64,000 nucleotides of DNA from an uncultured Bacteroidales bacterium (GTDB taxonomy: Bacteria > Bacteroidota > Bacteroidia > Bacteroidales > Paludibacteraceae): NCBI GenBank assembly GCA_946414805.1, contig CAMKPZ010000002.1, positions 238,617 to 302,616 on the forward strand, written 5' to 3'. Every line of letters begins with the position of its first letter. Within the stretch, counting starts at the first letter, position 1. This document shows, one piece after another, positions 1-64,000 of the stretch. The notes under the pieces were generated by a model that was not told the DNA's origin, did not search any database, and saw only the letters and a list, made by a program, of their open reading frames with translations. A program made the translations under genes and the position numbers.

Positions 1-1150
<1,150 letters not shown>

Positions 1151-1200
1151 TTATCTAGGGGGCCTAGGAATTCCTAGGGTTTCTAGGGTTTCTAGGGTTA
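1151..1200. repeat. CTAGG-rich repeat in the groES-groEL spacer
   Basis: Five CTAGG occurrences lie within 50 bp. They include the perfect palindrome CCTAGGAATTCCTAGG (1163-1178) and two 9-bp units TTTCTAGGG in tandem (1180-1197). CTAG is normally scarce in bacterial DNA, so this density is not chance composition. It sits in the transcribed spacer ahead of groEL. A longer CTAGG array lies in the htpG leader (54861-54955). Confidence 0.8.
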
Positions 1201-1473
1201 TTTCATGATTGCTAATACGTCGCTCTGACGCATAATGAGGTATTTCTCGCCGTCGAGTTCGAGTTCTGTTCCGGCATACTTGCCGTAGAGTACTTGGTCT
1301 CCGGCCTTGAGAACCATTGCCTCGTCTTTGGTTCCTTCGCCTGCGGCGAGTACTTCTCCGCGGAGCGGTTTCTCTTTTGCACTGTCAGGGATGATGATTC
1401 CTCCGACTGTTTTTTCTTCTGCGGCAGCGGGCTTGATCAGCACACGGTCTGCCAATGGTTGAATTTTGCTCAT
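1198..1473 (-). CDS. groES: 10 kDa co-chaperonin GroES
   Basis: GroES is the heptameric lid of the GroEL chamber. The 91-residue protein starts [15 protein letters not shown] and has the GroES mobile loop ([18 protein letters not shown], about residues 19-36). It also has the conserved [11 protein letters not shown] turn. The length is normal for bacterial GroES. It is the first gene of the groES-groEL operon. Upstream lie a long leader with a shared hairpin element (1505-1572) and a -24/-12 type promoter preceded by a 15-bp palindrome (1619-1661). No TAnnTTTG housekeeping promoter is evident immediately upstream. Confidence 0.98.
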
Positions 1474-1504
1474 AGTATTTACTTTTTAGAATATTTTAAC
1501 CGAC

Positions 1505-1572
1505 ATTTGTAAAAATCACAGGATATATATTATTTATAATATATATAGGGTGGGGTAGGATGCGGGATTGAC
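1505..1572 (-). promoter_or_regulatory. Shared 5'-leader hairpin element, copy 1 (groES)
   Basis: Read on the groES strand, this block starts GTCAATCCCG and continues through C-rich repeats (ACCCC, ACCCT). It then has an 11-bp perfect AT stem with a 2-nt centre (1523-1546) and ends GTGATTTTTACAAAT. A second copy with nearly identical flanks but a different stem sequence that still pairs lies in the ppdK leader (54619-54683). It begins 32 bp upstream of the groES ATG and lies downstream of the proposed start site near 1608, so it should be transcribed. It could be a structured leader or a short interspersed repeat. I know no described family that fits. Confidence 0.6.
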
Positions 1573-1618
1573 TCGGCATAAACACGGCAAGCACGCGGCA
1601 CGTACCCTGTTGGCATAA

Positions 1619-1661
1619 TGCAAATGGTGTGCCAAAGGGTTTTGTCCTGCCAAAATGGCAG
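1619..1661 (-). promoter_or_regulatory. groES promoter: -24/-12 element with upstream 15-bp palindrome
   Basis: On the minus strand the sequence runs CTGCCATTTTGGCAG (1661-1647), 12 bp, TGGCAC (1634-1629), ACCAT, TTGCA (1623-1619). TGGCAC-N5-TTGCA keeps the GG-N10-GC spacing of sigma-54 promoters, and the predicted start is near 1608. The same palindrome with the same 12-bp gap to TGGCAC occurs ahead of htpG (54809-54851). What binds the palindrome is not visible. Its position just upstream of -24 is closer than usual for sigma-54 activators. Confidence 0.7.
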
Positions 1662-1698
1662 TTTTGACAACTGCTTGGCGGAACAAGCAGAAGCGGAT

Positions 1699-1754
1699 GG
1701 CGGAATAACCGGAACAGTCAGGCGGAATAACCGGAACAGTCAGGCGGAATTACC
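1699..1754. repeat. 22-bp tandem repeat at the DUF4250 stop
   Basis: Two exact 22-bp units beginning GGCGGAATAACCGGAACAGT span 1699-1720 and 1721-1742. A 12-bp partial third copy (1743-1754) runs into the stop codon of the DUF4250 gene. Confidence 0.85.
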
Positions 1755-1926
1755 AGAAGCGTTTGGCCTCGGGGCTGTATTCGAAGCCGGCGAGGCGGAG
1801 GTTTCGGGAGAGTTCGTCGATATTGATACCGAGATCGTCGCACAGCGATTCCAGAGAATCGTATTCGTCACGGAGTTTCATGTTGACGAAACTGACAAGC
1901 ATGTTTGGATCAGAAGGAACAGTCAT
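1750..1926 (-). CDS. DUF4250 domain-containing small protein
   Basis: A 58-residue protein starts MTVPSDPNMLVSFVNMKLRD and ends PEAKRFW. It matches the DUF4250 pattern: an N-terminal P-x-D-P-x-M-L motif, then VN-x-KLRD, then a helix-turn-helix-like SLESLCDDLGINIDELSRNL. The ATG at 1926 is chosen because a TACTTTTG -7 box (1951-1944) lies just upstream. The same frame is open much further upstream, but that part runs antisense into ubiE and is not needed. The function is unknown. The small helical fold suggests nucleic-acid binding, which is inference only. It is divergent from ubiE. Confidence 0.85.
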   Translation of the reverse strand: MTVPSDPNMLVSFVNMKLRDEYDSLESLCDDLGINIDELSRNLRLAGFEYSPEAKRFW

Positions 1927-1943
1927 GGTTTTGAAATTTTTTG

Positions 1944-2021
1944 CAAAAGTAAACATTATTTTCGAAACCGCCAAATTTTCAATGAAAAAATTGCATATGT
2001 CAGAAAAAAGTCGTACCTTTG
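1944..2021. promoter_or_regulatory. Divergent promoters for DUF4250 and ubiE
   Basis: A minus-strand TACTTTTG (1951-1944) serves the DUF4250 gene and leaves a very short leader. A plus-strand TACCTTTG (2014-2021), with TTG-rich sequence about 20 bp upstream, serves ubiE, whose ATG is at 2040. Both match the Bacteroidota TAnnTTTG -7 box. Confidence 0.75.
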
Positions 2022-2039
2022 CAGCGTAAAAGTCAGAAA

Positions 2040-2756
2040 ATGGAAAACGAGAAGCAACATATAGGCAGTTTGTTTGACCGGATTGCGGGTACGTATGACG
2101 GTCTGAATCACGGTTTGTCGCTGAATATCGACCGTCTCTGGCGCAGAAAAGCGGTCCGTCAGATGCAGCCGGCGAACAAAGTGCTGGATGTGGCGATCGG
2201 TACGGCGGATCTGACGATCGAGATGTTGCGTCAGGAAAAAGTGATGCGTGTGACGGGGATTGACCTGTCACGCGATATGATGGCGATCGGAAAGAAGAAA
2301 GTTGAAAAATTAAAGGAGAAAGGGGAAAAGTCAAAAAACGTGGAGTTCCTCTACGCGAATGCGCAGAAGATGCCGTTTGCGGACGGGTTCTTCGACGGCG
2401 TGACCTGTGCGTTCGGTTGCCGTAATTTCAGCGATCTGGATGCGGGTCTGCGGGAGATGTACCGCGTGGTGAAACCCGGCGGACAAGTGACGATATTAGA
2501 GTTCAGTTATCCCAAGAACAGAATCGTGCGACGGGTGTACGACCTGTATTTCAGTCATATACTCCCGTTCATAGGAAGAATAGTGAGCAAGGACAAGACC
2601 GCGTACAGCTATCTGAACAGGAGCGTGAAGTCGTTCTGTTGGGGCGAAGCGTTCGTGCAACATCTGCATGACGCGGGTTTCCGCGAAGAGCATTTCCGGG
2701 AACTGACATTCGGAATAGCCACCGTTTATACAGGGGTTAAGCCGTTAGGTTGTTAA
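2040..2756 (+). CDS. ubiE: Demethylmenaquinone methyltransferase (UbiE/MenG)
   Basis: SAM-dependent C-methylation of demethylmenaquinone, the last step of menaquinone synthesis. The 238-residue protein has the Rossmann motif VLDVAIGTADLT (about residues 48-59) and the acidic SAM-ribose loop region. It also has the family signature around LEFSYPKN and YSYLNRSVKSF. The start at ATG 2040 (MENEKQHIGS) is preferred, because the upstream in-frame TTG overlaps the promoter. The 3' end, including the stop codon, lies inside an 8-bp tandem repeat (2733-2796), so the last residues GVKPLGC are repeat-encoded. Confidence 0.95.
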   Translation: MENEKQHIGSLFDRIAGTYDGLNHGLSLNIDRLWRRKAVRQMQPANKVLDVAIGTADLTIEMLRQEKVMRVTGIDLSRDMMAIGKKKVEKLKEKGEKSKNVEFLYANAQKMPFADGFFDGVTCAFGCRNFSDLDAGLREMYRVVKPGGQVTILEFSYPKNRIVRRVYDLYFSHILPFIGRIVSKDKTAYSYLNRSVKSFCWGEAFVQHLHDAGFREEHFRELTFGIATVYTGVKPLGC

Positions 2757-2796
2757 ACCGTTAAATTGTCAAGCTGTCAAACTGTTAAATTATTAG
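2733..2796. repeat. Eight 8-bp tandem units across the ubiE stop
   Basis: Eight consecutive octamers of the form NNYGTYAA run through the last codons of ubiE and into the spacer. Examples are ACCGTTAA, ATTGTCAA, GCTGTCAA and ACTGTTAA. The Dabb gene starts 7 bp after the array. Confidence 0.8.
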
Positions 2797-2802
2797 ATAT
2801 AT

Positions 2803-3108
2803 ATGGTAAAGCACATTATTTTATGGAAGTTGCGTTCGGAGTTGGGCGCAGCGGAGAAGCGAGAGAAGGCACAGGCAATCAAAGCAGGTCTGGAGGGTCT
2901 GAAAGGTCAGGTGCCGGGTCTGGTTGAGATTCATGTTCAGATCGACGGAGTGTTAGAGAGCAGCAATGCGGATATCATGCTGGACAGCACTCTGGAGAAC
3001 GAAGAGGCGCTGAAAGGGTACGCCGTTCATCCGGCTCACGTAGCGGTCGCCAACGGCGTAGTGCGGCCGAATACGGAGGTACGTACCTGTCTGGATTACG
3101 AGTGCTGA
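2803..3108 (+). CDS. Dabb family (stress-responsive A/B barrel) protein
   Basis: A 101-residue protein starting MVKHIILWKLR. The opening VKHIxxWKL, the central beta segment and the terminal VVRPNTEVRTCLDYE block are typical of Dabb-domain proteins, small ferredoxin-like alpha/beta barrels that usually dimerise. It follows ubiE by 46 bp on the same strand and probably shares its transcript. The biochemical role of most bacterial Dabb proteins is unknown, and nothing here narrows it down. Confidence 0.88.
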   Translation: MVKHIILWKLRSELGAAEKREKAQAIKAGLEGLKGQVPGLVEIHVQIDGVLESSNADIMLDSTLENEEALKGYAVHPAHVAVANGVVRPNTEVRTCLDYEC

Positions 3109-3120
3109 TCACGGAAGCAC

Positions 3121-3150
3121 AAAAAAAGCCTGCAAGTTGCAGGCTTTTTC
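3121..3150. terminator. Bidirectional terminator between the Dabb gene and tRNA-Glu
   Basis: The perfect stem GCCTGCAA/TTGCAGGC has a one-base centre and is flanked by an A-run upstream and a T-run downstream. It can end both the ubiE-Dabb transcript and the convergent tRNA transcript. Confidence 0.9.
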
Positions 3151-3152
3151 AG

Positions 3153-3225
3153 TAGTGCTACCCGGACTCGAACCGGGGTTTACGGCGTGAGAGGCCGTTG
3201 TCCTAGGCCACTAGACGATAGCACC
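3153..3225 (-). tRNA. tRNA-Glu (CTC anticodon)
   Basis: The minus strand folds as a 73-nt cloverleaf. The acceptor strand GGTGCTA pairs with TAGCACT. The D-loop region reads CGTCTAGTGGCCTAGGAC. The anticodon stem ACGGC/GCCGT encloses loop CTCTCAC, giving anticodon CTC, and the T-arm has GGTTCGAGTCC. The CCA end is not encoded. A TACTTTTG box at 3260-3253 is a likely promoter. Confidence 0.93.
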
Positions 3226-3252
3226 CAGCGCTTTCTTTTTCAAAAGCGGGTG

Positions 3253-3362
3253 CAAAAGTACTGCTTTTTTTTGACATGACCAAATATTTTTGCAAAAAAA
3301 TGCATTTTTTCCTCATTTTTTTCGAAAAAGTTTGCATATATCAATTCTTTTTGCTAATTTTG
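3253..3362. promoter_or_regulatory. Divergent promoters: tRNA-Glu and the DUF4190 gene
   Basis: A minus-strand TACTTTTG (3260-3253) lies 28 bp before the tRNA. The plus-strand pair TTTG (3331-3334) and TAATTTTG (3355-3362) lies ahead of the small membrane protein at 3434. The stretch between is A/T-rich and holds no gene. Confidence 0.7.
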
Positions 3363-3433
3363 CGGTCGGAATTAGTTCCAAACAGCTGCTGTTGTATGCA
3401 GCGCATGTGAAACCTTTTTAAATATAACAAACT

Positions 3434-3733
3434 ATGGCAGAAACAAAACAAAACGCTCCGGGTTCAGTAGCAGCATTGGTTCTCGGAATCTGCTCGATCG
3501 TATTCAGTTGCGGTGTAGTAGGTCTGATTCTCGGTATTATCGGTCTGGTTCAGGCGAAGAAAGCCAACAACGCCATTCAGGAGAATCCGAGTCTGGACGG
3601 CGCGGGAATGGCAAAGGCCGGCAAGATCACTTCGATCATCGGAATCGTATTTGCAGCCCTCTCTCTGTTCTACTACGTGGTATTCGTGCTCATTCTCGGA
3701 GCTGCAGGAAGTATCGCTGCACTGTCGCTTTAA
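3434..3733 (+). CDS. DUF4190-like small membrane protein
   Basis: A 99-residue protein with two hydrophobic segments (about residues 11-38 and 62-96). A short polar loop between them, QAKKANNAIQENPSLDGAGMAKAGK, is written here as two parts: QAKKANNAI and NPSLDGAGMAKAGK. The glycine-rich LGICSIVF and GLILGIIGLVQAKKA signature is that of DUF4190 inner-membrane proteins. The ATG is preceded by a long A/T leader and a good TAnnTTTG promoter. The function is unknown. It pairs with the DUF2752 gene 6 bp downstream. Confidence 0.8.
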   Translation: MAETKQNAPGSVAALVLGICSIVFSCGVVGLILGIIGLVQAKKANNAIQENPSLDGAGMAKAGKITSIIGIVFAALSLFYYVVFVLILGAAGSIAALSL

Positions 3734-3739
3734 TTATTA

Positions 3740-4021
3740 ATGCTGTCGGCAGACCTTCCTCCTCTTCTTCCGTGTTTCCATAAGCAGTTATTAGGGATCA
3801 GTTGCCCGCTGTGCGGGTTACAACGGTCGGTCTGGTATCTGCTCCATGGAGACATAACGGAAAGCGTGCGAATGTTTCCGCTGCTGCTGCCCTGCCTGAT
3901 AGCATTCGGGCTTCTTGTGTATGCATGGCTGAAACACAAAGACCGGCTGTTGAAATGGTCAACAATCGTATTGCTGGCAATGCTGGCGTTAAACATGATA
4001 TATCAGAATATCTGGAACTGA
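3740..4021 (+). CDS. DUF2752 membrane protein
   Basis: A 93-residue protein with the diagnostic CPLCGLQRS motif (residues 22-30, the CPxCGxTR motif of DUF2752). Two hydrophobic segments follow, at about 43-60 and 72-88. It starts 6 bp after the previous stop and is probably cotranscribed with it. The family is widespread in Bacteroidota and has no assigned activity. The paired cysteines could bind metal or form a disulphide, which is inference. Confidence 0.85.
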   Translation: MLSADLPPLLPCFHKQLLGISCPLCGLQRSVWYLLHGDITESVRMFPLLLPCLIAFGLLVYAWLKHKDRLLKWSTIVLLAMLALNMIYQNIWN

Positions 4022-4032
4022 CGCCTGCTTCT

Positions 4033-4069
4033 ATTAAAACCGCCTGACTCACTCTCAGACGGTTTTAAT
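4033..4069 (+). terminator. Terminator after the DUF2752 gene
   Basis: ATTAAAACCG and CGGTTTTAAT form the outer stem, with CTGA/TCAG inside. The stem ends in a T-run and lies just before the susC gene at 4097. Confidence 0.8.
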
Positions 4070-4096
4070 TCCTTAATTTAAATCCAAAAAGACACC

Positions 4097-6787
4097 TTGA
4101 AAAACCTATTTTCTATACTGATTTTGTTGTTGTTACCATTTATGGTAAGCGCTCAGAGCGGTTCGTCCAGGCGCAAGCAATTGGATATCGAGACGCTGGA
4201 GTCGCTGACGGACACGCTGATGGTGGAGACCTCCCGCCGCGGTCACCTGACGAACTCGCTGGATGTGCTGAACGGTCAGACGGCGGGTGTGACGGTAGGT
4301 CCGAACTCCAACCCGGAGGCGATGCTTTCTTCCGTTCGTGTGCGCGGTAACCACTCGCTGACGGGCGGAAACGAACCGCTGGTGATCATCGACGGCATGT
4401 CATCCGATCTGCGGACCCTCTCATCGGTCTTTCCCGGAGACATTGAGAGTTTCACTATCCTCAAAGACGCCGCGCAGACAGCGCAGTACGGAGCACGCGG
4501 TGCCGCCGGTGTGATCGAGGTGCGTACGCGACGCGGCGCGGAAGGGAAGATACATGTCTCCTATGCCGGCGATGTGGGGTTCGCGCACGCGGACAAATAT
4601 CTAAGGATGCTGACGGCGGACGAATACCGCGCGATTGCGGACAGGTATCATCTGCCGATAGCGGACGGCGGCGCGAACACCGACTGGCAGCGGGCGATCA
4701 TCCGTACCGGACTGGTGCAGAACCACCATATATCGCTGAGCGGCGGAACCGAAAACGCAAGTTACCGCGGAGCGGTCAGTTACAGCCAGAACAACAGTAT
4801 CGTCCGCGAGACGGGTACGCGTAATTTCACGGCGAAAGTGGATGTGACGCAACATCTGCTGGACAAGCACCTGACGATTGATTTAGGACTCTTCGGCGCC
4901 GTAGGAAACAACCGCTATCTGAACGATGTGCAGAAGACCTTCTATTCGGCGGCGACCTTCAATCCCACTTTCCCCAACGCACGCAACAGCAGCGGCGGCT
5001 ACGACGGCTATCCGGACGCCAGTCAGATCAACAATCCGATGGGATTGCTGGATATCAAGAAACATAACGAGGCGATGTATTTCAACACGCATATGCGTGC
5101 GACAGGTAATATAGGGTACGGGCTGCAGGTGACCGCTTATGGCAGTTACAGCTACGATGCGGACGACGACAGCCATTTCTATCCGACCTATATGGAGAGT
5201 ACGGGCAAAGTATACCGCGGTGCGGGCAAGAGCCATGTATGGCTGGCCAATCTGCAGCTCCGTTATGCCCATGACTGGGGGTCGCATCGCCTGGAGGCGG
5301 ATGTGTCAGGCGAGATGCAGGGACGCACGACGACGGGTTTCCATACCACGGTCAACCGTCTGGCATCGAACGTGTACGGGTACGATAATTTAGGCGTGGG
5401 TGCATTGCGGCTCTGGGACGGAACCGGCAGCAGCTACGAGAAACACCATATGGCGAGTGTGATGGGGCGTGTCAGTTATACGGCGCTGGGACGATACACG
5501 CTTACTCTGGCAGCCCGCGGCGACGCCAGTTCGCTTGCCGGCAAAGGGCATAAATGGGGTTTCTTCCCTTCGGCGAACATCTCCTGGGACATGAAAAAAG
5601 AAGCGTGGCTGCAGGATCAGCCATGGCTCACGCGGTTGAATATACGCGCCGGATGGGGTCTCTCCGGTAACCTCGGAGGTATCGCCGCATACCAGTCGCT
5701 GGATCTGATGATGCCGACAGGAATAGCCGAATCCGACGGACTGCCGGATGTGGTGCTTGGGATGACGCGCAACGCCAATCCGAACCTCACATGGGAAAAG
5801 ACCCGGACCACCAACGTAGGAATGGAGTGGGGCTTCTGGCATAACCGGATCCTGCTGACCGCCGACTATTACTACTCCTATATCTATGATATGCTCTATA
5901 ACTACACCGTGCCGGTACCGCCGTTCCTCTTCGACAAGATGCTGGCAAACTTAGGCAAGATGGAGAACCAGGGCGTGGAGATCGGTTTCGGTATCGCGGC
6001 GGTGAAGAGCAAGGACTGGGATCTGAATATCGGTTTGAACCTCTCATGGCAGCATAACAAACTGATTTCTCTGGACGGCTATTACGAAGGCGAACATCTG
6101 ACGGCTCCTACCTACACGCCGATAGCGTCGGTGAACGGCGCAGGTCTGCATGGCGGCAACACGGATGTGGTGTATCAGATCCCGGGATACCCGTTAGGCG
6201 TGTTCTATCTGCCGCATTGCATGGGGCTGACGACGAACGAAGACGGCGTACGCGTATATGAGATAGAAGACCTCAATAATGACGGCGGCATTGATATATC
6301 GGACGGCGGCGACAGACAAGTGTGCGGTCAGGCGACACCGAAAGTGCTGCTCGGCAGTAATATCTCCGTGCGGTACAAGCAGTTCGATCTGAGTGTGCAA
6401 CTCAACGGCGCTTTCGGCCATAAGATCTTCAACGGAACGGCGCTGAGTTATATGAATATGGGCAGTCTGCCGTATTACAATGTGCTGAAAGCGGCTCCGG
6501 AACAGGCGATCGATGATCTGACGGTAACCGACTACTGGCTGGAGAACGGCGATTACGTGAATATCGATTACCTGACCTTGGGATGGACGCTTCCCTGCAA
6601 GCCGGAGTGGAAACTGAGCGCACTGCGTCTTTCCGTCTCGGTGAATAATCTGGCTACGATCACAGCCTATTCGGGCCTCACGCCGATCATCAACAGCACG
6701 GTGATCAATAATACGCTGGGTATGGACGACAAACGCGCGTACCCTGTTTCGCGAACCTATAGTTTCTCTATGCAAATACAATTCTGA
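4097..6787 (+). CDS. SusC/RagA-type TonB-dependent outer-membrane receptor (short form)
   Basis: An outer-membrane beta-barrel that takes up a bound ligand with TonB energy, paired with a SusD lipoprotein. The 896-residue protein starts at TTG 4097. This is preferred because it supplies the signal peptide MKNLFSILILLLLPFMVSAQ, which the next ATG would delete. The plug domain is recognisable (LNGQTAGVTVGP, VRVRGNHSL, PLVIIDGM, ILKDAAQTAQYGARGAAGVI), and a long barrel with alternating residues ends in aromatic MQIQF. It lacks the N-terminal carboxypeptidase-regulatory-like domain that most SusC proteins have, and is shorter than the usual ~1000. Its stop overlaps the susD ATG by one base. No enzymes or regulator lie beside this pair. 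Confidence 0.93.
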   Translation: MKNLFSILILLLLPFMVSAQSGSSRRKQLDIETLESLTDTLMVETSRRGHLTNSLDVLNGQTAGVTVGPNSNPEAMLSSVRVRGNHSLTGGNEPLVIIDGMSSDLRTLSSVFPGDIESFTILKDAAQTAQYGARGAAGVIEVRTRRGAEGKIHVSYAGDVGFAHADKYLRMLTADEYRAIADRYHLPIADGGANTDWQRAIIRTGLVQNHHISLSGGTENASYRGAVSYSQNNSIVRETGTRNFTAKVDVTQHLLDKHLTIDLGLFGAVGNNRYLNDVQKTFYSAATFNPTFPNARNSSGGYDGYPDASQINNPMGLLDIKKHNEAMYFNTHMRATGNIGYGLQVTAYGSYSYDADDDSHFYPTYMESTGKVYRGAGKSHVWLANLQLRYAHDWGSHRLEADVSGEMQGRTTTGFHTTVNRLASNVYGYDNLGVGALRLWDGTGSSYEKHHMASVMGRVSYTALGRYTLTLAARGDASSLAGKGHKWGFFPSANISWDMKKEAWLQDQPWLTRLNIRAGWGLSGNLGGIAAYQSLDLMMPTGIAESDGLPDVVLGMTRNANPNLTWEKTRTTNVGMEWGFWHNRILLTADYYYSYIYDMLYNYTVPVPPFLFDKMLANLGKMENQGVEIGFGIAAVKSKDWDLNIGLNLSWQHNKLISLDGYYEGEHLTAPTYTPIASVNGAGLHGGNTDVVYQIPGYPLGVFYLPHCMGLTTNEDGVRVYEIEDLNNDGGIDISDGGDRQVCGQATPKVLLGSNISVRYKQFDLSVQLNGAFGHKIFNGTALSYMNMGSLPYYNVLKAAPEQAIDDLTVTDYWLENGDYVNIDYLTLGWTLPCKPEWKLSALRLSVSVNNLATITAYSGLTPIINSTVINNTLGMDDKRAYPVSRTYSFSMQIQF

Positions 6788-8406
6788 TGAAAAAATATAC
6801 CCTATATATATTCCTGTTGACAGCGTTGGGCGGATGCGGTTTTCTGGACGAAGATCCCCGTTCCGGGCGCACGGAGGAGAGCGTTATCACTTCGGCGGAA
6901 GTGCTTCATCGTCAGGCGGTTCTGTCGCTATATGATCACATAGGCGGTTCACAGGACGGTTATGGACTGCAGGGAATGTACCGCGGAGTGTATGACCTGC
7001 AGACTTTCGCTTCCAACGAGGCGGTTATCCCTGTCCGCGGCGGCGATTGGCTGGACGGCGGCCTGTGGGTGGATCTGCACGAGCATACATGGACGGTGGA
7101 TAATGAGTGCTTTGAGAACTCATGGCGATACCTCTATCAGCTTGTCGGTCTTTGCAACCATTCGTTGGCGCTCCTGGATACCTATCGTTCGTTGGAGACG
7201 GACGGTCAGAGGGTGACGGACGAAGCGGAGGTGCGTGCCGTGAGGGCATTGGCATATATGTATCTTCTGGATCTTTTCGGCCGTGTGCCTGTTGTCACCC
7301 AGGAGGGTATCGCTATTCAGGAGATCCGTCAGTCGGAGCGGAGCCAAGTGTTTGATTTTGTGTGGGATGAACTGCAGTTCGCCTGCCAATATCTGCCGGA
7401 CGAGCGATCCAACAGCCGCGGCGAATACTACGGCCGGATCACCCGGCCCGTGGTATGCTTTATGCTGATGAAGATGGCGCTGAACGCAGAGGTGTGGCGG
7501 GACGACGACTGGACGGACGACATCCGTCCGGACGGAAAAACGATGACACTCCGGTGCGGCGATGCAGGAGAGAAAAACGCATGGGAAGCAACTTGTTTCT
7601 ATGGCAATCAGATCCTTAGCTCCACCGCCGTATATGTCCTCTGCCACAGTATGACAGAGTGCTTCCGGGTCTATAACGAAGAGGCGGCGGAGAATATCTT
7701 CACTATTCCGATGGATCCGAATATCTTCCGCAACCGGTTCAAGAACATCTTCCGCAGCCTGCATTACCAGCACGCGGCGGCACTGGGCTACGGCGGAGAG
7801 AACGGTTCCTGTGCGACCCTCGAGACCCTGGGCGTTTTCGGCTATCCCAGCCATGACGAACTCGACTGCCGGTTCCCGATCAGTTTCTTCTCCGGTGTCG
7901 TGCATGTGAACGGGCAACCGCTGGTGCTTTCCAACGGCGATACCTTGGTTTATCACCCGCTTGAGGTGAAGATGAACCTGACAGGAAGTCCGTATGTCTC
8001 CACTGCCGGCGCGCGGATGCACAAGTATGCGTATGATCCGGGAGGTATCTTCGACGGTCAGCTCCGAAACTCCGATATCGTGCTTTTCCGTCTGGCGGAT
8101 GCTTATCTGATGATGGCTGAAGCTCAGGTGAGAAACGGCGAGAGCGGACAAATGTATTTTGAAGCGGTGCGGCTCCGCGAGGCACTGGCGCTTAACCTCA
8201 CGCAGCAGCCAAGGGAAGCAACCCTTGAGAATATCTATTATGAGCGGTGGATGGAGTTGATGTGGGAAGGCTGGCATCGTCAGGATCAGATCCGTTTCGG
8301 TAAGTATGAGACCGAACCGGCGAACCGGTATCTGACCGTTTTTCCGATCCCGATGACAGCGCTCCAGACCAACAGCAATCTGACGCAGAACAAGGGCTAC
8401 GAATGA
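6787..8406 (+). CDS. SusD/RagB family surface glycan-binding lipoprotein
   Basis: The partner of the preceding SusC: an outer-membrane lipoprotein that lids the SusC barrel and binds substrate. The 539-residue protein has a lipoprotein signal with lipobox cysteine at residue 17 (LGGC). A SusD-like TPR scaffold follows (AEVRAVRALAYMYLLDLFGRVP). The C-terminal RagB/SusD part shows LRNSDIVLFRLADAYLMMAEA and a terminal TQNKGYE. The ATG overlaps the susC stop (TGATG). The last 10 bp overlap the 3' end of the convergent YdeI-like gene. The ligand is unknown. Confidence 0.93.
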   Translation: MKKYTLYIFLLTALGGCGFLDEDPRSGRTEESVITSAEVLHRQAVLSLYDHIGGSQDGYGLQGMYRGVYDLQTFASNEAVIPVRGGDWLDGGLWVDLHEHTWTVDNECFENSWRYLYQLVGLCNHSLALLDTYRSLETDGQRVTDEAEVRAVRALAYMYLLDLFGRVPVVTQEGIAIQEIRQSERSQVFDFVWDELQFACQYLPDERSNSRGEYYGRITRPVVCFMLMKMALNAEVWRDDDWTDDIRPDGKTMTLRCGDAGEKNAWEATCFYGNQILSSTAVYVLCHSMTECFRVYNEEAAENIFTIPMDPNIFRNRFKNIFRSLHYQHAAALGYGGENGSCATLETLGVFGYPSHDELDCRFPISFFSGVVHVNGQPLVLSNGDTLVYHPLEVKMNLTGSPYVSTAGARMHKYAYDPGGIFDGQLRNSDIVLFRLADAYLMMAEAQVRNGESGQMYFEAVRLREALALNLTQQPREATLENIYYERWMELMWEGWHRQDQIRFGKYETEPANRYLTVFPIPMTALQTNSNLTQNKGYE

Positions 8407-8735
8407 GGCAGTGCTTTCCTGCCGGCACCGGTCATCAGCCCTCGCGCCTCCAAATCGGCGCAACGCTGTTTGTTGAGTTCCGTCCAATGACTTTTTGGGG
8501 TGCGGGGCGATAGCCGTTGGGCTAATCTGCCGTCCGGCAGTTTCTTCACCGTGGAGTCAATCCATCCGAAGCATAGTGCCTCTTCCACTACATCGAGATA
8601 AGGCATACAGTCCGTCCGCGGAATCTTCGTCCGGTACATCGTCACCCAGCAGAACCGCTCCTTGTCATGGTTCGCTTCCAGCCATTCCCGGAGTTCTTCG
8701 CGGGTCTTAAATTCCAATAGACCAATTATTTCCAT
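8397..8735 (-). CDS. YdeI/OmpD-associated family protein, apparently C-terminally truncated
   Basis: A 112-residue protein starting MEIIGLLEFKTREELREWLE. The segment EEALCFGWIDSTVKKLPDG and the following LSPRTPKSHWTELNKQR are hallmarks of the YdeI/OmpD-associated family. Family members are usually near 190 residues, so the C-terminal third is missing. The gene ends inside the last codons of the convergent susD, which suggests that arrival or rearrangement of the susCD pair cut it. The promoter is TACCTTTG on the minus strand at 8763-8756. The role is unknown; it may still be expressed. Confidence 0.75.
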   Translation of the reverse strand: MEIIGLLEFKTREELREWLEANHDKERFCWVTMYRTKIPRTDCMPYLDVVEEALCFGWIDSTVKKLPDGRLAQRLSPRTPKSHWTELNKQRCADLEARGLMTGAGRKALPHS

Positions 8736-8755
8736 GTGAACTCTTATTCAGGCTG

Positions 8756-8834
8756 CAAAGGTACAATAAAAATCGCATATCTGCAAGTTTTAGCCGAATA
8801 AATTTGTGTATATCATTTGTTTTTACTACCTTTG
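8756..8834. promoter_or_regulatory. Divergent promoters for the YdeI-like gene and bcp
   Basis: TACCTTTG on the minus strand (8763-8756) and TACCTTTG on the plus strand (8827-8834) lie back to back. The plus-strand box has TTTGTGTATATC about 20 bp upstream. Confidence 0.75.
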
Positions 8835-8872
8835 CAGCGTGAATAAAGACGAAATAACCAACAAAAAGAAAT

Positions 8873-9328
8873 ATGTTACAGATTGGCGACAAGATGCCGG
8901 CGTTCAAGGTATTGGACGAGGCAGGTAAAGAAGTGACGGAGAAAGAGTTGACCGGCAAAAAGACCGTGATTTATTTCTATCCGAAAGACTCAACCCCGGG
9001 GTGTACTGCGGAGGCTTGTAATATCCGCGACAACTACCATGCGTTTATGGCGCAAGGCTATCAGGTGTTCGGCGTGAGCAAGGATTCCGTGGCAAGCCAT
9101 GTGAAGTTCAAGGAGAAGAATGCACTGCCTTTTCCGCTGCTGAGCGACCCGAGCACGGAGATGTTGCAGGCTTTCGGCGCTTGGGGTGAGAAGAAGTTGT
9201 ACGGCAAGGTCTCCATGGGCACCTTGCGCAAGACCTTTGTCTTCGACGAGAACGGCGTTTTAGTGCGTATTATTGAGAAAGTGGACACCAAGAATCACAC
9301 TGCGCAACTTCTTCAGTCTGTCGAGTGA
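8873..9328 (+). CDS. bcp: Thioredoxin-dependent thiol peroxidase (Bcp/PrxQ)
   Basis: Reduces peroxides using a peroxidatic cysteine regenerated by thioredoxin, in the cytoplasm. The 151-residue protein has the Bcp motif YPKDSTPGCTAEACNIRD. The peroxidatic Cys sits in TPGCT, and the resolving Cys five residues later is the alpha2-type PrxQ arrangement. GVSKDS and LSDPSTEM are also family positions. It is monocistronic from the TACCTTTG promoter at 8827. Immediately after the stop lie two 11-bp units, CGACGGTCAAC and CGACAGTCAAC (9333-9354). Confidence 0.96.
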   Translation: MLQIGDKMPAFKVLDEAGKEVTEKELTGKKTVIYFYPKDSTPGCTAEACNIRDNYHAFMAQGYQVFGVSKDSVASHVKFKEKNALPFPLLSDPSTEMLQAFGAWGEKKLYGKVSMGTLRKTFVFDENGVLVRIIEKVDTKNHTAQLLQSVE

Positions 9329-9418
9329 ATCCCGACGGTCAACCGACAGTCAACGCTAATGTAAGTACAACACAGTGCCCCAAAAAACGCCCGCACGAAA
9401 ACGATTTCCGTAAATATA

Positions 9419-9450
9419 TTTGTATATGTCAAAAAAAAGCAGTAATTTTG
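9419..9450 (+). promoter_or_regulatory. Promoter of the KilA-N gene
   Basis: TTTGTATATGTC (9419-9430) and TAATTTTG (9443-9450) have standard Bacteroidota spacing and lie 36 bp before the ATG. Confidence 0.7.
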
Positions 9451-9486
9451 CGTGCAAAATTGGAAATGTGCTGAAAGATATATAAA

Positions 9487-10305
9487 ATGGCTAAACTCCA
9501 GGAAATAATCGTTAGAGACACTACTATCCGTTCTTTTTCGCAGAACGGATGGGATTATATCTGTATCACGGATATAGCTCGGCAGAAGAATATAGAAGAT
9601 CCCAACGCCGTAGTTGGCAATTGGATGCGCAATAGGAACACTATTGAGTACCTTGGAATCTGGGAAGCTCTGAATAACCCTAATTTTAACCCCATCGAAT
9701 TCGAGGGGTTTAGAAGTCAGGCCGGTTTGAATGCTTTTACTCTGTCTCCAAGCCGTTGGATAGAAGCCACTAATGCAATCGGGCTTGTTGCTAAAGCTGG
9801 TCGTTATGGTGGCACATATGCACAACGGGATATAGCATTTAAGTTTGCCAGTTGGGTATCCGTTGAGTTTGAACTCTATTTGATTAAGGAGTTCCAGCGT
9901 CTCAAAGAGGAAGAACAAAAGGCTATCGGATGGTCGGCGAAACGCGAGTTGGCAAAGATTAACTACCATATTCATACGGACGCTATCAAGGAGCATCTGG
10001 TGCCGCAAGAGATTGATACGTACCATCGTTCGCTTATCTATGCCAACGAAGCCGATGTGCTCAATGTAGCGTTGTTCGGAATGACCGCCAAAGAGTGGCG
10101 TGACGCCCATCCGGAGGACAAAGGCAACATCCGCGACTACGCAACAATCAACCAATTGATCTGTCTGAGTAACATGGAGAACCTTAATGCGGTCTTTATC
10201 AACGAAGGCCTTCCGCAAGGCGAACGCCTCCAGAAACTTAACCAAATAGCCATCCAGCAAATGACCGTGCTGGAGAATGTTGAAAGCAAACATATTTTGA
10301 AGTAA
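9487..10305 (+). CDS. KilA-N domain-containing protein
   Basis: The 272-residue protein begins with a KilA-N DNA-binding domain (about residues 8-135). The signs are WDYICITDIARQKN, then NWMRNRNTIEYLGIWE, FTLSPSRWIEATNAIGL and KAGRYGGTYAQRDIAFKFASWVS. The C-terminal half (LNVALFGMTAKEWRDAHPE, NLNAVFINEGLPQGERLQKLNQIA) resembles the domain that often follows KilA-N in Bacteroidota mobile regions. KilA-N is typical of phages and large DNA viruses, and here it stands alone without other phage genes. The gene has its own promoter, and its role is probably regulation or defence (inference). Confidence 0.88.
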   Translation: MAKLQEIIVRDTTIRSFSQNGWDYICITDIARQKNIEDPNAVVGNWMRNRNTIEYLGIWEALNNPNFNPIEFEGFRSQAGLNAFTLSPSRWIEATNAIGLVAKAGRYGGTYAQRDIAFKFASWVSVEFELYLIKEFQRLKEEEQKAIGWSAKRELAKINYHIHTDAIKEHLVPQEIDTYHRSLIYANEADVLNVALFGMTAKEWRDAHPEDKGNIRDYATINQLICLSNMENLNAVFINEGLPQGERLQKLNQIAIQQMTVLENVESKHILK

Positions 10306-10450
10306 CACATCTGTCGCTCCTTCGGATATAAGGGAGCAGAAAAAAGCAATAAATAGAAAATCAACAATAATCAAAATATAAACAAAAATCTGCCTATGGC
10401 ATAAAACAACAGACAAACAACATACATAAATAATAAAGCATTCAGCTAAG

Positions 10451-10596
10451 AGCTTGGAGTTTCGAAAACTGGACACTTTTGAAATTTCCTACCAAGAACA
10501 AGGCGTTTGAGTGCTCATGCGCAAGCGTGAGCCTTGTTTACAGATATTTGGTAGGATAAGGTAGTCCAGAATTCCTCGAAACTCCAGATTGAAGCT
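10451..10596. repeat. Long imperfect inverted repeat (MITE-like or structured RNA)
   Basis: The arms pair over almost the full 145 bp. GGAGTTTCGA (10455-10464) pairs with TCGAAACTCC (10576-10585), CTGGAC pairs with GTCCAG, TCCTACCAA pairs with TTGGTAGGA, and ACAAGGC pairs with GCCTTGT, leaving a ~26-bp apical loop. AGCTAA occurs on both sides (10445-10450 and 10593-10598), as a target duplication would, but AGCT is itself palindromic. It fills most of the KilA-N/gtrA gap. The 10306-10450 stretch is A-rich and otherwise empty. Confidence 0.75.
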
Positions 10597-10615
10597 AACA
10601 AGTCTCACGTTTTTT

Positions 10616-11053
10616 ATGTCTCTATACACCAAAATACAAAACATAATCCATTCTCCAAAACTCCATGAGTTTATACGGTTTGCGATAGTGGGTACTATTG
10701 CAACGGGCATTCACTATGGCATATATATGCTGTTAGTATGGATGAACGATATTGGCGAGGATGAGAAATTATATACAAACATAGCATATTCAATTGGTTA
10801 TATCATTTCATGGCTATGTAATTTCTACCTCTCTGCGCATTTTACCTTCAAGGAGAAAACATCTGTCAAAAGAGGAATCGGGTTTGCTCTGTCGCATGGA
10901 GTGAACTATCTGCTTCATCTTATATTCCTTAATTTCTTCTTGTGGCTTGGAGTGTCAGAAGGTTTGGCTCCGATCCCTGTATTCTGTATAGTTATACCGA
11001 TAAACTTTTTATTGGTTCGTTTTGTCTTTAAATCCAAACAATTTGAGAAATGA
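10616..11053 (+). CDS. GtrA family membrane protein
   Basis: A 145-residue protein with four hydrophobic segments and the GtrA signature near the start (FIRFAIVGTIATGIHYGIYMLL, of which FIRFAIVGTIATG is the key part). It also has the family pair YIISWLCNFYLSAHFTFK. GtrA proteins are thought to flip polyprenyl-phosphate-linked sugars across the inner membrane. The ATG at 10616 is preferred over an in-frame TTG inside the hairpin repeat. The stop overlaps the next ATG (ATGA), so it is translationally coupled to the glycosyltransferase. The GC content is lower than in the flanking genes. Confidence 0.87.
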   Translation: MSLYTKIQNIIHSPKLHEFIRFAIVGTIATGIHYGIYMLLVWMNDIGEDEKLYTNIAYSIGYIISWLCNFYLSAHFTFKEKTSVKRGIGFALSHGVNYLLHLIFLNFFLWLGVSEGLAPIPVFCIVIPINFLLVRFVFKSKQFEK

Positions 11054-12006
11054 AAAAAGTATCCGTAATAATTCCTTGTTATAACGAGGCGCAATCACTA
11101 CCACTGTTGCATGTGGAATTGTGTAAGTTAGCAGACGCAGAGCAACATTATGAATGGGAGTTCCTGTTCATTAATGATGGTTCGCGCGACACAACAATAA
11201 ATGAATTGGAGAAGTTGCGCGAGAAAGACGCACGTTGTAACTACGTGGATTTGAGCCGTAACTATGGCAAAGAAGTGGCTCTGCTGGCCGGTTTTGACTA
11301 CGTAACAGGAGACTGCGCTGTCATTATGGATGCCGACTTGCAGCATCCGCCTCACGTCGCTCATGAAATGTTGCGGAAGTGGGAAGAAGGCTACGAAGAT
11401 GTATATGCCCGTCGTAAGTCGCGCGGAAAAGAATCTTGGTTGAGAAAACAACTTTCACTCGCCTATTATCGCTTGTTGAGCAAATCCACCCGCATTGATG
11501 TATTGCCTAATGTCGGAGACTTCCGTCTTTTGGATCGCCGTTGCATAGATGCGCTTTGCCAACTACGTGAGCAAAGCCGTTATACCAAAGGCATGTATTG
11601 CTACATCGGTTTCAAGAAAACATTCGTGGACTTCGAAACACAAGACAGAGTGGCAGGCGAATCTTCAATGAGTTATCGGGTACTTGTTAAATTAGCGATA
11701 GAAGGACTAACAGCCTATACAACCTCTCCGCTCCAATGGGCTACAGGCGTAGGTCTTGTTGTATCATTGGCTTCATTCCTATATGCAATATGGGTAATTA
11801 TAAAAACGCTTGTATGGGGCGAACCGGTTGCAGGCTTCCCGACTATAATGATAGCTATTTTATTTTTGGGCGGAGTGCAACTATTATCACTTGGTATCAT
11901 TGGAGAATATTTAGGACGCGTTTTCAACGAAACGAAGAACCGTCCTGTCTATTTTGTACAATCTTTTAATGGAGACAAATATGAAAAATCAAGAAAACAT
12001 CATTAA
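11050..12006 (+). CDS. GtrB-like polyprenyl-phosphate glycosyltransferase (GT2)
   Basis: The 318-residue family-2 glycosyltransferase has KKVSVIIPCYNEAQSLP at the start and the nucleotide-sugar site INDGSRD. The catalytic DADLQHPP motif is present, and the GDFRLLDRR/ALCQLRE region is typical of GtrB/dolichol-phosphate-sugar synthases. Two transmembrane helices follow near the C-terminus (about residues 230-285). It would load a sugar onto undecaprenyl phosphate for export by the adjacent GtrA. It overlaps the membrane protein start by 26 bp. Confidence 0.92.
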   Translation: MKKVSVIIPCYNEAQSLPLLHVELCKLADAEQHYEWEFLFINDGSRDTTINELEKLREKDARCNYVDLSRNYGKEVALLAGFDYVTGDCAVIMDADLQHPPHVAHEMLRKWEEGYEDVYARRKSRGKESWLRKQLSLAYYRLLSKSTRIDVLPNVGDFRLLDRRCIDALCQLREQSRYTKGMYCYIGFKKTFVDFETQDRVAGESSMSYRVLVKLAIEGLTAYTTSPLQWATGVGLVVSLASFLYAIWVIIKTLVWGEPVAGFPTIMIAILFLGGVQLLSLGIIGEYLGRVFNETKNRPVYFVQSFNGDKYEKSRKHH

Positions 12007-13390
12007 ATGGACATTCTGGGGAATATGGATTGCCATAGTAGCCATATGTTCCTATTTTATTGTCGCTAACGCGGCTTGGGTGGATTACGACGATTCACAA
12101 GTAATCATGTACACCGGCTGGGACAAACCGATTTTCGGTTTCTTTGTTGATCCGTCTTTGGGTAGATTCTTCCCGTTGGACTACACGGTTTATGACATTC
12201 TTCCCATCTTCTACGACGGTCAGATTCCACCTGTTGCACACTATGCTATTCATGTATTCTGGTTTATCTTATACATGGCTTTCTTTGCTGCCATAGGTTT
12301 GCATATACTCAAAGATGAAAAGCCTGTTTGGAAATATGCCATTACACTTGTTTTGCTGATTACTATAGTTGGCAGGACATATAACCATTTTATGCAATTA
12401 TGGACGGGAATATGGACAATCTTTGCTTTTATTCCTATATTTTTATATGGATATATCCGATTTACAGAAACAAAGAAATGGGGCTACGGAATATTAGCAC
12501 TGATAGCAATAAATTATGTGCTTTATTATTACGAAACGATGTTTACTATCCCAGTCGCAATCGGAGTATGTTCTCTCCTGTTCTCATACAAGAAGCAAGA
12601 CAAGCAAGAACGCATATTCAACTATCTTCTTATTGCAAGTGGCGTGCTATTCTTACTGCTATACCTAATCTTGGTAGTGCCAAGAATTGAGCATATGTAC
12701 CACCACTATACAAAAGATTCTATTTGGGCAAATGCTGCCAAAATTCTTTTTGCACAGAAAATAATGTGGCTGGTCATTGTTGCTTTAATCGCCCGCCTAA
12801 TCTCTTTTATAAAGAAAAAAGCAGACTACACTATATATGATAGCATGCTGCTTGCCTCGTGTGCTTATTGTTGCGGAGCAGCTGCGTTACATTTGGATTA
12901 CACGCTCTATTATACTCCGGCTACTATCCTTACGCTCCCTGCTATTTTGTATTTCGCGCACCAATACTTAAAACCATGGATGGTTCTTGTGCTGTTTGTT
13001 TGCCTTGCAGGATTCTATGGCAGAAAGATTCCTAAAGATATCAAAGAGAGACAAAATGGTCGGATTAGCTATTATACAAACATCTGCAAGTTCAACGAAT
13101 TAGTTGCAACAGGAAATGATTTATACTATTATTTACCGGAGAATCCTTCTTTAGATGAAGGCGAATTAGTGATTCGAGCATGCAAAGTCATGTATCTGGA
13201 AAGCAAAGCCGGTTGGTATCAAAACAATCCGGATTTCTCAATTACTCGTGTAGAAGACTGTGAGAATTTTGCTTCCGGCATATGGATTATGGATAAAAAA
13301 GACGAGCAGACTTTTAACGAAAAGTGCCCGTCCGCTCAATTGGTAGAAAATGTCACTTTTGAAGATTACAAAATCTACATAGTAGAATAG
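11981..13390 (+). CDS. Polytopic membrane protein, probable GtrC-type glucosyltransferase
   Basis: A 469-residue protein with about ten hydrophobic segments over residues 10-350 and a soluble C-terminal tail. I do not recognise a named family with certainty. The position directly after GtrA and GtrB matches the variable third gene of gtr clusters, which transfers the lipid-linked sugar to a surface glycan. The early acidic motif WVDYDDSQVIMYTGW is where such enzymes carry catalytic acids (inference). ATG 11981 follows GGAG; an in-frame ATG at 11969 is the alternative. The gene is AT-rich compared with the core genes around it. Confidence 0.65.
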   Translation: MKNQENIIKWTFWGIWIAIVAICSYFIVANAAWVDYDDSQVIMYTGWDKPIFGFFVDPSLGRFFPLDYTVYDILPIFYDGQIPPVAHYAIHVFWFILYMAFFAAIGLHILKDEKPVWKYAITLVLLITIVGRTYNHFMQLWTGIWTIFAFIPIFLYGYIRFTETKKWGYGILALIAINYVLYYYETMFTIPVAIGVCSLLFSYKKQDKQERIFNYLLIASGVLFLLLYLILVVPRIEHMYHHYTKDSIWANAAKILFAQKIMWLVIVALIARLISFIKKKADYTIYDSMLLASCAYCCGAAALHLDYTLYYTPATILTLPAILYFAHQYLKPWMVLVLFVCLAGFYGRKIPKDIKERQNGRISYYTNICKFNELVATGNDLYYYLPENPSLDEGELVIRACKVMYLESKAGWYQNNPDFSITRVEDCENFASGIWIMDKKDEQTFNEKCPSAQLVENVTFEDYKIYIVE

Positions 13391-13423
13391 TCCCTGTAAT
13401 CAGTTCTGTTTTTAGCGCTTCTC

Positions 13424-13463
13424 CGAGCCTAACGCGATGCCATATGTGCCGCGTTAGGCTTTT
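13424..13463 (+). terminator. Terminator of the gtr-like operon
   Basis: The stem GAGCCTAACGCG / CGCGTTAGGCT has a 14-nt loop and is followed by TTTT. Confidence 0.88.
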
Positions 13464-13580
13464 ATAATGAACATATATTTTTGCGTGAATCAGTGAATGA
13501 AGAATCTCAACAACTCTTGTGTCATGTATGGTAGTGGCGCGAGAGTGGCTGATTGACTGCTACGATTTGGCAAGGGGGAA

Positions 13581-13670
13581 TGGGGACCCCGCAAATTTCA
13601 ATTTGTGCGGGTGAAGAAGTGCTTCGGATAGCACTTCGAGTGTTGCAAGCAACACATAGAACCTCGGAGG
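13581..13670. other. Cluster of consecutive hairpins in a 630-bp gene-free stretch
   Basis: Three strong hairpins follow each other: CCCGCAAATT...TGCGGG (13588-13611), GAAGTGCT/AGCACTTC (13616-13637, 6-nt loop) and GTGTTGC/GCAACAC (13640-13655, 2-nt loop). A shorter CCTC/GAGG stem comes next. No convincing gene covers 13464-14090. The layout looks like a structured RNA or a folded mobile-element end, but no known family was recognised and no promoter is clear. Confidence 0.5.
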
Positions 13671-13732
13671 CAATGGTCGCACTTGCCAATTAGCAGAGCG
13701 GTTTGGCTCTTGCGATTCATTTGCCGAACGCG

Positions 13733-14033
13733 AATCTTAATAATCGGAAACTTTTGAGGTTTGAAAAGAGGCGATTTTCGGGGTGCTATCGTCGGATAGG
13801 TGTGCCGTAGGTGTCTCGTACGCGGCAAGTACGCCGGTAGTGTGGGGCGGAATCTTAATAATCGGCAACTTTTGGGAAGAGTGCCGAAGGCCACTTGCTA
13901 TTGTTCTGATTCGTACTTTCTTAAGTCGTTCTCGGAACATGGTCCCGTGATGGTCCTGTTCTAATCTGTATATTGGCACAATTTAAAGACATTATTTACA
14001 TATTGCGGGGGGCAAGATTATAATAATCGGCAA
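13733..14033 (+). repeat. Direct repeats of the AATCTTAATAATCGG type (left cluster, three copies)
   Basis: Copies at 13733-13756 and 13851-13874 share 23 of 24 bp, beginning AATCTTAATAATCGG and ending ACTTTTG. A third, partial copy (TAATAATCGGCAA) is at 14021-14033. Inverted copies occur on the other side of the abiE genes (16178-16195 and 16287-16300). Confidence 0.8.
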
Positions 14034-14052
14034 TAATTACGCCTATATAAAC

Positions 14053-14086
14053 CAACAACGCACTCTCATTCGGGAGTGCGCTGTGT
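14053..14086. terminator. Hairpin terminator after abiEii (left inverted repeat)
   Basis: ACGCACTC and GAGTGCGCT form a stem around TCATTCGG. The reverse complement of this hairpin, loop included, recurs at 15650-15682 on the other side of the abiE genes. It lies 6 bp downstream of the abiEii stop. Confidence 0.75.
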
Positions 14087-14091
14087 TATGG

Positions 14092-14877
14092 TTACAAAGT
14101 GGACTTTAGAATTTCCATAAAATGGAGTATCTGTTCGCTTTTGCGAGGCTCAAAGAGAAGGTGCTCAAAATCACGCTGCTTGGTCTTTAGATCTGTATGA
14201 GTGGCAGTTTCCTGCAGTTGCACCAATAGTTGTTCCTTGTTCTCTATCCCGTGGCGTTGTTTCAAGAATTCGTAATCCGGTTTTGTGCGTTGCCATAAAA
14301 AAAGGACATCGTAAAAGTCACGCCCTTTTTGACGGGTCAAAAGAGCCAATAGTTTCATTGAAAGAAGAATGCTCACAGGAGGAACAGGAACGGGAAAATA
14401 GAAGCCTAAACGGCTGATTGTCGCCATTTCTCGCGGATAAACAATGCCTTGGTCTTGCGCCTCTATCTTCATCAAAAACCGTTCTTCACGATGACCTGTT
14501 AATTGGAGAGAGAAGAGTAGTTCCGGGAAATAGACATTTCGACGGAAAGCAGTCAGTTTCGGATTCTCCTTGTCACGTGCCTCAACGGTTAGACCTTGAA
14601 GCGTCAAATAACGCATAAGACCGTCTGTCATTTGGATAAAATCCTCTTGGCTAAGGTTCTTGCAATCAAAATCCAAATCTTCAGAGAAACGGTCAATGCC
14701 GTGTATCAGCCGTAGGTTCGTGCCTCCGATGAAAGCCAGTTTGTCCGACCATGCCGATTGAGAGATCCATTCCATTGCCAGACACTCAATATACTCCTTG
14801 AGCAAATGCTTTTGGAAGTTGGCATTGTTGGCAATCTGTGGCGGATAGAAACCGCGTATGTATGTTAAGTCAATCAT
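14092..14877 (-). CDS. abiEii: AbiEii/AbiGii family nucleotidyltransferase toxin
   Basis: The toxin of a type IV-class AbiE toxin-antitoxin pair; characterised homologues are nucleotidyltransferases that halt growth, including during phage infection. The 261-residue protein has the polymerase-beta-like site GGTNLRL (residues 51-57) followed by FSEDLDFD (64-71), where the two aspartates bind metal. Downstream it has VSILLSMKLLALLTRQKGRDFYD, in which KLLAL and GRDFYD are the family positions. Its start overlaps the antitoxin stop by 4 bp, giving a coupled operon. Length and motifs are intact, so it is probably active. Confidence 0.92.
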   Translation of the reverse strand: MIDLTYIRGFYPPQIANNANFQKHLLKEYIECLAMEWISQSAWSDKLAFIGGTNLRLIHGIDRFSEDLDFDCKNLSQEDFIQMTDGLMRYLTLQGLTVEARDKENPKLTAFRRNVYFPELLFSLQLTGHREERFLMKIEAQDQGIVYPREMATISRLGFYFPVPVPPVSILLSMKLLALLTRQKGRDFYDVLFLWQRTKPDYEFLKQRHGIENKEQLLVQLQETATHTDLKTKQRDFEHLLFEPRKSEQILHFMEILKSTL

Positions 14878-15491
14878 TTTCCGTATGTTTTGAGCATGAT
14901 TTTCACCCGCTTGGTCAGTACCGGGCTTCCGATGCGGCTGGCGTATTCTGTAAGCCGTTCCTTGTCTAACTCGTATTGCATAAAATCTTCGTCCAGACGC
15001 AATTCGCGCATTTCTTCTTCCGTCGAATACTGCGGATAGAGATAAAGCAAATCGATAAGCGCCTTCTCCGGAGTGGCTAACATAAAGGTCTTGCCGTCGG
15101 ATAACTGCTTTGGTTCGTAGCCCCAGAAAAGACTTGGCTTGATAGTCTGATAACTATAGGAAGCAAAGACATTCTCAAACTGCGCTGTTTTGCGCGTAGT
15201 AATACTTGTAATGGCTACCACTGCTTCGGGAATAATGCCATAAAACGACAAAGCGGTATGCAGACTGATATAGGAAGGGGTATATATCTTCGATGCAATA
15301 TAGCGTGCGTAATCCGGCTTGTTCACGTAATCCGCAAAGGCATACCATCCCTGTCGCAAGGGAACAATATAGCCAGCTTTTTGCCAACGCAGATAATTTC
15401 CACGCGGAAAGTCCGGGTGTATTGCTCTCACTTGGGCTGTAGAAAAACAAGCCAAATGATGCCACTGATTATAAAACGAATTATAGGTCAT
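14874..15491 (-). CDS. abiEi: AbiEi family antitoxin / autorepressor
   Basis: The 205-residue protein has an N-terminal winged-helix segment (FPRGNYLRWQKAGYIVPLRQGWYAF) and the AbiEi-type C-terminal region (SYISLHTALSFYGIIPE, ATPEKALIDLLYLYP). In studied AbiE systems this protein represses its own promoter by binding inverted repeats and neutralises the nucleotidyltransferase. An inverted repeat GCACTAA-N2-TTAGTGC lies between the promoter and the start codon here. It is coupled to abiEii by a 4-bp overlap. Confidence 0.9.
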   Translation of the reverse strand: MTYNSFYNQWHHLACFSTAQVRAIHPDFPRGNYLRWQKAGYIVPLRQGWYAFADYVNKPDYARYIASKIYTPSYISLHTALSFYGIIPEAVVAITSITTRKTAQFENVFASYSYQTIKPSLFWGYEPKQLSDGKTFMLATPEKALIDLLYLYPQYSTEEEMRELRLDEDFMQYELDKERLTEYASRIGSPVLTKRVKIMLKTYGK

Positions 15492-15559
15492 AATGTGCTA
15501 GTCATTTCTGTAATGCACTAAAATTAGTGCGTTATGGAAACAAATCCGCTGCAAAGGTA
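15491..15559 (-). promoter_or_regulatory. abiE promoter and likely AbiEi operator
   Basis: The minus-strand TACCTTTG (15559-15552) is the -7 box. Downstream lies AATGCACTAA-N2-TTAGTGCGTT (15512-15533), an inverted repeat with GCACTAA arms, and a degenerate half-site TAATGTGCTA (15491-15500) at the start codon. The position fits negative autoregulation. Confidence 0.7.
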
Positions 15560-15649
15560 CAATAAATATTTTGATTATGCAAGTAAAATTGTAAAATTGT
15601 GCATAGAAAGTGCACTTTTTCTGCACTTATTTTGTATGATGACAAATTA

Positions 15650-15682
15650 ACAACGCACTCCCGAATGAGAGTGCGTTGTGTT
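15650..15682. terminator. Hairpin, inverted copy of the one at 14053-14086
   Basis: CAACGCACTC and GAGTGCGTTG enclose CCGAATGA. This is essentially the reverse complement of the hairpin behind abiEii, so the two bracket the abiE operon. No gene ends directly at this copy. Confidence 0.7.
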
Positions 15683-15691
15683 ATCCTTACT

Positions 15692-15720
15692 CCCTTCCTT
15701 TTAGGGAAGGGTGGGGTTAG
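15692..15720. repeat. Small palindromic repeat (CCCTTCC-N6-GGAAGGG plus G-rich tail)
   Basis: The stem CCCTTCC/GGAAGGG is followed by TGGGGTTAG. A sibling with stem CCCTCTC/GAGAGGG and tail CGGGGTGAGG is inserted in the GH78 coding sequence at 29891-29923. Similar elements are common as interspersed repeats in Bacteroidota, from general knowledge. Confidence 0.6.
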
Positions 15721-15733
15721 GCTTCTTATTTCT

Positions 15734-15786
15734 CGTCCCCATCGCCCGTCTGGCAGCCGCTCAGGCAGCCGTAGAGGACGAAAAGT
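15734..15786 (+). pseudogene. Fragment of the 3' end of ppdK
   Basis: Fifty-three bp encode VPIARLAAAQAAVEDEK, the exact C-terminal residues of the intact pyruvate phosphate dikinase whose gene ends at 51842. The DNA matches with about five mismatches and continues into TGT instead of the stop codon. Nothing else of ppdK is present. It is a relic of a duplication or rearrangement. Confidence 0.85.
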
Positions 15787-16078
15787 GTGGTTCAGAAAGC
15801 GGCGTTCTGCAGACGCACGTTCTCTATCCGGATGTTTTGGCAGTTACTGATATAGACGAGGCGCGGGCGTTGCTCATCCTTGTTGGTACATTTGGGGGGC
15901 CACTGTCTGCGAAGCCAGAAAGCACGGTGGTATCGGAGTCCGTTGCCGTCCACCAACGGACGCACTTTCTTGATATCCTGCGCCTAGTCGATTGACACGA
16001 TATACATCTCCACACCGGTCTCTTCCTGCCATTCCGGATGGAGATCACTGATGGCTTTCAACTAATTACTCGTTTCAT
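15787..16078 (-). pseudogene. Chimeric relic: redoxin fragment joined to a GH28-like fragment
   Basis: One minus-strand frame reads LKAISDLHPEWQEETGVEMY then IVSID, a stop, and AQDIKKVRPLVDGNGLRY, which looks like a TlpA/AhpC-type redoxin around the middle of the fold. Without a frame change it becomes RAFWLRRQWPPK, then RPRLVYISNCQNIRIENV and RLQNAAF, and then TGA where family-28 polygalacturonases have Trp. Two in-frame stops and missing ends show it is dead. A separate ATG at 16078 opens only six codons (MKRVIS). A promoter box (16110-16103) survives upstream. Confidence 0.65.
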
Positions 16079-16102
16079 ACTTATCATTGTGTTATTCGGG
16101 TG

Positions 16103-16110
16103 CAAAGTTA
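16103..16110 (-). promoter_or_regulatory. Orphan promoter of the relic gene
   Basis: TAACTTTG on the minus strand, followed by CACCC, points at the truncated reading frame that starts at 16078. The surrounding 16079-16177 stretch has no gene. Confidence 0.55.
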
Positions 16111-16177
16111 CAGCTTTTTTTGATATATGCAAATTTTGCAGCCTTTTTTGAAAATAAGCCAAGAATACACAACTAAT

Positions 16178-16300
16178 TGCCAATTATTAAGATTTGTCTG
16201 ATCACAACTTGACCACGACTTGCCCTCGACTTAACCACGACATTAACCCGACCCGATCTGTGCCTTTTCAGGGGCCCAAAAATATACGATCATTAAGATT
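16178..16300 (-). repeat. Inverted copies of the AATCTTAATAATCGG repeat (right cluster)
   Basis: On the minus strand, 16195-16178 reads AATCTTAATAATTGGCAA (one mismatch to the left cluster over 18 bp). 16300-16287 reads AATCTTAATGATCG. Between them lies a degenerate tract of CACGACTT/GACC words (16203-16256) that shares 18 of 19 bp with a site at 61855-61873. Confidence 0.7.
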
Positions 16301-16321
16301 CCGGCTTTTTTGCCGTTACTG

Positions 16322-17218
16322 CTAAATGCTGCCGCTCAGCATATGACGGAACGCAAGAGGGGTGCATTTCTTATGCTGGCGGAAGAAGGTGGAGAACTGG
16401 TTGGGGTTCGCAAAACCTAATTCGTATGCTATGTCAGCGATAGACAGAGTAGGGTTGGAGAGCAGAAACTCCGCACGCTGGATCCGCAGCAACTGCTGAT
16501 ATTGCGCCGGAGAAGCCCCCACATGCTTTTTGAAGGTCTGGCGGAACCAAGAATAACCAACGCCTATCTCTTGCGCAATCTCTTCCGGCGAGATGTTTTT
16601 GCCTACATACCGCCGCATCAACGCCTGCGATTTGTCAATGGTGTTGGTTATGTTCCGGTTGATATTGAAGGTGCTGTGCTGCGAATAACTGACAATCCCC
16701 AATATATGGGTTGCCACCCCGGAGCAAAGCAGCTGGTAACCCGATAACTCGTACTCGGAATCATGTATCAGCTCGTCGAAAAGGCTGACAATGCGCACCT
16801 CGTTCCGTATCCTTACCAAGGGTTTCTCGGGAGAGAGGAGCATCTCATGGAAGAGCGAATCGGCGGCGGAACCCCGGAATCCCACCCAGTATTCCTTCCA
16901 TCCGATTTCCGCCAAAGGCGCATATTCATGCCATTCGTTGGGGAATAACAGGATTGCCGTTCCCTTCGATACCGGCTGACGCTTCACATGCTCCGACTGG
17001 AAGAAACCTTCTCCTTCGGCAATATACACAATCTGGTATTCCGGCAGCCGTCTGCCGTATCCTTTCTGGAAATAATACCCCTCCGGATGAGATCCTACCG
17101 GAGGATAGTACTGGTGGGGCTGGACGGACTGGAAACCTACCGTCGTACAGATGATCCCTCGTTGGTCCAGTTCGGACGCAATCGTCATGTAGTGAACGTA
17201 CGAATTTTGCTTTTTCAT
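16322..17218 (-). CDS. AraC family transcriptional regulator
   Basis: The 298-residue regulator has an N-terminal AraC-type cupin/sugar-sensing domain (about 20-170: EYQIVYIAEGEGFFQSE, GTAILLFPNEWHEYAPL). A C-terminal pair of helix-turn-helix motifs follows (about 205-295: ISPEEIAQEIGVGYSWFRQTFK and LSIADIAYELGFANPNQFST, then FFRQHKKCTPLAFR). It diverges from the big susC operon with overlapping promoters and is the natural regulator of the glycan locus, responding to a released sugar. L-rhamnose is a candidate, because the distal genes catabolise a 6-deoxy sugar (inference). Confidence 0.93.
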   Translation of the reverse strand: MKKQNSYVHYMTIASELDQRGIICTTVGFQSVQPHQYYPPVGSHPEGYYFQKGYGRRLPEYQIVYIAEGEGFFQSEHVKRQPVSKGTAILLFPNEWHEYAPLAEIGWKEYWVGFRGSAADSLFHEMLLSPEKPLVRIRNEVRIVSLFDELIHDSEYELSGYQLLCSGVATHILGIVSYSQHSTFNINRNITNTIDKSQALMRRYVGKNISPEEIAQEIGVGYSWFRQTFKKHVGASPAQYQQLLRIQRAEFLLSNPTLSIADIAYELGFANPNQFSTFFRQHKKCTPLAFRHMLSGSI

Positions 17219-17249
17219 GCTCTAAAACATATAAAATCGAAATCCTTGG

Positions 17250-17311
17250 CAAAATTAATACTTTTTTTCTCATTATACAAATTTTTATACAAAAAAAATA
17301 TAGTAATTTTG
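17250..17311. promoter_or_regulatory. Divergent promoters of araC-type regulator and susC
   Basis: TAATTTTG on the minus strand (17257-17250) and TAATTTTG on the plus strand (17304-17311) are 46 bp apart in a very AT-rich stretch. The plus-strand leader to the susC ATG is about 35 bp. Confidence 0.75.
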
Positions 17312-17351
17312 CACCAGAAATATTTTTAAGGGAAAATAAACAACAAATGGC

Positions 17352-20300
17352 ATGAAAAATCGTATCTTTCTTGTATCAATGATGCTCTGGATGAGTCTTG
17401 CTCTTTGGGCTGTTGAGACGGTGAATGGTGTGGTAACAGAGCAGAATGGCGATCCTGTGATCGGAGCGGCTGTCAAGGTCTCAGGCTCCTCCGTTGGTAC
17501 GGTCACTGATTTTGACGGTAATTTTAGCATCAATGCGGACTCTGATGCCCGCATAGAAATCTCCTACATGGGGTTTGTGAGTCAGACAATCCGTGTGTCA
17601 GATTTGGTAGCCCGAGGAGGCAAAGTGGTGCTGCTGGAGGACTCGAAAGCCTTGGAAGAAGTGGTCGTCATCGGCTATGGCACCCAGAAGAAATCCGTAG
17701 TGACGGCGGCGATCAGCAAGGTCAGCGCGGAGGATCTGGAGAACGTGATCCCTACGCGAGTAGACAATCTGCTCAAGGGTAAAGCCTCCGGCGTGACAAT
17801 CACTTCGTCTTCCGGTCAGCCGGGTGCCGGCACGCGAATCAATATCCGCGGTATCGGTACGATCAACGATGCCAGTCCGTTATACGTGGTGGATGGTATG
17901 CCGGTGGGCAATATTGACTATTTGAACCCCTCCGATATCGAGTCAATCGAAGTGCTGAAGGATGCAGCGTCGGCGGCTATCTACGGTACGAAAGGTGCTA
18001 ACGGCGTTATTCTCGTGACTACCAAGAACGGCGAACTCAACAAACGGGTGAGCATCTCCTATGATATGAATATCGGTTGGCAGAACCCCTGGAAGCAGAA
18101 AGCGGTGCTGAACGGTCCCTGGTACCAGACGATCTTGAATGAAGCGCGTATCAATGACGGTACGGCGCCTTATTTCCCTGCGATAACTTCTGATCCGGGT
18201 ACCAACTGGCAGGACGCTCTCTTCAACTACAACGCCCCTGTGCAGAGCCATCAGGTGAGTGTCAACGGCGGCGGAGACAAGGTGACCTATTTCGTGAGCT
18301 TCGGTTTTCTGGACCAGCAGGGTATCGTAGGCGGTAATTTCAAACGCAGTAACTACACGCGCTATAGCGTGCGCGATAATAATGTATATAAGATTATTGA
18401 TACCGATTCCCGCAAATGGCTCAATCATCTGACTCTCACCTCCAATATCAGTTATTCGAATGTCAAATCGACGGGTATAGCGGAGAACTCTGCGTTCTAT
18501 TCGCCGCTGGGGTCTGCGTTGCTGATTGATCCGACTCAGCCGGTTTTTGCCGACGATGCGACGGCTGCCTCTATTCTGGAGCGCTATCCTACAGCGGTGA
18601 AGGATAAGAACGGACGCGTCTATTCGATCCCGGATATCACGATGTCGGAGATTATCAACCCGGTGGCGAATCTTGAATTGCCGGCGGGATGGAACTACAG
18701 CGATCGCTTCACGGGTAATTTTACTGCAGAGCTGGAGATATACGACGGTCTGAAATTCAAGTCGAGTTTCAATGCCGATTTCAATCTGGGTCGCTATGAC
18801 GGCTATGGTTATCCCTATTATCTGTCATCGGGCGGAGCCGGCAGCAGTACCACCAGTTCTGTTTCCTCGTCCCAGAGCCGTACCTTCACGTGGCAGGTGG
18901 AGAATACCCTCTTCTATAATCATACGTTCGCCGGCCATGAAATCGGCGTGCTGCTGGGACAATCGGCGACGAAGACGAGTTACAGTTATGTCAGTGGCAC
19001 CGCATACGATCTGCCGAGTAATGATCCCTATAAAGCGACGATCGATTATGCGCAGGGTTCGACTGCCGACCAGCGTACCTCCGGCGGACGGAGCTATTCT
19101 GCGGGGGCGTCATATTTCGCGCGCGTGAATTATAATTATAAGGAGAGATATATCTTCCAGGCTTCTCTGCGTTGCGACGGATCTGATAAATTCGGCAAGA
19201 ATAACCGCTGGGGTCTTTTCCCCTCTTTCTCTCTGGGATGGAATATCGCGCATGAGGAGTTCTGGTCTCAGGCTCCGGAATGGTGGTCGGGTCTCAAGCT
19301 CCGCGGATCATGGGGTATGAACGGTAACGACCGTATCAGCGATTTCGCCTATACTTCTCTGATCGTGAGCGGCAGCAACTATACTTTCGGTCGCGGCGAG
19401 AACGAAGCGATCATCACCGGTGTGCGTCAGGGGCGGCTGGCGAATGCGAACCTCAAATGGGAAACCAGCCGTCAGACGGATATTGGTCTGGAGTTGGGAT
19501 TCATGAGTAATGCGCTGACCTTCAATATCGATTATTTCCACAAGGTGACGATCGACATGTTAATGCCGGCGCTGCTGCCGAGTTACGTAGGTATCGAGCA
19601 GCCGTGGACCAACGGCGGCAAGATGCTCAACTGGGGTATCGAAGCGGATCTTAATTATAAGTTCCACGCCGGTCCGGTTAACTTTGCTGTCGGCGGAAAC
19701 ATCTCGTATCTCAAGAACCGTCTGATCGACTACGGCAATGAGACCGGGTCAAGCAATCTGGATGCCGTGCAGGCGGTGGGTACGGTCAGCCGTGCCGAGA
19801 ACGGAGAGGTCTATCCTTTCTTCTATGGCTATAAGACCGCAGGACTCTTCCAGACCCAGGCGGAGATAGACGAATATGTGAATAGCAACGGTGAGTTGCT
19901 CCAACCCAATGCGCGTCCGGGCGATGTACGCTTTGTGGATTTCAACGGGGACGGTAAGATCAATGATGACGACCGTACGAAGATCGGTAAAGGAATGCCG
20001 GATATCACCTATGCGCTCAATTTCAATGTAGAGTGGCAGGGACTGGATCTGACGCTCTTCTTCCAAGGTATCGCCGGTAATAATATCTTCGATGCGACGC
20101 GTCGTCCGGATCTTTCACTCAGTAACCAGCCGCTATGGATCCTCGATCGCTGGACGGGACCGAATACCTCCACGCGTATCCCGAGGGTCACGGAGCAGGA
20201 TCCGAATGACAACTGGCGCTCCAGTGATCTCTATATCAAGAACGGCAGCTATTTCCGTCTCAAGAACCTGCAACTCGGCTATTCTCTTCCGCGGCAATGG

Positions 20301-20480
20301 ATGCAGAAGATCCATTTCCAGAAGATCCGTATCTATTTCTCGGCGGAGAACCTGCTGACCTTCACCGCCTATGACGGATTCGATCCGGAGATCGGTTCGG
20401 GCGGAACGAGTATAGGTATCGATGCCGGTTGCTATCCTCAGAGCCGTACGCTCAGTATCGGAGCGAACATCGTATTATAA
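17352..20480 (+). CDS. SusC/RagA-type TonB-dependent receptor (full length)
   Basis: The 1042-residue outer-membrane receptor is the first gene of the glycan locus. After the signal peptide (MKNRIFLVSMMLWMSLALWA) comes a carboxypeptidase-regulatory-like domain (about 22-95: VNGVVTEQNGDPVIGAAVKV and TVTDFDGNFSI). The SusC box LEEVVVIGYGTQKK follows, then the plug (LLKGKASGVTI, INIRGIGTINDASPLYVVDG, LKDAASAAIYGTKGANGVIL) and the barrel. It imports oligosaccharides presented by the SusD encoded 24 bp downstream. Confidence 0.97.
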   Translation: MKNRIFLVSMMLWMSLALWAVETVNGVVTEQNGDPVIGAAVKVSGSSVGTVTDFDGNFSINADSDARIEISYMGFVSQTIRVSDLVARGGKVVLLEDSKALEEVVVIGYGTQKKSVVTAAISKVSAEDLENVIPTRVDNLLKGKASGVTITSSSGQPGAGTRINIRGIGTINDASPLYVVDGMPVGNIDYLNPSDIESIEVLKDAASAAIYGTKGANGVILVTTKNGELNKRVSISYDMNIGWQNPWKQKAVLNGPWYQTILNEARINDGTAPYFPAITSDPGTNWQDALFNYNAPVQSHQVSVNGGGDKVTYFVSFGFLDQQGIVGGNFKRSNYTRYSVRDNNVYKIIDTDSRKWLNHLTLTSNISYSNVKSTGIAENSAFYSPLGSALLIDPTQPVFADDATAASILERYPTAVKDKNGRVYSIPDITMSEIINPVANLELPAGWNYSDRFTGNFTAELEIYDGLKFKSSFNADFNLGRYDGYGYPYYLSSGGAGSSTTSSVSSSQSRTFTWQVENTLFYNHTFAGHEIGVLLGQSATKTSYSYVSGTAYDLPSNDPYKATIDYAQGSTADQRTSGGRSYSAGASYFARVNYNYKERYIFQASLRCDGSDKFGKNNRWGLFPSFSLGWNIAHEEFWSQAPEWWSGLKLRGSWGMNGNDRISDFAYTSLIVSGSNYTFGRGENEAIITGVRQGRLANANLKWETSRQTDIGLELGFMSNALTFNIDYFHKVTIDMLMPALLPSYVGIEQPWTNGGKMLNWGIEADLNYKFHAGPVNFAVGGNISYLKNRLIDYGNETGSSNLDAVQAVGTVSRAENGEVYPFFYGYKTAGLFQTQAEIDEYVNSNGELLQPNARPGDVRFVDFNGDGKINDDDRTKIGKGMPDITYALNFNVEWQGLDLTLFFQGIAGNNIFDATRRPDLSLSNQPLWILDRWTGPNTSTRIPRVTEQDPNDNWRSSDLYIKNGSYFRLKNLQLGYSLPRQWMQKIHFQKIRIYFSAENLLTFTAYDGFDPEIGSGGTSIGIDAGCYPQSRTLSIGANIVL

Positions 20481-20504
20481 TGTCTAATGGGAAAATGTAA
20501 AAAT

Positions 20505-22127
20505 ATGAAAAGGATAAAATTACATAAGCTGATAGCTTTGAGTGCAGTGTTCTGCTTCGTCGCGTGCGACAACTCTTTTCTGGATATCCAGTCCACCACG
20601 GCGGATCTGATGGAGGATTATTACAAGACCGAAGCGCAGATATACAAAGCGTTGGTAGGGGCGTACGACCCCCTCCAATGGTCGGACTGTTATGGCGGAT
20701 ATAACCAATTTATGTATGTCAGCGATCTGCGCGGCGATGATATCTACGTGGGCGGTGACAAAGGATCGGATAATTTCTTCCATCAGATGCAGCGCTTCCA
20801 GATGATGCCGATTGATGCGCCGGGTGGTATATGGGAGAATATGTTCACCGGTATCGAGCGGTGCAATACCGTGATTGACAACCTGCCCGATGTGGAGGAT
20901 ATCTCTCGCGAGAAGGCGGAGCAATACGAGGCGGAAGCGCGTTTCCTCCGTGCATGGTATTATCATTGGTTGTGGAAATACTGGGGTAATGTACCGTATT
21001 ATGATCATGTACTGAAGGCGCCTTATACGGCTGACCAGATTCCGGCGGATGAACTCTATGCCCATATCATGGAGGATCTCGATTACTGCTGCGATAAATC
21101 CAATGGTTCGTATCGTCTGATGGACCGTCCGGCGGAGTCCGAATGGGGTAGAGTGACGATTTATGCAGCGATGATGCTTCGTGCACGGGTGGTGCTTTAT
21201 CAGAACGATGTGACGCGTTTTGAACAGGTCTATAATGATATGGATGCGATCAAACGCTCCTCGCTCTTCATGCTCTGTAATGACTATGAGCGGATCTGGA
21301 CGGCAGAAGGGGAATTTATCACCAACCCCGAGTCCATGAACAAATCTGAGTCTATCTGGGAGATAAATCATCGCTCGGAGTCGGGCTCTTGGTCATGGAC
21401 CCAAGGCGGTCAGGGTACGATCCTGCCTAAGTTCCTCGGTGTCAACGGTCTGGACGGTGATCCTGAGTTCGCTGATGGATGGGGCTTCGGGCCTGTCCGC
21501 CGTCAGGCATACCTCATGTATGAGGAAGGCGATCAGCGACGCGATGCTTCTGTACTTAATATAGAAGCGCGCAAGCAACTGCTGCAAGATTCGCTCGGCA
21601 TCACCATCACATGGGCGGAGAGAGCGAACCATACCGGTTATTTCAATAAGAAATATACGGCACGTAAAGGGTATAACGACTGTCCCTACGACCCGGAACT
21701 CAACTTCAACAACAACGTACGTGTCTTCCGTTATTCGGAGTGCCTGCTGAACCTCGCGGAGGTGAGTGTCCGAATGGGCTATGCCCGTCCGGCGCAGACC
21801 AATCTCAATGAGGTGCGCAAACGCGCTTTCCCTGATGAGAATTATGGTGAAGGTTCTCCGCACTACAAGGCGGCGTCTATGGAAGCAATCATGCAGGAGC
21901 GCCGTCTGGAGTTCCTCGGAGAAGGACACCGCTTCTGGGATCTCGTTCGATGGAGTCATGCTACGGATGTAGCACCCTGCGATATATTCTCGATCCTGAG
22001 CGGTACGGATGAGATCGGCGATTATTCCCGTACATGGAATGATAACTGGAAATACATGCCGATCCCTTCGCTGGAGATTGACCGCACTGAGGGAGAGCAC
22101 AAACTGCAACAGAACCCCGGATATTAA
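20505..22127 (+). CDS. SusD/RagB family glycan-binding lipoprotein
   Basis: The 540-residue partner of the preceding SusC. The start at ATG 20505 gives a clean lipoprotein signal (MKRIKLHKLIALSAVFCFVAC, lipobox Cys 21); an in-frame ATG at 20487 would add six residues. SusD landmarks are AEARFLRAWYYHWLWKYWGNVP, of which AEARFLRAWYYHWL is the TPR core, RYSECLLNLAEVSVR, and the C-terminal AIMQERRLEFLGEGHRFWDL. It forms the lid over the SusC channel at the cell surface. Confidence 0.97.
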   Translation: MKRIKLHKLIALSAVFCFVACDNSFLDIQSTTADLMEDYYKTEAQIYKALVGAYDPLQWSDCYGGYNQFMYVSDLRGDDIYVGGDKGSDNFFHQMQRFQMMPIDAPGGIWENMFTGIERCNTVIDNLPDVEDISREKAEQYEAEARFLRAWYYHWLWKYWGNVPYYDHVLKAPYTADQIPADELYAHIMEDLDYCCDKSNGSYRLMDRPAESEWGRVTIYAAMMLRARVVLYQNDVTRFEQVYNDMDAIKRSSLFMLCNDYERIWTAEGEFITNPESMNKSESIWEINHRSESGSWSWTQGGQGTILPKFLGVNGLDGDPEFADGWGFGPVRRQAYLMYEEGDQRRDASVLNIEARKQLLQDSLGITITWAERANHTGYFNKKYTARKGYNDCPYDPELNFNNNVRVFRYSECLLNLAEVSVRMGYARPAQTNLNEVRKRAFPDENYGEGSPHYKAASMEAIMQERRLEFLGEGHRFWDLVRWSHATDVAPCDIFSILSGTDEIGDYSRTWNDNWKYMPIPSLEIDRTEGEHKLQQNPGY

Positions 22128-22146
22128 CCCTTAAACAGATATCAGT

Positions 22147-23028
22147 ATGAAAAATAATAAATTGTCCATTGTCCTTTGTCCATTGTCCATTGTCCTTTGT
22201 GCATTGCTTTGGGGCTGCAAACCGCGTAGTTATATGGGGGACATCCCGGAGTTGACCCCGAATACCGATTCGGCAGCTGTGCTGAATCTTCATCCGCGTG
22301 CAGTGGTGGACAGCGAGGATCCAAATATGGTCCATCTGATTATGGATGACGCTGACGGATGGGTCGGCTTATGGACCATCGGTAATAAACGCTATGCCCG
22401 GAACCGCGTCGATCGCCGCTTTGAGTTCGCCGGCGATTATCATGTGACCGCGGCGGCGTATAATAAGAACGGCGTGGCGCCCGGTGTGACGGTTTCTTTC
22501 ACGATTGAGACCATGGATGAAGCCGTCTGTATCAACCCCGATTATCGCTCCCTTACCGGCGGATGCGATGCGCCGGAAGGAAAGACCTGGGTGCTCTCTC
22601 AGGAGAAAGGCTACTATGGCCTGATCGATGTCAAGACTTGGGTGTTGGAGTATATGACCGATTACTGGTGGCCTGCCGATCCCGGAAGCCATCCGGAGGT
22701 CTTCGATGATGAGATCACATTTGTCCTCGATGCGAATATGACCTACCGCCATGTCACGCATGGCAAATCGGCTTTTGATAGCGAACCCAGAGAGATACTG
22801 GATTATGAGGCTTCATGGGAGATCGTTCCTGCAAATGAGAGCGTGGACGGACGGATGCACCTTGTGCTTTCGGGGGACGGATTTCTGCCGCCTTTCCCCA
22901 GTGAATGCCAGGGACAGCACGACTATACGGTCTTGACCCTCAATGACTCCGTTCTGCTCACTAAGATCTATAAACCCGGATCCAATCAGGCATGGGTAAA
23001 TAAATTTGTACCTAAACAAGCTGAATAA
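22147..23028 (+). CDS. SusE/SusF-position surface lipoprotein
   Basis: The 293-residue lipoprotein has lipobox Cys 24 (LLWGC). The body has an early PKD/Ig-like segment (GLWTIGNKRY, YHVTAAAYNKNGVAPGVTVSF) and a later beta-rich domain with TWVLSQEKGYYGLIDVKTW. Proteins in this position after susCD usually bind the same glycan. The family is not recognised beyond that. The signal-peptide codons are six tandem heptamers (22162-22203). The stop overlaps the next ATG by one base. Confidence 0.8.
   Translation: MKNNKLSIVLCPLSIVLCALLWGCKPRSYMGDIPELTPNTDSAAVLNLHPRAVVDSEDPNMVHLIMDDADGWVGLWTIGNKRYARNRVDRRFEFAGDYHVTAAAYNKNGVAPGVTVSFTIETMDEAVCINPDYRSLTGGCDAPEGKTWVLSQEKGYYGLIDVKTWVLEYMTDYWWPADPGSHPEVFDDEITFVLDANMTYRHVTHGKSAFDSEPREILDYEASWEIVPANESVDGRMHLVLSGDGFLPPFPSECQGQHDYTVLTLNDSVLLTKIYKPGSNQAWVNKFVPKQAE
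22162..22203 (+). repeat. Six tandem heptamers (TTGTCCA/TTGTCCT) in signal-peptide codons
   Basis: The six units are TTGTCCA, TTGTCCT, TTGTCCA, TTGTCCA, TTGTCCT and TTGTGCA. They encode the hydrophobic core of the lipoprotein signal. Gain or loss of one 7-bp unit would shift the frame. Confidence 0.92.
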
Positions 23029-26000
23029 TGAAACGCTCCCAATCACCAATAACCAATCACCAATCAGCAATTATCCTCATTTTCCTCCTTTGCGTGGTGA
23101 AGAGTTTGGCACAGCCCCCTCGTTTCGGGCAGGTGCCTGACGAACAGGTCATAGCTGCGATGACGGTAGAGGAGAAGGTGAATCTGCTCGTAGGCACCTG
23201 CAAGGATTGGAATCTGGTGCCCGAACCGGCGCCGGCTACGATTCATCGTCCGCCTGTGCCCGAGGGTTATTGGGATACCTATCAGGGTAATACGGCGGCG
23301 ATGAAAGGCAAGGTACCCGGTGCCGCCGGAGTTTCTTATGCAATTCCCCGTTTGGGAGTTCCTTCTGTCGTCTTGGCGGACGGACCAGTCGGACTGCGTA
23401 TCGATAGCGTTTGTACCGCATTCCCCTCCACCGCACTTCTGGCGGCTACGCGTGACACAGGTCTTGTATATCGCGTGGGGCAGGCAATCGGAGAAGAGAT
23501 GCGTTATTACGGCGTGGATATACTCCTCGCGCCCGGTATCAATATGATGCGGAACCCCCTTTGCGGACGGAACTACGAGTATATGTCTTCCGATCCGCAT
23601 ATCGCAGCCATGACGGCTGCTGCCTATGTGCGCGGTGTGCAGTCCCAGGGAGTAGGCGCGTGTCTCAAACATTTTGCCGTCAATAACCAGGAAACCTATC
23701 GCAACGGCATTGATGTGCAGCTCTCCGATACGCTCTTGCGTGCCCGCTATCTGCGTGCATTCGAGTTGGTGGTCAAGGAGGCGCACCCATGGACCGTCAT
23801 GAGTTCGTACAACAAGATTAACGGTGTCTATGCTTCCGAGAATACGTATCTGCTTACTGATATTCTGCGAGGCGAATGGTGCTTCGACGGCTTTGTGATG
23901 ACCGACTGGTGGGCGGAGGAAGATCCGGTCCGCATGCAGATTGCCGGCAATGATATGCTTATGCCCGGTACCCAGTTGCAGATCGACACCCTCATTGCTG
24001 CCGTGCACGACGGACGGCTGTCCGAAACGGTGCTGGACCGCAACCTCATGAATGTGCTGCGTATCATCCGCCGTACGCCTTCTTTCCGTTGCCCGGACGA
24101 AACACGGAAAGGCGATAAACAGTCGATGCTTGCCCGCCATGCGGCGCTTGCACGCGAAGCGGCTGCCAAGGGAATGGTGCTCCTCAAAAATAACAGAACG
24201 CTCCCCATCTCCAATCACCAATCAAAAATCGCCCTTCTCGGCATCGGTTCCTATGACACCTATGTCGGCGGCACGGGATCGGGATGCGTCACCCGCGCCT
24301 ATTCGGTCTCTATTGCCGAAGGACTCAGTCGTGCCGGCTTCGCGATCGACTCCGCCTTGGCGGAAACGTACAACCGTCATATCGCTCTCTCACGCGCGGC
24401 GCAACCGCAGGAATCGGCTTGGTTCATGCCCTATATCAGCGAACTCCTGTACGGCGACGACTATCTCTCGCAGCTCGCCAGAACCAATAACATGGCGATC
24501 CTTACGATCCGCCGGATGGCAGGCGAAGGAGGCGACAGACGGCTTGCGGAAGGGGATTATTATCTCACGAAAGAAGAAAAGCAACTGGTCTCCCAAACCT
24601 CCCGAGCTTTCCATCGGGAAGGCAAGAAGGTCATCCTGATCCTCAATATCGGTACGGATATCGAACTTACGGATGTCTGCGATCAGGTGGACGCGATCCT
24701 TTTGGCGTGGCTGCCAGGGCAGGAAGCCGGAAATGCCGTGGCGGATGTGTTCACCGGAGTCGTACCCCCTGCAGGCAAACTGCCGATGCCGTTCTATCGT
24801 AGATACGAAGATGTGCCCTCTGCGCCCGATTTCCCCTCCTCGGACGGCGATCCGAACAAGGTGTGCTATCGGGAGGGCTTCGCCGAACCGGCCCGGACAC
24901 TTTTCCCTGTCGGCTATGGTCTCACCTATCCCTATCCGCAGTCGGCGCAATGGCTCCGGACCGCCGAAGCCGCCACCCCCTCTCTCCGCCATACGCGCTG
25001 CACGCCGGTTCGGATGGTCGAACCGGTGCAGGATTCCGCGGCTTTTCAAGGATGGCGATATACGGAGTCTTCTGTCACTCCGGCGCAGATGGATACGACG
25101 GCGTTGCATCCCGGTATGGTCTTTACCTATGATTTCGGGCGGCATATGGTCGGTTATCTCTCTTTCTCCACACGCACCCTGCGCCGCTGTCAGGACGCAC
25201 CCGTACGGCTCCGCCTCTTTATGGGCGAACTGCCGGCGGAACTCAATACGCCGCTCGAACCCTGGGGTGCATGGCTCAGCCGCGCATGGATGCAGGACGA
25301 GATCGTCAATATCTACGAGACCGACCGTCCGATAACCCTTCCGCGCCGGCTGGCGGGACGCTATCTCCGGGTGGAGGTGCTCGGCGCTTCGCTGGATTTT
25401 GACTGCGCCCTCACGGATATCTCTTTCGATGCCGTCACCTCGGCGGGAGATGACACAGGCTTCCGCACCACCTCTTCGCCTATGCTCGACTCCATCCGAG
25501 CCGTCTCTATCGCTACCCTCAGCGAGTGCATGCAGACGGTCTATGAGGACGGACCAAAGCGTGACAGACGCCTCTGGTCGGGAGACCTCTATCTGCAATC
25601 TCTCGCCAATCGCTATTCGTTCCGTAATTTCGGACTCACCAAGCGTTGCCTATACCTCTTCGCCGCGCTTACGGCGGATGATGGCAGGCTCATTAGCAAC
25701 CTCTTCGAGCACCCCTCTCCGCATCCTCAGGAAGGCTCGTATATGATTACCTACAGCCTTCTCTGGAACTCCACCCTTCTGGAGTACCTTATCGACACCG
25801 GCGACACCCTCACTGCGCAGGAGCTGTGGCCTGTCGCCAGACGCCAGATGGAGGACGCGCTCTCGTATGTCGGCACTGACGGACTCTTCGACATCCATAA
25901 GCGCGATGTATGGATCTTCTTCGACTGGCGGGAGCATGAAGGACTTGATGTCTCGGCGGCGATGCAGGCGGCTACTGTCTTCGCCCTCGACCAGACCTAC

Positions 26001-26495
26001 GAACTGGCGCGACGCATAGGACGGACCGGGGAAGTGAAATCCTATCCCGCACTCGCAGCCAAGATGCGCCGTGCAGCGATGAAGCATCTCTATGACCCTC
26101 AAAGGGGTGTCATCCTCTCAGGACCGGAACGCCAGCTCTCCGTCCAGTCCCAAACATGGGCGGTCAAGGCGGGTATCCTCTCCGGCGCCAAGGCGCGCAA
26201 AGCGCTCACAACCGCTATGAATGCCCCCGAAGCTATTCAGCCCGGTACGCCTTATGCCACCCATTATCTCGTTGAAGCAATGATCATCGCGGGCATGGGC
26301 GCACAGGCACGCGCGTACCTTATAGATTATTGGGGTGGAATGGTACGTAAAGGGGCGGACACTTTCTGGGAGGCGTACGACCCCGACGATGATTTCATCT
26401 CGCCCTACGACTTCACGCCTGTCAACTCCGCATGCCATGCCTGGAGTTGCACACCGGTCTATTTTATCGGCAAATATCCTGGGATATTTAAATAA
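23028..26495 (+). CDS. GH3 glycosidase fused to a GH78-like alpha-L-rhamnosidase domain
   Basis: A 1155-residue secreted enzyme in two halves. Residues ~35-640 are glycoside hydrolase family 3: VLADGPVGLRID, the RNYEYMSSDP loop (181-190), KHFAVNNQE (214-222), the nucleophile region GFVMTDWW with Asp 293, and GMVLLKNNRTLP starting the second GH3 domain. Residues ~690-1155 resemble GH78. A beta-sandwich comes first, then an (alpha/alpha)6-like part with YEDGPKRDRRLWSGDLYLQS (from ~839), DWREHEGLD and TFWEAYDPDDDF. These correspond to the DCPQRxERLGW and WE motifs of GH78. The fusion suggests coupled removal of rhamnose and beta-linked glucose. Heptamer repeats encode MKRSQSPITNHQS at the N-terminus and SNHQSK near residue 397. 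Confidence 0.88.
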   Translation: MKRSQSPITNHQSAIILIFLLCVVKSLAQPPRFGQVPDEQVIAAMTVEEKVNLLVGTCKDWNLVPEPAPATIHRPPVPEGYWDTYQGNTAAMKGKVPGAAGVSYAIPRLGVPSVVLADGPVGLRIDSVCTAFPSTALLAATRDTGLVYRVGQAIGEEMRYYGVDILLAPGINMMRNPLCGRNYEYMSSDPHIAAMTAAAYVRGVQSQGVGACLKHFAVNNQETYRNGIDVQLSDTLLRARYLRAFELVVKEAHPWTVMSSYNKINGVYASENTYLLTDILRGEWCFDGFVMTDWWAEEDPVRMQIAGNDMLMPGTQLQIDTLIAAVHDGRLSETVLDRNLMNVLRIIRRTPSFRCPDETRKGDKQSMLARHAALAREAAAKGMVLLKNNRTLPISNHQSKIALLGIGSYDTYVGGTGSGCVTRAYSVSIAEGLSRAGFAIDSALAETYNRHIALSRAAQPQESAWFMPYISELLYGDDYLSQLARTNNMAILTIRRMAGEGGDRRLAEGDYYLTKEEKQLVSQTSRAFHREGKKVILILNIGTDIELTDVCDQVDAILLAWLPGQEAGNAVADVFTGVVPPAGKLPMPFYRRYEDVPSAPDFPSSDGDPNKVCYREGFAEPARTLFPVGYGLTYPYPQSAQWLRTAEAATPSLRHTRCTPVRMVEPVQDSAAFQGWRYTESSVTPAQMDTTALHPGMVFTYDFGRHMVGYLSFSTRTLRRCQDAPVRLRLFMGELPAELNTPLEPWGAWLSRAWMQDEIVNIYETDRPITLPRRLAGRYLRVEVLGASLDFDCALTDISFDAVTSAGDDTGFRTTSSPMLDSIRAVSIATLSECMQTVYEDGPKRDRRLWSGDLYLQSLANRYSFRNFGLTKRCLYLFAALTADDGRLISNLFEHPSPHPQEGSYMITYSLLWNSTLLEYLIDTGDTLTAQELWPVARRQMEDALSYVGTDGLFDIHKRDVWIFFDWREHEGLDVSAAMQAATVFALDQTYELARRIGRTGEVKSYPALAAKMRRAAMKHLYDPQRGVILSGPERQLSVQSQTWAVKAGILSGAKARKALTTAMNAPEAIQPGTPYATHYLVEAMIIAGMGAQARAYLIDYWGGMVRKGADTFWEAYDPDDDFISPYDFTPVNSACHAWSCTPVYFIGKYPGIFK
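23039..23073 (+). repeat. Five tandem heptamers (CCAATCA type) in GH3-GH78 signal-peptide codons
   Basis: The units CCAATCA, CCAATAA, CCAATCA, CCAATCA and GCAATTA start four codons after the ATG. Two further CCAATCA units lie at 24211-24224 inside the same gene. Confidence 0.9.
24211..24224 (+). repeat. Two CCAATCA heptamers inside the GH3 domain
   Basis: Two perfect CCAATCA units code for part of SNHQSK, just before the second GH3 subdomain begins. Confidence 0.8.
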
Positions 26496-26527
26496 CCTTT
26501 ATTATTAACCCTCAAATTTTTAAAATT

Positions 26528-27250
26528 ATGAAAAAGATTTTCTTTTTGGGTCTGATGCTGCTTACAGCTTCGATGACTTTTGCTGCCCGTTATTATGTAA
26601 TGGGTGACGACCGGGCTATCCCGATGTCGGCGAACACCAGTATTATGGAGAAGACAGAGTTGATGCTCTGGATTCGTGACTGGGGTGATCAGTCGCTTAC
26701 CTGCTCGCTGGAGTCCAGCGCGGATGCAGGTCCTTCCGGCTACACCTATTCTATCTTCATGTGCCATTCAGACAACTCCGGAAATCCGGCTTCCGGCTAC
26801 TATGGAGTGACATGGGCAGTAAATTCATCCCTCGACCTCTCGGCTATTACCGAGGATTGGAAAATGGTTATCGTGTGCAAGACCGATGTACCTGTTTGGG
26901 AACTCACTGTTATTGGCGATGCTTGCAAGATTGATTTGGCTGCCAAAGTTGCTACAAAAGACAACCAAACTTGGCAGACGATCGAGATCCCGATGTACGA
27001 CATTTTCGACAAGGGTATCTCCTTTGCTTCTCCGCTGACCTCCGGCTATCTCTTCAACATGCTCACCAATGACAATACCCCGACTACCCAGCTCTGTATC
27101 GACTCCTGGTATTTCACTGACGGCAACGATGACGAACAGGCGGTTGAGAACGTAGCGGACGAGGTTAAGGCGGTGAAGACCATTGAGAACGGCCAGCTTG
27201 TGATTCGCAAGAACGGTGTACGCCTCAATGTATTAGGCACACGCTTTTGA
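26528..27250 (+). CDS. Secreted single-module protein with shared C-terminal motif
   Basis: A 240-residue protein with signal peptide MKKIFFLGLMLLTASMTFA. The body is one copy of the ~160-residue module seen repeatedly at 31.5-43 kb (opening RYYVMGDD, closing DSWYFTDGND). It ends in the motif family ENGQLVIRKNGVRLNVLG. I know no named family for the module. The beta-rich pattern and the place between glycosidases suggest carbohydrate binding or cell-surface retention (inference). A G/C-rich hairpin follows at 27278-27304. Confidence 0.75.
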   Translation: MKKIFFLGLMLLTASMTFAARYYVMGDDRAIPMSANTSIMEKTELMLWIRDWGDQSLTCSLESSADAGPSGYTYSIFMCHSDNSGNPASGYYGVTWAVNSSLDLSAITEDWKMVIVCKTDVPVWELTVIGDACKIDLAAKVATKDNQTWQTIEIPMYDIFDKGISFASPLTSGYLFNMLTNDNTPTTQLCIDSWYFTDGNDDEQAVENVADEVKAVKTIENGQLVIRKNGVRLNVLGTRF

Positions 27251-27277
27251 TTCCTGAAGGTACAAAAAAGATTCCGG

Positions 27278-27304
27278 CCGGAGGCGGCTGATTACCGCCG
27301 CCGG
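27278..27304 (+). terminator. G/C-rich hairpin in the 27.25-27.33 kb spacer
   Basis: CCGGAGGCGG pairs with CCGCCGCCGG around a 7-nt loop with one mismatch. There is no T-run, so it more likely modulates or protects an operon mRNA than ends it. Confidence 0.5.
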
Positions 27305-27326
27305 TTACAAATTAACTCAATACGAT

Positions 27327-28703
27327 ATGAAAAAAATATTCATTATTCATTGTTCATTATTCATTGCCCTCTGTGCCTTTGCCCAGCAGCCGCGCAGTTT
27401 CAAACGCGGCGTGGGCACCAACAACATGGCGTACCGTGCCAACTATGAAGTCCTTGCTCCGGGTGTCAGTTGGTTTTATAACTGGTCTTCCTCCGCACCG
27501 GCTATCGTGCAATCCGATTGGGAGACGCTCGGCATGGACTATATACCTATGGTCTGGGGCGGTGGAGTGGACCGCGAGGACGGACGCAACCGCGTGCGCG
27601 ATTACATCCGGCAGCACCCCTCTATCAAATATCTGCTGGGCTTCAATGAACCCAACTTCACCTCCCAATCCCGCATGACGCCCCAGTATGCCGCGGCACA
27701 GTGGCCCTATCTGGAGCAGATAGCCGATGAGTTCGGACTCACCCTCGTCGGACCGGCGCTTAACTTCGGACCCGCGGGAGGCTCCGTGCGCGACCCCGAG
27801 GACAACCACGAATACACCGATCCCTACGACTGGTACGACAAGTTCTTCGCCCTCTGTCCATCCTGCCGCGTGGACCATATTGCAATCCACCTTTATATGC
27901 CTACCGGAGCTCTCGCGGGCGTGATTGAAAACTTTTGGAATAAATACCACCGCCCTATTTGGCTCACCGAGTTCAATTATAACAACGGTTCTTCCGCTTC
28001 GCCCGAGGATCATATCAACTTCCTCACCTCCGAACTGGAGCAGTTGGAGAAGAACCCCCATATCTTCCGCTACGCATGGTTCATGACCTATTCCTCCGTC
28101 TGGCAGATCAACCTGCTCGACCTCGGCGAAGGCAAACTGACGGATCTCGGTAAGTTCTATGTCGGCATGTCCTCTTTTGACTCCACCTATTACCATGCCG
28201 TAGGCGAGAAGATTCCTGCCGCCCATTACCAGAACGCCAAGTCGCTCACCATCCGTACCTCCACCGACGATCCCAACACTCTCATGCTCAAGGATATGTC
28301 TACCGGCTCATGGGCGGAGTACCTTGTGGACATACCGGCGACCGGCACCTACGATCTCTTTCTGCGCATGGCTTGCAAATCCGGCTCCAAGATCGATGTC
28401 TATGAGGACGATGTGAAGATAACGACTCTCCAACCCACAGCTACCGCCTCTGCGGATTTCGACCACTGGGATACGCAGTCCTTCCCCCTCTCTCTCACTG
28501 CCGGAAAGCACCGCCTCAAGCTCTATAGCGCCGCACGCCTCTTCTATTACGAATGGCTCTCCGTCGGTACTCCTGCTGAAGACCTTGATCAATCACCTAT
28601 TACCGATCACCAATCACCGATTCAGAAACTCCTCCGTGACGGCCAACTTATCATCCGCTCCAACGGTCAGGAATACAACGCCCAAGGGGCACTGATCAAA
28701 TAA
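27327..28703 (+). CDS. GH128 family endo-beta-1,3-glucanase with C-terminal binding module
   Basis: A 458-residue secreted glycosidase. GH128 (Asl1-like catalytic core) features are clear: GVSWFYNWSS, YIPMVWGG, the acid/base in LGFNEPNF (Glu 108) and the nucleophile in WLTEFNY (Glu 215). A CBM6-like beta-sandwich follows (about 295-410: HYQNAKSLTIR, GSWAEYLVDIPATGTYDLFL and LTAGKHRLKLYSA). A heptamer-repeat-coded linker (DQSPITDHQSP) leads to the C-terminal motif LRDGQLIIRSNGQEYNAQG. GH128 enzymes cut beta-1,3-glucan. A paralogue lies at 44942. Confidence 0.9.
   Translation: MKKIFIIHCSLFIALCAFAQQPRSFKRGVGTNNMAYRANYEVLAPGVSWFYNWSSSAPAIVQSDWETLGMDYIPMVWGGGVDREDGRNRVRDYIRQHPSIKYLLGFNEPNFTSQSRMTPQYAAAQWPYLEQIADEFGLTLVGPALNFGPAGGSVRDPEDNHEYTDPYDWYDKFFALCPSCRVDHIAIHLYMPTGALAGVIENFWNKYHRPIWLTEFNYNNGSSASPEDHINFLTSELEQLEKNPHIFRYAWFMTYSSVWQINLLDLGEGKLTDLGKFYVGMSSFDSTYYHAVGEKIPAAHYQNAKSLTIRTSTDDPNTLMLKDMSTGSWAEYLVDIPATGTYDLFLRMACKSGSKIDVYEDDVKITTLQPTATASADFDHWDTQSFPLSLTAGKHRLKLYSAARLFYYEWLSVGTPAEDLDQSPITDHQSPIQKLLRDGQLIIRSNGQEYNAQGALIK
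27339..27366 (+). repeat. Four tandem heptamers (TTCATTA/TTCATTG) in GH128 signal-peptide codons
   Basis: The units TTCATTA, TTCATTG, TTCATTA and TTCATTG encode FIIHCSLFIA. The first 39 bases of this gene are identical to those of the next gene (28709). Confidence 0.92.
28589..28623 (+). repeat. Five CCAATCA-type heptamers in the GH128 linker
   Basis: TCAATCA, CCTATTA, CCGATCA, CCAATCA and CCGATTC encode the linker between the binding module and the C-terminal motif. Confidence 0.88.
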
Positions 28704-28708
28704 AAACC

Positions 28709-31321
28709 ATGAAAAAAATATTCATTATTCATTGTTCATTATTCATTCTCTTGGCTTGCAGCCATAACCCCTCTCCTCCGCTCATGCCGGAGCCTACCGT
28801 CGGCACCCGTTTTCAGGCCCTGCCGGATAGCCTCTGGGCTTGTTCCCAGTGGATCTCTGTAGCGGACGCACCCGTCATTACGGACACCGTCTATGACGGA
28901 TCGCGTGCAGCGGACGGAGCCAGTTGGTTTATGCTGACCCTTCCGATGGACAAACCCCTCAAACAGGCCGTCTGGATGACTGCCGGATTAGGTGTCTATG
29001 ACCTCTTTGTCAACGGACAGCGTGTCGGGACCGAGTTCCTCAAACCCGGCTTCACCCATTATGCCAAGACCAAACGCTCCTTCACCTACGACATCACCGA
29101 CGCCCTCTCCCAATCACCAATCACCCTTGCTGCGCAAGTCACCCCCGGCTGGTGGGCGGATAAGATCATCACTCCCGCAGGCACCAAAGGCATGTACGGA
29201 CACAGATGTGCTTTCCGTTCCGTCCTCCGTCTGGTTTATGAAGACGGCACCACCGAGACGATCGGAACGGACACGCTCCGTTGGCAGGCTTCGCTCGGCG
29301 GACCCGTCACCCATGCCGCTATCTTCGACGGCGAGGACTACGATGCCCGCATACCCGTCCCCAACCCCCAATCACCAACCCCCAATCACCAATCACCAAT
29401 TACCAATACGGAGTTCTCCGGTTCCATCCTTCCTTCCGAAGGAGCCGAAGTCTATCTCCGTTACGATCTCGCCCTCGCGCCCGTGCAGGCGTACGTATAT
29501 AATAGGGTGGAGGGTGCCGACTCCGTGCATTTCGGCAGGGTTGTCATTGACCGTACCTACCGCTCCGGCGAACCCCTCTCGCTCTCCGAAGGAGAGACGC
29601 TCGTTCTGGATTTCGGCCAGAACTGCGCCGCGGTGCCGTATTTCGCCTTCTCTGCACCCGAAGGTACCACCCTTGTCTTTGAACCCGGTGAACTGCTCAA
29701 TGACTCCCTCGGTGCGCGCAGCCGTGGTATGGACGGACCCGAAGGATCGGTGCATCGCACCAATCTCCGCATCCCGGACACCGGTGTCACGCTCCGTTAT
29801 ACCTTTGCCCGTTCCGATGCTCCCGTTTCCTTCCTTCCCCGTGCTACCTTCTTCGGCTACCGCTACGCCTCTGTCCGGATCATTAATACCCCCTCTCTTG
29901 AGGAGAGGGACGGGGTGAGGTTGTTCTCTATCCTCTCCATCCCCGTCTCATCCATCACGCCGGAACTGGAGACCGGAACCCTCACCACCGGCTCCGAACT
30001 CGTCAACCGCCTCATAGCCAACACCGTCTGGGGACAGCGCTCCAACTACCTCTCTGTGCCTACCGACTGCCCGCAACGCAATGAACGCCTTGGCTGGACG
30101 GCGGACACCCAGGTCTTTGCGGAGACAGGAACCTTCTTCGCCAACACAGACGCTTTCTTCCGCAAGTGGCTGCGCGACCTTCGCGACACCCAGAAACCCA
30201 ATGGCGGCTACCCGGGCGTGGCGCCGTGGGGCCAGTACGGCTCGTCCGATGTAGACATGGCGCGTGTCGGATGGTCCGACGCTGGAGTCATAGTGCCTTG
30301 GACTATCTGGAAGCAATACGGTGACACAGCCCTTGTTAACGAACACTGGGCTTCCATGGAGCGCTTTGTGGATCATATAGCCGAATACAAATACGACCAT
30401 ACTGCCATGTTTCCCGATAACGGCGGTTACCAGTGGGCGGACTGGCTCAGTTATGAAGCCCTCGAGTCTTTCACCGGTCAGCCTTGGGATGCGAACGGAC
30501 TCCGGCCCGAAGCAGCCGAATACTGGTCTTTCCTCTGCGGCTCATACTGGGCGATGGACGCGGCGATGATGGCGGACATGGCGCGCGCTACCGGACGCGA
30601 TGACGCCAAATATACTGTCATGACAGACGAAGCGCGTGCGTATCTCCGCTCCCGTTTCCTAAACGCCGACGGCTCCTTCAAACTGCCTGTTCTCAACACT
30701 ATGCAGACCCCTGCGCTCTTTGCCCTCCGTAACCAGCTGGTCGAGGGCGAAGCCAAGGAAAACCTCATAGCACGCCTCCGCCGGAACTTCGTCGACCACG
30801 GCAACTGTCTCCAGACCGGATTTCTCGGCACCTCCATCCTCATGCCTACGCTCTCCGAGAACGGCATGTCCGACATCGCATACGAACTCCTTTTCCAGCG
30901 CAAGAACCCCTCATGGCTCTACTCCGTCGATAACGGCGCAACGACTATCTGGGAGCGCTGGAACAGCTATACCATCGAGTCCGGCATGGCACCTAACGGC
31001 ATGAACTCCTTCAACCATTATGCCTACGGTTGTGTCTGCCAGTGGCTCTGGGAGTACGCTGCCGGCATTGCCGCAGACCCCGCTCAACCCGGATTCAAGC
31101 ATATCATCATGCGTCCTGTGCCGGATCCCCGTCTCGGATCCCTCTCCGCCGAGTTCTGTTCCCCCGCAGGCCTCATCTGCTCCGAATGGCACTATGATGG
31201 GGAGATTTGGATATGGAAATTTTCCATCCCGGAGGGTGCCACCGCCTCTGTAACCCTCCCCGGAGAACAGACCGCTACGGAATTTTCCTCAGGTCATTAC
31301 GAGCTCAGAGTGGGTGATTAG
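28709..31321 (+). CDS. GH78 family alpha-L-rhamnosidase lipoprotein
   Basis: An 870-residue enzyme releasing L-rhamnose. The lipobox Cys is at residue 17 (LLACS). It shows the GH78 domain order: N-terminal beta-sandwiches (VYDLFVNGQRVGTEFLKPGF, GEVL-type segments), LDFGQN, then the catalytic (alpha/alpha)6 barrel with PTDCPQRNERLGWTADTQ (451-468), GWSDAG (521-526) and TTIWERWNSY. Length is typical. Three short insertions come from repeats: heptamers at residues ~134-139 and ~217-235, and a palindromic element encoding TPSLEERDGVRLF (394-406). It lacks the shared C-terminal motif, consistent with lipid anchoring instead. Confidence 0.95.
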   Translation: MKKIFIIHCSLFILLACSHNPSPPLMPEPTVGTRFQALPDSLWACSQWISVADAPVITDTVYDGSRAADGASWFMLTLPMDKPLKQAVWMTAGLGVYDLFVNGQRVGTEFLKPGFTHYAKTKRSFTYDITDALSQSPITLAAQVTPGWWADKIITPAGTKGMYGHRCAFRSVLRLVYEDGTTETIGTDTLRWQASLGGPVTHAAIFDGEDYDARIPVPNPQSPTPNHQSPITNTEFSGSILPSEGAEVYLRYDLALAPVQAYVYNRVEGADSVHFGRVVIDRTYRSGEPLSLSEGETLVLDFGQNCAAVPYFAFSAPEGTTLVFEPGELLNDSLGARSRGMDGPEGSVHRTNLRIPDTGVTLRYTFARSDAPVSFLPRATFFGYRYASVRIINTPSLEERDGVRLFSILSIPVSSITPELETGTLTTGSELVNRLIANTVWGQRSNYLSVPTDCPQRNERLGWTADTQVFAETGTFFANTDAFFRKWLRDLRDTQKPNGGYPGVAPWGQYGSSDVDMARVGWSDAGVIVPWTIWKQYGDTALVNEHWASMERFVDHIAEYKYDHTAMFPDNGGYQWADWLSYEALESFTGQPWDANGLRPEAAEYWSFLCGSYWAMDAAMMADMARATGRDDAKYTVMTDEARAYLRSRFLNADGSFKLPVLNTMQTPALFALRNQLVEGEAKENLIARLRRNFVDHGNCLQTGFLGTSILMPTLSENGMSDIAYELLFQRKNPSWLYSVDNGATTIWERWNSYTIESGMAPNGMNSFNHYAYGCVCQWLWEYAAGIAADPAQPGFKHIIMRPVPDPRLGSLSAEFCSPAGLICSEWHYDGEIWIWKFSIPEGATASVTLPGEQTATEFSSGHYELRVGD
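28721..28748 (+). repeat. Four TTCATTR heptamers in GH78 signal-peptide codons
   Basis: TTCATTA, TTCATTG, TTCATTA and TTCATTC, the same array as in the preceding GH128 gene. Confidence 0.92.
29110..29123 (+). repeat. Two CCAATCA heptamers in the GH78 gene
   Basis: CCAATCA twice, coding for QSPIT within DALSQSPITLAA. Confidence 0.8.
29361..29409 (+). repeat. Seven CCAATCA-type heptamers in the GH78 gene
   Basis: The units are CCAACCC, CCAATCA, CCAACCC, CCAATCA, CCAATCA, CCAATTA and CCAATAC. Forty-nine bp code for a Pro/Asn/Gln/Ser-rich insertion between two beta domains. Confidence 0.92.
29891..29923 (+). repeat. Palindromic repeat inserted in-frame in the GH78 gene
   Basis: The stem CCCTCTC/GAGAGGG with a 5-nt loop is followed by ACGGGGTGAGGTTG. 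It keeps the reading frame and is related to the element at 15692-15720. Confidence 0.6.
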
Positions 31322-31353
31322 TGGGTGATTACTGGGTGATTAGTGGGTGATTA
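31310..31353. repeat. Four 11-bp tandem units at the GH78 stop codon
   Basis: GTGGGTGATTA occurs four times with one G-to-C change. The stop codon lies in the first junction. The reverse complement contains TAATCACC, so the unit is related to the CCAATCA repeats. The following 31354-31470 stretch has no gene. Confidence 0.9.
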
Positions 31354-31473
31354 ATATGGGGAATACCTGACGACGAGCTGGGGAATATGCTTTATAACAT
31401 AGAATTAGAACCGTTTTGTCAAAATCCAAACATTTTTCATCATTATGCATATGTGGATTTCAACAAAACTTAG

Positions 31474-31481
31474 TAATTTTG
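31474..31481 (+). promoter_or_regulatory. Promoter ahead of the repeat-module genes
   Basis: TAATTTTG followed by CAGCG lies 44 bp before the ATG at 31525. ATGCATATGTGG lies about 25 bp upstream. It suggests that the second half of the locus can be transcribed separately from susC. Confidence 0.7.
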
Positions 31482-31524
31482 CAGCGTGAATTAAACTATA
31501 TTAACCTTTAAATCAAATGGTATT

Positions 31525-33369
31525 ATGAGAAAATTCTTCTTCTTTCTCGCTTTGGCAATGTCTGTTTTGACGGCCAATGCCACGAAGTACGCCCTTTACG
31601 GCGAAGTGCCGGAAGGCGCGGTGGATCTTACCACCTCCGTTGTTGCGGAGGCGCAGGGTACTGCTACGTTCGCGGACGGAGTGCTCACCGGAGCCGGTCT
31701 CCCGGGGCGTATCAACGAGACATCCAATTATCTCCGTCTCTCTTTCTCGGAAGCTACTACCATGACGCTCACTGACCGGTTTGCCCTGCATATGGTCTTG
31801 CAGAAAGCGGCCGGCGCGGCCGGCAAAGTACAGGTATCGCTTTGCAAAAACGGCTGGAATGCAGCACGTATATCTTGGGAGATTGAGAACGCCGCTGTCG
31901 CTGCCGATGAAGCCTCGGATGTCGTTCTCAAATACGGTGACCGCAATACCGGCAACTGGAACAGCTACGGCGAAACAGGCATGATCGGCGAAGTCGAATA
32001 TCCTGCGGCTGAGATCATGCGTATCTCTGCGGCTGCCGAGGAGCAGTTCACCATCCTCTCTGTCTATCTGGAGTCCGCTTTCGAGGGTGGGGATGATCCT
32101 GTTATTGATCCCGTGCTGGACGGCAATATCCGCTATTATCTCTATCGCGGCAATAACTCCGACGCTCTACCCGAGGCCGAAGACCTGACTTGTATCGATG
32201 TGCGCCCCACGGCGAAGGCTTCTGTCGCTTGCAACTCCGCTGCGCAGGACGCTTCCGTCACGGATTTTGCACAGTTCACCGTCAACGGCTCTTGGTGCGC
32301 GATCGATCATAAGCCCTCTGCTTCTGTCACCAATACGATTGACAATACTTATTATCTCGTCGTGCGTTTCAAATCCAACCTCGGAGACGGCGCTTTCCGT
32401 AGCAACCAGATGCGTTTTAACCTCGCTAACGGAGCCAATAACTTCCAGTGCAACAACTCCGATGATGAGACCTTCAATGACGAGCGTTGGCATACCGTAG
32501 TACTCCCGCTGGCGGATGCGCAGGGCAACAAACCTGCGGTATACCTGGAGGCTAACCAGATCGCTTTCCAGATCCACCTCAACGGTAATGGTGAGTCCGG
32601 CAAGTATATTGCGGTCGATTATGCCTATTTCACCAATGATATCACTTCTCTGGACCCAGGAACGGCAGAAGACGGTGAGATCACGCCTCCGGAACCACCG
32701 GTTTTACCGGAGCAGGATCCCCAACGCATCTATCTCCGCAAAGGATCTGCCGTCACGCCTGAAGATGTAACCGAAACTGCGGATTACAGCACCGGCTCAT
32801 ACCTCACCTCCGAGTGGTGGAACTGCACGCCTTCTTCCGAGTTCTTCGGCGTCTCCACGATGAGTGAAGGAGATGCGGCGTGGTGGTTCAATTTCCAACT
32901 CAGGAATAACGAACCGGTCGATCTCACACCGGTATATAGCACTTGGCGGCTCATCCTCCGTCTCAAGAACGGCGTCGTGGAAGAAGGTACCGACCGCGGC
33001 CTGACTATCGAACTGGGAGCTCCGGCTGCAAACATCTCGTTCACTACCACTTTCGACGAAGCAGAGTCTTTCGTCATCAAGGAACTGCCGCTTGCAGAGA
33101 GCCTCAAAAACGCAGACCATCTCGCTCAGATCGCTGCCGGCAACAATGTGCTGGTGATGTCTTCCGGCAATAACGGTCAGGCTGGACGGGACATCGAGTT
33201 CGATTATATCTATCTCACCAACGAGCCCGCTTCCGACGATCCGGGAACGGAGACGGCGATAGACAATGTCCTTGAGACCGAGAAACCGGTTAAGTTCTTC
33301 GAGAACGGCCAACTCTATATCATCCACCACGATACGAAATACAATGTACAAGGTGCAGTGATCAAATGA
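31525..33369 (+). CDS. Secreted multi-module protein (one N-module, two R-modules, C-terminal motif)
   Basis: A 614-residue protein with signal MRKFFFFLALAMSVLTANA. Residues ~20-185 are an N-module (KYALYGEVPEGAVDLTTSV...VQVSLCKNGWNAARISWEI) also found in the proteins at 33443 and 43666. Two R-modules follow: about 205-370 (RYYLYRGNNSD to VDYAYFTND) and 395-570 (RIYLRKGSA to FDYIYLTNE). It closes with FENGQLYIIHHDTKYNVQG. No known domain is recognised. The beta-rich, aromatic, Asn-rich modules resemble binding modules. It starts the second half of the locus under its own promoter. Confidence 0.78.
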   Translation: MRKFFFFLALAMSVLTANATKYALYGEVPEGAVDLTTSVVAEAQGTATFADGVLTGAGLPGRINETSNYLRLSFSEATTMTLTDRFALHMVLQKAAGAAGKVQVSLCKNGWNAARISWEIENAAVAADEASDVVLKYGDRNTGNWNSYGETGMIGEVEYPAAEIMRISAAAEEQFTILSVYLESAFEGGDDPVIDPVLDGNIRYYLYRGNNSDALPEAEDLTCIDVRPTAKASVACNSAAQDASVTDFAQFTVNGSWCAIDHKPSASVTNTIDNTYYLVVRFKSNLGDGAFRSNQMRFNLANGANNFQCNNSDDETFNDERWHTVVLPLADAQGNKPAVYLEANQIAFQIHLNGNGESGKYIAVDYAYFTNDITSLDPGTAEDGEITPPEPPVLPEQDPQRIYLRKGSAVTPEDVTETADYSTGSYLTSEWWNCTPSSEFFGVSTMSEGDAAWWFNFQLRNNEPVDLTPVYSTWRLILRLKNGVVEEGTDRGLTIELGAPAANISFTTTFDEAESFVIKELPLAESLKNADHLAQIAAGNNVLVMSSGNNGQAGRDIEFDYIYLTNEPASDDPGTETAIDNVLETEKPVKFFENGQLYIIHHDTKYNVQGAVIK

Positions 33370-33442
33370 GAAAATATGAAAATGATCAGATGATCAAATG
33401 ATCAAATAAGAAAATGTATAAATACTTAAATGATTTAGTACT

Positions 33443-36400
33443 ATGAAACGGTTACTATTTACTCTCGTCGCAGCCTGTGCGGTCTTCTTCACCGCCTCTG
33501 CGCAAACTCCTGGTTACGCCATCTTCGGCGATGTGCCAGATGATTACACCGACATTAGGTCTTCGGTAAATGTTCCGAACGTATCGGAAGGAATTCTTAC
33601 GATCTCTGGCACACAACACTCAGACCATATTTGCCAGACTGCAAGCACAAGTATTGAAGTGAAGCCGTTATCTAATTTTGATATGACGCTATCTGGGGAC
33701 TTTGCTATCCATATGAAAATTAAAAAAGCAGAGGGTACTAACAATAACGTTCAACTCTCTTTTTGCTGTAATAATTGGAACTCCATTCGAGCTGGGTTCT
33801 TGATTGAAACAATGTCATTACCTACTGATGATTTTGAAGAGGTTATCATTAAACACAGTGATAAAATGGTCAATGGCGGGGGACAATATTATTGCGATGG
33901 TAATCTCACTGGAACACATACGTGGAATAGCAATGGTGATTTTTTACGGATAGCGGCTGCCACTGGAGAAGTTATTTATATTAGTCAGATCTATATAGAG
34001 GTGGAACATACAGAGCCATTAGTTCCGCAAGCTCCTAAACGCTACTATTTTGTTCGCGGAGGTGATCTTCCCGTAATTGATGGTGTAGAATGTGTGGATC
34101 TCCGTGCCACCACCTATTCTGCATGGGGAACAAATAGCATTAGTGCGCCGACATTAAATGACAACGGCGCTTCACTTACACTGCCGAATAGTTGGTTTGC
34201 AGCAGACCTGAAACCCAAAGCTCAGTGCATGGCTGACGTCCGTAAAGCGGATTGGTATTTGCGTATGAAATTCAAAACTGATGCTTCTTCATTAGCTGGG
34301 CAAAATCTCCGTATCAATCTAAGCAATGGTGCTAACAACTTCCATTTGACAAATGACTACGGAGACGGTGAGTGGCATGATATTACATTTGCCTTAGCTG
34401 ATGCGGCCAATACCTTGCGTTCGTTCCCCGTTTCTGCAAATGATATTGCATTCCAATTACATGCCAACGGATCCTTGAACGGTACGTATTTCGATATTGA
34501 ATACGCATATCTTACCAACGATCCGACTACAGACGAGAAACCGGCTATTGTGGATAATGTACCTCCAACTAATTTCAGCGTAACGGAGAAAGCTGGTGCT
34601 ACCACCCATAATAAAGCGACACTCCAACTCTACGCGGAGGATGAAGATACCCCTATTACTTATACCATCCATTATGCCGTAAAGAATTCAGGAGTAGCTC
34701 CTACAGAGGTCATTGTGAATGGAGCGCAGGGTACAACGGTTGAGAAAGAGATTTCCGGCCTTTTGCCAGAAACAACATACAGTTTCTCTGTTGTTGCTTC
34801 CGATCCGAATGGTAACGAGACCACAGCAACGGAGATAGATATTACAACTACTACATTAGTAGAAACGCGTTATTATTTCTTCCGTGGCGATCCTGCCTCT
34901 GTCACCCTTCCTTCCACAGGAGTTATTTCATACGATTTACGAGAAGGTGTTGGTTCTACGGTGGGAAATGGTGGAGGTTTCACACATTCACAGAAAAAAT
35001 ACTATACTGCTTTCGTAAATGGCGGCAGCGGTTGGTGGAGTTTTAACCAAAATCTATCTTCCGCTAAAGATATGTCTGAAATCTCTCAGGCAGATTGGTA
35101 TCTTGTTGTGAAATTCAGAACAACTATTACATATGGTAATTTTAACATCCGACTTAATAATGAAGTAAGTTACCAAAACGGACAAAACTTGACATATGAG
35201 TCAGACGGCTCATGGAATGTATTGACACTTGCATTGGCTGATGCGAAGAATACGCTGAACTATAGCGCCTCGCAAACCGGCACCGTATTTCAGTTCCATG
35301 CTGATGGCGGAGCAGGTTATCTCGACATCGCGTACGCATACCTTACTAACAATGCTGCCAATGTAGATGATTTAGCAGATAATGTAGCACCTGTTATTTC
35401 GTCCATATCTGACGGAGACAAAACGACCAGCAGTGTTGTACTGACAGTAACTGCTTCCGACGACAGCGGCGAGGACATTACTTATATTGTTAAAGAAGGT
35501 ACAACCGTTCTGACTTCTACTCCTGCTACCGGTGCTTCTGGTGCGGCTACTGCCATTACTGTATCCGAATTGGTAGGGCAAAATCATACCTTGACCGTCA
35601 TTGCTCGCGATGGAGCAGGTAATGAGGTGTCGCAGAATATTAATGTGGAGCTTTTGGATGCTGATACTCCTCCGCATGATTTGGTTGTAACAACCACTCA
35701 CGATGATCGTTCAGTAACCTTCACGATGACTGCCGAGGATAACAACGCTGCACTTATTTATGCCATCTTGGATGCAAACAATGCAGATGCAGTTCTGGTA
35801 GATAATATCGCAGGAACTTCCGGAGAAGAAAAGGTGTACACATTGAAAGGCCTTTCTTCCGAAACAACTTATTCCTTCAAGGTACGCGTTACTGATAATG
35901 GCAGCAACTCCATTACCTCGGATGCAATCAATGTCACTACCGACGCCTTTGTAGAGCATCGTTTCTACCTCACGCGTGGCGATAACACTGGCGTACTGCC
36001 TTCAGGCGCAAACCTGACAAGTACTTTGGTAAACTGCAACGTGACCTATAGTAACAATACTTTTACCAAAGACACACGTATAGATAAGTATTTGAGCCAA
36101 AAAACAACTTCTACGTGGTTCGCATTAGATGTCAAGCCAACAGAAACAGTTGCAAATGATATTGATGATGATTGGTATATTGTGGTACGTTTCCGCACGA
36201 ACATGAATGACAATGTATTCTTCGGAAATCGTTTGCAGTTCAATCTTGTTAGCGGAGGAAATAATTTTAATATTAGCAACAATGAATGGGTGAAATATAA
36301 TGACGGTGCTTGGCACACCGCTTCGTTTAGAATTAGTAACCATGCCGGTTCGCTTCCTGCTTCCTACCTGACATCAGGGCAGCTGGCACTCCAAATACAT

Positions 36401-37165
36401 ATAGCCAATCAGGTCGTTGCCGGCGAATACCTCGACATCGACTACATCTACTTTACGGATGACATCACCTCTTTGGACGAAGGTACGCAGACACACAAAC
36501 GCGTTGTCCTGAAAGAGGATGCGGACAACGCCGCTGCGATAAGCAGCAATATTACCGTTGATGCGGATTTACAGCGTTCGTTTGTGGCTGATGGCGAGTA
36601 TTACACACTCTGTATGCCGTTCGATATGACAGAGGAGCAGGTATCCAATGCGTTCGGTTCTTGCACACTCGCTAAATTGGAGAGCAGCGAACTTCGCGGC
36701 GCAGATATGATTCACCTCAATTTCGATTATGTTCATTCGATTGAAGCGGGAGTGCCTTACCTCTTCCTGCCTTCTGCTGATGTACAGGCTCCGCTGATTG
36801 AGGGTGTGACGATTGATAATGCGGCTTCAACGGAGATAGTCACCACTTATTTCACCATGCGTGGTATCTATGCGCCTACCGCCCTGTCCGCCGGAACCGA
36901 TTACTTCCTCTATGACGGTTATTTGTACGCCGTAAATGACAATGCTGAACTTAAAGCTTTCCGCTCCTATTTCTTATTGAGCGGAAATGCACCTGTTCCG
37001 GCACCCGGCACTCGCGCACGTATCATGTTCAATGAGACTCAGACTCCGACAGACATCGACCAGACTACCGTAACGCCGGTGGCAGAGAAGATTCTGCGTG
37101 ACGGCCGGATTTATATCCGCCGTGGAGATAAGGTCTATACAATCAATGGTCAAATAGTTAAATAA
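33443..37165 (+). CDS. Large secreted multi-module protein (N-module, three R-modules, FN3-like domains)
   Basis: A 1240-residue protein with signal MKRLLFTLVAACAVFFTASA. The order is N-module (GYAIFGDVPDDYTDIRSSV), R-module (RYYFVRGGDLP to IEYAYLTND), FN3-like (SVTEKAGATTHNKATLQL to TTYSFSVVASDPNGNETT), R-module (RYYFFRGDPAS to IAYAYLTNN), two more Ig/FN3-like repeats (~650-835), R-module (RFYLTRGDNTG to IDYIYFTDD), a C-terminal domain of about 190 residues, and ILRDGRIYIRRGDKVYTING. Codons in 33.56-36.45 kb are distinctly more A/T-rich than in neighbours, suggesting separate origin. Probably surface-displayed. The function is unknown. Confidence 0.78.
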   Translation: MKRLLFTLVAACAVFFTASAQTPGYAIFGDVPDDYTDIRSSVNVPNVSEGILTISGTQHSDHICQTASTSIEVKPLSNFDMTLSGDFAIHMKIKKAEGTNNNVQLSFCCNNWNSIRAGFLIETMSLPTDDFEEVIIKHSDKMVNGGGQYYCDGNLTGTHTWNSNGDFLRIAAATGEVIYISQIYIEVEHTEPLVPQAPKRYYFVRGGDLPVIDGVECVDLRATTYSAWGTNSISAPTLNDNGASLTLPNSWFAADLKPKAQCMADVRKADWYLRMKFKTDASSLAGQNLRINLSNGANNFHLTNDYGDGEWHDITFALADAANTLRSFPVSANDIAFQLHANGSLNGTYFDIEYAYLTNDPTTDEKPAIVDNVPPTNFSVTEKAGATTHNKATLQLYAEDEDTPITYTIHYAVKNSGVAPTEVIVNGAQGTTVEKEISGLLPETTYSFSVVASDPNGNETTATEIDITTTTLVETRYYFFRGDPASVTLPSTGVISYDLREGVGSTVGNGGGFTHSQKKYYTAFVNGGSGWWSFNQNLSSAKDMSEISQADWYLVVKFRTTITYGNFNIRLNNEVSYQNGQNLTYESDGSWNVLTLALADAKNTLNYSASQTGTVFQFHADGGAGYLDIAYAYLTNNAANVDDLADNVAPVISSISDGDKTTSSVVLTVTASDDSGEDITYIVKEGTTVLTSTPATGASGAATAITVSELVGQNHTLTVIARDGAGNEVSQNINVELLDADTPPHDLVVTTTHDDRSVTFTMTAEDNNAALIYAILDANNADAVLVDNIAGTSGEEKVYTLKGLSSETTYSFKVRVTDNGSNSITSDAINVTTDAFVEHRFYLTRGDNTGVLPSGANLTSTLVNCNVTYSNNTFTKDTRIDKYLSQKTTSTWFALDVKPTETVANDIDDDWYIVVRFRTNMNDNVFFGNRLQFNLVSGGNNFNISNNEWVKYNDGAWHTASFRISNHAGSLPASYLTSGQLALQIHIANQVVAGEYLDIDYIYFTDDITSLDEGTQTHKRVVLKEDADNAAAISSNITVDADLQRSFVADGEYYTLCMPFDMTEEQVSNAFGSCTLAKLESSELRGADMIHLNFDYVHSIEAGVPYLFLPSADVQAPLIEGVTIDNAASTEIVTTYFTMRGIYAPTALSAGTDYFLYDGYLYAVNDNAELKAFRSYFLLSGNAPVPAPGTRARIMFNETQTPTDIDQTTVTPVAEKILRDGRIYIRRGDKVYTINGQIVK

Positions 37166-37174
37166 TTGCAGCAT

Positions 37175-37324
37175 ATGAAAACCAAATATCAAACACCGGT
37201 TGTAACCTTTCAATCAATCCGGTTACAGCAAATGATCCTGAATGTCTCCGGCTCGGGAATAAAAGGTACGAATGATAACAACAACGGCGGATTTCCTATT
37301 ATTCCTACCGATTGGGGAAGATAA
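37175..37324 (+). CDS. Small Bacteroidales-type peptide, 49 residues
   Basis: The frame reads MKTKYQTPVVTFQSIRLQQM, then ILNVSGSGIKGTNDNNNGG, and ends PIIPTDWGR. Small proteins of this form (short basic start, a TPxVxxxxIRLQQMI-like segment, a Gly/Asn-rich middle and a Trp-containing end) are frequent beside surface-protein genes in Bacteroidales and have no known role. It starts 9 bp after the previous stop and ends 22 bp before the next ATG, so it fits the operon exactly. Confidence 0.65.
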   Translation: MKTKYQTPVVTFQSIRLQQMILNVSGSGIKGTNDNNNGGFPIIPTDWGR

Positions 37325-37346
37325 TCGTATCTAAAAACGGTTGCTT

Positions 37347-39791
37347 ATGAAGCGAATAGCGTGTATATGTCTTTTGGCTGCTTGCGCCGTGCTTGTCTCG
37401 GCGCAAGTGGCACGGCAGTTCTGGTTCGCACCGCCGTGGATGAACTCCCATCATACCGGAGAGGCTGAGTTCCACCTTATCCTCTCCGCCTATGATAACG
37501 ATGCGCACGTGGTTGTCTCGCAGCCTGCGGATGACGGTAAGGTGCTATGCGACACGATCGTCTATGCCCATAGCTATTGCGATATCATCATTGCTCCCAG
37601 GTCGGATCACAAGACTTATGCCGAGACACTGATCGAAGTGCCTTATAATGTTGTCTCCAAACGCGGTATGTTTATCTCCGCTGATCACGACATCGGCGCC
37701 TATTACCAAATCACGCATGCTAACGGTGAGGCTTATACCCTCAAGGGAAACAACGCCCTCGGTACAGAGTTTGTCGTTATGTCGCAGAACCGATACGCCA
37801 ATCAGGCGAATTATAACGGCTATATCAGCCATAATAACTCTATCCAGATTGTCGCTACCGAGGATGCCACGACCGTCACGATCTATCCCTCCCAACCCGT
37901 GATCCACGATGACGCTTCATCGTCCCTCGCCCCGATTACCGTCACCCTCAATAAGGGCGAGACCTATGCCGTCAAGGCGTCCGGCACTTCCGGCTCCGCC
38001 CATCTCATCGGTACTGTCGTGCGTTCCGACAAACCCGTCGCGGTCACTACCTCGGACGACTCGGTCGCTGCCGGATCGGGGCAGGATGCCATAGGGGAAC
38101 AACTCGTTCCTACCGATATGGCGGGTACGGATTTTACCGTTATACCCCTTGCCGGCTCCTCGCTAGAGAGCATCTATATCTTGGCCCTTCATCCCGCTAT
38201 TTCCGTCACCCTGCATAATGCCGGAGGAGAAGAGACCATCTCGCTTGATTCGCTGCAATCCGTTTCACGGATCATCAGCGGCGTCACCTACGTGCATGCC
38301 GATGCGGACATCCAGATCTTCCAACTCACCAACCGTAACGGCGAATCCGGAGGAACAGTCCTGCCGCAGATGCTCTGCACCGGATCGGATCATGTCACCT
38401 ACAAGCGTATTCCTAATAGCGATTATACGATCCTTAATATCCTTACCCAGACGGTTAACACCTCTTCGCTCTATATGAATGGCAATGAGATACCCGCTTC
38501 ATCCTTCTCCCCGGTGCCCGGTACGGATGATAAATGGTCTTATATTGCCCTCAATGTCACCTCCAAACCTGCCGACATGCCGGTGGAGATCGAGTCGGTG
38601 CGCGGTGTCTTCCAACTCGGCGTGGTGGATCATGCCTCTCTGCCGCAAGGTACGCTCACCTACGGGTTCTTCTCCAATTATGCGAACGGCACGGCGATTG
38701 ATGTGTTCGCGGAGGATGAACTTCTCGATACCGTCTTTGTCCTTTGTGAAGGAGGCACGGTCACATTGGTGGCTACTGCGCCGGACGGAGTCGGTAATTT
38801 CAAGTGGTATCGCGATAACCAATTTCTCTATGCCGGCGACACGCTGACCCTGGAGGGAGCAGGAGCCGCTATCGCAGGCCGCTACCGCGTAGAGGGAGAG
38901 AGCCGCGAGTGTACGGTGGAGAACAAGGAGTTCCTCTTTGTCGTTCAGCCCGCCCAGAAGACCATCCCTCTCACCGAAGTGACGATCGAAGAAGGCGAAT
39001 CCTATACCTGGCCCGCTAACGGCAAGACCTACACCGCCTCCGCACGTGATACACTCTGGATCCCGGTCTTCTATGACGATATAGCGGTCTCTGGATGTGA
39101 TACCGCGGTGGCGCTCCATGTGATCGTTCGGTCTTGTATTGCTGCTTCCCTCACATGCCCGGAAGAAATCTGCGGAGATGAGAGCCGGATGCTTCTCCCG
39201 TTCTCTGTCTCCGGCGGCGGCGAATATACCGTCTCGGCGGCTTTTGATGCCAGAGCGCATAGTACCGGTTTTGTGGACGGACCGATTGCTCATGACGATG
39301 AATATGTCTTCCTCCCTCTACCGGAGGCGGTGTATGCCGATACTTATTCGGCGGTGGTTACGTTCGCTCCTGCGGAAGCCGGTTGCGATACCATACGTTT
39401 CGATATCGCCTTCCTCGTGCGATATCCGGTCTCCGTCTTTACGCAGCGCTGGAATGACATCCTCGCCGTCTATAACGACCGCTATAACAGGGGGGCAGGG
39501 AATGAAGGCTATCATTTTACCGCTTTCCAGTGGTACAAGGATGGTTCGCCTATACCCGGCGCTAACGGATCCTATTATTATGTCGGACCCGAGGAACAAC
39601 TGGATTGCAATGCCCTCTATTCCGTCCTCCTCATGCGCGATGACGGCGTGGAGATACGCTCCTGCGAATACCAACCTGTCCGTACCGATGTGCCCGACAT
39701 GGCGCCTGCCTATAAGTCGCTGCAGCAGGGCACGATCATCATCCACCGGGAAGGACGGCAATACACTATCTACGGAACTTTGGTGCAATGA
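37347..39791 (+). CDS. IgGFc-binding-like surface protein with shared C-terminal motif
   Basis: An 814-residue secreted protein (signal MKRIACICLLAACAVLVSA; ATG 37347 preferred over a TTG two codons upstream). Residues ~22-430 resemble the IgGFc-binding N-terminal domain seen in bacterial adhesins (REFWFAPP-like QFWFAPPWMN, GAYYQITHANGEAYTLKG, LGTEFVVMSQN, VTIYPSQPV, LIGTVVRSDKPVAVTTSDDS, EQLVPTDMAGTDFTVIPL). Ig-like/PKD-like segments follow, and the end is LQQGTIIIHREGRQYTIYG. In Bacteroidota such proteins often accompany large surface assemblies. Its stop overlaps the next ATG (ATGA), coupling it to the OmpA-family protein. The ligand is unknown. Confidence 0.78.
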   Translation: MKRIACICLLAACAVLVSAQVARQFWFAPPWMNSHHTGEAEFHLILSAYDNDAHVVVSQPADDGKVLCDTIVYAHSYCDIIIAPRSDHKTYAETLIEVPYNVVSKRGMFISADHDIGAYYQITHANGEAYTLKGNNALGTEFVVMSQNRYANQANYNGYISHNNSIQIVATEDATTVTIYPSQPVIHDDASSSLAPITVTLNKGETYAVKASGTSGSAHLIGTVVRSDKPVAVTTSDDSVAAGSGQDAIGEQLVPTDMAGTDFTVIPLAGSSLESIYILALHPAISVTLHNAGGEETISLDSLQSVSRIISGVTYVHADADIQIFQLTNRNGESGGTVLPQMLCTGSDHVTYKRIPNSDYTILNILTQTVNTSSLYMNGNEIPASSFSPVPGTDDKWSYIALNVTSKPADMPVEIESVRGVFQLGVVDHASLPQGTLTYGFFSNYANGTAIDVFAEDELLDTVFVLCEGGTVTLVATAPDGVGNFKWYRDNQFLYAGDTLTLEGAGAAIAGRYRVEGESRECTVENKEFLFVVQPAQKTIPLTEVTIEEGESYTWPANGKTYTASARDTLWIPVFYDDIAVSGCDTAVALHVIVRSCIAASLTCPEEICGDESRMLLPFSVSGGGEYTVSAAFDARAHSTGFVDGPIAHDDEYVFLPLPEAVYADTYSAVVTFAPAEAGCDTIRFDIAFLVRYPVSVFTQRWNDILAVYNDRYNRGAGNEGYHFTAFQWYKDGSPIPGANGSYYYVGPEEQLDCNALYSVLLMRDDGVEIRSCEYQPVRTDVPDMAPAYKSLQQGTIIIHREGRQYTIYGTLVQ

Positions 39792-41089
39792 AAACGCTAT
39801 CCCGCTATATAACGCTTGTTCTTCTGGTGCTCTGTTCGGCGGGTGCCGCTGCTCAGATGCGCGATTCCCTGCTCACACATTATATAGGGATAGAGGGACA
39901 TATCGGGTATGATAACCTTTTCACCCGTCGCGACGGACTGCGTGACATTGGCGGAGTCGGAGGCGGGGTAGGGTTCGCCTATAAGTTCCAATACCGCCCG
40001 TGGCGCTTCCAGACGGGAGTGGCTGTCACTTCCCTCAACTCCCTCTCGAAGGGAGGATGGTACTCCGCTGTCCCGATGTCCGGTTCCTATCCCTCTATGG
40101 AGCTGCGTGAGCGGTATGACGATGTGCGCTATAACCGCCATGCCCTGTCGCTCTCTATCCCTGTCAAAGTCGGATACCGCTATCGTGACTGGACCTTTAT
40201 GGCAGGGCTGCGTGCCGGACTGCCCGTATGGCAGACGGCGGTGTTTGAGGGGAATAAACGTACTACCCTCATGGATGAGCAGCTCTATGATGAGTTCATC
40301 GATATGCCGAACCACGGACTGACCACCACTCCTTTCCGCGAGATACACCCCCGGACAATGCAGTACGATCTGGCGGTTGAGGCGGAGGTGGTATGGGATC
40401 TGGATAAATATCTGGCATACCACCCCAAGAAGAAAGCACGCGGACGCAATAGGAAAAAGACCTTCCGCGAACTGCTGCACTACGAGGCATCCCTCTTTGC
40501 TTCGGTAGGTGTACTCAATTCCGGTACGGTGGAAGAACCGCTCAATAGCCTTTTCGTTGGCGGCCGGTTTGCCGTCTTCTATGAGTTTGAGCACCCGAAG
40601 GCGAAGAAGAAAAACTCTTCAAAGCCGAAACCCCAACCCAAAACCAAGCCGAAGCCGCAACAGCAGCCCAAGCCGAAGCCGAAACAGGTAGCGCCTCCTG
40701 CTCCGGTTCTGCAGGATACGGTCTTCTACGGCGAACAGGCGGTCACGAAAGGCGAGAAAGTGGTGCTCAACAATCTCTATTTTGCAATAGATAAGACCGA
40801 TGTCCTCCCTTCGTCGCAGCCGGCGCTGGATGCGCTGTACCGTTTCCTTGAGGAGAATCCGGAGGTACGTATCCGCATCACCGGTCATACGGACAATACC
40901 GCTTCGGAAGCGTATAATCTCCGTTTGTCAAAAGGCAGGGCGGATGCGGTGGCGAAGAAGATGTTTGAACGGGGGATTGATCCTTCACGTATCGAGACGG
41001 ACGGCAAAGGAATGTCCGAACCCGTGGCGGATAATTCCACGGAAGAAGGACGCCAGCAGAACAGACGTGTAGAATTTGTAGTTTTATAA
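39788..41089 (+). CDS. OmpA family protein: N-terminal barrel, Pro/Lys linker, peptidoglycan-binding domain
   Basis: A 433-residue outer-membrane protein. The signal peptide (MKTLSRYITLVLLVLCSAGAAA) is followed by a beta-barrel-like region (~25-270: GIEGHIGYDNLF, VGFAYKFQYRPWRFQTGVAV, PVKVGYRYRDWTFMAGLRAG). A charged Lys/Pro linker (~275-305) and a C-terminal OmpA domain (~315-433: NNLYFAIDKTDVLPSSQPAL, VRITGHTDNTASEAYNLRLS, GMSEPVADNS) complete it. It would tie the outer membrane to peptidoglycan. The barrel shares IDMPNHGLTTTPF with the protein at 42921, so the two are paralogues flanking a repeat-module gene. Confidence 0.88.
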   Translation: MKTLSRYITLVLLVLCSAGAAAQMRDSLLTHYIGIEGHIGYDNLFTRRDGLRDIGGVGGGVGFAYKFQYRPWRFQTGVAVTSLNSLSKGGWYSAVPMSGSYPSMELRERYDDVRYNRHALSLSIPVKVGYRYRDWTFMAGLRAGLPVWQTAVFEGNKRTTLMDEQLYDEFIDMPNHGLTTTPFREIHPRTMQYDLAVEAEVVWDLDKYLAYHPKKKARGRNRKKTFRELLHYEASLFASVGVLNSGTVEEPLNSLFVGGRFAVFYEFEHPKAKKKNSSKPKPQPKTKPKPQQQPKPKPKQVAPPAPVLQDTVFYGEQAVTKGEKVVLNNLYFAIDKTDVLPSSQPALDALYRFLEENPEVRIRITGHTDNTASEAYNLRLSKGRADAVAKKMFERGIDPSRIETDGKGMSEPVADNSTEEGRQQNRRVEFVVL

Positions 41090-41106
41090 ATATACTTTAT
41101 CAGACC

Positions 41107-42924
41107 ATGAAAAGAATCTGGATACTCTTGGCACTATGTGCGGCGATGATCACTGCCCGCGCGGAAAATCGGATCTATTTCTTCCGCGCCCATGATCTAC
41201 CCTCCGAGGTGCAAACCGTTGATCTGCGCCCCGACCACGGTATAGCGCAACTCACCCTCAATAATATATATGCGGATGAGAACGCCCGCTATGCCCTTTT
41301 TACCAAGAAGGCGGATAGCTGGTGGCAGGTAATGGTGGAGACGGCGAAAGGACACACGGTAGATCTCAGCGCGGTGAATGAATCATGGTATCTGAAGATA
41401 AAGATCCGGCGTACCGTCAATTATCCGCTTACTCTTGTGCTGGCGGGAGCCGGAACGGCGAATGGCTATGCTCTCCCTGTATCCAAAGTCCCTGCGAACG
41501 GAGAGTGGGTGGAGTTGTCCATTCCTCTGGCGGATTTTCCTGTATTGCCTTCTTTCTCGGAGAAGTATGCAGGACGGTTGTTGCAGATCCACTCCGATCT
41601 GGGCTATGCGGGCGATCAGGTAGGTATCGATTATTGCTATCTCACGGATAATGCCGCTTCGGTTGACCCCGGTACGGTGCAAGCCCCCAAACGCTATTAT
41701 CTGGTCGCTAATACCCGCACCCCCTTGTCAGGAGTGCCCTATACCGTGGTGGATTATTCCGGAGACATTGAAACCCGCGAAGACGGATGGCAGCAGTGGT
41801 CCTACATCCCCTTCCCCTACTATTCGATGGAGAGCACGATGCCGGTAGCGCTACAACTTTTGGCTACACGCGCTCTGTCGATGCCCGATATCAATGAGGA
41901 GTGGTATCTCGTAGCTCAGATCCGCACTAATATACAGGGTGCCTTCGCCTGCCGGCTGTACCTGCCGGACGGGAGCGCGTATGTGGATACGGTCGCTTCT
42001 TCCGATTGGACCCGCGACAATGTCACTTGGAACAGGCTCTTCCTGCCCCTTGACCGCATGACACCCTATACCTATGAGGATGCGTCGGAAATAATCTTCT
42101 CTTTGTCTTCGGAAGAAGAGGCGGAGTCCGGCGAATGGAGTATGGCGTCGTTCATGCTTACAAATGATGCGGCGGCGGATGATCCGCTCCCGCTCGTGCC
42201 AGCGGATCCTTCGCAGGAGACCCGTATCTATCTCCTTAACGACGGTTCGCCCCTCCCCGCGAACATGAATTGTATAGATTACCGCCTGGATTACACCTCC
42301 TTCCTGTCCATCGGCTATGGCAATAACACCACGCGCAAGGCGTCGGATCCTTTCCTTACCCTGCTGCCTACCAACGGATGGTGGTCGGCGGACATTTCTG
42401 CCAAGACACCGGTGGACCTGACTGCTGTAGACGCCTCTTGGACGATGCACACGCGTATCAGGACAACCTCTGCTTACCGACCGGTCAATCTGATCCTCTA
42501 TAAGGAGGGAAATGCCCAGTTGGCGCGTTATCAGCTCACCGAGGCCCTTCTGCCGGTGGCGCAGAACGGCACTTGGTTTGACTTTGATATCCCGATGTCC
42601 GCTTTCCTCTCCGGATCGGCTGCGCTGATCAATTATACGGGGCGTATCCTCTCTTTCCATTCCGATAATGGTGGAGTGGCTGGTGTAGAGGTGAGCATGG
42701 AGTACTTGTATTTCTCCCATGCCGGAGAGTCCAAACCAGACCCCCAACCGGGACAATCTACGATAGACGAACCGGAGCTGACTCCTGTAGAAGAGAAGGA
42801 TCCGACGGAGGGTATAGAACCTACAAACTATTTGTATCAACCGGTGAAGGAACTCCGTGACGGGCATTTATATATCCGTGTAGGAGAAAAAACAATGGAT
42901 GTTCTCGGAAGAGTAGTATATTGA
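41107..42924 (+). CDS. Secreted protein of three tandem R-modules with shared C-terminal motif
   Basis: A 605-residue protein with signal MKRIWILLALCAAMITARA. It is almost entirely three R-modules: ~21-185 (RIYFFRAHDLP to IDYCYLTDN), ~197-365 (RYYLVANTRTP to ASFMLTND) and ~377-540 (RIYLLNDGSPLP to MEYLYFSHA). Each has a WWxV/WYLKIKIR-type core, an ASP-rich linker and a DDP/DPG spacer. The tail is ELRDGHLYIRVGEKTMDVLG. It is the clearest example of the module in pure tandem form. No enzymatic motif is seen, so a binding or structural role is inferred. Confidence 0.78.
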   Translation: MKRIWILLALCAAMITARAENRIYFFRAHDLPSEVQTVDLRPDHGIAQLTLNNIYADENARYALFTKKADSWWQVMVETAKGHTVDLSAVNESWYLKIKIRRTVNYPLTLVLAGAGTANGYALPVSKVPANGEWVELSIPLADFPVLPSFSEKYAGRLLQIHSDLGYAGDQVGIDYCYLTDNAASVDPGTVQAPKRYYLVANTRTPLSGVPYTVVDYSGDIETREDGWQQWSYIPFPYYSMESTMPVALQLLATRALSMPDINEEWYLVAQIRTNIQGAFACRLYLPDGSAYVDTVASSDWTRDNVTWNRLFLPLDRMTPYTYEDASEIIFSLSSEEEAESGEWSMASFMLTNDAAADDPLPLVPADPSQETRIYLLNDGSPLPANMNCIDYRLDYTSFLSIGYGNNTTRKASDPFLTLLPTNGWWSADISAKTPVDLTAVDASWTMHTRIRTTSAYRPVNLILYKEGNAQLARYQLTEALLPVAQNGTWFDFDIPMSAFLSGSAALINYTGRILSFHSDNGGVAGVEVSMEYLYFSHAGESKPDPQPGQSTIDEPELTPVEEKDPTEGIEPTNYLYQPVKELRDGHLYIRVGEKTMDVLGRVVY

Positions 42925-43637
42925 AACGGCTATTATCCATACTGATCATTTTGGAATGCGTATCGGTTGTATCGGCTCAGACATATCATTCTTTTATAGC
43001 GGAAGCCGAAATCGGATATGCGGGGCCGTTATATGGAGTGACTGCTGCTGTCCGTCCGGGTTACGAACTCAAACAGAACCATTTTCTTCTCCACCTGACG
43101 ATAGGAGCGGGTTACACCTACTGCCGGACACCTATGCCCGATTATGACGAGTCCGTGCCGGCGACGGATACGGAGCAGTACCAACTGATGGAGCATTCCT
43201 ATTATACCCACCGCATGGATACTCGCCAATGGATGGAGATACAGGCTTCTTTCATGCTCGGCGGAGAATGGGAGCGTTTCTATTTCCTCGCCGGAGTGAT
43301 ACCGGCTTATAGTCTGAACGGGCGAAATACGATTGATGCGACTGTGCGGGTCGAAGGGGACTACGGGATGTTTATCGATCCCTATACCGATATGCCGAAC
43401 CACGGCTTTACTACCCGCCCTTACCATCAGGAGACCGCACTCCGTCCCTTCGGTACGATAAATGCGGCTTTGGAGATCGGAGTTCCCCTTGGCGAACATC
43501 TCCGCTTGGGATTATACGGGCATTACCCCGCGCTCTCGCAAGCCACTCCTCCTACTTGGTCCGCAGGCATCAAACTGACGGCTGTGGTATCATGGAAGCA
43601 TAAGAAACATTATCCATGCAGATGCATCTTTGATTGA
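42921..43637 (+). CDS. Outer-membrane beta-barrel protein, paralogue of the OmpA-family barrel
   Basis: A 238-residue protein starting at TTG 42921, which overlaps the previous stop (TTGA) and gives signal peptide MKRLLSILIILECVSVVSA. The alternating hydrophobic pattern indicates a small barrel. The block YTDMPNHGFTTRPYHQETAL matches the barrel of the protein at 39788, but there is no linker or OmpA domain. Proximity and shared motif suggest both barrels work with the module proteins, for example as anchors or secretion partners (inference). Confidence 0.72.
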   Translation: MKRLLSILIILECVSVVSAQTYHSFIAEAEIGYAGPLYGVTAAVRPGYELKQNHFLLHLTIGAGYTYCRTPMPDYDESVPATDTEQYQLMEHSYYTHRMDTRQWMEIQASFMLGGEWERFYFLAGVIPAYSLNGRNTIDATVRVEGDYGMFIDPYTDMPNHGFTTRPYHQETALRPFGTINAALEIGVPLGEHLRLGLYGHYPALSQATPPTWSAGIKLTAVVSWKHKKHYPCRCIFD

Positions 43638-43665
43638 TATGCAACGAATAAAACAATATAGTACA

Positions 43666-44931
43666 ATGAAAAAGTTTCTCATTTTAGTAGCGGCAACGTT
43701 TTTTGTAGCCGTTGCGAAAGCAGACATCCCTGCCGGGTATGCTATTTATGGTACTGCTCCTTCCGGTTATACGGATCTGACAGGTAGTATAAGTATTAGA
43801 GACTGCGGAGGAGGATACAATAGCTCCCAATCTTCCTATATCGAGTATACCGGTAAGGGGTTAGGTGGACATGTAGGGGACGGGAATTATTTGAGTCTGT
43901 CTTTCACTTCAACACAAATACTTCAATTAACTCCTACATACCGGGTACATATTGTGATGTGCAAGGATGCAGATTCGGGAAATAATGTGCAGTTCTCCCT
44001 TTGCCGTAACGGATGGGGGGCTAACCGTGCCTGTAAAACGATCCCTGCGGCGTCCCTTTCTACGGATGATCAGGAGATCGTATTGTCGGAGACAGAATTA
44101 ACGGAATCCCCATGGGGAACCATTCGGACTGGTGACGAAACAGAATTTGGAGCCGGAGATGTGATGCGTTTCTGCGCCGTGAATGATGAAGTGATCAAAA
44201 TTAGGCAGATATACATTGAGAATGTATTCACTCCCTTTGCTCAGTCCGCAAACTTAGGTATCCTGCGTGTAAAGGCTTGTCCTCTATATGCAGAAAGCAA
44301 CGCTTTTGTTCCTACGGGCGCAAGTGTTGACAATTTGAATTTTTATGTAGTCAGTGTCGATCAGGATATATATGCCCGCATGACATCTACCGGGCATGCT
44401 TTTGATGCAGGTTTTACAGATAACTATCAAGTATGCACATGGAGAAGCGATAGAACAACCAATGCTACCGAAAGTACAAATAGTTCTTATCCTTATCCGG
44501 AAGGAGCCTTGTTTTTCATTAACAACGGATTATTTGGTATAGGAGGTAATGCCGATTGTTATGTAAGTGCACGTGCTAAAGTGTTCTGGCAAACCAATAT
44601 TACTTGTACGGAGCAGCTGCCTTTCCGCGGTACGTATGTATGTACCCCTACAGGTGACAGAACGGCTCCTACCGCCACTGCTACGGCGCTTTATGATAGC
44701 GGTACTTGTACCATCTCTTTTACCGCTTCCGATAATAGCGGAGAGATATTCTATTATGTAGTAAATGAAACAAAGAGTACCAAGCAAATATCTTTCGTTC
44801 CTACATTTGTAGCAGGCGGAGCTTCCGAAGGAGACATTTTCACTTGTTACGCTGTCGATTTTGACGGAAACATGTCCGCACCGTTCCGCGTAGCGGCAAT
44901 GACTTGCGATAACTGTTTTTTAGTACAATAA
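43666..44931 (+). CDS. Secreted N-module protein without the C-terminal motif
   Basis: A 421-residue protein. ATG 43666 (MKKFLILVAATFFVAVAKA) is preferred to an in-frame TTG 36 bp upstream. Residues ~20-190 are the N-module (GYAIYGTAPSGYTDLTGSI, VQFSLCRNGWGANRACKTI) shared with 31525 and 33443. The middle is unassigned, and the end has an FN3/Ig-like segment (APTATATALYDSGTCTISFT). It stops at CDNCFLVQ with no DGQxxI motif, unlike its neighbours. The AT content is higher than in surrounding enzymes. Confidence 0.7.
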   Translation: MKKFLILVAATFFVAVAKADIPAGYAIYGTAPSGYTDLTGSISIRDCGGGYNSSQSSYIEYTGKGLGGHVGDGNYLSLSFTSTQILQLTPTYRVHIVMCKDADSGNNVQFSLCRNGWGANRACKTIPAASLSTDDQEIVLSETELTESPWGTIRTGDETEFGAGDVMRFCAVNDEVIKIRQIYIENVFTPFAQSANLGILRVKACPLYAESNAFVPTGASVDNLNFYVVSVDQDIYARMTSTGHAFDAGFTDNYQVCTWRSDRTTNATESTNSSYPYPEGALFFINNGLFGIGGNADCYVSARAKVFWQTNITCTEQLPFRGTYVCTPTGDRTAPTATATALYDSGTCTISFTASDNSGEIFYYVVNETKSTKQISFVPTFVAGGASEGDIFTCYAVDFDGNMSAPFRVAAMTCDNCFLVQ

Positions 44932-44941
44932 TTATTACCCA

Positions 44942-46294
44942 ATGACAATGAAACGAATATTTTCTTTGCTCTTGATATGCCTGCCATTAGTGGTTTTTGC
45001 GCAGACGCAGAGTTACAAACGCGGCTATGGAGTGGACCAATCCAAGTTCTCCAAAGATGCCCTCGTTAATCTCTCGTCGGGTGCCGGGTGGTATTATGAC
45101 TGGTCTACCTCTACCTATCTGGATTTTGAGAGCGTGGGAGTGGATTTCGTGCCCATGACCTGGAATGGCGGCTATAACAAGAATGAACTGCGGACCTTCC
45201 TGACCAATCACCCCTCAGTGAAATACCTCCTGGCGTTTAATGAACCGAATTTCCGCGATCAGGCGAATATGACCCCCTCTCAGGCTGCGGCTGCGTGGCC
45301 TGCATTGGAAGCTATAGCGGATGAATTCAATCTCAAGATCGTTTCTCCGGCGCCTAACTGGTGCGGATGGTGCGTGGAAGAAGGAGGTACCACCTATAAC
45401 TCCCCGTATGACTGGCTGCGCGATTTCTTCGCTGCTTGTCCTTCATGCCGCGTGGATTACATAGGCGTGCATTTCTATATGGGGGCTATGGAGTCGGTCA
45501 AAGGCAGCATCGATCTCCTTTGGGAGCAATTCCATAAGCCGGTATGGCTGACCGAATTCAATATGGATAAGAATGGAATGGGGGATAATGGTACGACAGA
45601 CGAGCAACGCGCCTTTATGGTCAATATGATTGACTGGATGGAGCGTGATCCACATGTCTATCGCTATGCATGGTTCTTGGGACGGGGCGGTATCAGCACC
45701 GATTTGATAGGCTCGGATAAGAAAACGCCTACGCTCCTCGGTAAGGTGTATGCCAATATGTCATCATATGATGCCGCTTTCTACCACCCAGTCAACACTC
45801 GGATTGAAGCGGAGCATTATATCGATGCCGAGAATTTCTCGCTGGTAGAGTCTACGGATACCGATGGCCAGCTTTCCGTGGGGTACACCCTGCAAGGAAC
45901 ACGCTTGGCTTATCAGGTGGAGGTGCCTTCTTCCGGAGAATGGACGCTCTCTTTGCGTCATGCCGGAGAACAGAATACTTGGTTTGATATGTATTCTGAC
46001 AACACCTATCTGGCTACTCTGCAATTGCCCTCCACAGGAGGATGGGCTACGTGGCAGACCCAGTCACAGACGCTCTCTCTCACGGCTGGCAAACAGACTA
46101 TTGAGTTGCGGCTTACCGCCGGCGGATGTGACCTTAACTGGCTTTCGCTGGATAGAGAGGGGATTGGTGAAGGACTCGTTTCTCTGCAAAACGGAGATGC
46201 TTTGACTCCCGTCAAACAGTTATCGGAGGACGGACAGATCATTATTAAAGTCGGAGACAAACAATACAATGTATTAGGTCAATTCGTACGCTGA
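44942..46294 (+). CDS. GH128 family endo-beta-1,3-glucanase, second copy
   Basis: A 450-residue paralogue of the enzyme at 27327. Catalytic motifs are LLAFNEPNF (Glu 101) and WLTEFN (Glu 205), with YYDWSTS and FVPMTWNGG in the expected places. A CBM6-like module follows (IEAEHYIDAENFSLVESTDT to LTAGKQTIELRLTAGG), then the C-terminal motif SEDGQIIIKVGDKQYNVLGQ. ATG 44948 is an equally good start (MKRIFSLLLICLP). The stop overlaps the rhaB ATG by one base, linking polysaccharide cleavage to sugar catabolism in one transcript. Confidence 0.9.
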   Translation: MTMKRIFSLLLICLPLVVFAQTQSYKRGYGVDQSKFSKDALVNLSSGAGWYYDWSTSTYLDFESVGVDFVPMTWNGGYNKNELRTFLTNHPSVKYLLAFNEPNFRDQANMTPSQAAAAWPALEAIADEFNLKIVSPAPNWCGWCVEEGGTTYNSPYDWLRDFFAACPSCRVDYIGVHFYMGAMESVKGSIDLLWEQFHKPVWLTEFNMDKNGMGDNGTTDEQRAFMVNMIDWMERDPHVYRYAWFLGRGGISTDLIGSDKKTPTLLGKVYANMSSYDAAFYHPVNTRIEAEHYIDAENFSLVESTDTDGQLSVGYTLQGTRLAYQVEVPSSGEWTLSLRHAGEQNTWFDMYSDNTYLATLQLPSTGGWATWQTQSQTLSLTAGKQTIELRLTAGGCDLNWLSLDREGIGEGLVSLQNGDALTPVKQLSEDGQIIIKVGDKQYNVLGQFVR

Positions 46295-47634
46295 TGAAAC
46301 ATTATATTGCTATCGATTGGGGCGCTACTTCAGGTCGGGTGATGGTTGCGCATGTGGAGAACGGACATATCGGGATGGAGGAAGTTCATCGCTTCTCACA
46401 TGCGATCCATTATGCGGAAGACGGACATTACTATTGGAATTTCTCTTCGCTCCTGAAAGAGACCGTAGAGGGCTTGCGTAAAGCGGCCTTGCTTGGACAT
46501 CATTATGAGTCTGTCGGAGCGGACACATGGGGTGTGGATGTTGTCTTCTATGATGGCGAGGGGCAGATGATTGCCGAACCGCTCTCGTATAGAGATCCAT
46601 TTACGGCAGAAGTCACCAAGCATTTCTTTGAACAATATATCTCCGCAGAGAAGCTCTACCACAAGACAGGCATCCAGTTCATGGATTTCAATACGGTGTT
46701 CAAACTCTTTGCCTGCCGGTGTGAGAACTATCGTCCATACGCAGAGGCGAAACATATTCTCTTTCTGCCCGACGCGGTCAGTTATTACCTGACTGGGCGC
46801 ATGGTATGCGAGTACACGGCACTCTCGACCTCGGCAATGATGGATCCGCGCACCAAGGACTTGGATGCGGAGATCTTAGCGGCTTGCGGTCTGAACCGTG
46901 AGCAGTTCCCGGAAGTGGTCATGCCGGGACATGATTTGGGCACACTCAAAGAGGATATTCTGGCAGCGACAGGACTGAACTCCGACTGCCGCGTAGTGAC
47001 CGTGGCGGGGCACGATACCGGTTCTGCCGTAGCCGCGTGTCCGCGTTTGATAGGCGGCAAAAGAGCCGCGTATCTCAGTTGCGGCACATGGAGTCTGATG
47101 GGCATTGTGACCGACGAGCCTGTGATCACCGGGGAGAGTTGCGTCCTCAATTTTACCAACGAAGGCGGCGTGAACGGCACAACGCGGTTGCTGAAGAACA
47201 TCACCGGCATGTGGATCTTGGAGCAATGCCGTAAGGAATGGGCGGTGCAAGGCAAGGACTACAGCTATGACGAACTGGTGCAGATGGCGCAGTCAGTCAA
47301 GAGCAATCCGAAGCTCCTGTTCAATCCCGACGAGCCGCGTTTCGCCAAACCAAAGAGCATGTTAGCGGAGGTACAAGGCGGCAAAGCGTTGACTGACCAA
47401 GAGATCATCTGGGCTATCTATAACAGCATGGCACACCGCTACGGTGAGGTGTTCCGGATGATGCAGAGTCTGGCGCCGTGGCAGATAGAGTGTCTGTATG
47501 TCATCGGCGGCGGAGTACAGAACAAATACCTGCTCCAACTCACGGAACAAGCCGTAGGCGTGCCGGTAGTAGCCGGTCCGTCCGAAGCCACCGCGATAGG
47601 TAATATCATGGTGCAGGCTGCAAAAAATGAATAA
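46294..47634 (+). CDS. rhaB: Rhamnulokinase-family sugar kinase
   Basis: A 446-residue FGGY kinase phosphorylating L-rhamnulose (or L-fuculose) with ATP. The RhaB-type opening IDWGATSGRVMVAHV (Asp 8 to Arg 15 in DWGATSGR), the VGADTWGVD segment, YLSCGTWSLMG and the C-terminal GGGVQNKYLLQLTEQA are present. It is slightly short of typical RhaB (~485). The operon partners are an isomerase, a sugar transporter and RhaD, so the kinase step of rhamnose breakdown is the best call. Fuculokinase specificity cannot be excluded from motifs alone. Confidence 0.88.
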   Translation: MKHYIAIDWGATSGRVMVAHVENGHIGMEEVHRFSHAIHYAEDGHYYWNFSSLLKETVEGLRKAALLGHHYESVGADTWGVDVVFYDGEGQMIAEPLSYRDPFTAEVTKHFFEQYISAEKLYHKTGIQFMDFNTVFKLFACRCENYRPYAEAKHILFLPDAVSYYLTGRMVCEYTALSTSAMMDPRTKDLDAEILAACGLNREQFPEVVMPGHDLGTLKEDILAATGLNSDCRVVTVAGHDTGSAVAACPRLIGGKRAAYLSCGTWSLMGIVTDEPVITGESCVLNFTNEGGVNGTTRLLKNITGMWILEQCRKEWAVQGKDYSYDELVQMAQSVKSNPKLLFNPDEPRFAKPKSMLAEVQGGKALTDQEIIWAIYNSMAHRYGEVFRMMQSLAPWQIECLYVIGGGVQNKYLLQLTEQAVGVPVVAGPSEATAIGNIMVQAAKNE

Positions 47635-47646
47635 ATCAATATATTT

Positions 47647-49074
47647 ATGAACAAGCCATTAGTAGAAACCAAAGCCCGCGTGGGAGTGTTCTCCATCGCT
47701 CTGGGCGCTTATCTGCCTCAGTTCCCGACCTTGGTGCCGGAGTTTGAGGCGCAGTATGAAGCCTTCAAAAAGAGCCTGCCGACGAGCGTGGAGCTCATCG
47801 ACGGAGGCATTGTGACGACCAAAGAACTCGCCATGACAGCGGGAGACAAGTTCCGCGCCGCGGATGTGGATTTGGTGATTTTGCAGTTGCTGACTTATGC
47901 CACCTCGTACAACATGCTGCCGGCAGTGCGCGATCTGGATGTTCCGGTAGTATTGGTGAACCTGCAGAAACTGCCTGCGCCGGACTACAAGCATACAGAC
48001 ACCGCCAAATGGTTAGGCGAGTTGTATGCCTGCGGCGCCGTAGGCGAGATGGTAGCCGACCTGGAGCGTGCCGGCAAACGGCATGCCGTCATCACCGGGC
48101 TGCAGGGTGATGATCCCGAGGTGCAGCACGAGATAGAAGACTGGTGCCGTGCGGCACAGGTGCGCCGCCGTTTCCGCGACACGAACATTGCGCAGATCGG
48201 CCGTCCGTATCCGGGTATGATGGATCTGTATATCGACGAGACCAACCTCTACCACCGTATGTGGCTATATACCAAGCAGTTCGACTGGGAGAAGATGTGG
48301 GCGATAGCGGACCATGTGACCGACGAGGCTGCTATCCGCGCGAAGGCGGAGGATATTCTGGACACGTTCGAGATAGAAGCCGGCGCGACAGTAGAGACCG
48401 TTTGGGACATGGCGAAATACGTGGTGGCGTTCGAGCAGTGGGTGAAGGACGAGCAGCTGGGTCTGATCGCTTCGCACTACGACGGTTTTGCACAAGGCGT
48501 AGCCGGCAAACTGGACTCGATGCTCATTCCGGCATTCTCCATGCTGATCAAGCAACACACCGCCTGCGCCGTGGAAGGCGATATCAAAGTAGCGATGGCG
48601 ATGAGTATCTTGAAGACCATCAGCGGCACCGGTCAACTGAGCGAGATGTACTCGATTGATTTCCCGGCAGACATCTGTATCATCGGTCACTCGGGTAGCG
48701 GCGATGCGGCTATCTCACAGGCGCACAAGCCAACTATGAAGATCGTGCCGGTGTTCCACGGCAAGACAGGCGGCGGCTACCTGACGCAGTTCTATCCGCC
48801 AACAGGTGCTGTGACCTATTTAGGTATCACCCAGGACAAGAACGGCGTATTCAAGTTCGTGGTGGCAGAAGGCGAGAACGAGGCAGGCGAGATATTCATG
48901 TTCGGTGACACGAACATGCGCACGCGTTTCTCTATCGGTGCGCGCGAGTTCTGCAACCGCTGGTCGGAAGCCGGGCCTACTCACCACATGGCTGCCGCCG
49001 TGGGACGGCATATCGACACTATCCTCAAGGTAGCGAAGATCTTCAACGTGCAGGTAGATATAATATGCAAATAA
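47647..49074 (+). CDS. L-fucose/L-arabinose isomerase-family sugar isomerase
   Basis: A 475-residue protein with a FucI/AraA-like layout. An N-terminal domain (VGVFSIALGAYLPQFP, VDLVILQLLTYATSYN, PVVLVNLQKLPAPDY) comes first. A middle domain with GRPYPGMMDLYIDETNL follows, then a C-terminal metal-site region (CAVEGDIKVAMAMSIL, HSGSGDAAIS, GPTHHMAAAVG). It is not the TIM-barrel RhaA family, although it sits exactly where RhaA is expected, between rhaB and rhaD. It may isomerise L-rhamnose as a non-orthologous replacement, or the operon may act on L-fucose. Confidence 0.8.
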   Translation: MNKPLVETKARVGVFSIALGAYLPQFPTLVPEFEAQYEAFKKSLPTSVELIDGGIVTTKELAMTAGDKFRAADVDLVILQLLTYATSYNMLPAVRDLDVPVVLVNLQKLPAPDYKHTDTAKWLGELYACGAVGEMVADLERAGKRHAVITGLQGDDPEVQHEIEDWCRAAQVRRRFRDTNIAQIGRPYPGMMDLYIDETNLYHRMWLYTKQFDWEKMWAIADHVTDEAAIRAKAEDILDTFEIEAGATVETVWDMAKYVVAFEQWVKDEQLGLIASHYDGFAQGVAGKLDSMLIPAFSMLIKQHTACAVEGDIKVAMAMSILKTISGTGQLSEMYSIDFPADICIIGHSGSGDAAISQAHKPTMKIVPVFHGKTGGGYLTQFYPPTGAVTYLGITQDKNGVFKFVVAEGENEAGEIFMFGDTNMRTRFSIGAREFCNRWSEAGPTHHMAAAVGRHIDTILKVAKIFNVQVDIICK

Positions 49075-50459
49075 ATGAACAAATGGTAAATGATAAAATG
49101 GTAAATAAGCCGGCTTCCAGCCTGCGTTCCACACTGGCTGTGTCGCTCAATAATTATCTGGATGCCGGAGCGATCGTAGCCGGTGCCAGTGGTCTGACCC
49201 TTTGGCAGAACTATCTGGGATTAAGCGAGTTGAGTCTCGGGTGGCTCAATTTCATCAGTGCCAACTGTCTGGGTGCCGCTATCGGTGCCATTATAGGCGG
49301 TTTTCTGGCGGACAAGTACGGACGGAAGTTCATTTTTACTTACAACCTGCTTCTCTATATGGCAGGTGTGCTGACGATCATGTGTTCTGTCAATTTCCCT
49401 ATGCTCCTGATCGGTTTTCTGCTTACAGGCATCTCGGTTGGAGTGGGTGTGCCGGCGTCATGGACCTATATTTCCGAGAGTTCGGAGATTGACACCCGGG
49501 GACGCAATATCGCTATCTCGCAGATGTCATGGGGCATCGGTCCGATGTGTATTCTGCTGCTCGGAATGCTGTTCGCTCCCGGTCTGCCGGGCGAGGAAGA
49601 CGGAGTGCTGTTCGGGTTGGTTAGAGGTCTGGCAGAATGGTTCTACGGTTCAGAAGCACCTCTCGAGGCAGTACATGTATTCAGTTCCCGCATTGTGTTT
49701 TTCTCGCTCTTTGTGGTAGCGTTTTTCGCCTGGTCGCTGCAACGGAGATTACAGGAAAGCGCAGATTTTGAAGCGCAGAAAGCGGCAGGCAAGCAAGCCG
49801 GACTGATAGAAAATATCCGGCTTCTGTTTACCAATCGTGTGGCGGTCCGAACCGTCTGCTTTCTGGCTCTCATCTATCTCTCTTGGAATCTTGTGGCATC
49901 TGTCATGGGCTTCTTCCAACCGCATATCTATGAGTCGGCTGGCGGCATGAGCAACAAAGACGCCAACATGCTCAGTTGTGTCAGCTGGGCAGTGGTGGTG
50001 CTGACTACTTATTTTGTGTCCCTTTGGGTAGATAAGATAGCGCATCGGATCTTTTATGTATTCGGATTACTGTGCGCGCTGACGGCATGGTTCATCATTA
50101 TCGGCATTGGCGTAAACAATATCGTATGGCTGTGGGTGTTCACTATTTTGTGGGGCATCAATAACGGCTGTTCGGTGCAGTTGTTCTACGCTCTGTGGGG
50201 CACCGAACTCTTTCCCGCCAAGTTCCGCGCCGGTGCACAGGGACTGATGTTCTTCCTCGTCCGCGGATTGTCTGCTGTCTGGGGACTGGTTTTTACCGGT
50301 ATCTACGGCGAGAACGGAGAGGGATTTACTATGGCTGCGTGGTGCATGGTGGCGCTATTGCTGACTTCGCTCATCGTGGGCGCTGCCGGTGCTCCTAAGA
50401 CACGCTGCAAATCATTGGATGAAATCACTAAAGAACGTTATGGAAATACTATCGACTAA
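49065..50459 (+). CDS. MFS sugar transporter (sugar-porter type)
   Basis: A 464-residue permease with twelve hydrophobic segments. MFS signatures are GGFLADKYGRKFIF after TM2 and the sugar-porter-like GVGVPASWTYISESSEIDTRG after TM4. It probably imports the monosaccharide used by the flanking enzymes with protons. The start overlaps the isomerase stop by 10 bp. ATGs at 49083 and 49098 are alternatives, and this start region (MQINEQMVNDKMVNK) is encoded by an AAATGGTAAATGA-type repeat. Its 3' end overlaps rhaD by 20 bp. Confidence 0.9.
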   Translation: MQINEQMVNDKMVNKPASSLRSTLAVSLNNYLDAGAIVAGASGLTLWQNYLGLSELSLGWLNFISANCLGAAIGAIIGGFLADKYGRKFIFTYNLLLYMAGVLTIMCSVNFPMLLIGFLLTGISVGVGVPASWTYISESSEIDTRGRNIAISQMSWGIGPMCILLLGMLFAPGLPGEEDGVLFGLVRGLAEWFYGSEAPLEAVHVFSSRIVFFSLFVVAFFAWSLQRRLQESADFEAQKAAGKQAGLIENIRLLFTNRVAVRTVCFLALIYLSWNLVASVMGFFQPHIYESAGGMSNKDANMLSCVSWAVVVLTTYFVSLWVDKIAHRIFYVFGLLCALTAWFIIIGIGVNNIVWLWVFTILWGINNGCSVQLFYALWGTELFPAKFRAGAQGLMFFLVRGLSAVWGLVFTGIYGENGEGFTMAAWCMVALLLTSLIVGAAGAPKTRCKSLDEITKERYGNTID

Positions 50460-51258
50460 TGCGGCTCTGAAAGCCGTGATTATGGATGTGGCGGAGGTCG
50501 CCGGCCATATCTGGGTAAAAGGGTGGGGCGAACGCAACGGCGGCAACATCACCGTGCGTCTCTCCGAGTTTGCCACGCCCGAATGGGCTGCTATGCCGGC
50601 GCAGAGCGACCCTATCGCTATCGGCTGTGAGCTGCCGTATCTGAAGGGGCATTATTTCTACGCCAAGGGTACGCAGAAAAGGATGCGTGACCTCGCGCGT
50701 GACCCGATGGCGAACGGTTCGGTTATCCGTATCTGCGACGACTGCGCGCACTATGAGATCATCGCCGACAGCGCTGTTATGCCTACCTCCGAACTGCCGT
50801 CGCATCTGATGGTACAGAACTACCTGTTGGAGTCCGGTTCGCGCTATAAAGCCACGCTGCATACTCATCCAATCCAACTGGTTGCAATGAGCCACCTGCC
50901 GCATTTCAAGAACAGCGAAACGATGACCCATACCCTGTGGTCGATGATTCCCGAGACGCTGGCATTCGCTCCGCTCGGCATCGGATGGGTGCCGTACGAA
51001 GTGCCCGGCTCACTGGAGCTGGCAAAAGCTACGCTGGCGAAGATTCACGATTACGATGTAGCCATGTGGGAGAAGCACGGTGTGTTTGCAGTAGGGCAGG
51101 ATATCATGGACGCGTTTGACCAGGTGGATGTGCTCAACAAGGCGGCGGAGATTTACATGTGCGCCCGCAACATGGGTGGCGAACCGGAAGGCCTCACCGA
51201 CAAGGATATGAAAGATGTGCAGGATATTTTCCAACTGCCAACCTCCCGTCCTTGCTAA
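50440..51258 (+). CDS. rhaD: Rhamnulose-1-phosphate aldolase
   Basis: A class II aldolase cleaving L-rhamnulose 1-phosphate to dihydroxyacetone phosphate and L-lactaldehyde. The 272-residue length matches RhaD rather than the ~215-residue FucA. The zinc ligands His 141 and His 143 in LHTHPIQL are visible, and Glu 118 lies in PTSELPSHL. The phosphate-binding GGNITVRL is at residues 34-41. ATG 50440 gives the RhaD-like N-terminus MEILSTNAALK. The gene closes the operon and is followed by a strong terminator. Confidence 0.93.
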   Translation: MEILSTNAALKAVIMDVAEVAGHIWVKGWGERNGGNITVRLSEFATPEWAAMPAQSDPIAIGCELPYLKGHYFYAKGTQKRMRDLARDPMANGSVIRICDDCAHYEIIADSAVMPTSELPSHLMVQNYLLESGSRYKATLHTHPIQLVAMSHLPHFKNSETMTHTLWSMIPETLAFAPLGIGWVPYEVPGSLELAKATLAKIHDYDVAMWEKHGVFAVGQDIMDAFDQVDVLNKAAEIYMCARNMGGEPEGLTDKDMKDVQDIFQLPTSRPC

Positions 51259-51282
51259 GTAAAGAAATTATACTGTTACATT

Positions 51283-51322
51283 AAAAGAGAGTGCACCAAA
51301 TTAACCGACGCACTCTCTTTTT
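51283..51322 (+). terminator. Terminator of the rha operon
   Basis: AAAAGAGAGTGC and GCACTCTCTTTT pair around a 15-nt loop and end in a T-run. Confidence 0.92.
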
Positions 51323-51340
51323 GAATGTATTATAATATTT

Positions 51341-51830
51341 AGGGTATAGCAAGGGTATAGCAGCCCTATACGATTAGCGCGAGGTTAATTAGGCTTTGTC
51401 GGAATATAATTGAACACCCGCATTTAGCGTGTGTCGGGCAGACCTTCGGCGTTTGAGTCCTTGTGCTAAACATGACATAAAGACGAAGGGCGACACGCGG
51501 TAACAAACATCCTCACGTGGAGAGAGGACGGCGCTGCGCGCCATGTGGGCTCTGCCTACACCGCAAGCCCAAAAACAAAACAACCCGCATACCATGCGGG
51601 ACAAAGAACGAAAGAAGGGAAACGCGCTAACGGAGATAGCGCGCACAGGACACAGAGGAATGAAACGGAGCAAGAAAAAAAGCTTGTCTGTCATAACAAA
51701 GAGAGCGGATACAGAAACACGGCAGGTTAGATGCCTGCCGTGTTTCTCACAATCACGCGCATATACGCGCACTATTCAATTAAGGTTTTGCGCGACTGCG
51801 CGCACGAATAGGTTGGAATAGTATTGTCCC
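51341..51830. other. Hairpin-rich gene-free region between rhaD and ppdK
   Basis: No convincing gene is seen. It holds an 11-bp tandem pair (AGGGTATAGCA, 51341-51362) and hairpins CCCGCAT/ATGCGGG (51584-51600) and GCGCTA/TAGCGC (51624-51642). A 13-bp perfect stem GAAACACGGCAGG/CCTGCCGTGTTTC (51714-51746) and TGCGCG/CGCGCA near 51789-51804 follow. The 13-bp stem may act as the ppdK terminator. A minus-strand frame of 127 codons (51389-51772) runs through the hairpins and has Cys/Arg-rich, low-plausibility composition, so it is not called as a gene. Confidence 0.55.
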
Positions 51831-51841
51831 AAGCGTTCTTT

Positions 51842-54571
51842 TTACTTCTCGTCCTCAACGGCTGCCTGAGCGGCGGCGAGACGGGCGATGGGGACGCGGA
51901 AGGGTGAGCAGGAGGCGTAGTTCATGCCGACACGGGCACAGAACTTGACGCTGGAAGGCTCACCGCCGTGCTCACCGCAGATACCTGTACGGAGTCCCGG
52001 ACGAACGGCACGACCTTTCTCTACCGCCATCTTGATCAACTGACCGACGCCGTTCTGGTCGAGAACCTGGAACGGATCGACTTTCAGGATCTTCTTCTCG
52101 AGGTATGCAGGGAGGAAGGAAGCGATATCGTCACGGCTGTAACCGAAGGTCATCTGGGTCAGGTCGTTGGTACCGAAGGAGAAGTACTGAGCTTCCGTAG
52201 CGATGCGGTCGGCAGTCAGGGCTGCACGCGGAATCTCGATCATTGTACCGATCTCGAACTCTACCTCAACGCCATACTCAGCGAATACTTCCTTAGCTAC
52301 TTTTTGGATGATCTCTTTCTGCTGTTTGAGCTCATAGAGAATACCAATCAGCGGCACCATGATCTCCGGCATCGGGTTCTTGCCCTCCAGCTTCAGTTCG
52401 CAAGCGGCGGAGAGGATAGCGCGGGTCTGCATAGCGGTGATCTCCGGGAAGGTGATACCCAGACGGCAACCACGGTGACCGAGCATCGGGTTGTTCTCTG
52501 CCAACTGAGCTACACGGGTCTGGATCTCCTCAACGGAAACGCCCATCTCTTTCGCCATCTGCTCTTGTCCCTTCAGATCATGCGGTACGAACTCGTGCAA
52601 AGGCGGGTCGAGCAGACGGATGTTCACAGGCAGGCCGTCCATAGCGTCCAAGATACCCTTGAAGTCAGCCTTCTGGTACGGCAGCAGTTTAGCCAGTGCT
52701 TTCTCGCGGCCCTCGCTGTCCTTGGCGAGAATCATCTCACGCATAGCGATGATCTTCTGGTCGTCGAAGAACATGTGCTCGGTACGTGTCAGACCGATAC
52801 CCTTTGCGCCGAAAGCACGTGCAACTGCTGCGTCGTGCGGTGTATCGGCGTTGGTACGAACCTGAAGGTGTGTATATTTGTCGCAGAGATCCATGAGCGC
52901 CTTGAAGTCACCGCTGAGCTCAGCAGCCTTGGTCGGGATCTCACCTGCGTAAACCTGTCCGGTAGAACCGTTGAGAGAGATGTAATCGCCCTCTTTGTAG
53001 GTCACGCCCTCAATCTTAACGGTCTTGGCTTTGTAGTCCACCTGGATGGCGCCTGCGCCGGATACGCAGCACTTACCCATACCACGGGCAACGACAGCTG
53101 CGTGCGAGGTCATACCACCACGTGCGGTGAGAATACCCTCAGCGGCGCTCATACCTGCGAGGTCCTCGGGGCTGGTCTCGATACGAACCATGATGACCTT
53201 GTGTCCGTTCTGGTGCCACTCCTGTGCGTCGTCAGCGTGGAAGACAATCTGTCCGCACGCAGCGCCCGGAGAAGCAGGCAGACCCTGGGTGATGACTTTC
53301 GCTTTCTTGAGCGCGTCCTTGTCGAAGACAGGGTGGAGCAGTTCGTCCAGTTTCTGCGGCTCGCAGCGCATGATAGCCTCTTTCTCGCTGATGACACCCT
53401 CGCGAACGAGGTCCATAGCGATCTTCACCATGGCAGTACCGGTACGCTTGCCGTTACGGGTCTGGAGGAACCAGAGCTTGCCTTCCTGTACGGTGAACTC
53501 CATATCCTGCATGTCGCGGTAGTGGTCCTCGAGCTTCTGCTGGATGGCGTTGAGCTCCTTGTAGAGCTCCGGCATAGCCTCTTCCATAGACGGATATTTG
53601 CTTGCACGCTCTTCCTCGCTGATACCCTGGAGCGCTGCCCAACGGCGGCTGCCTTCCAATGTAATCTGCTGCGGAGTACGGATACCTGCAACCACGTCCT
53701 CACCCTGTGCGTTTACAAGGTACTCACCGTTGAAGAGGTTCTCACCCGTTGCAGCGTCACGGCTGAAGCAGACACCGGTAGCGGAGGTCTCGCCCATGTT
53801 ACCGAATACCATAGCCATTACGGAAACGGCGGTTCCCCACTCGTCAGGAATTCCTTCCATTTTACGGTAAAGGATAGCACGCTCGTTCATCCAGCTGCGG
53901 AATACGGCGCAGATAGCGCCCCAGAGCTGCTCGATAGGATCGTCCGGGAAATCTTTGCCGGTCTGCTCTTTGATAGCGGTCTTGAAACGCGCTACGAGGA
54001 GCTTCAACTCATCTACGTTGAGGTCCTTGTCCAGCTTGATACCGCGGATCTCTTTCACCTCGTCGATGATCTTCTCGAACGGGTCGATATCGGTCTTGTT
54101 CACCGGCTTCATGCCCAGTACCACGTCGCCGTACATTTGTACGAAACGGCGGTAGGAGTCATAAACGAAGTGCGGATTGTTGGTCTTGGCTACCATGCCC
54201 TCAGCTACGGTATCGTTCAGACCGAGGTTGAGGATGGTATCCATCATACCCGGCATGGACGCGCGTGCGCCCGAACGAACGGAAACAAGGAGCGGGTTCT
54301 TCGGGTCTCCGAACTTGCAGTTCATCAACTCCTCTACGTGCTTAACGGCAGCCTCTACCTCAGCGGTGAGCTCCTCCACGATCTTCTCCTGTCCTACCTG
54401 GTAGTACTCGTTGCAGACCTCCGTGGTGATGGTGAATCCGGGAGGAACGGGTACGCCTACCAAGTTCATCTCCGCGCAGTTAGCGCCCTTGCCACCAAGG
54501 AGCTCACGCATTTGCGCATTACCCTCGGCCTTACCGTTACCGAAGGTGTAAACTCTTTTCTTCTTTTCCAT
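51842..54571 (-). CDS. ppdK: Pyruvate, phosphate dikinase
   Basis: Interconverts pyruvate, ATP and phosphate with phosphoenolpyruvate, AMP and pyrophosphate in central carbon metabolism. At 909 residues it is slightly longer than the usual ~875. Landmarks are the N-terminal nucleotide-binding domain (LLGGKGANCAEM, SVRSGARASMPGMMDTILN), the phosphohistidine motif GGMTSHAAVVARG near residue 460, and the C-terminal PEP-binding barrel with FGTNDLTQMTFGYSRDD and ICGEHGGEPSS. The last residues RLAAAQAAVEDEK also survive as a fragment at 15734. The leader contains the hairpin element shared with groES. A long plus-strand frame over this gene is an antisense artefact. Confidence 0.98.
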   Translation of the reverse strand: MEKKKRVYTFGNGKAEGNAQMRELLGGKGANCAEMNLVGVPVPPGFTITTEVCNEYYQVGQEKIVEELTAEVEAAVKHVEELMNCKFGDPKNPLLVSVRSGARASMPGMMDTILNLGLNDTVAEGMVAKTNNPHFVYDSYRRFVQMYGDVVLGMKPVNKTDIDPFEKIIDEVKEIRGIKLDKDLNVDELKLLVARFKTAIKEQTGKDFPDDPIEQLWGAICAVFRSWMNERAILYRKMEGIPDEWGTAVSVMAMVFGNMGETSATGVCFSRDAATGENLFNGEYLVNAQGEDVVAGIRTPQQITLEGSRRWAALQGISEEERASKYPSMEEAMPELYKELNAIQQKLEDHYRDMQDMEFTVQEGKLWFLQTRNGKRTGTAMVKIAMDLVREGVISEKEAIMRCEPQKLDELLHPVFDKDALKKAKVITQGLPASPGAACGQIVFHADDAQEWHQNGHKVIMVRIETSPEDLAGMSAAEGILTARGGMTSHAAVVARGMGKCCVSGAGAIQVDYKAKTVKIEGVTYKEGDYISLNGSTGQVYAGEIPTKAAELSGDFKALMDLCDKYTHLQVRTNADTPHDAAVARAFGAKGIGLTRTEHMFFDDQKIIAMREMILAKDSEGREKALAKLLPYQKADFKGILDAMDGLPVNIRLLDPPLHEFVPHDLKGQEQMAKEMGVSVEEIQTRVAQLAENNPMLGHRGCRLGITFPEITAMQTRAILSAACELKLEGKNPMPEIMVPLIGILYELKQQKEIIQKVAKEVFAEYGVEVEFEIGTMIEIPRAALTADRIATEAQYFSFGTNDLTQMTFGYSRDDIASFLPAYLEKKILKVDPFQVLDQNGVGQLIKMAVEKGRAVRPGLRTGICGEHGGEPSSVKFCARVGMNYASCSPFRVPIARLAAAQAAVEDEK

Positions 54572-54618
54572 TTGGTTTAAAGTATTAATAGTGTTAGATA
54601 TTGAACATTTTTAAGGCT

Positions 54619-54683
54619 ATTTGTAAAAATCACGGAATAATATACTATGTATATTATAGGGTAGGGTGGGATACGGGATTGAC
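54619..54683 (-). promoter_or_regulatory. Shared 5'-leader hairpin element, copy 2 (ppdK)
   Basis: On the ppdK strand it starts GTCAATCCCG and ends GTGATTTTTACAAAT, as in the groES copy. The central stem is ATAATATAC/GTATATTAT (54637-54657, 3-nt loop), a different sequence from the groES stem but still paired. It lies between the ppdK promoter (54737-54730) and the ATG, so it is transcribed. Confidence 0.6.
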
Positions 54684-54729
54684 CCGACTTACCCCTTACC
54701 TGCCCCTTATTCAATCCATAATTCGGCTG

Positions 54730-54737
54730 CAAAGTTA
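54730..54737 (-). promoter_or_regulatory. ppdK promoter
   Basis: TAACTTTG followed by CAGCC on the minus strand, 159 bp before the ATG, with A/T-rich sequence upstream. Confidence 0.72.
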
Positions 54738-54808
54738 CAAAAAATTATTCATATATACAAATTTTAGTGCGATTTTTTTATAATAGTGTCTATTTCGAGG
54801 GAAGGAGA

Positions 54809-54851
54809 CTGCCAAAATGGCAGGCGAGGAGGTGTTGGCACGGGATTTGAA
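54809..54851 (+). promoter_or_regulatory. htpG promoter: palindrome plus -24/-12-like element
   Basis: CTGCCAAAATGGCAG (54809-54823), 12 bp, TGGCAC (54836-54841), GGGAT, TTGAA (54847-54851). The arrangement and spacing equal those ahead of groES, but the -12 GC is GA here. The predicted start is near 54863, directly at the CTAGG array. No TAnnTTTG box was seen between here and htpG. Confidence 0.62.
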
Positions 54852-54860
54852 GGAAAAGAG

Positions 54861-54955
54861 AGGAGGCTAGGAGAACTAGGCGGCCTAGGGGGACTAGGGG
54901 AACTAGGAAACCTAGGGCGGATAGGAGACCTAGGAGACCTAGGAAACTAGGAAGA
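54861..54955 (+). repeat. CTAGG-rich array in the htpG leader
   Basis: Nine CTAGG words in 95 bp, mostly in degenerate 9-11 bp steps such as GGAGACCTAGG and GGGGAACTAGG. One unit has ATAGG instead. The array fills the leader between the proposed start site and the htpG ATG. Confidence 0.88.
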
Positions 54956-54993
54956 ATGGGATTTTGGAAAAAACAAACAAAAACAAAAATACT

Positions 54994-56949
54994 ATGAGTA
55001 AAGGTAATATTGGGGTGACGAGTGAAAACATCTTCCCCGTGATTAAGAAATTTTTGTATTCGGATCATGAGATCTTCCTTCGCGAGTTGATCTCCAATGC
55101 CGTAGATGCGACCCAGAAACTGAAGGTGATCAGCCGTCAGCCGTCGGCAGCCAACATTCCGATGGATGACTTGCGCGTACGCGTAAGTATCAATAAGGAG
55201 AAAAAGACTCTGACGGTAAGCGACCACGGAATAGGCATGACCGCAGAAGAGGTTGACCGATATATCAACCAGATTGCATTCTCCGGCGCCGAAGAGTTCG
55301 TGAACAAATACAAAGACAAGACCGAAGCTATCATCGGCCATTTCGGACTGGGATTCTATTCCGCATTCATGGTAAGCAAGAAAGTGGAGATCTTCTCTCT
55401 GTCTTATCAGGAAGGTGCGAAGGCGGTTCACTGGAGCTGCGAAGGCGATCCGGAATACACGATGGAGGAGACCATCAAAGCAGAACGCGGAACAGATGTT
55501 GTGCTGCATATCGACGATGAGTTCAGCCAGTATCTGGAGGATGCGACGATCGAAGGACTGCTGAAGAAATACTGCAAGTTCCTGCCGGTGGAGATCGCTT
55601 TCGGCAAGAAGAAAGAATGGAAAGACGGCAAGCAGGTAGAGACCGAAGAGGAGAATATCATCAATGATACGACTCCCGCCTGGACACGCAAGCCGGCGGA
55701 TCTGAAAGACGAGGACTACGACAAGTTCTACCACGAGCTCTATCCGACCCAGATGGACGAACCGCTGTTCCATATCCATCTGAATGTCGATTACCCGTTC
55801 AACCTGACGGGAATCCTGTATTTCCCGAAGATCAAGAGCAATCTGGATGTACACCGCAACAAGATCCAACTCTATTGCAACCAGGTGTACGTGACGGACG
55901 AAGTGGAGAATATCGTGCCGGAATACCTGACGCTTCTGCACGGCGTGATCGACAGTCCGGATATTCCGCTGAACGTGAGCCGCAGTTACCTGCAGAGCGA
56001 TAACAACGTGAAGAAAATCAGCGGTTATATCACCAAGAAAGTAGCGGACAAGTTAGCCGAGATGTTCAAAAACGACCGCGAGAACTTCGAGAAGAAATGG
56101 GACGACATAAAGATGTTTATCCAGTTCGGCATGCTGACGGACGAGAAATTCTATGAGAAAGCGGTTACGTTCGCCCTTCTGAAGAATATCGAAGGCAAGT
56201 ATTTCACGCTCGACGAATACAAAGAGAAAGTGAAAGAGGCACAGACCGACAAAGACGGCAATCTGGTGCTGCTCTACACACAGGACACGGACGCCAACTA
56301 CACCTATATCGAACGCGCCAAAACCAAAGGTTACGATGTGCTGCTGATGGACGGTGAGCTGGATGTACACTCGATGAGCCAGTTTGAACAGAAAGCCGGC
56401 GACGAAGGCAAACTGCGTTTCGTACGCGTGGACAGCGACACGATCGAGAACCTGATCCGGAAAGAAGACCAGGCGAAAGATAACTATTCCGACGAGCAGA
56501 AAGAAGGTCTCCGCAAGGCTTTCGAAGCTCTGATCCCGCAAGGCGAGAAACTGAAATATTATGTTTCCTGCGAAGCGGCAGCGGCAGACGCTCTGCCTGT
56601 CTTCCTGACGCAGAACGAGTTCATGCGCCGAATGAAAGAGATGAGCGCACACCAGCAGGGAATGAGTTTCTACGGTCAGATGCCGGACAGCTACAATCTG
56701 GTGCTGAACACCGCCCATCCGCTGATCCAAGACCTGGTAGCGAAGATGACAAGCGAAGAGGTGCAGGAAGAAGTGGAGAAGAAAGACGGCGAAGAGACCA
56801 AAAAAGAGACCGTCGTTAAAACGGTCTATTCTCTGAGCGGCGAGGATGAGAAACTGAAACAACTCATCGACATCGCGCTGTTAGCTTCGGGCCAGCTGAA
56901 AGGCGAAGCACTCGCCAAATTCGTTAACCGGAGCGTGGAACTGCTGTAA
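54994..56949 (+). CDS. htpG: Molecular chaperone HtpG (Hsp90)
   Basis: The 651-residue Hsp90-family ATPase chaperone. The N-terminal GHKL fold shows ELISNAVDATQK (Asn 35, Asp 38), DHGIGM and GHFGLGFYSAFM. The middle domain has the conserved LNVSRSYLQSDNNVKKI stretch, and the C-terminal dimerisation part is complete. ATG 54994 (MSKGNIGVTSENIFP) matches the family start; a TTG 30 bp upstream is unlikely. It is divergent from ppdK, with a proposed stress promoter at 54809. The convergent aminopeptidase gene ends 3 bp after its stop. Confidence 0.98.
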   Translation: MSKGNIGVTSENIFPVIKKFLYSDHEIFLRELISNAVDATQKLKVISRQPSAANIPMDDLRVRVSINKEKKTLTVSDHGIGMTAEEVDRYINQIAFSGAEEFVNKYKDKTEAIIGHFGLGFYSAFMVSKKVEIFSLSYQEGAKAVHWSCEGDPEYTMEETIKAERGTDVVLHIDDEFSQYLEDATIEGLLKKYCKFLPVEIAFGKKKEWKDGKQVETEEENIINDTTPAWTRKPADLKDEDYDKFYHELYPTQMDEPLFHIHLNVDYPFNLTGILYFPKIKSNLDVHRNKIQLYCNQVYVTDEVENIVPEYLTLLHGVIDSPDIPLNVSRSYLQSDNNVKKISGYITKKVADKLAEMFKNDRENFEKKWDDIKMFIQFGMLTDEKFYEKAVTFALLKNIEGKYFTLDEYKEKVKEAQTDKDGNLVLLYTQDTDANYTYIERAKTKGYDVLLMDGELDVHSMSQFEQKAGDEGKLRFVRVDSDTIENLIRKEDQAKDNYSDEQKEGLRKAFEALIPQGEKLKYYVSCEAAAADALPVFLTQNEFMRRMKEMSAHQQGMSFYGQMPDSYNLVLNTAHPLIQDLVAKMTSEEVQEEVEKKDGEETKKETVVKTVYSLSGEDEKLKQLIDIALLASGQLKGEALAKFVNRSVELL

Positions 56950-56952
56950 GCG

Positions 56953-58785
56953 TCAGGCTTTTAGCGCCTCACACTTACGCGCAAGGAATTCAGCCTCGTC
57001 TGCATTGAGCAGCGGGGCTATTTCTTTGTACACGCGCTGGTGGTAAGCATTGAGCCAATCGATCTCCGTCTGTGTCATGAGCGACATCTCGATAAGCGAA
57101 GTGTCGTAGAAACAGAGGGTGAGCGTCTCAAAAGCAAGCCATTCGTCTTCCGTAGTCGCAGCTTCGGTTCGGGGGGCAGGAATGACGGTGATCAGGTTCT
57201 CCGTGCGGATACCCCATTTGCCGGTGCGGTAGATACCGGGTTCGTCGGAGACGATATGTCCGATCTCCAGCGGCGTAGGGTTGTTGTCGGTGCGCACGTT
57301 CTGCGGTCCTTCGTGGCATCCCAAGAAATGTCCGACGCCGTGTCCCGTGCCATGCCCAAAAGTAATACCTGCCTGCCACATATACTGCTTTGCTAACGCG
57401 TCAAGCTGGTTACCCCTTGTGCCGCGCGGGAAACGTGCTGTAGCAAGGGCAATATGGCCTTTGAGCACGTAGGTGTAATCGAGTTTGGCTTGCTCGGGAA
57501 CAGGTCCTCCGAGCCAGACGGTACGGGTGATATCGGTGGTGCCGTCCAGGTATTGTCCTCCGGAGTCAAGCAGCAGCATTCCTTCGGGTTTGACCTCGGC
57601 GCATTTGTCCGCTGTAGCGGCATAATGGACGATCGCTCCGTTGCCGTTATATCCTGCGATCGTGCCGAAAGATTCGTCTTTGAAATTCAGGCCTTTAGCG
57701 CGGAACTCATGCAGTTTCTCCATGAGAGACCACTCGGTAAGAGGTTCGGATGTTTGGAGGTTTGAAGGTTTGAAGGCTTCTTCCTCAAGCCATTTGAAGA
57801 AACGGGTGAGGGCTGCGCCGTCCTGACGCATAGCAATGCGTTCACCCTCCAGTTCGACGGCATTTTTCTTCGCTTTATCGACCAGAATCGGGGATTGGAT
57901 ATTGCGTTTGAGGCAGGTGTCGGGAATGGCTTCAAAGAGCGCTTCATTGACCTTCGCGCCATCGTAAAAGACCGTGCCGCTGAGGCTACGGATATAATCG
58001 AATACGGCTTCGTACGGGAGCGTATCTATATTATTGAAATCCAGATAGTTGCGCGCCGGCGAATCAAGTTTGGCAGGATCGACGAAGAGCGTACATTTAT
58101 CGTTCTCCAGAACGGCATAACTGACCACAACGGGATTGTATTCTACATCGTTACCGCGGATGTTGAGAAGCCATGCTATTTCGTCCAATGCACTGATGAG
58201 AAGAGACCAATGGTGATTGGTGACCGGTGATTGGCGATTGAGGAGATCGCGCATTCGTGCAAGTTTGCTCTCTACGGATTCTCCGGCAAAATCGGCAGAA
58301 TAGGGGTAGAGAATACTCTGCGGAATAGCGGGTCTGGATTCGGTCCAGATCGGTTTGATGAGATCGACCGATTTGAGGTTGAGCGATTTGTTCCAACGCG
58401 CAAATTCATCAACGGAGAACATCTCCGGATTGACACCTACCATGTAGTTGCCGTTCGCACCGTCGGTGTTCGCCATCTGCTCTGACAACCAATCGGTTAT
58501 AGACGGACAGTCGATGTCGGATTCCCGCATGAGTTCGATGGTTGATCCCTTCAGTTCGATACCTGCCTGGAGGTAATAACGGCTATCGGTCCAGAGAAGG
58601 GCTCTGTCCATGGTGATAACCATAGTACCGCTCTCTCCGTTAAAGCCCGAGATCCACTGCATTTCAAACCAGTGGGAAGCCATGTATTCACTTGCGTGCG
58701 GGTCGTTTCCGGGCACTACATAAGCCGACAAACCTTCTTTCTTCATCTCTGCTCTAAGAGCAGCCAAACGATCTAAAACAGTCAT
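56953..58785 (-). CDS. Xaa-Pro aminopeptidase-type M24 metallopeptidase
   Basis: A 610-residue protein of the long eukaryotic-like aminopeptidase P form: two creatinase-like N-terminal domains and a C-terminal pita-bread catalytic domain. Metal-ligand motifs are LLLDSGGQYLDGTTDITRT, GHGTGHGVGHFLGCHEG, SDEPGIY and IRTENL. It removes N-terminal residues preceding proline. ATG 58785 (MTVLDRLAALRAEMKKEG) is chosen; the frame is open upstream but crosses the promoter. Two repeat-coded insertions are notable: heptamers giving NRQSPVTNHH (58207-58241) and octamers giving FKPSNLQTSEP (57741-57780). Confidence 0.93.
   Translation of the reverse strand: MTVLDRLAALRAEMKKEGLSAYVVPGNDPHASEYMASHWFEMQWISGFNGESGTMVITMDRALLWTDSRYYLQAGIELKGSTIELMRESDIDCPSITDWLSEQMANTDGANGNYMVGVNPEMFSVDEFARWNKSLNLKSVDLIKPIWTESRPAIPQSILYPYSADFAGESVESKLARMRDLLNRQSPVTNHHWSLLISALDEIAWLLNIRGNDVEYNPVVVSYAVLENDKCTLFVDPAKLDSPARNYLDFNNIDTLPYEAVFDYIRSLSGTVFYDGAKVNEALFEAIPDTCLKRNIQSPILVDKAKKNAVELEGERIAMRQDGAALTRFFKWLEEEAFKPSNLQTSEPLTEWSLMEKLHEFRAKGLNFKDESFGTIAGYNGNGAIVHYAATADKCAEVKPEGMLLLDSGGQYLDGTTDITRTVWLGGPVPEQAKLDYTYVLKGHIALATARFPRGTRGNQLDALAKQYMWQAGITFGHGTGHGVGHFLGCHEGPQNVRTDNNPTPLEIGHIVSDEPGIYRTGKWGIRTENLITVIPAPRTEAATTEDEWLAFETLTLCFYDTSLIEMSLMTQTEIDWLNAYHQRVYKEIAPLLNADEAEFLARKCEALKA
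57741..57780. repeat. Five 8-bp tandem units inside the M24 peptidase gene
   Basis: GAGGTTCG, GATGTTTG, GAGGTTTG, AAGGTTTG and AAGGCTTC on the plus strand encode a variable loop in the minus-strand gene. Confidence 0.82.
58207..58241. repeat. Five CCAATCA-type heptamers inside the M24 peptidase gene
   Basis: Plus-strand units CCAATGG, TGATTGG, TGACCGG, TGATTGG and CGATTGA; the reverse complement contains CCAATCA and CCGGTCA. This is the same family as the arrays in the glycan locus 30 kb away, but in a housekeeping gene. Confidence 0.88.
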
Positions 58786-58804
58786 AGTAATCCAAAATTT
58801 TGTG

Positions 58805-58924
58805 CAAAAATACGAATTTTCTGTCAGACAAACAAGAAAAAGGGCAAAAATCATACAAAGAAAAGGTCCAATTAGAAAAAATACGTGATTTATTTGCATA
58901 TATGCAAAAAAAATGCTACCTTTG
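58805..58924. promoter_or_regulatory. Divergent promoters: M24 peptidase and CE8 protein
   Basis: Minus-strand TATTTTTG (58812-58805) lies ahead of the peptidase. Plus-strand TACCTTTG (58917-58924), with TTTGCATATATGC upstream, lies 57 bp before the ATG at 58981. Confidence 0.72.
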
Positions 58925-58980
58925 CACCCGCAAATTTTATAGGTTGCCAAAATCATCAATAAACTCAAATATTAATCACA

Positions 58981-61830
58981 ATGAAAAAGATCTTCACAAT
59001 GATGGCTGCGGCTCTGATGAGCGTAGCGATGTGGGCAGGTCCGAACGACCTGCTATGGGATTACACGGAGGCGGCTCCGTCTGCCAACCCTGATAGAGGG
59101 TTGACTTATGGTAGTAAAGTAGATGATGGCGAAAAAGCAGCCAACCTCGGATTGAACGGTGTTAAGATGAACAGTAGCGGTTTTGCGTATTTTACCAAGA
59201 ATGCAGTAGCCGGCAAACTGAAATTGACTTACGGTCCGCGTAAGACAGGAAGCAAGGTTGCTTTGGTTGTTAGCACATGGTCGGGCGAGGAGCCGAAAGC
59301 AGAAACAACAATTGCTACTACTGCCGAAGTAACGGAGTTGCAAACCGCAGTGGTCGAGTTGACAGAGGAGCAGAATAATATTTACATTGCCCGTACTTCA
59401 TCCAGTGGAGAGGGTGTGCTCCAGAAAATCCAATTTATTGAGAACGTAGCGCGTACGTTTACGGACTTCAAGATTGAGTTCCGCGTGAATCCTTATACGG
59501 TGCTTCTGCCGGAAAGCGGTGAATTGCCGGATGGCGTGAGTGTAGAAGGAACGAATTACAATGGCGGACAGCATGGTGTTTATGGCGGTACTATTACCGT
59601 TCCGGTTGACGGACCGGTGAAATTCACTTTGGGCGCATGCCAGCACAGCAAACACGACATAACTATCAAGAAGGACGGCGTGTATTTTGCTACCTTCAGC
59701 AACAAAGCTGCCTGCGGTGAGACGGCAGGCAACTTCGCACAGAATGTGATGTATGTTTATACCGGCGATGCAGGTACACTGACTTTTGAGTTGGGAAGCC
59801 AGACCTATCTGCCTTATTTCTTCGCCGAGGCAACAGAGATTACTCCTTGCGAGGTGATCTACAAAGACCAGAACGGCGTTATTCTCGGTAAGTTCGATAC
59901 GTATGAGGGTGCTACGCTGGAGACAATTCCGTATAACGAGGCAGACCTGCCTGCTATCGGCGAAGGCAATGCTTTCCGCGGATGGTTCTATACTTCAGGA
60001 AAGAAAGCCCAGGAGGGAGATGCTATCACCGGCAACACTACCATTCAAGCCAGAGTGACTCCGTTTGAGACGGCAACTATCGGAAGCGTGCAGACATATG
60101 ATTTCGCTTCGGCAATCTTCTATCCGGAGGACCATGAGACCGTAACGGCGAACGGCGGTAGTTATTACAACAACCACGGCTGGTATTTCAATGCAGACGG
60201 AAGTATTGATATTCAAGTGGCAGGCAATGCAATTGTAGTAGTGACGCTCTGCACCTATTCGGAGACAGGCGACGTGATTCTGAGCAACGGCGAGAGTGAG
60301 GTTGGTCGCACGAGCGTTGTGAAGAACGGTTCGGAAGGTGCTACACCGGACGGAACGGAGTATTCGTTCAAATACACAGGCGAGGCAACGACCTTGACGC
60401 TGAGCTGGACGGCTAAGCAGTACATTCACAAGATTGTGGTATATAATGTACTGGATTTCCTTGAGAAGGATGAATCTACAGGTTATTTCGTGGTTCCGGG
60501 AGGCGATGTAGCATGCTTCCTGCTGGCATTGGTTCAGGCTGAGAGCGGCGACAAGATCTTCCTGCCGAACGGCATATATGACCTCGGCGAGACCTGTCTG
60601 ACCACTATCAATGCCAATAATATCTCTATCATCGGTCAGTCGATGGAAGGCGTGATCATCAAGAACGCTCCGGACGCAGGGAAGGAATCCATTGACCAGA
60701 CGGCAACGATCAAGATCAACAAGAACGTGAAGAACACGTACTTGCAGGATCTGACCATCCAGAACGCATTGGATTACTACAAGAATGACAACGGCCGCGC
60801 CGTAGCACTGTGGGATCAGGGAACGCAGACGGTATGCAAGAACGTGCGTCTGCTCTCTTATCAAGATACGTACTACAGCAACCTGACCGAGAAAAACGGC
60901 GTGAGTGCAGTACGCTATTTCGAGGATTGCGAGATCCACGGAACCGTAGATTTCATCTGCGGCGACGGAAGCGTTTATTTCAAGAACAACCTGCTGTATT
61001 GCGAGAAGCGCAAGAAAGACGGCGGCGGAAGCGATGCTCTGACAGCGAACAACGGTTCTGCCAACGACAGAGGTTATGTCTTCGAGGGCTGTACGGTGAA
61101 GAGCGAATGCCCGACCGTATCTTTCGGCCGCGCATGGAACAACACTCCGAGTGTAGCGTTCCTGAATACGACAGTGGACTACAGCGCAGGCGAGTTCGGA
61201 TTCTCGGACGACAACAAGATCCAGCGCTGGACGAAAGAGCTGATGAATGCCAACGCATGGCCTAAGTTCGGCGAGTACAACACCCGTCTGCCGGAGAAAA
61301 TGGTTATGGAAGGAAGTACGATAAGCTTCGAGGAAGGTAGTCTGCTGACTCCGGAGAGCAATGTGGTTACTTTCGTAGATACGAAGAGCGGCAACACCAC
61401 GCGTGATATCGAGACCGTGTTGAGCGCAGAGCAGGCTGCTACCTATACGATGGAATATACTCTCGGCAGCTGGGCAGAGACCGCTAAAGCAGATGCGGAA
61501 CAAATTGTGCTGCATAAGACATCGTCGAGGTGGTATATATCGGCAGGCGAAAAAGAGATGGAGCCTTCAGAAATAGCTGCATATTTGGTGGAGCGTGACG
61601 GAGTGCTTTCTATTGAAACTGAATTGCCGGATTGGCAAGGAGAGGAAAATATAATCATTCGTGCAGCCAATGGTCGTGGAGGTTTCGGACATGTAGCAAC
61701 TTATGGACCGGAAGCAGCCATTGACAACACTTCCGCCTGTAATTGCAAGGTAGAGAAAATCGTTCGCGACGGACAGGTGATCATCGTTCGCGGCGAGAAA
61801 GAATACAGTGTGATCGGTCAGGAGCTGTAA
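58981..61830 (+). CDS. Secreted pectinesterase (CE8-like) with shared C-terminal motif
   Basis: A 949-residue protein with signal MKKIFTMMAAALMSVAMWA. The N-terminal half (~20-510) is a series of beta-rich domains, one resembling an InlB-type repeat (CEVIYKDQNGVILGKFDTYE, FRGWFYTSGKKA). Residues ~515-790 are a right-handed beta-helix of carbohydrate esterase family 8: IFLPNGIYDLGETCL, SIIGQSMEGVII, ALWDQGTQTVCKNVRLLSYQ with DTYYSN (about 626-633), and GTVDFICGDGSVYFKN (~655). The tail is IVRDGQVIIVRGEKEYSVIG. CE8 enzymes remove methyl esters from pectin. It is monocistronic from its own promoter, 7.7 kb from the rhamnose genes. Confidence 0.9.
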   Translation: MKKIFTMMAAALMSVAMWAGPNDLLWDYTEAAPSANPDRGLTYGSKVDDGEKAANLGLNGVKMNSSGFAYFTKNAVAGKLKLTYGPRKTGSKVALVVSTWSGEEPKAETTIATTAEVTELQTAVVELTEEQNNIYIARTSSSGEGVLQKIQFIENVARTFTDFKIEFRVNPYTVLLPESGELPDGVSVEGTNYNGGQHGVYGGTITVPVDGPVKFTLGACQHSKHDITIKKDGVYFATFSNKAACGETAGNFAQNVMYVYTGDAGTLTFELGSQTYLPYFFAEATEITPCEVIYKDQNGVILGKFDTYEGATLETIPYNEADLPAIGEGNAFRGWFYTSGKKAQEGDAITGNTTIQARVTPFETATIGSVQTYDFASAIFYPEDHETVTANGGSYYNNHGWYFNADGSIDIQVAGNAIVVVTLCTYSETGDVILSNGESEVGRTSVVKNGSEGATPDGTEYSFKYTGEATTLTLSWTAKQYIHKIVVYNVLDFLEKDESTGYFVVPGGDVACFLLALVQAESGDKIFLPNGIYDLGETCLTTINANNISIIGQSMEGVIIKNAPDAGKESIDQTATIKINKNVKNTYLQDLTIQNALDYYKNDNGRAVALWDQGTQTVCKNVRLLSYQDTYYSNLTEKNGVSAVRYFEDCEIHGTVDFICGDGSVYFKNNLLYCEKRKKDGGGSDALTANNGSANDRGYVFEGCTVKSECPTVSFGRAWNNTPSVAFLNTTVDYSAGEFGFSDDNKIQRWTKELMNANAWPKFGEYNTRLPEKMVMEGSTISFEEGSLLTPESNVVTFVDTKSGNTTRDIETVLSAEQAATYTMEYTLGSWAETAKADAEQIVLHKTSSRWYISAGEKEMEPSEIAAYLVERDGVLSIETELPDWQGEENIIIRAANGRGGFGHVATYGPEAAIDNTSACNCKVEKIVRDGQVIIVRGEKEYSVIGQEL

Positions 61831-61867
61831 AATAGAACATTGTTGCTCTTGACATGACCTCGACTTG

Positions 61868-61900
61868 CCCTCGGGACGATCTCGACTCGCTCCCGAGGGG
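61868..61900 (+). terminator. Hairpin between the CE8 gene and the transporter
   Basis: CCCTCGGGA pairs perfectly with TCCCGAGGG around a 14-nt loop, followed by GTAATATT. It sits in a degenerate CTCGACT-word tract similar to the one at 16203-16256. Confidence 0.6.
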
Positions 61901-61927
61901 TAATATTGAACATTTTAGGAAAAAGAA

Positions 61928-63592
61928 ATGGAGTGGTTTAGTAATTTATTTTTAGGTACCGGGATAGCACACTCGATATTTGTGCTGGCAATGGCGATCG
62001 CTGCGGGTATCTTCTTGGGCGCCAAACTGAAGTTCAAGGGGATCACCCTCGGCATCACCTGGATTCTGTTCTGCGCGATTGCGTGCAGTCATTTCGGAAT
62101 GACGCTGGATCCGTTGGTGGAGTCCTTTGCAAAAGATTTGGGCCTTATTCTGTTTGTTTATTCAATCGGTCTTCAAGTGGGACCGAGTTTCTTTTCGTCT
62201 TTCGGCAAAGGCGGATTGAAACTGAACCTATTAGCCGCCGGCATTGTGTTGTTAGGATGCGCGACGGCTTATGTGATCCATATGTTAAGCAAAACGGATA
62301 TAGCAACGATGACCGGTGTGCTTTTCGGCGCAGTGACGAACACCCCGGGTCTGGGTGCCGCCCAGCAGACCTATCAGGATCTGACAGGCGTGTCGAACCC
62401 CGATATAGCGTCCGGTTATGCGATGGCGTATCCGCTTGGCGTAGTGGGTATCCTCTTTTCGATGATGGTTATCCGATGGGTGTTCCGTATCAAGATGGAG
62501 AAGGAAGAGGAGCGTGTGCAAGCGGAGAAAGGCGAAGCACAGCAAGTGGAGCACTACGACATGAGACTGACAAATCCCCAGATAGAGGGTATTCATGTGC
62601 GTGATTTAGGGCTGCTGACCCATGTGACGATCGTGGTGAGCCGTGTCTTGGACAAAGAAGGAAATGAGTTTATGCCGGACGCAGAGACCCTGCTGCACGT
62701 AGGCGACCGTGTGCGTCTGGTGACCGATAAGAAAAACGAGAGGACGGTGTTCCTGTTAGGCGAACAGACCGATATCAAATGGGAGGAGAAAGAGAAGGAT
62801 ATCCATCTGGTGAACCAGCATATCGTTGTGACCAAGGACAAGATCAACGGCAAGCAGATCAGCGATCTGAAGGTGCGTGACGCGTTCCATATCACGATCA
62901 CCCGTGTGCGCCGTGCCGGAATCGAACTGCTGGCCACGCCGGAGTTGCGGTTGCAGTTAGGCGACCGTCTGACGGTAGTAGGCGAGAAAGAGGCGGTAGA
63001 GCGTATAGCCAAAGCGTTCGGAAACTCCGCCAAGAAACTGGATGCACCGAACCTGGCATCGCTGTTCTTCGGAATCGTCTTGGGTGTGGCATTAGGATCC
63101 ATTCCGTTTGCATTGCCGGGACTGGATCAGCCGTTCAAATTGGGCATTGCCGGCGGAACGCTGATCATCGCTATTCTGATGGGCGCTTTCGGAACGAAAT
63201 GGCACATAGTGACCTATACGACCACTTCGGCGAACCTGATGATCCGCGAGATCGGAATATCGCTCTTCCTTGCGGCCGTCGGATTCGGCGCCGGCGGATC
63301 GTTCGTAGAGACCTTGCTGGACGGCGGATATGTGCTGATCGGATACGGCGTGATCATAACGCTGCTGCCGCTGCTGCTGATAGGTATCATTGCGCGCCAA
63401 TGGATGAAGTTGGATTATTTTTCGCTGATGGGTCTGATAGCAGGTTCGACCACCGATCCCCCTGCACTGGCTTACGCCACTTCGCAGAGTTCGTCTAACG
63501 ACCGTGCCGCCGTGGCATACTCGACGGTATATCCTCTGACGATGTTCCTGAGAGTGCTGACGGGGCAGTTGATGATACTGCTGTTTTTATAA
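61928..63592 (+). CDS. AspT/YidE/YbjL-type putative antiporter with two RCK_C domains
   Basis: A 554-residue inner-membrane protein of the AAEx family. Two membrane blocks (about 1-190 and 385-554), each with the duplication motif (GLILFVYSIGLQVGPSF and GISLFLAAVGFGAGGSF; TNTPGLGAAQQTYQDL and GSTTDPPALAYATSQS), flank two TrkA-C/RCK_C regulatory domains (~205-290 and ~295-375). Family members exchange dicarboxylates or amino acids, and the substrate here is unknown. It is followed by a MATE gene 49 bp downstream. Confidence 0.9.
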   Translation: MEWFSNLFLGTGIAHSIFVLAMAIAAGIFLGAKLKFKGITLGITWILFCAIACSHFGMTLDPLVESFAKDLGLILFVYSIGLQVGPSFFSSFGKGGLKLNLLAAGIVLLGCATAYVIHMLSKTDIATMTGVLFGAVTNTPGLGAAQQTYQDLTGVSNPDIASGYAMAYPLGVVGILFSMMVIRWVFRIKMEKEEERVQAEKGEAQQVEHYDMRLTNPQIEGIHVRDLGLLTHVTIVVSRVLDKEGNEFMPDAETLLHVGDRVRLVTDKKNERTVFLLGEQTDIKWEEKEKDIHLVNQHIVVTKDKINGKQISDLKVRDAFHITITRVRRAGIELLATPELRLQLGDRLTVVGEKEAVERIAKAFGNSAKKLDAPNLASLFFGIVLGVALGSIPFALPGLDQPFKLGIAGGTLIIAILMGAFGTKWHIVTYTTTSANLMIREIGISLFLAAVGFGAGGSFVETLLDGGYVLIGYGVIITLLPLLLIGIIARQWMKLDYFSLMGLIAGSTTDPPALAYATSQSSSNDRAAVAYSTVYPLTMFLRVLTGQLMILLFL

Positions 63593-63641
63593 AGGGAATA
63601 ATCCGGGTTATCCGAAATGATCCGAATTTACCGGAAGCAAA

Positions 63642-64000
63642 ATGAAAGAAGTCAATAGAGACATATTGCGACTGGCTGTGCCGAGCATATTAGCGAATAT
63701 CACTATTCCGCTGGTAGGCATAGTAGATACGGCGATAGTGGGGCATCTGAGCGATGCTTCGGCTATCGGCGGAATAGCTATCGGCACAATGCTTTTCGAT
63801 CTGCTCTATTGGAACTTCGGATTCCTGCGGATAGGAACGAGCGGTTTGACGGCACAGGCTTACGGGAAAGGAGATCTGAAAGAATGCCGTAAGATCCTGA
63901 CGCAGAGCGTGACGATCGCGCTTATGGCCGCTATCGCTATCTGGGCGATCCAATGGCTGTTCGTGACGGTAGTGCTGGCGATCGTGCCCTGCTCGGAAGA
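63642..64000 (+). CDS. MATE family efflux transporter (3' end cut by window edge)
   Basis: The first 119 residues read MKEVNRDILRLAVPSILANI, TIPLVGIVDTAIVGHLSDAS, AIGGIAIG and FLRIGTSGLTAQAYGKGDLK. This is the TM1-TM3 signature of MATE multidrug/sodium antiporters, closest to the DinF subgroup. ATG 63642 gives the family start. The spacer before it contains short ATCCGNNTT-type repeats (63598-63635). Confidence 0.93.
   Translation, partial: MKEVNRDILRLAVPSILANITIPLVGIVDTAIVGHLSDASAIGGIAIGTMLFDLLYWNFGFLRIGTSGLTAQAYGKGDLKECRKILTQSVTIALMAAIAIWAIQWLFVTVVLAIVPCSE

Follow-up and report, generated by a model that had tools for sequence, protein, structure and literature searches.

A predicted palindromic operator in helical phase with sigma-54-like chaperone promoters of Bacteroidales, and a candidate sensorless activator

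Heat-shock control by HrcA/CIRCE and by sigma-32 acts on the same output genes as those considered here. Sigma-54 enhancer-binding proteins usually bind 80–150 bp upstream, and among them PspF is known for negative autoregulation. A sigma-54 route to the chaperone genes has been described in Flavobacterium psychrophilum, where sigma-54 (SM4) starts have been mapped before GroESL, Lon, DnaK, GrpE-DnaJ, HtpG and ClpB; the strongest induction was on blood agar, heat goes unmentioned in the text available to us, and the three PF00158 proteins named there are not assigned to promoters (PMC9723704). Moreover, a promoter scan predicts sigma-54 control of GroEL, GroES, GrpE, DnaK, DnaJ, IbpA, HSP90 and ATP-dependent proteases in Bacteroidota and Planctomycetota, and Bacteroides thetaiotaomicron GroES and GrpE are stated to be sigma-54-dependent; the available part of that work mentions neither a palindrome nor a bEBP (PMC12316311). 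In Chlamydia trachomatis the chaperone operon hrcA-grpE-dnaK is likewise preceded by a sigma-54 promoter, but that system differs from the present one in its tandem sigma-66 promoter, its HrcA control and its two-component sigma-54 activator, AtoC, as far as the accessible text describes it (PMC8762339). The locus described here shares its targets and -24/-12 promoters with SM4 of F. psychrophilum, to which we add a candidate activator and a predicted operator with its phasing; the accessible text on SM4 does not mention the palindrome (PMC9723704). Which protein activates the sigma-54 chaperone promoters of the Bacteroidota, a dominant gut phylum, is a question to which we found no answer in the literature searched, and no paper on an operator, phasing or activator for them was found in the open-licence literature. 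The sigma-54 chaperone regulon is therefore already in print, whereas the operator, the phase rule and the activator assignment appear to be new.

The sequence under study is a 64-kb window, the whole stretch of DNA analysed (G000:C2:238617-302616), from a 2.2-Mb assembly of 24 contigs that is 95.6% complete. The composite CTGCCA-N3-TGGCAG-N12-TGGCAC-N5-TTG has two exact copies in it, on the minus strand at 1661-1621 before groES and on the plus strand at 54809-54849 before htpG (Table 1), against 3.3e-8 exact matches expected from base composition. The identical layout and exact spacing that the first-pass annotation had reported for the two genes are thus confirmed. Taken singly and with mismatches, each half is near background: the palindrome at up to 2 mismatches occurs 7 times in the window against a shuffled mean of 2.3 (2 copies being exact), and the -24/-12 word, when a single mismatch is tolerated, occurs 17 times against 13.4. 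It is the combination of the two that is rare. Both sites have GG at -24 within TGGCA, and the earlier description of the -12 bases, GC ten bases after GG at groES and GA at htpG, was accurate. So was the statement that neither gene has a clear TAnnTTTG promoter, since no such word occurs in the upstream stretches scanned (1474-1800 for groES, 54661-54993 for htpG). The predicted starts in Table 1 are taken from sigma-54 geometry.

Table 1. Features of the two chaperone loci and of the candidate activator gene; positions are those of the window unless a contig is named.
Feature	Position	Strand	Remarks
groEL, 5′ part, cut by window end	1..1138	-	Pfam PF00118, E 7.3e-44
groES, 91 aa	1198..1473	-	Pfam PF00166 Cpn10, E 2.1e-31
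groES sigma-54-like -24/-12 element TGGCACACCATTTGC	1620..1634	-	GG-N10-GC; 12 bp from operator; predicted start ~1608
groES palindromic operator (predicted), CTGCCA-TTT-TGGCAG on minus strand	1647..1661	.	exact match; composite conserved in genus; centre ~-46
htpG palindromic operator (predicted), CTGCCA-AAA-TGGCAG	54809..54823	.	exact match
htpG sigma-54-like -24/-12 element TGGCACGGGATTTGA	54836..54850	+	GG-N10-GA; 12 bp from operator; predicted start ~54862
htpG, 651 aa, Hsp90	54994..56949	+	Pfam PF00183, E 2.1e-51
Candidate sigma-54 enhancer-binding protein, 389 aa	G000:C11:21576-22742, outside window		PF00158 + Fis-type HTH, no sensor domain

Two further features lie close to these elements. 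A 22-bp tandem repeat, GGCGGAATAACCGGAACAGTCA, is present in 2.7 copies at 1699-1758, a short way upstream of the groES operator. Clusters of at least three CTAGG/CCTAG words occur at only two places in the window, in the groES-groEL gap (1155-1192) and in the htpG leader (54867-54947); such leaders are seen at 6 of 147 composite sites of the genus and look sporadic.

Elsewhere in the same genome the palindrome stands at spacer 12 before a Clp ATPase gene and grpE (then dnaJ), as it does before groES and htpG, at spacer 22 before dnaK and at spacer 21 before lon, and an Hsp20 gene has a TGGCAG half-site at 12. The presence of rpoN, which the first-pass annotation had left to be checked, was established (PF04552, E 1.2e-52). 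No match to HrcA (PF01628) was found in this 95.6% complete genome, although the same profile matches 7 of 14 control genomes, and HrcA/CIRCE control was rejected on this ground. The absence of an HrcA match and the sigma-54-like promoter would set the system apart from control by HrcA/CIRCE and by sigma-32. TTGGCAY-N5-TTG has 33 copies genome-wide against 10 for a reversed control. Sigma-54-like boxes of this form without a half-site are found at L476, L477, L492 and L497, ahead of a DegP-like protease, a protein with weak, below-cut-off TPR matches and two proteins without a Pfam match. These boxes, along with the separate co-expression clusters described for F. psychrophilum in the accessible text (PMC9723704), suggest a possible second sigma-54 arm.

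When the spacing was allowed to vary, the composite was found in 96 of 101 genomes of the genus, against 0 for a reversed-pattern control. The next gene at 147 distinct sites, gathered by sequence alone, encodes Clp (38), GroES (28), DnaK (25), HtpG (22), GrpE (20) or Lon (6) in 139 cases. Among the remaining eight, one site lies before lon (further downstream) and one before hsp20, giving 141 in total; two could not be assigned for want of flanking sequence, and the last four are followed by a SMODS protein, a putative porin, a small frame with an HNH frame behind it, and a LytTR regulator. Of the listed matches whose spacer is not 12, numbering 83, the set includes 74 and leaves out 9; it also omits many spacer-12 matches, so that its spacing proportions are not frequencies. 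With up to 2 mismatches, a chaperone, Clp or Lon gene follows 71 of 97 sites; 6 of the 26 others are in other genera. The single stress regulon proposed from two loci, for which enrichment before dnaK, clp, lon and grpE was the test, is supported in six gene families, and the first observation is real, conserved and broader than the window.

The bases at -12 in the 139 assigned sites are GT (67), GA (59), GC (10) and GG (3). GA at -12, correctly noted before htpG, is accordingly nothing unusual, and was rejected as a peculiarity of that gene. GG at -24 is built into the genus sites, as TGG was part of the search pattern. Exact composite sites also stand before two non-chaperone genes, the SMODS (nucleotide second-messenger synthetase) gene at L133 and the LytTR-domain regulator at L210, which are possible additional members of the regulon.

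The spacer between palindrome and promoter is far from free. The search within the genus allowed 31 lengths, and the 150 matches listed, out of a larger total, use 10 of them: 11–13 (103 matches), 21–24 (31) and 32–34 (16), with none other. Candidate operator centres thus fall at about -46, -56 and -66, and the earlier remark that the palindrome is unusually close to -24 is upheld. Orthologous promoters differ in turn class, DnaK having 11, 22 and 32–33 and GroES 12–13, 21–22 and 32–34. On quick gene trees the fewest turn-class changes were 6 for DnaK, 4 for Clp, 3 for HtpG and 5 for GroES (the GroES trees being built on 91 residues), or at least 18 over the four trees. This distribution implies that insertions or deletions of about a full turn are kept and others are not, and these whole-turn shifts are the strongest sign that the factor bound to the palindrome must face the promoter.

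Beyond the genus the perfect palindrome gives way to half-sites and broken palindromes. Only 12 of 295 genomes of the order contain the exact composite, two of them from this genus, and the perfect palindrome was therefore rejected as an order-wide feature. Outside the genus there are 11 exact matches, of which six stand before Clp, DnaK, GroES or Hsp20-like genes (the Hsp20 of L251 by Pfam); the other five have no such gene downstream (L249, L250, L252, L253, L256). For groES, 114 other genera gave a match; we read 69 of them and found the start in 67. A sigma-54-like box precedes the gene in 49 of these 67 upstreams, 44 found by a first rule and 5 by a relaxed rule made after looking, and 18 have none. 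TGKCAG occurs 64 times in the 49 boxed upstreams against a shuffled mean of 3.6, and 50 of the copies, in 34 of the 49 genomes (15 have none), lie within 100 bp. The best period of these 50 copies is 10.38 bp (R 0.63), a value that none of 2000 random sets reached; most control hexamers were too rare for comparison, and TTTTYA gave R 0.35 on 17 sites.

The dnaK promoters were examined with the period fixed beforehand on groES. All 29 loci, drawn from 108 other genera with a match, have a sigma-54-like box. Eleven TGKCAG copies in 9 of the 29 promoters share the groES phase (0.23 against 0.11 bp modulo 10.4, p 0.004), and 27 CTGMCA arms in 17 of the 29 have a phase of 1.1 after the 9-bp palindrome shift (p 2e-5), although the arms were added after viewing the dnaK listing, so that this second test was not blind, and the Rayleigh p values treat related genera as independent. 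The phase of the composite in the genus is 1.4. TGKCAG is missing from 20 of the 29 promoters, and both arms from 7. Of 10 groES promoters read from other orders of the class, 8 have exactly 11 bp between the end of TGTCAG and TGGCA, the exceptions being L448 and L462; the gap was worked out by hand from positions or sequence for L451, L455 and L464. A separate arrangement was observed upstream of groES in another group of Bacteroidales genera, namely a TGTCAG-A(A/T)-TG(T/G)CA cluster, closely followed by a (C/A)TGACA arm and often then by a T run (L370, L372, L373, L375, L378, L379, L382, L386, L400, L403, L405, L410). This cluster could be an operator and an upstream terminator at once.

We sought a protein that might bind these sites. 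Five PF00158 matches exist in the genome, two of them strong, and of these two only the protein on contig C11 also has an HTH match. Its AAA+ sigma-54 domain (residues 15-181, E 1.9e-66) begins at residue 15, with no receiver or other N-terminal domain ahead of it, and is followed by a lid that reaches residue 267, a linker some 80 residues long and a Fis-type HTH (PF02954) at 347-387; solved relatives among PDB matches include NtrC-family proteins, FleQ, ZraR and PspF. The second strong match is an NtrC-like response regulator (L060:1572-2732, G000:C2, minus strand) whose 386-aa frame holds a receiver and AAA+ domain and no HTH match, and which may act without specific DNA binding. An orthologue of the C11 protein is present in 58 of 61 relatives (E<=2.5e-111), and 190 of 198 genomes from across the phylum contain a match at E<=1e-80. 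The closest named proteins (at most 86% identity) come from MAGs of uncultured Bacteroidales and Paludibacteraceae, for many of which a ruminant host is given.

The C11 gene itself has a variant of the palindrome, ATGACATTTTGTCAG, whose first base lies 22 bp upstream of the ATG. Among the 65 named activator loci read, the palindrome, with at most 1 mismatch, was found no further than 300 bp from the start in 38. There it usually follows directly on a TAnnTTTG word, which places it over the expected transcription start; in the other 27 loci it is more diverged or absent. In 14 of 20 stretches taken from other orders, the activator gene has groEL a few kb downstream, and in 7 of 24 genomes of other families groES lies no more than 4 kb from the activator gene; in the present genome activator and groESL are on different contigs. 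The linkage in other orders has a parallel in F. psychrophilum, where, by the locus tags in the accessible text, a probable sigma-54 regulator and LptE (0733-0732) sit close to groESL (0729-0728) (PMC9723704).

The sigma-54-contacting loop of the C11 protein reads GAFTDA, as it mostly does among the genus activators read, with GAFTGA in L091 and L097-L099 and also in Bacteroides/Phocaeicola (L342-L345). Orthologues from other orders have GAFTGA or GSFTGA in 18 of 19 cases, L466 having GAFTNA. GAFTDA is listed among the GAFTGA variants said to keep activity, in the part of the source available (PMC4641369). As a cause of the short-range geometry GAFTDA is unsupported, given that G005, G011, G020 and G028 have GAFTGA and composite sites as well. 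The candidate is like PspF-type proteins in combining an AAA+ sigma-54 domain with a Fis HTH and no sensor domain, and in its predicted negative autoregulation, and is unlike them in its predicted site near -24 in fixed helical phase, in GAFTDA for GAFTGA and in its putative cytosolic chaperone targets. The first-pass annotation had suspected a new regulator; no paper was found that links this candidate to chaperone genes, but it belongs to a known protein family.

We consider it probable that a sensorless sigma-54 enhancer-binding protein binds the palindrome, drives RpoN-dependent chaperone transcription from one DNA face and limits its own level. The 389-aa C11 protein would bind TGKCAG half-sites near -46, -56 or -66 that share a DNA face with the -24 element, and contact sigma-54 at short range, and its binding would activate RpoN-dependent groESL, htpG, clp, grpE-dnaJ, dnaK, lon and hsp20. 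Since, across much of the genus, the palindrome covers the expected sigma-A start of the activator's own gene, the activator should limit its own level, and when abundant would repress its own sigma-A promoter. Because the protein has no sensor domain, we guess that stress controls it in trans, for example through free chaperones. Sequence comparison shows the regulon and how it is conserved, the phasing, the presence of the palindrome at the promoter of the activator gene and, in other families and orders, the activator-groESL linkage. Our confidence is lowered by the three relatives without an orthologue (G010 and G012, with only a paralogue, and G031, with no match; drafts 68, 92 and 84% complete), all of which have composite sites, and by the one site that precedes another kind of regulator (LytTR, L210). 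The blood-agar induction in F. psychrophilum, with heat unmentioned, also counts against it.

It is unlikely, though deserving of weight, that another DNA-binding protein, a repressor or an accessory activator, occupies the palindrome while the enhancer-binding protein acts without it. Such a protein would account for sites nearer to -24 than is usual for an enhancer-binding protein (the genus sites do not occupy the 80–150 bp position, which is customary rather than defining, and this tells against the activator as their ligand), for the 27 of 65 activator genes without the palindrome and for the composite sites of G010, G012 and G031. However, a simple repressor has no need of turn-by-turn phasing, the palindrome reappears at the start of the activator gene itself, other orders show that gene linked to groESL, and just one of the 147 sites precedes a different kind of regulator. 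We regard as very improbable the idea that TGKCAG is an extended promoter element touched by the RpoN holoenzyme itself and no activator site at all; the constant 11-bp gap in 8 of 10 groES promoters of other orders would fit it, but the same genes have sites one and two turns further out, and the same genome has sigma-54-like boxes without the element. That the promoters are of a different class (ECF, or activator-assisted sigma-A) and resemble sigma-54 by chance, a class difference the first-pass annotation had also raised, is scarcely credible and was rejected as a new class: most members lack the C at -12 (10 of 139 have GC), but sigma-54-like boxes recur before groES (49 of 67) and dnaK (29 of 29) in other genera, and the mapped starts of F. 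psychrophilum put the same genes under sigma-54 in the text accessible to us (PMC9723704). On account of those mapped starts we file the promoters under sigma-54, and by their sequence they look like sigma-54 promoters and not a new class.

In summary, the analysis yields a candidate activator gene, a short predicted operator, a gene list and sharp predictions, among them that half-turn insertions should abolish activity and full-turn insertions should not. The whole-turn shifts between orthologues can also serve as a natural experiment on the orientation that an enhancer-binding protein needs towards its promoter. More tentatively, and with the balance still tilted against so general a claim, we hypothesise that the heat-shock-type chaperone regulon of the Bacteroidota may be run by a single sensorless, short-range sigma-54 activator, fixed to a single face of the DNA, one, two or three turns away from -24, and held in check by its own chaperones and its own operator. 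It would then constitute a homeostatic switch distinct from those of sigma-32 and HrcA.
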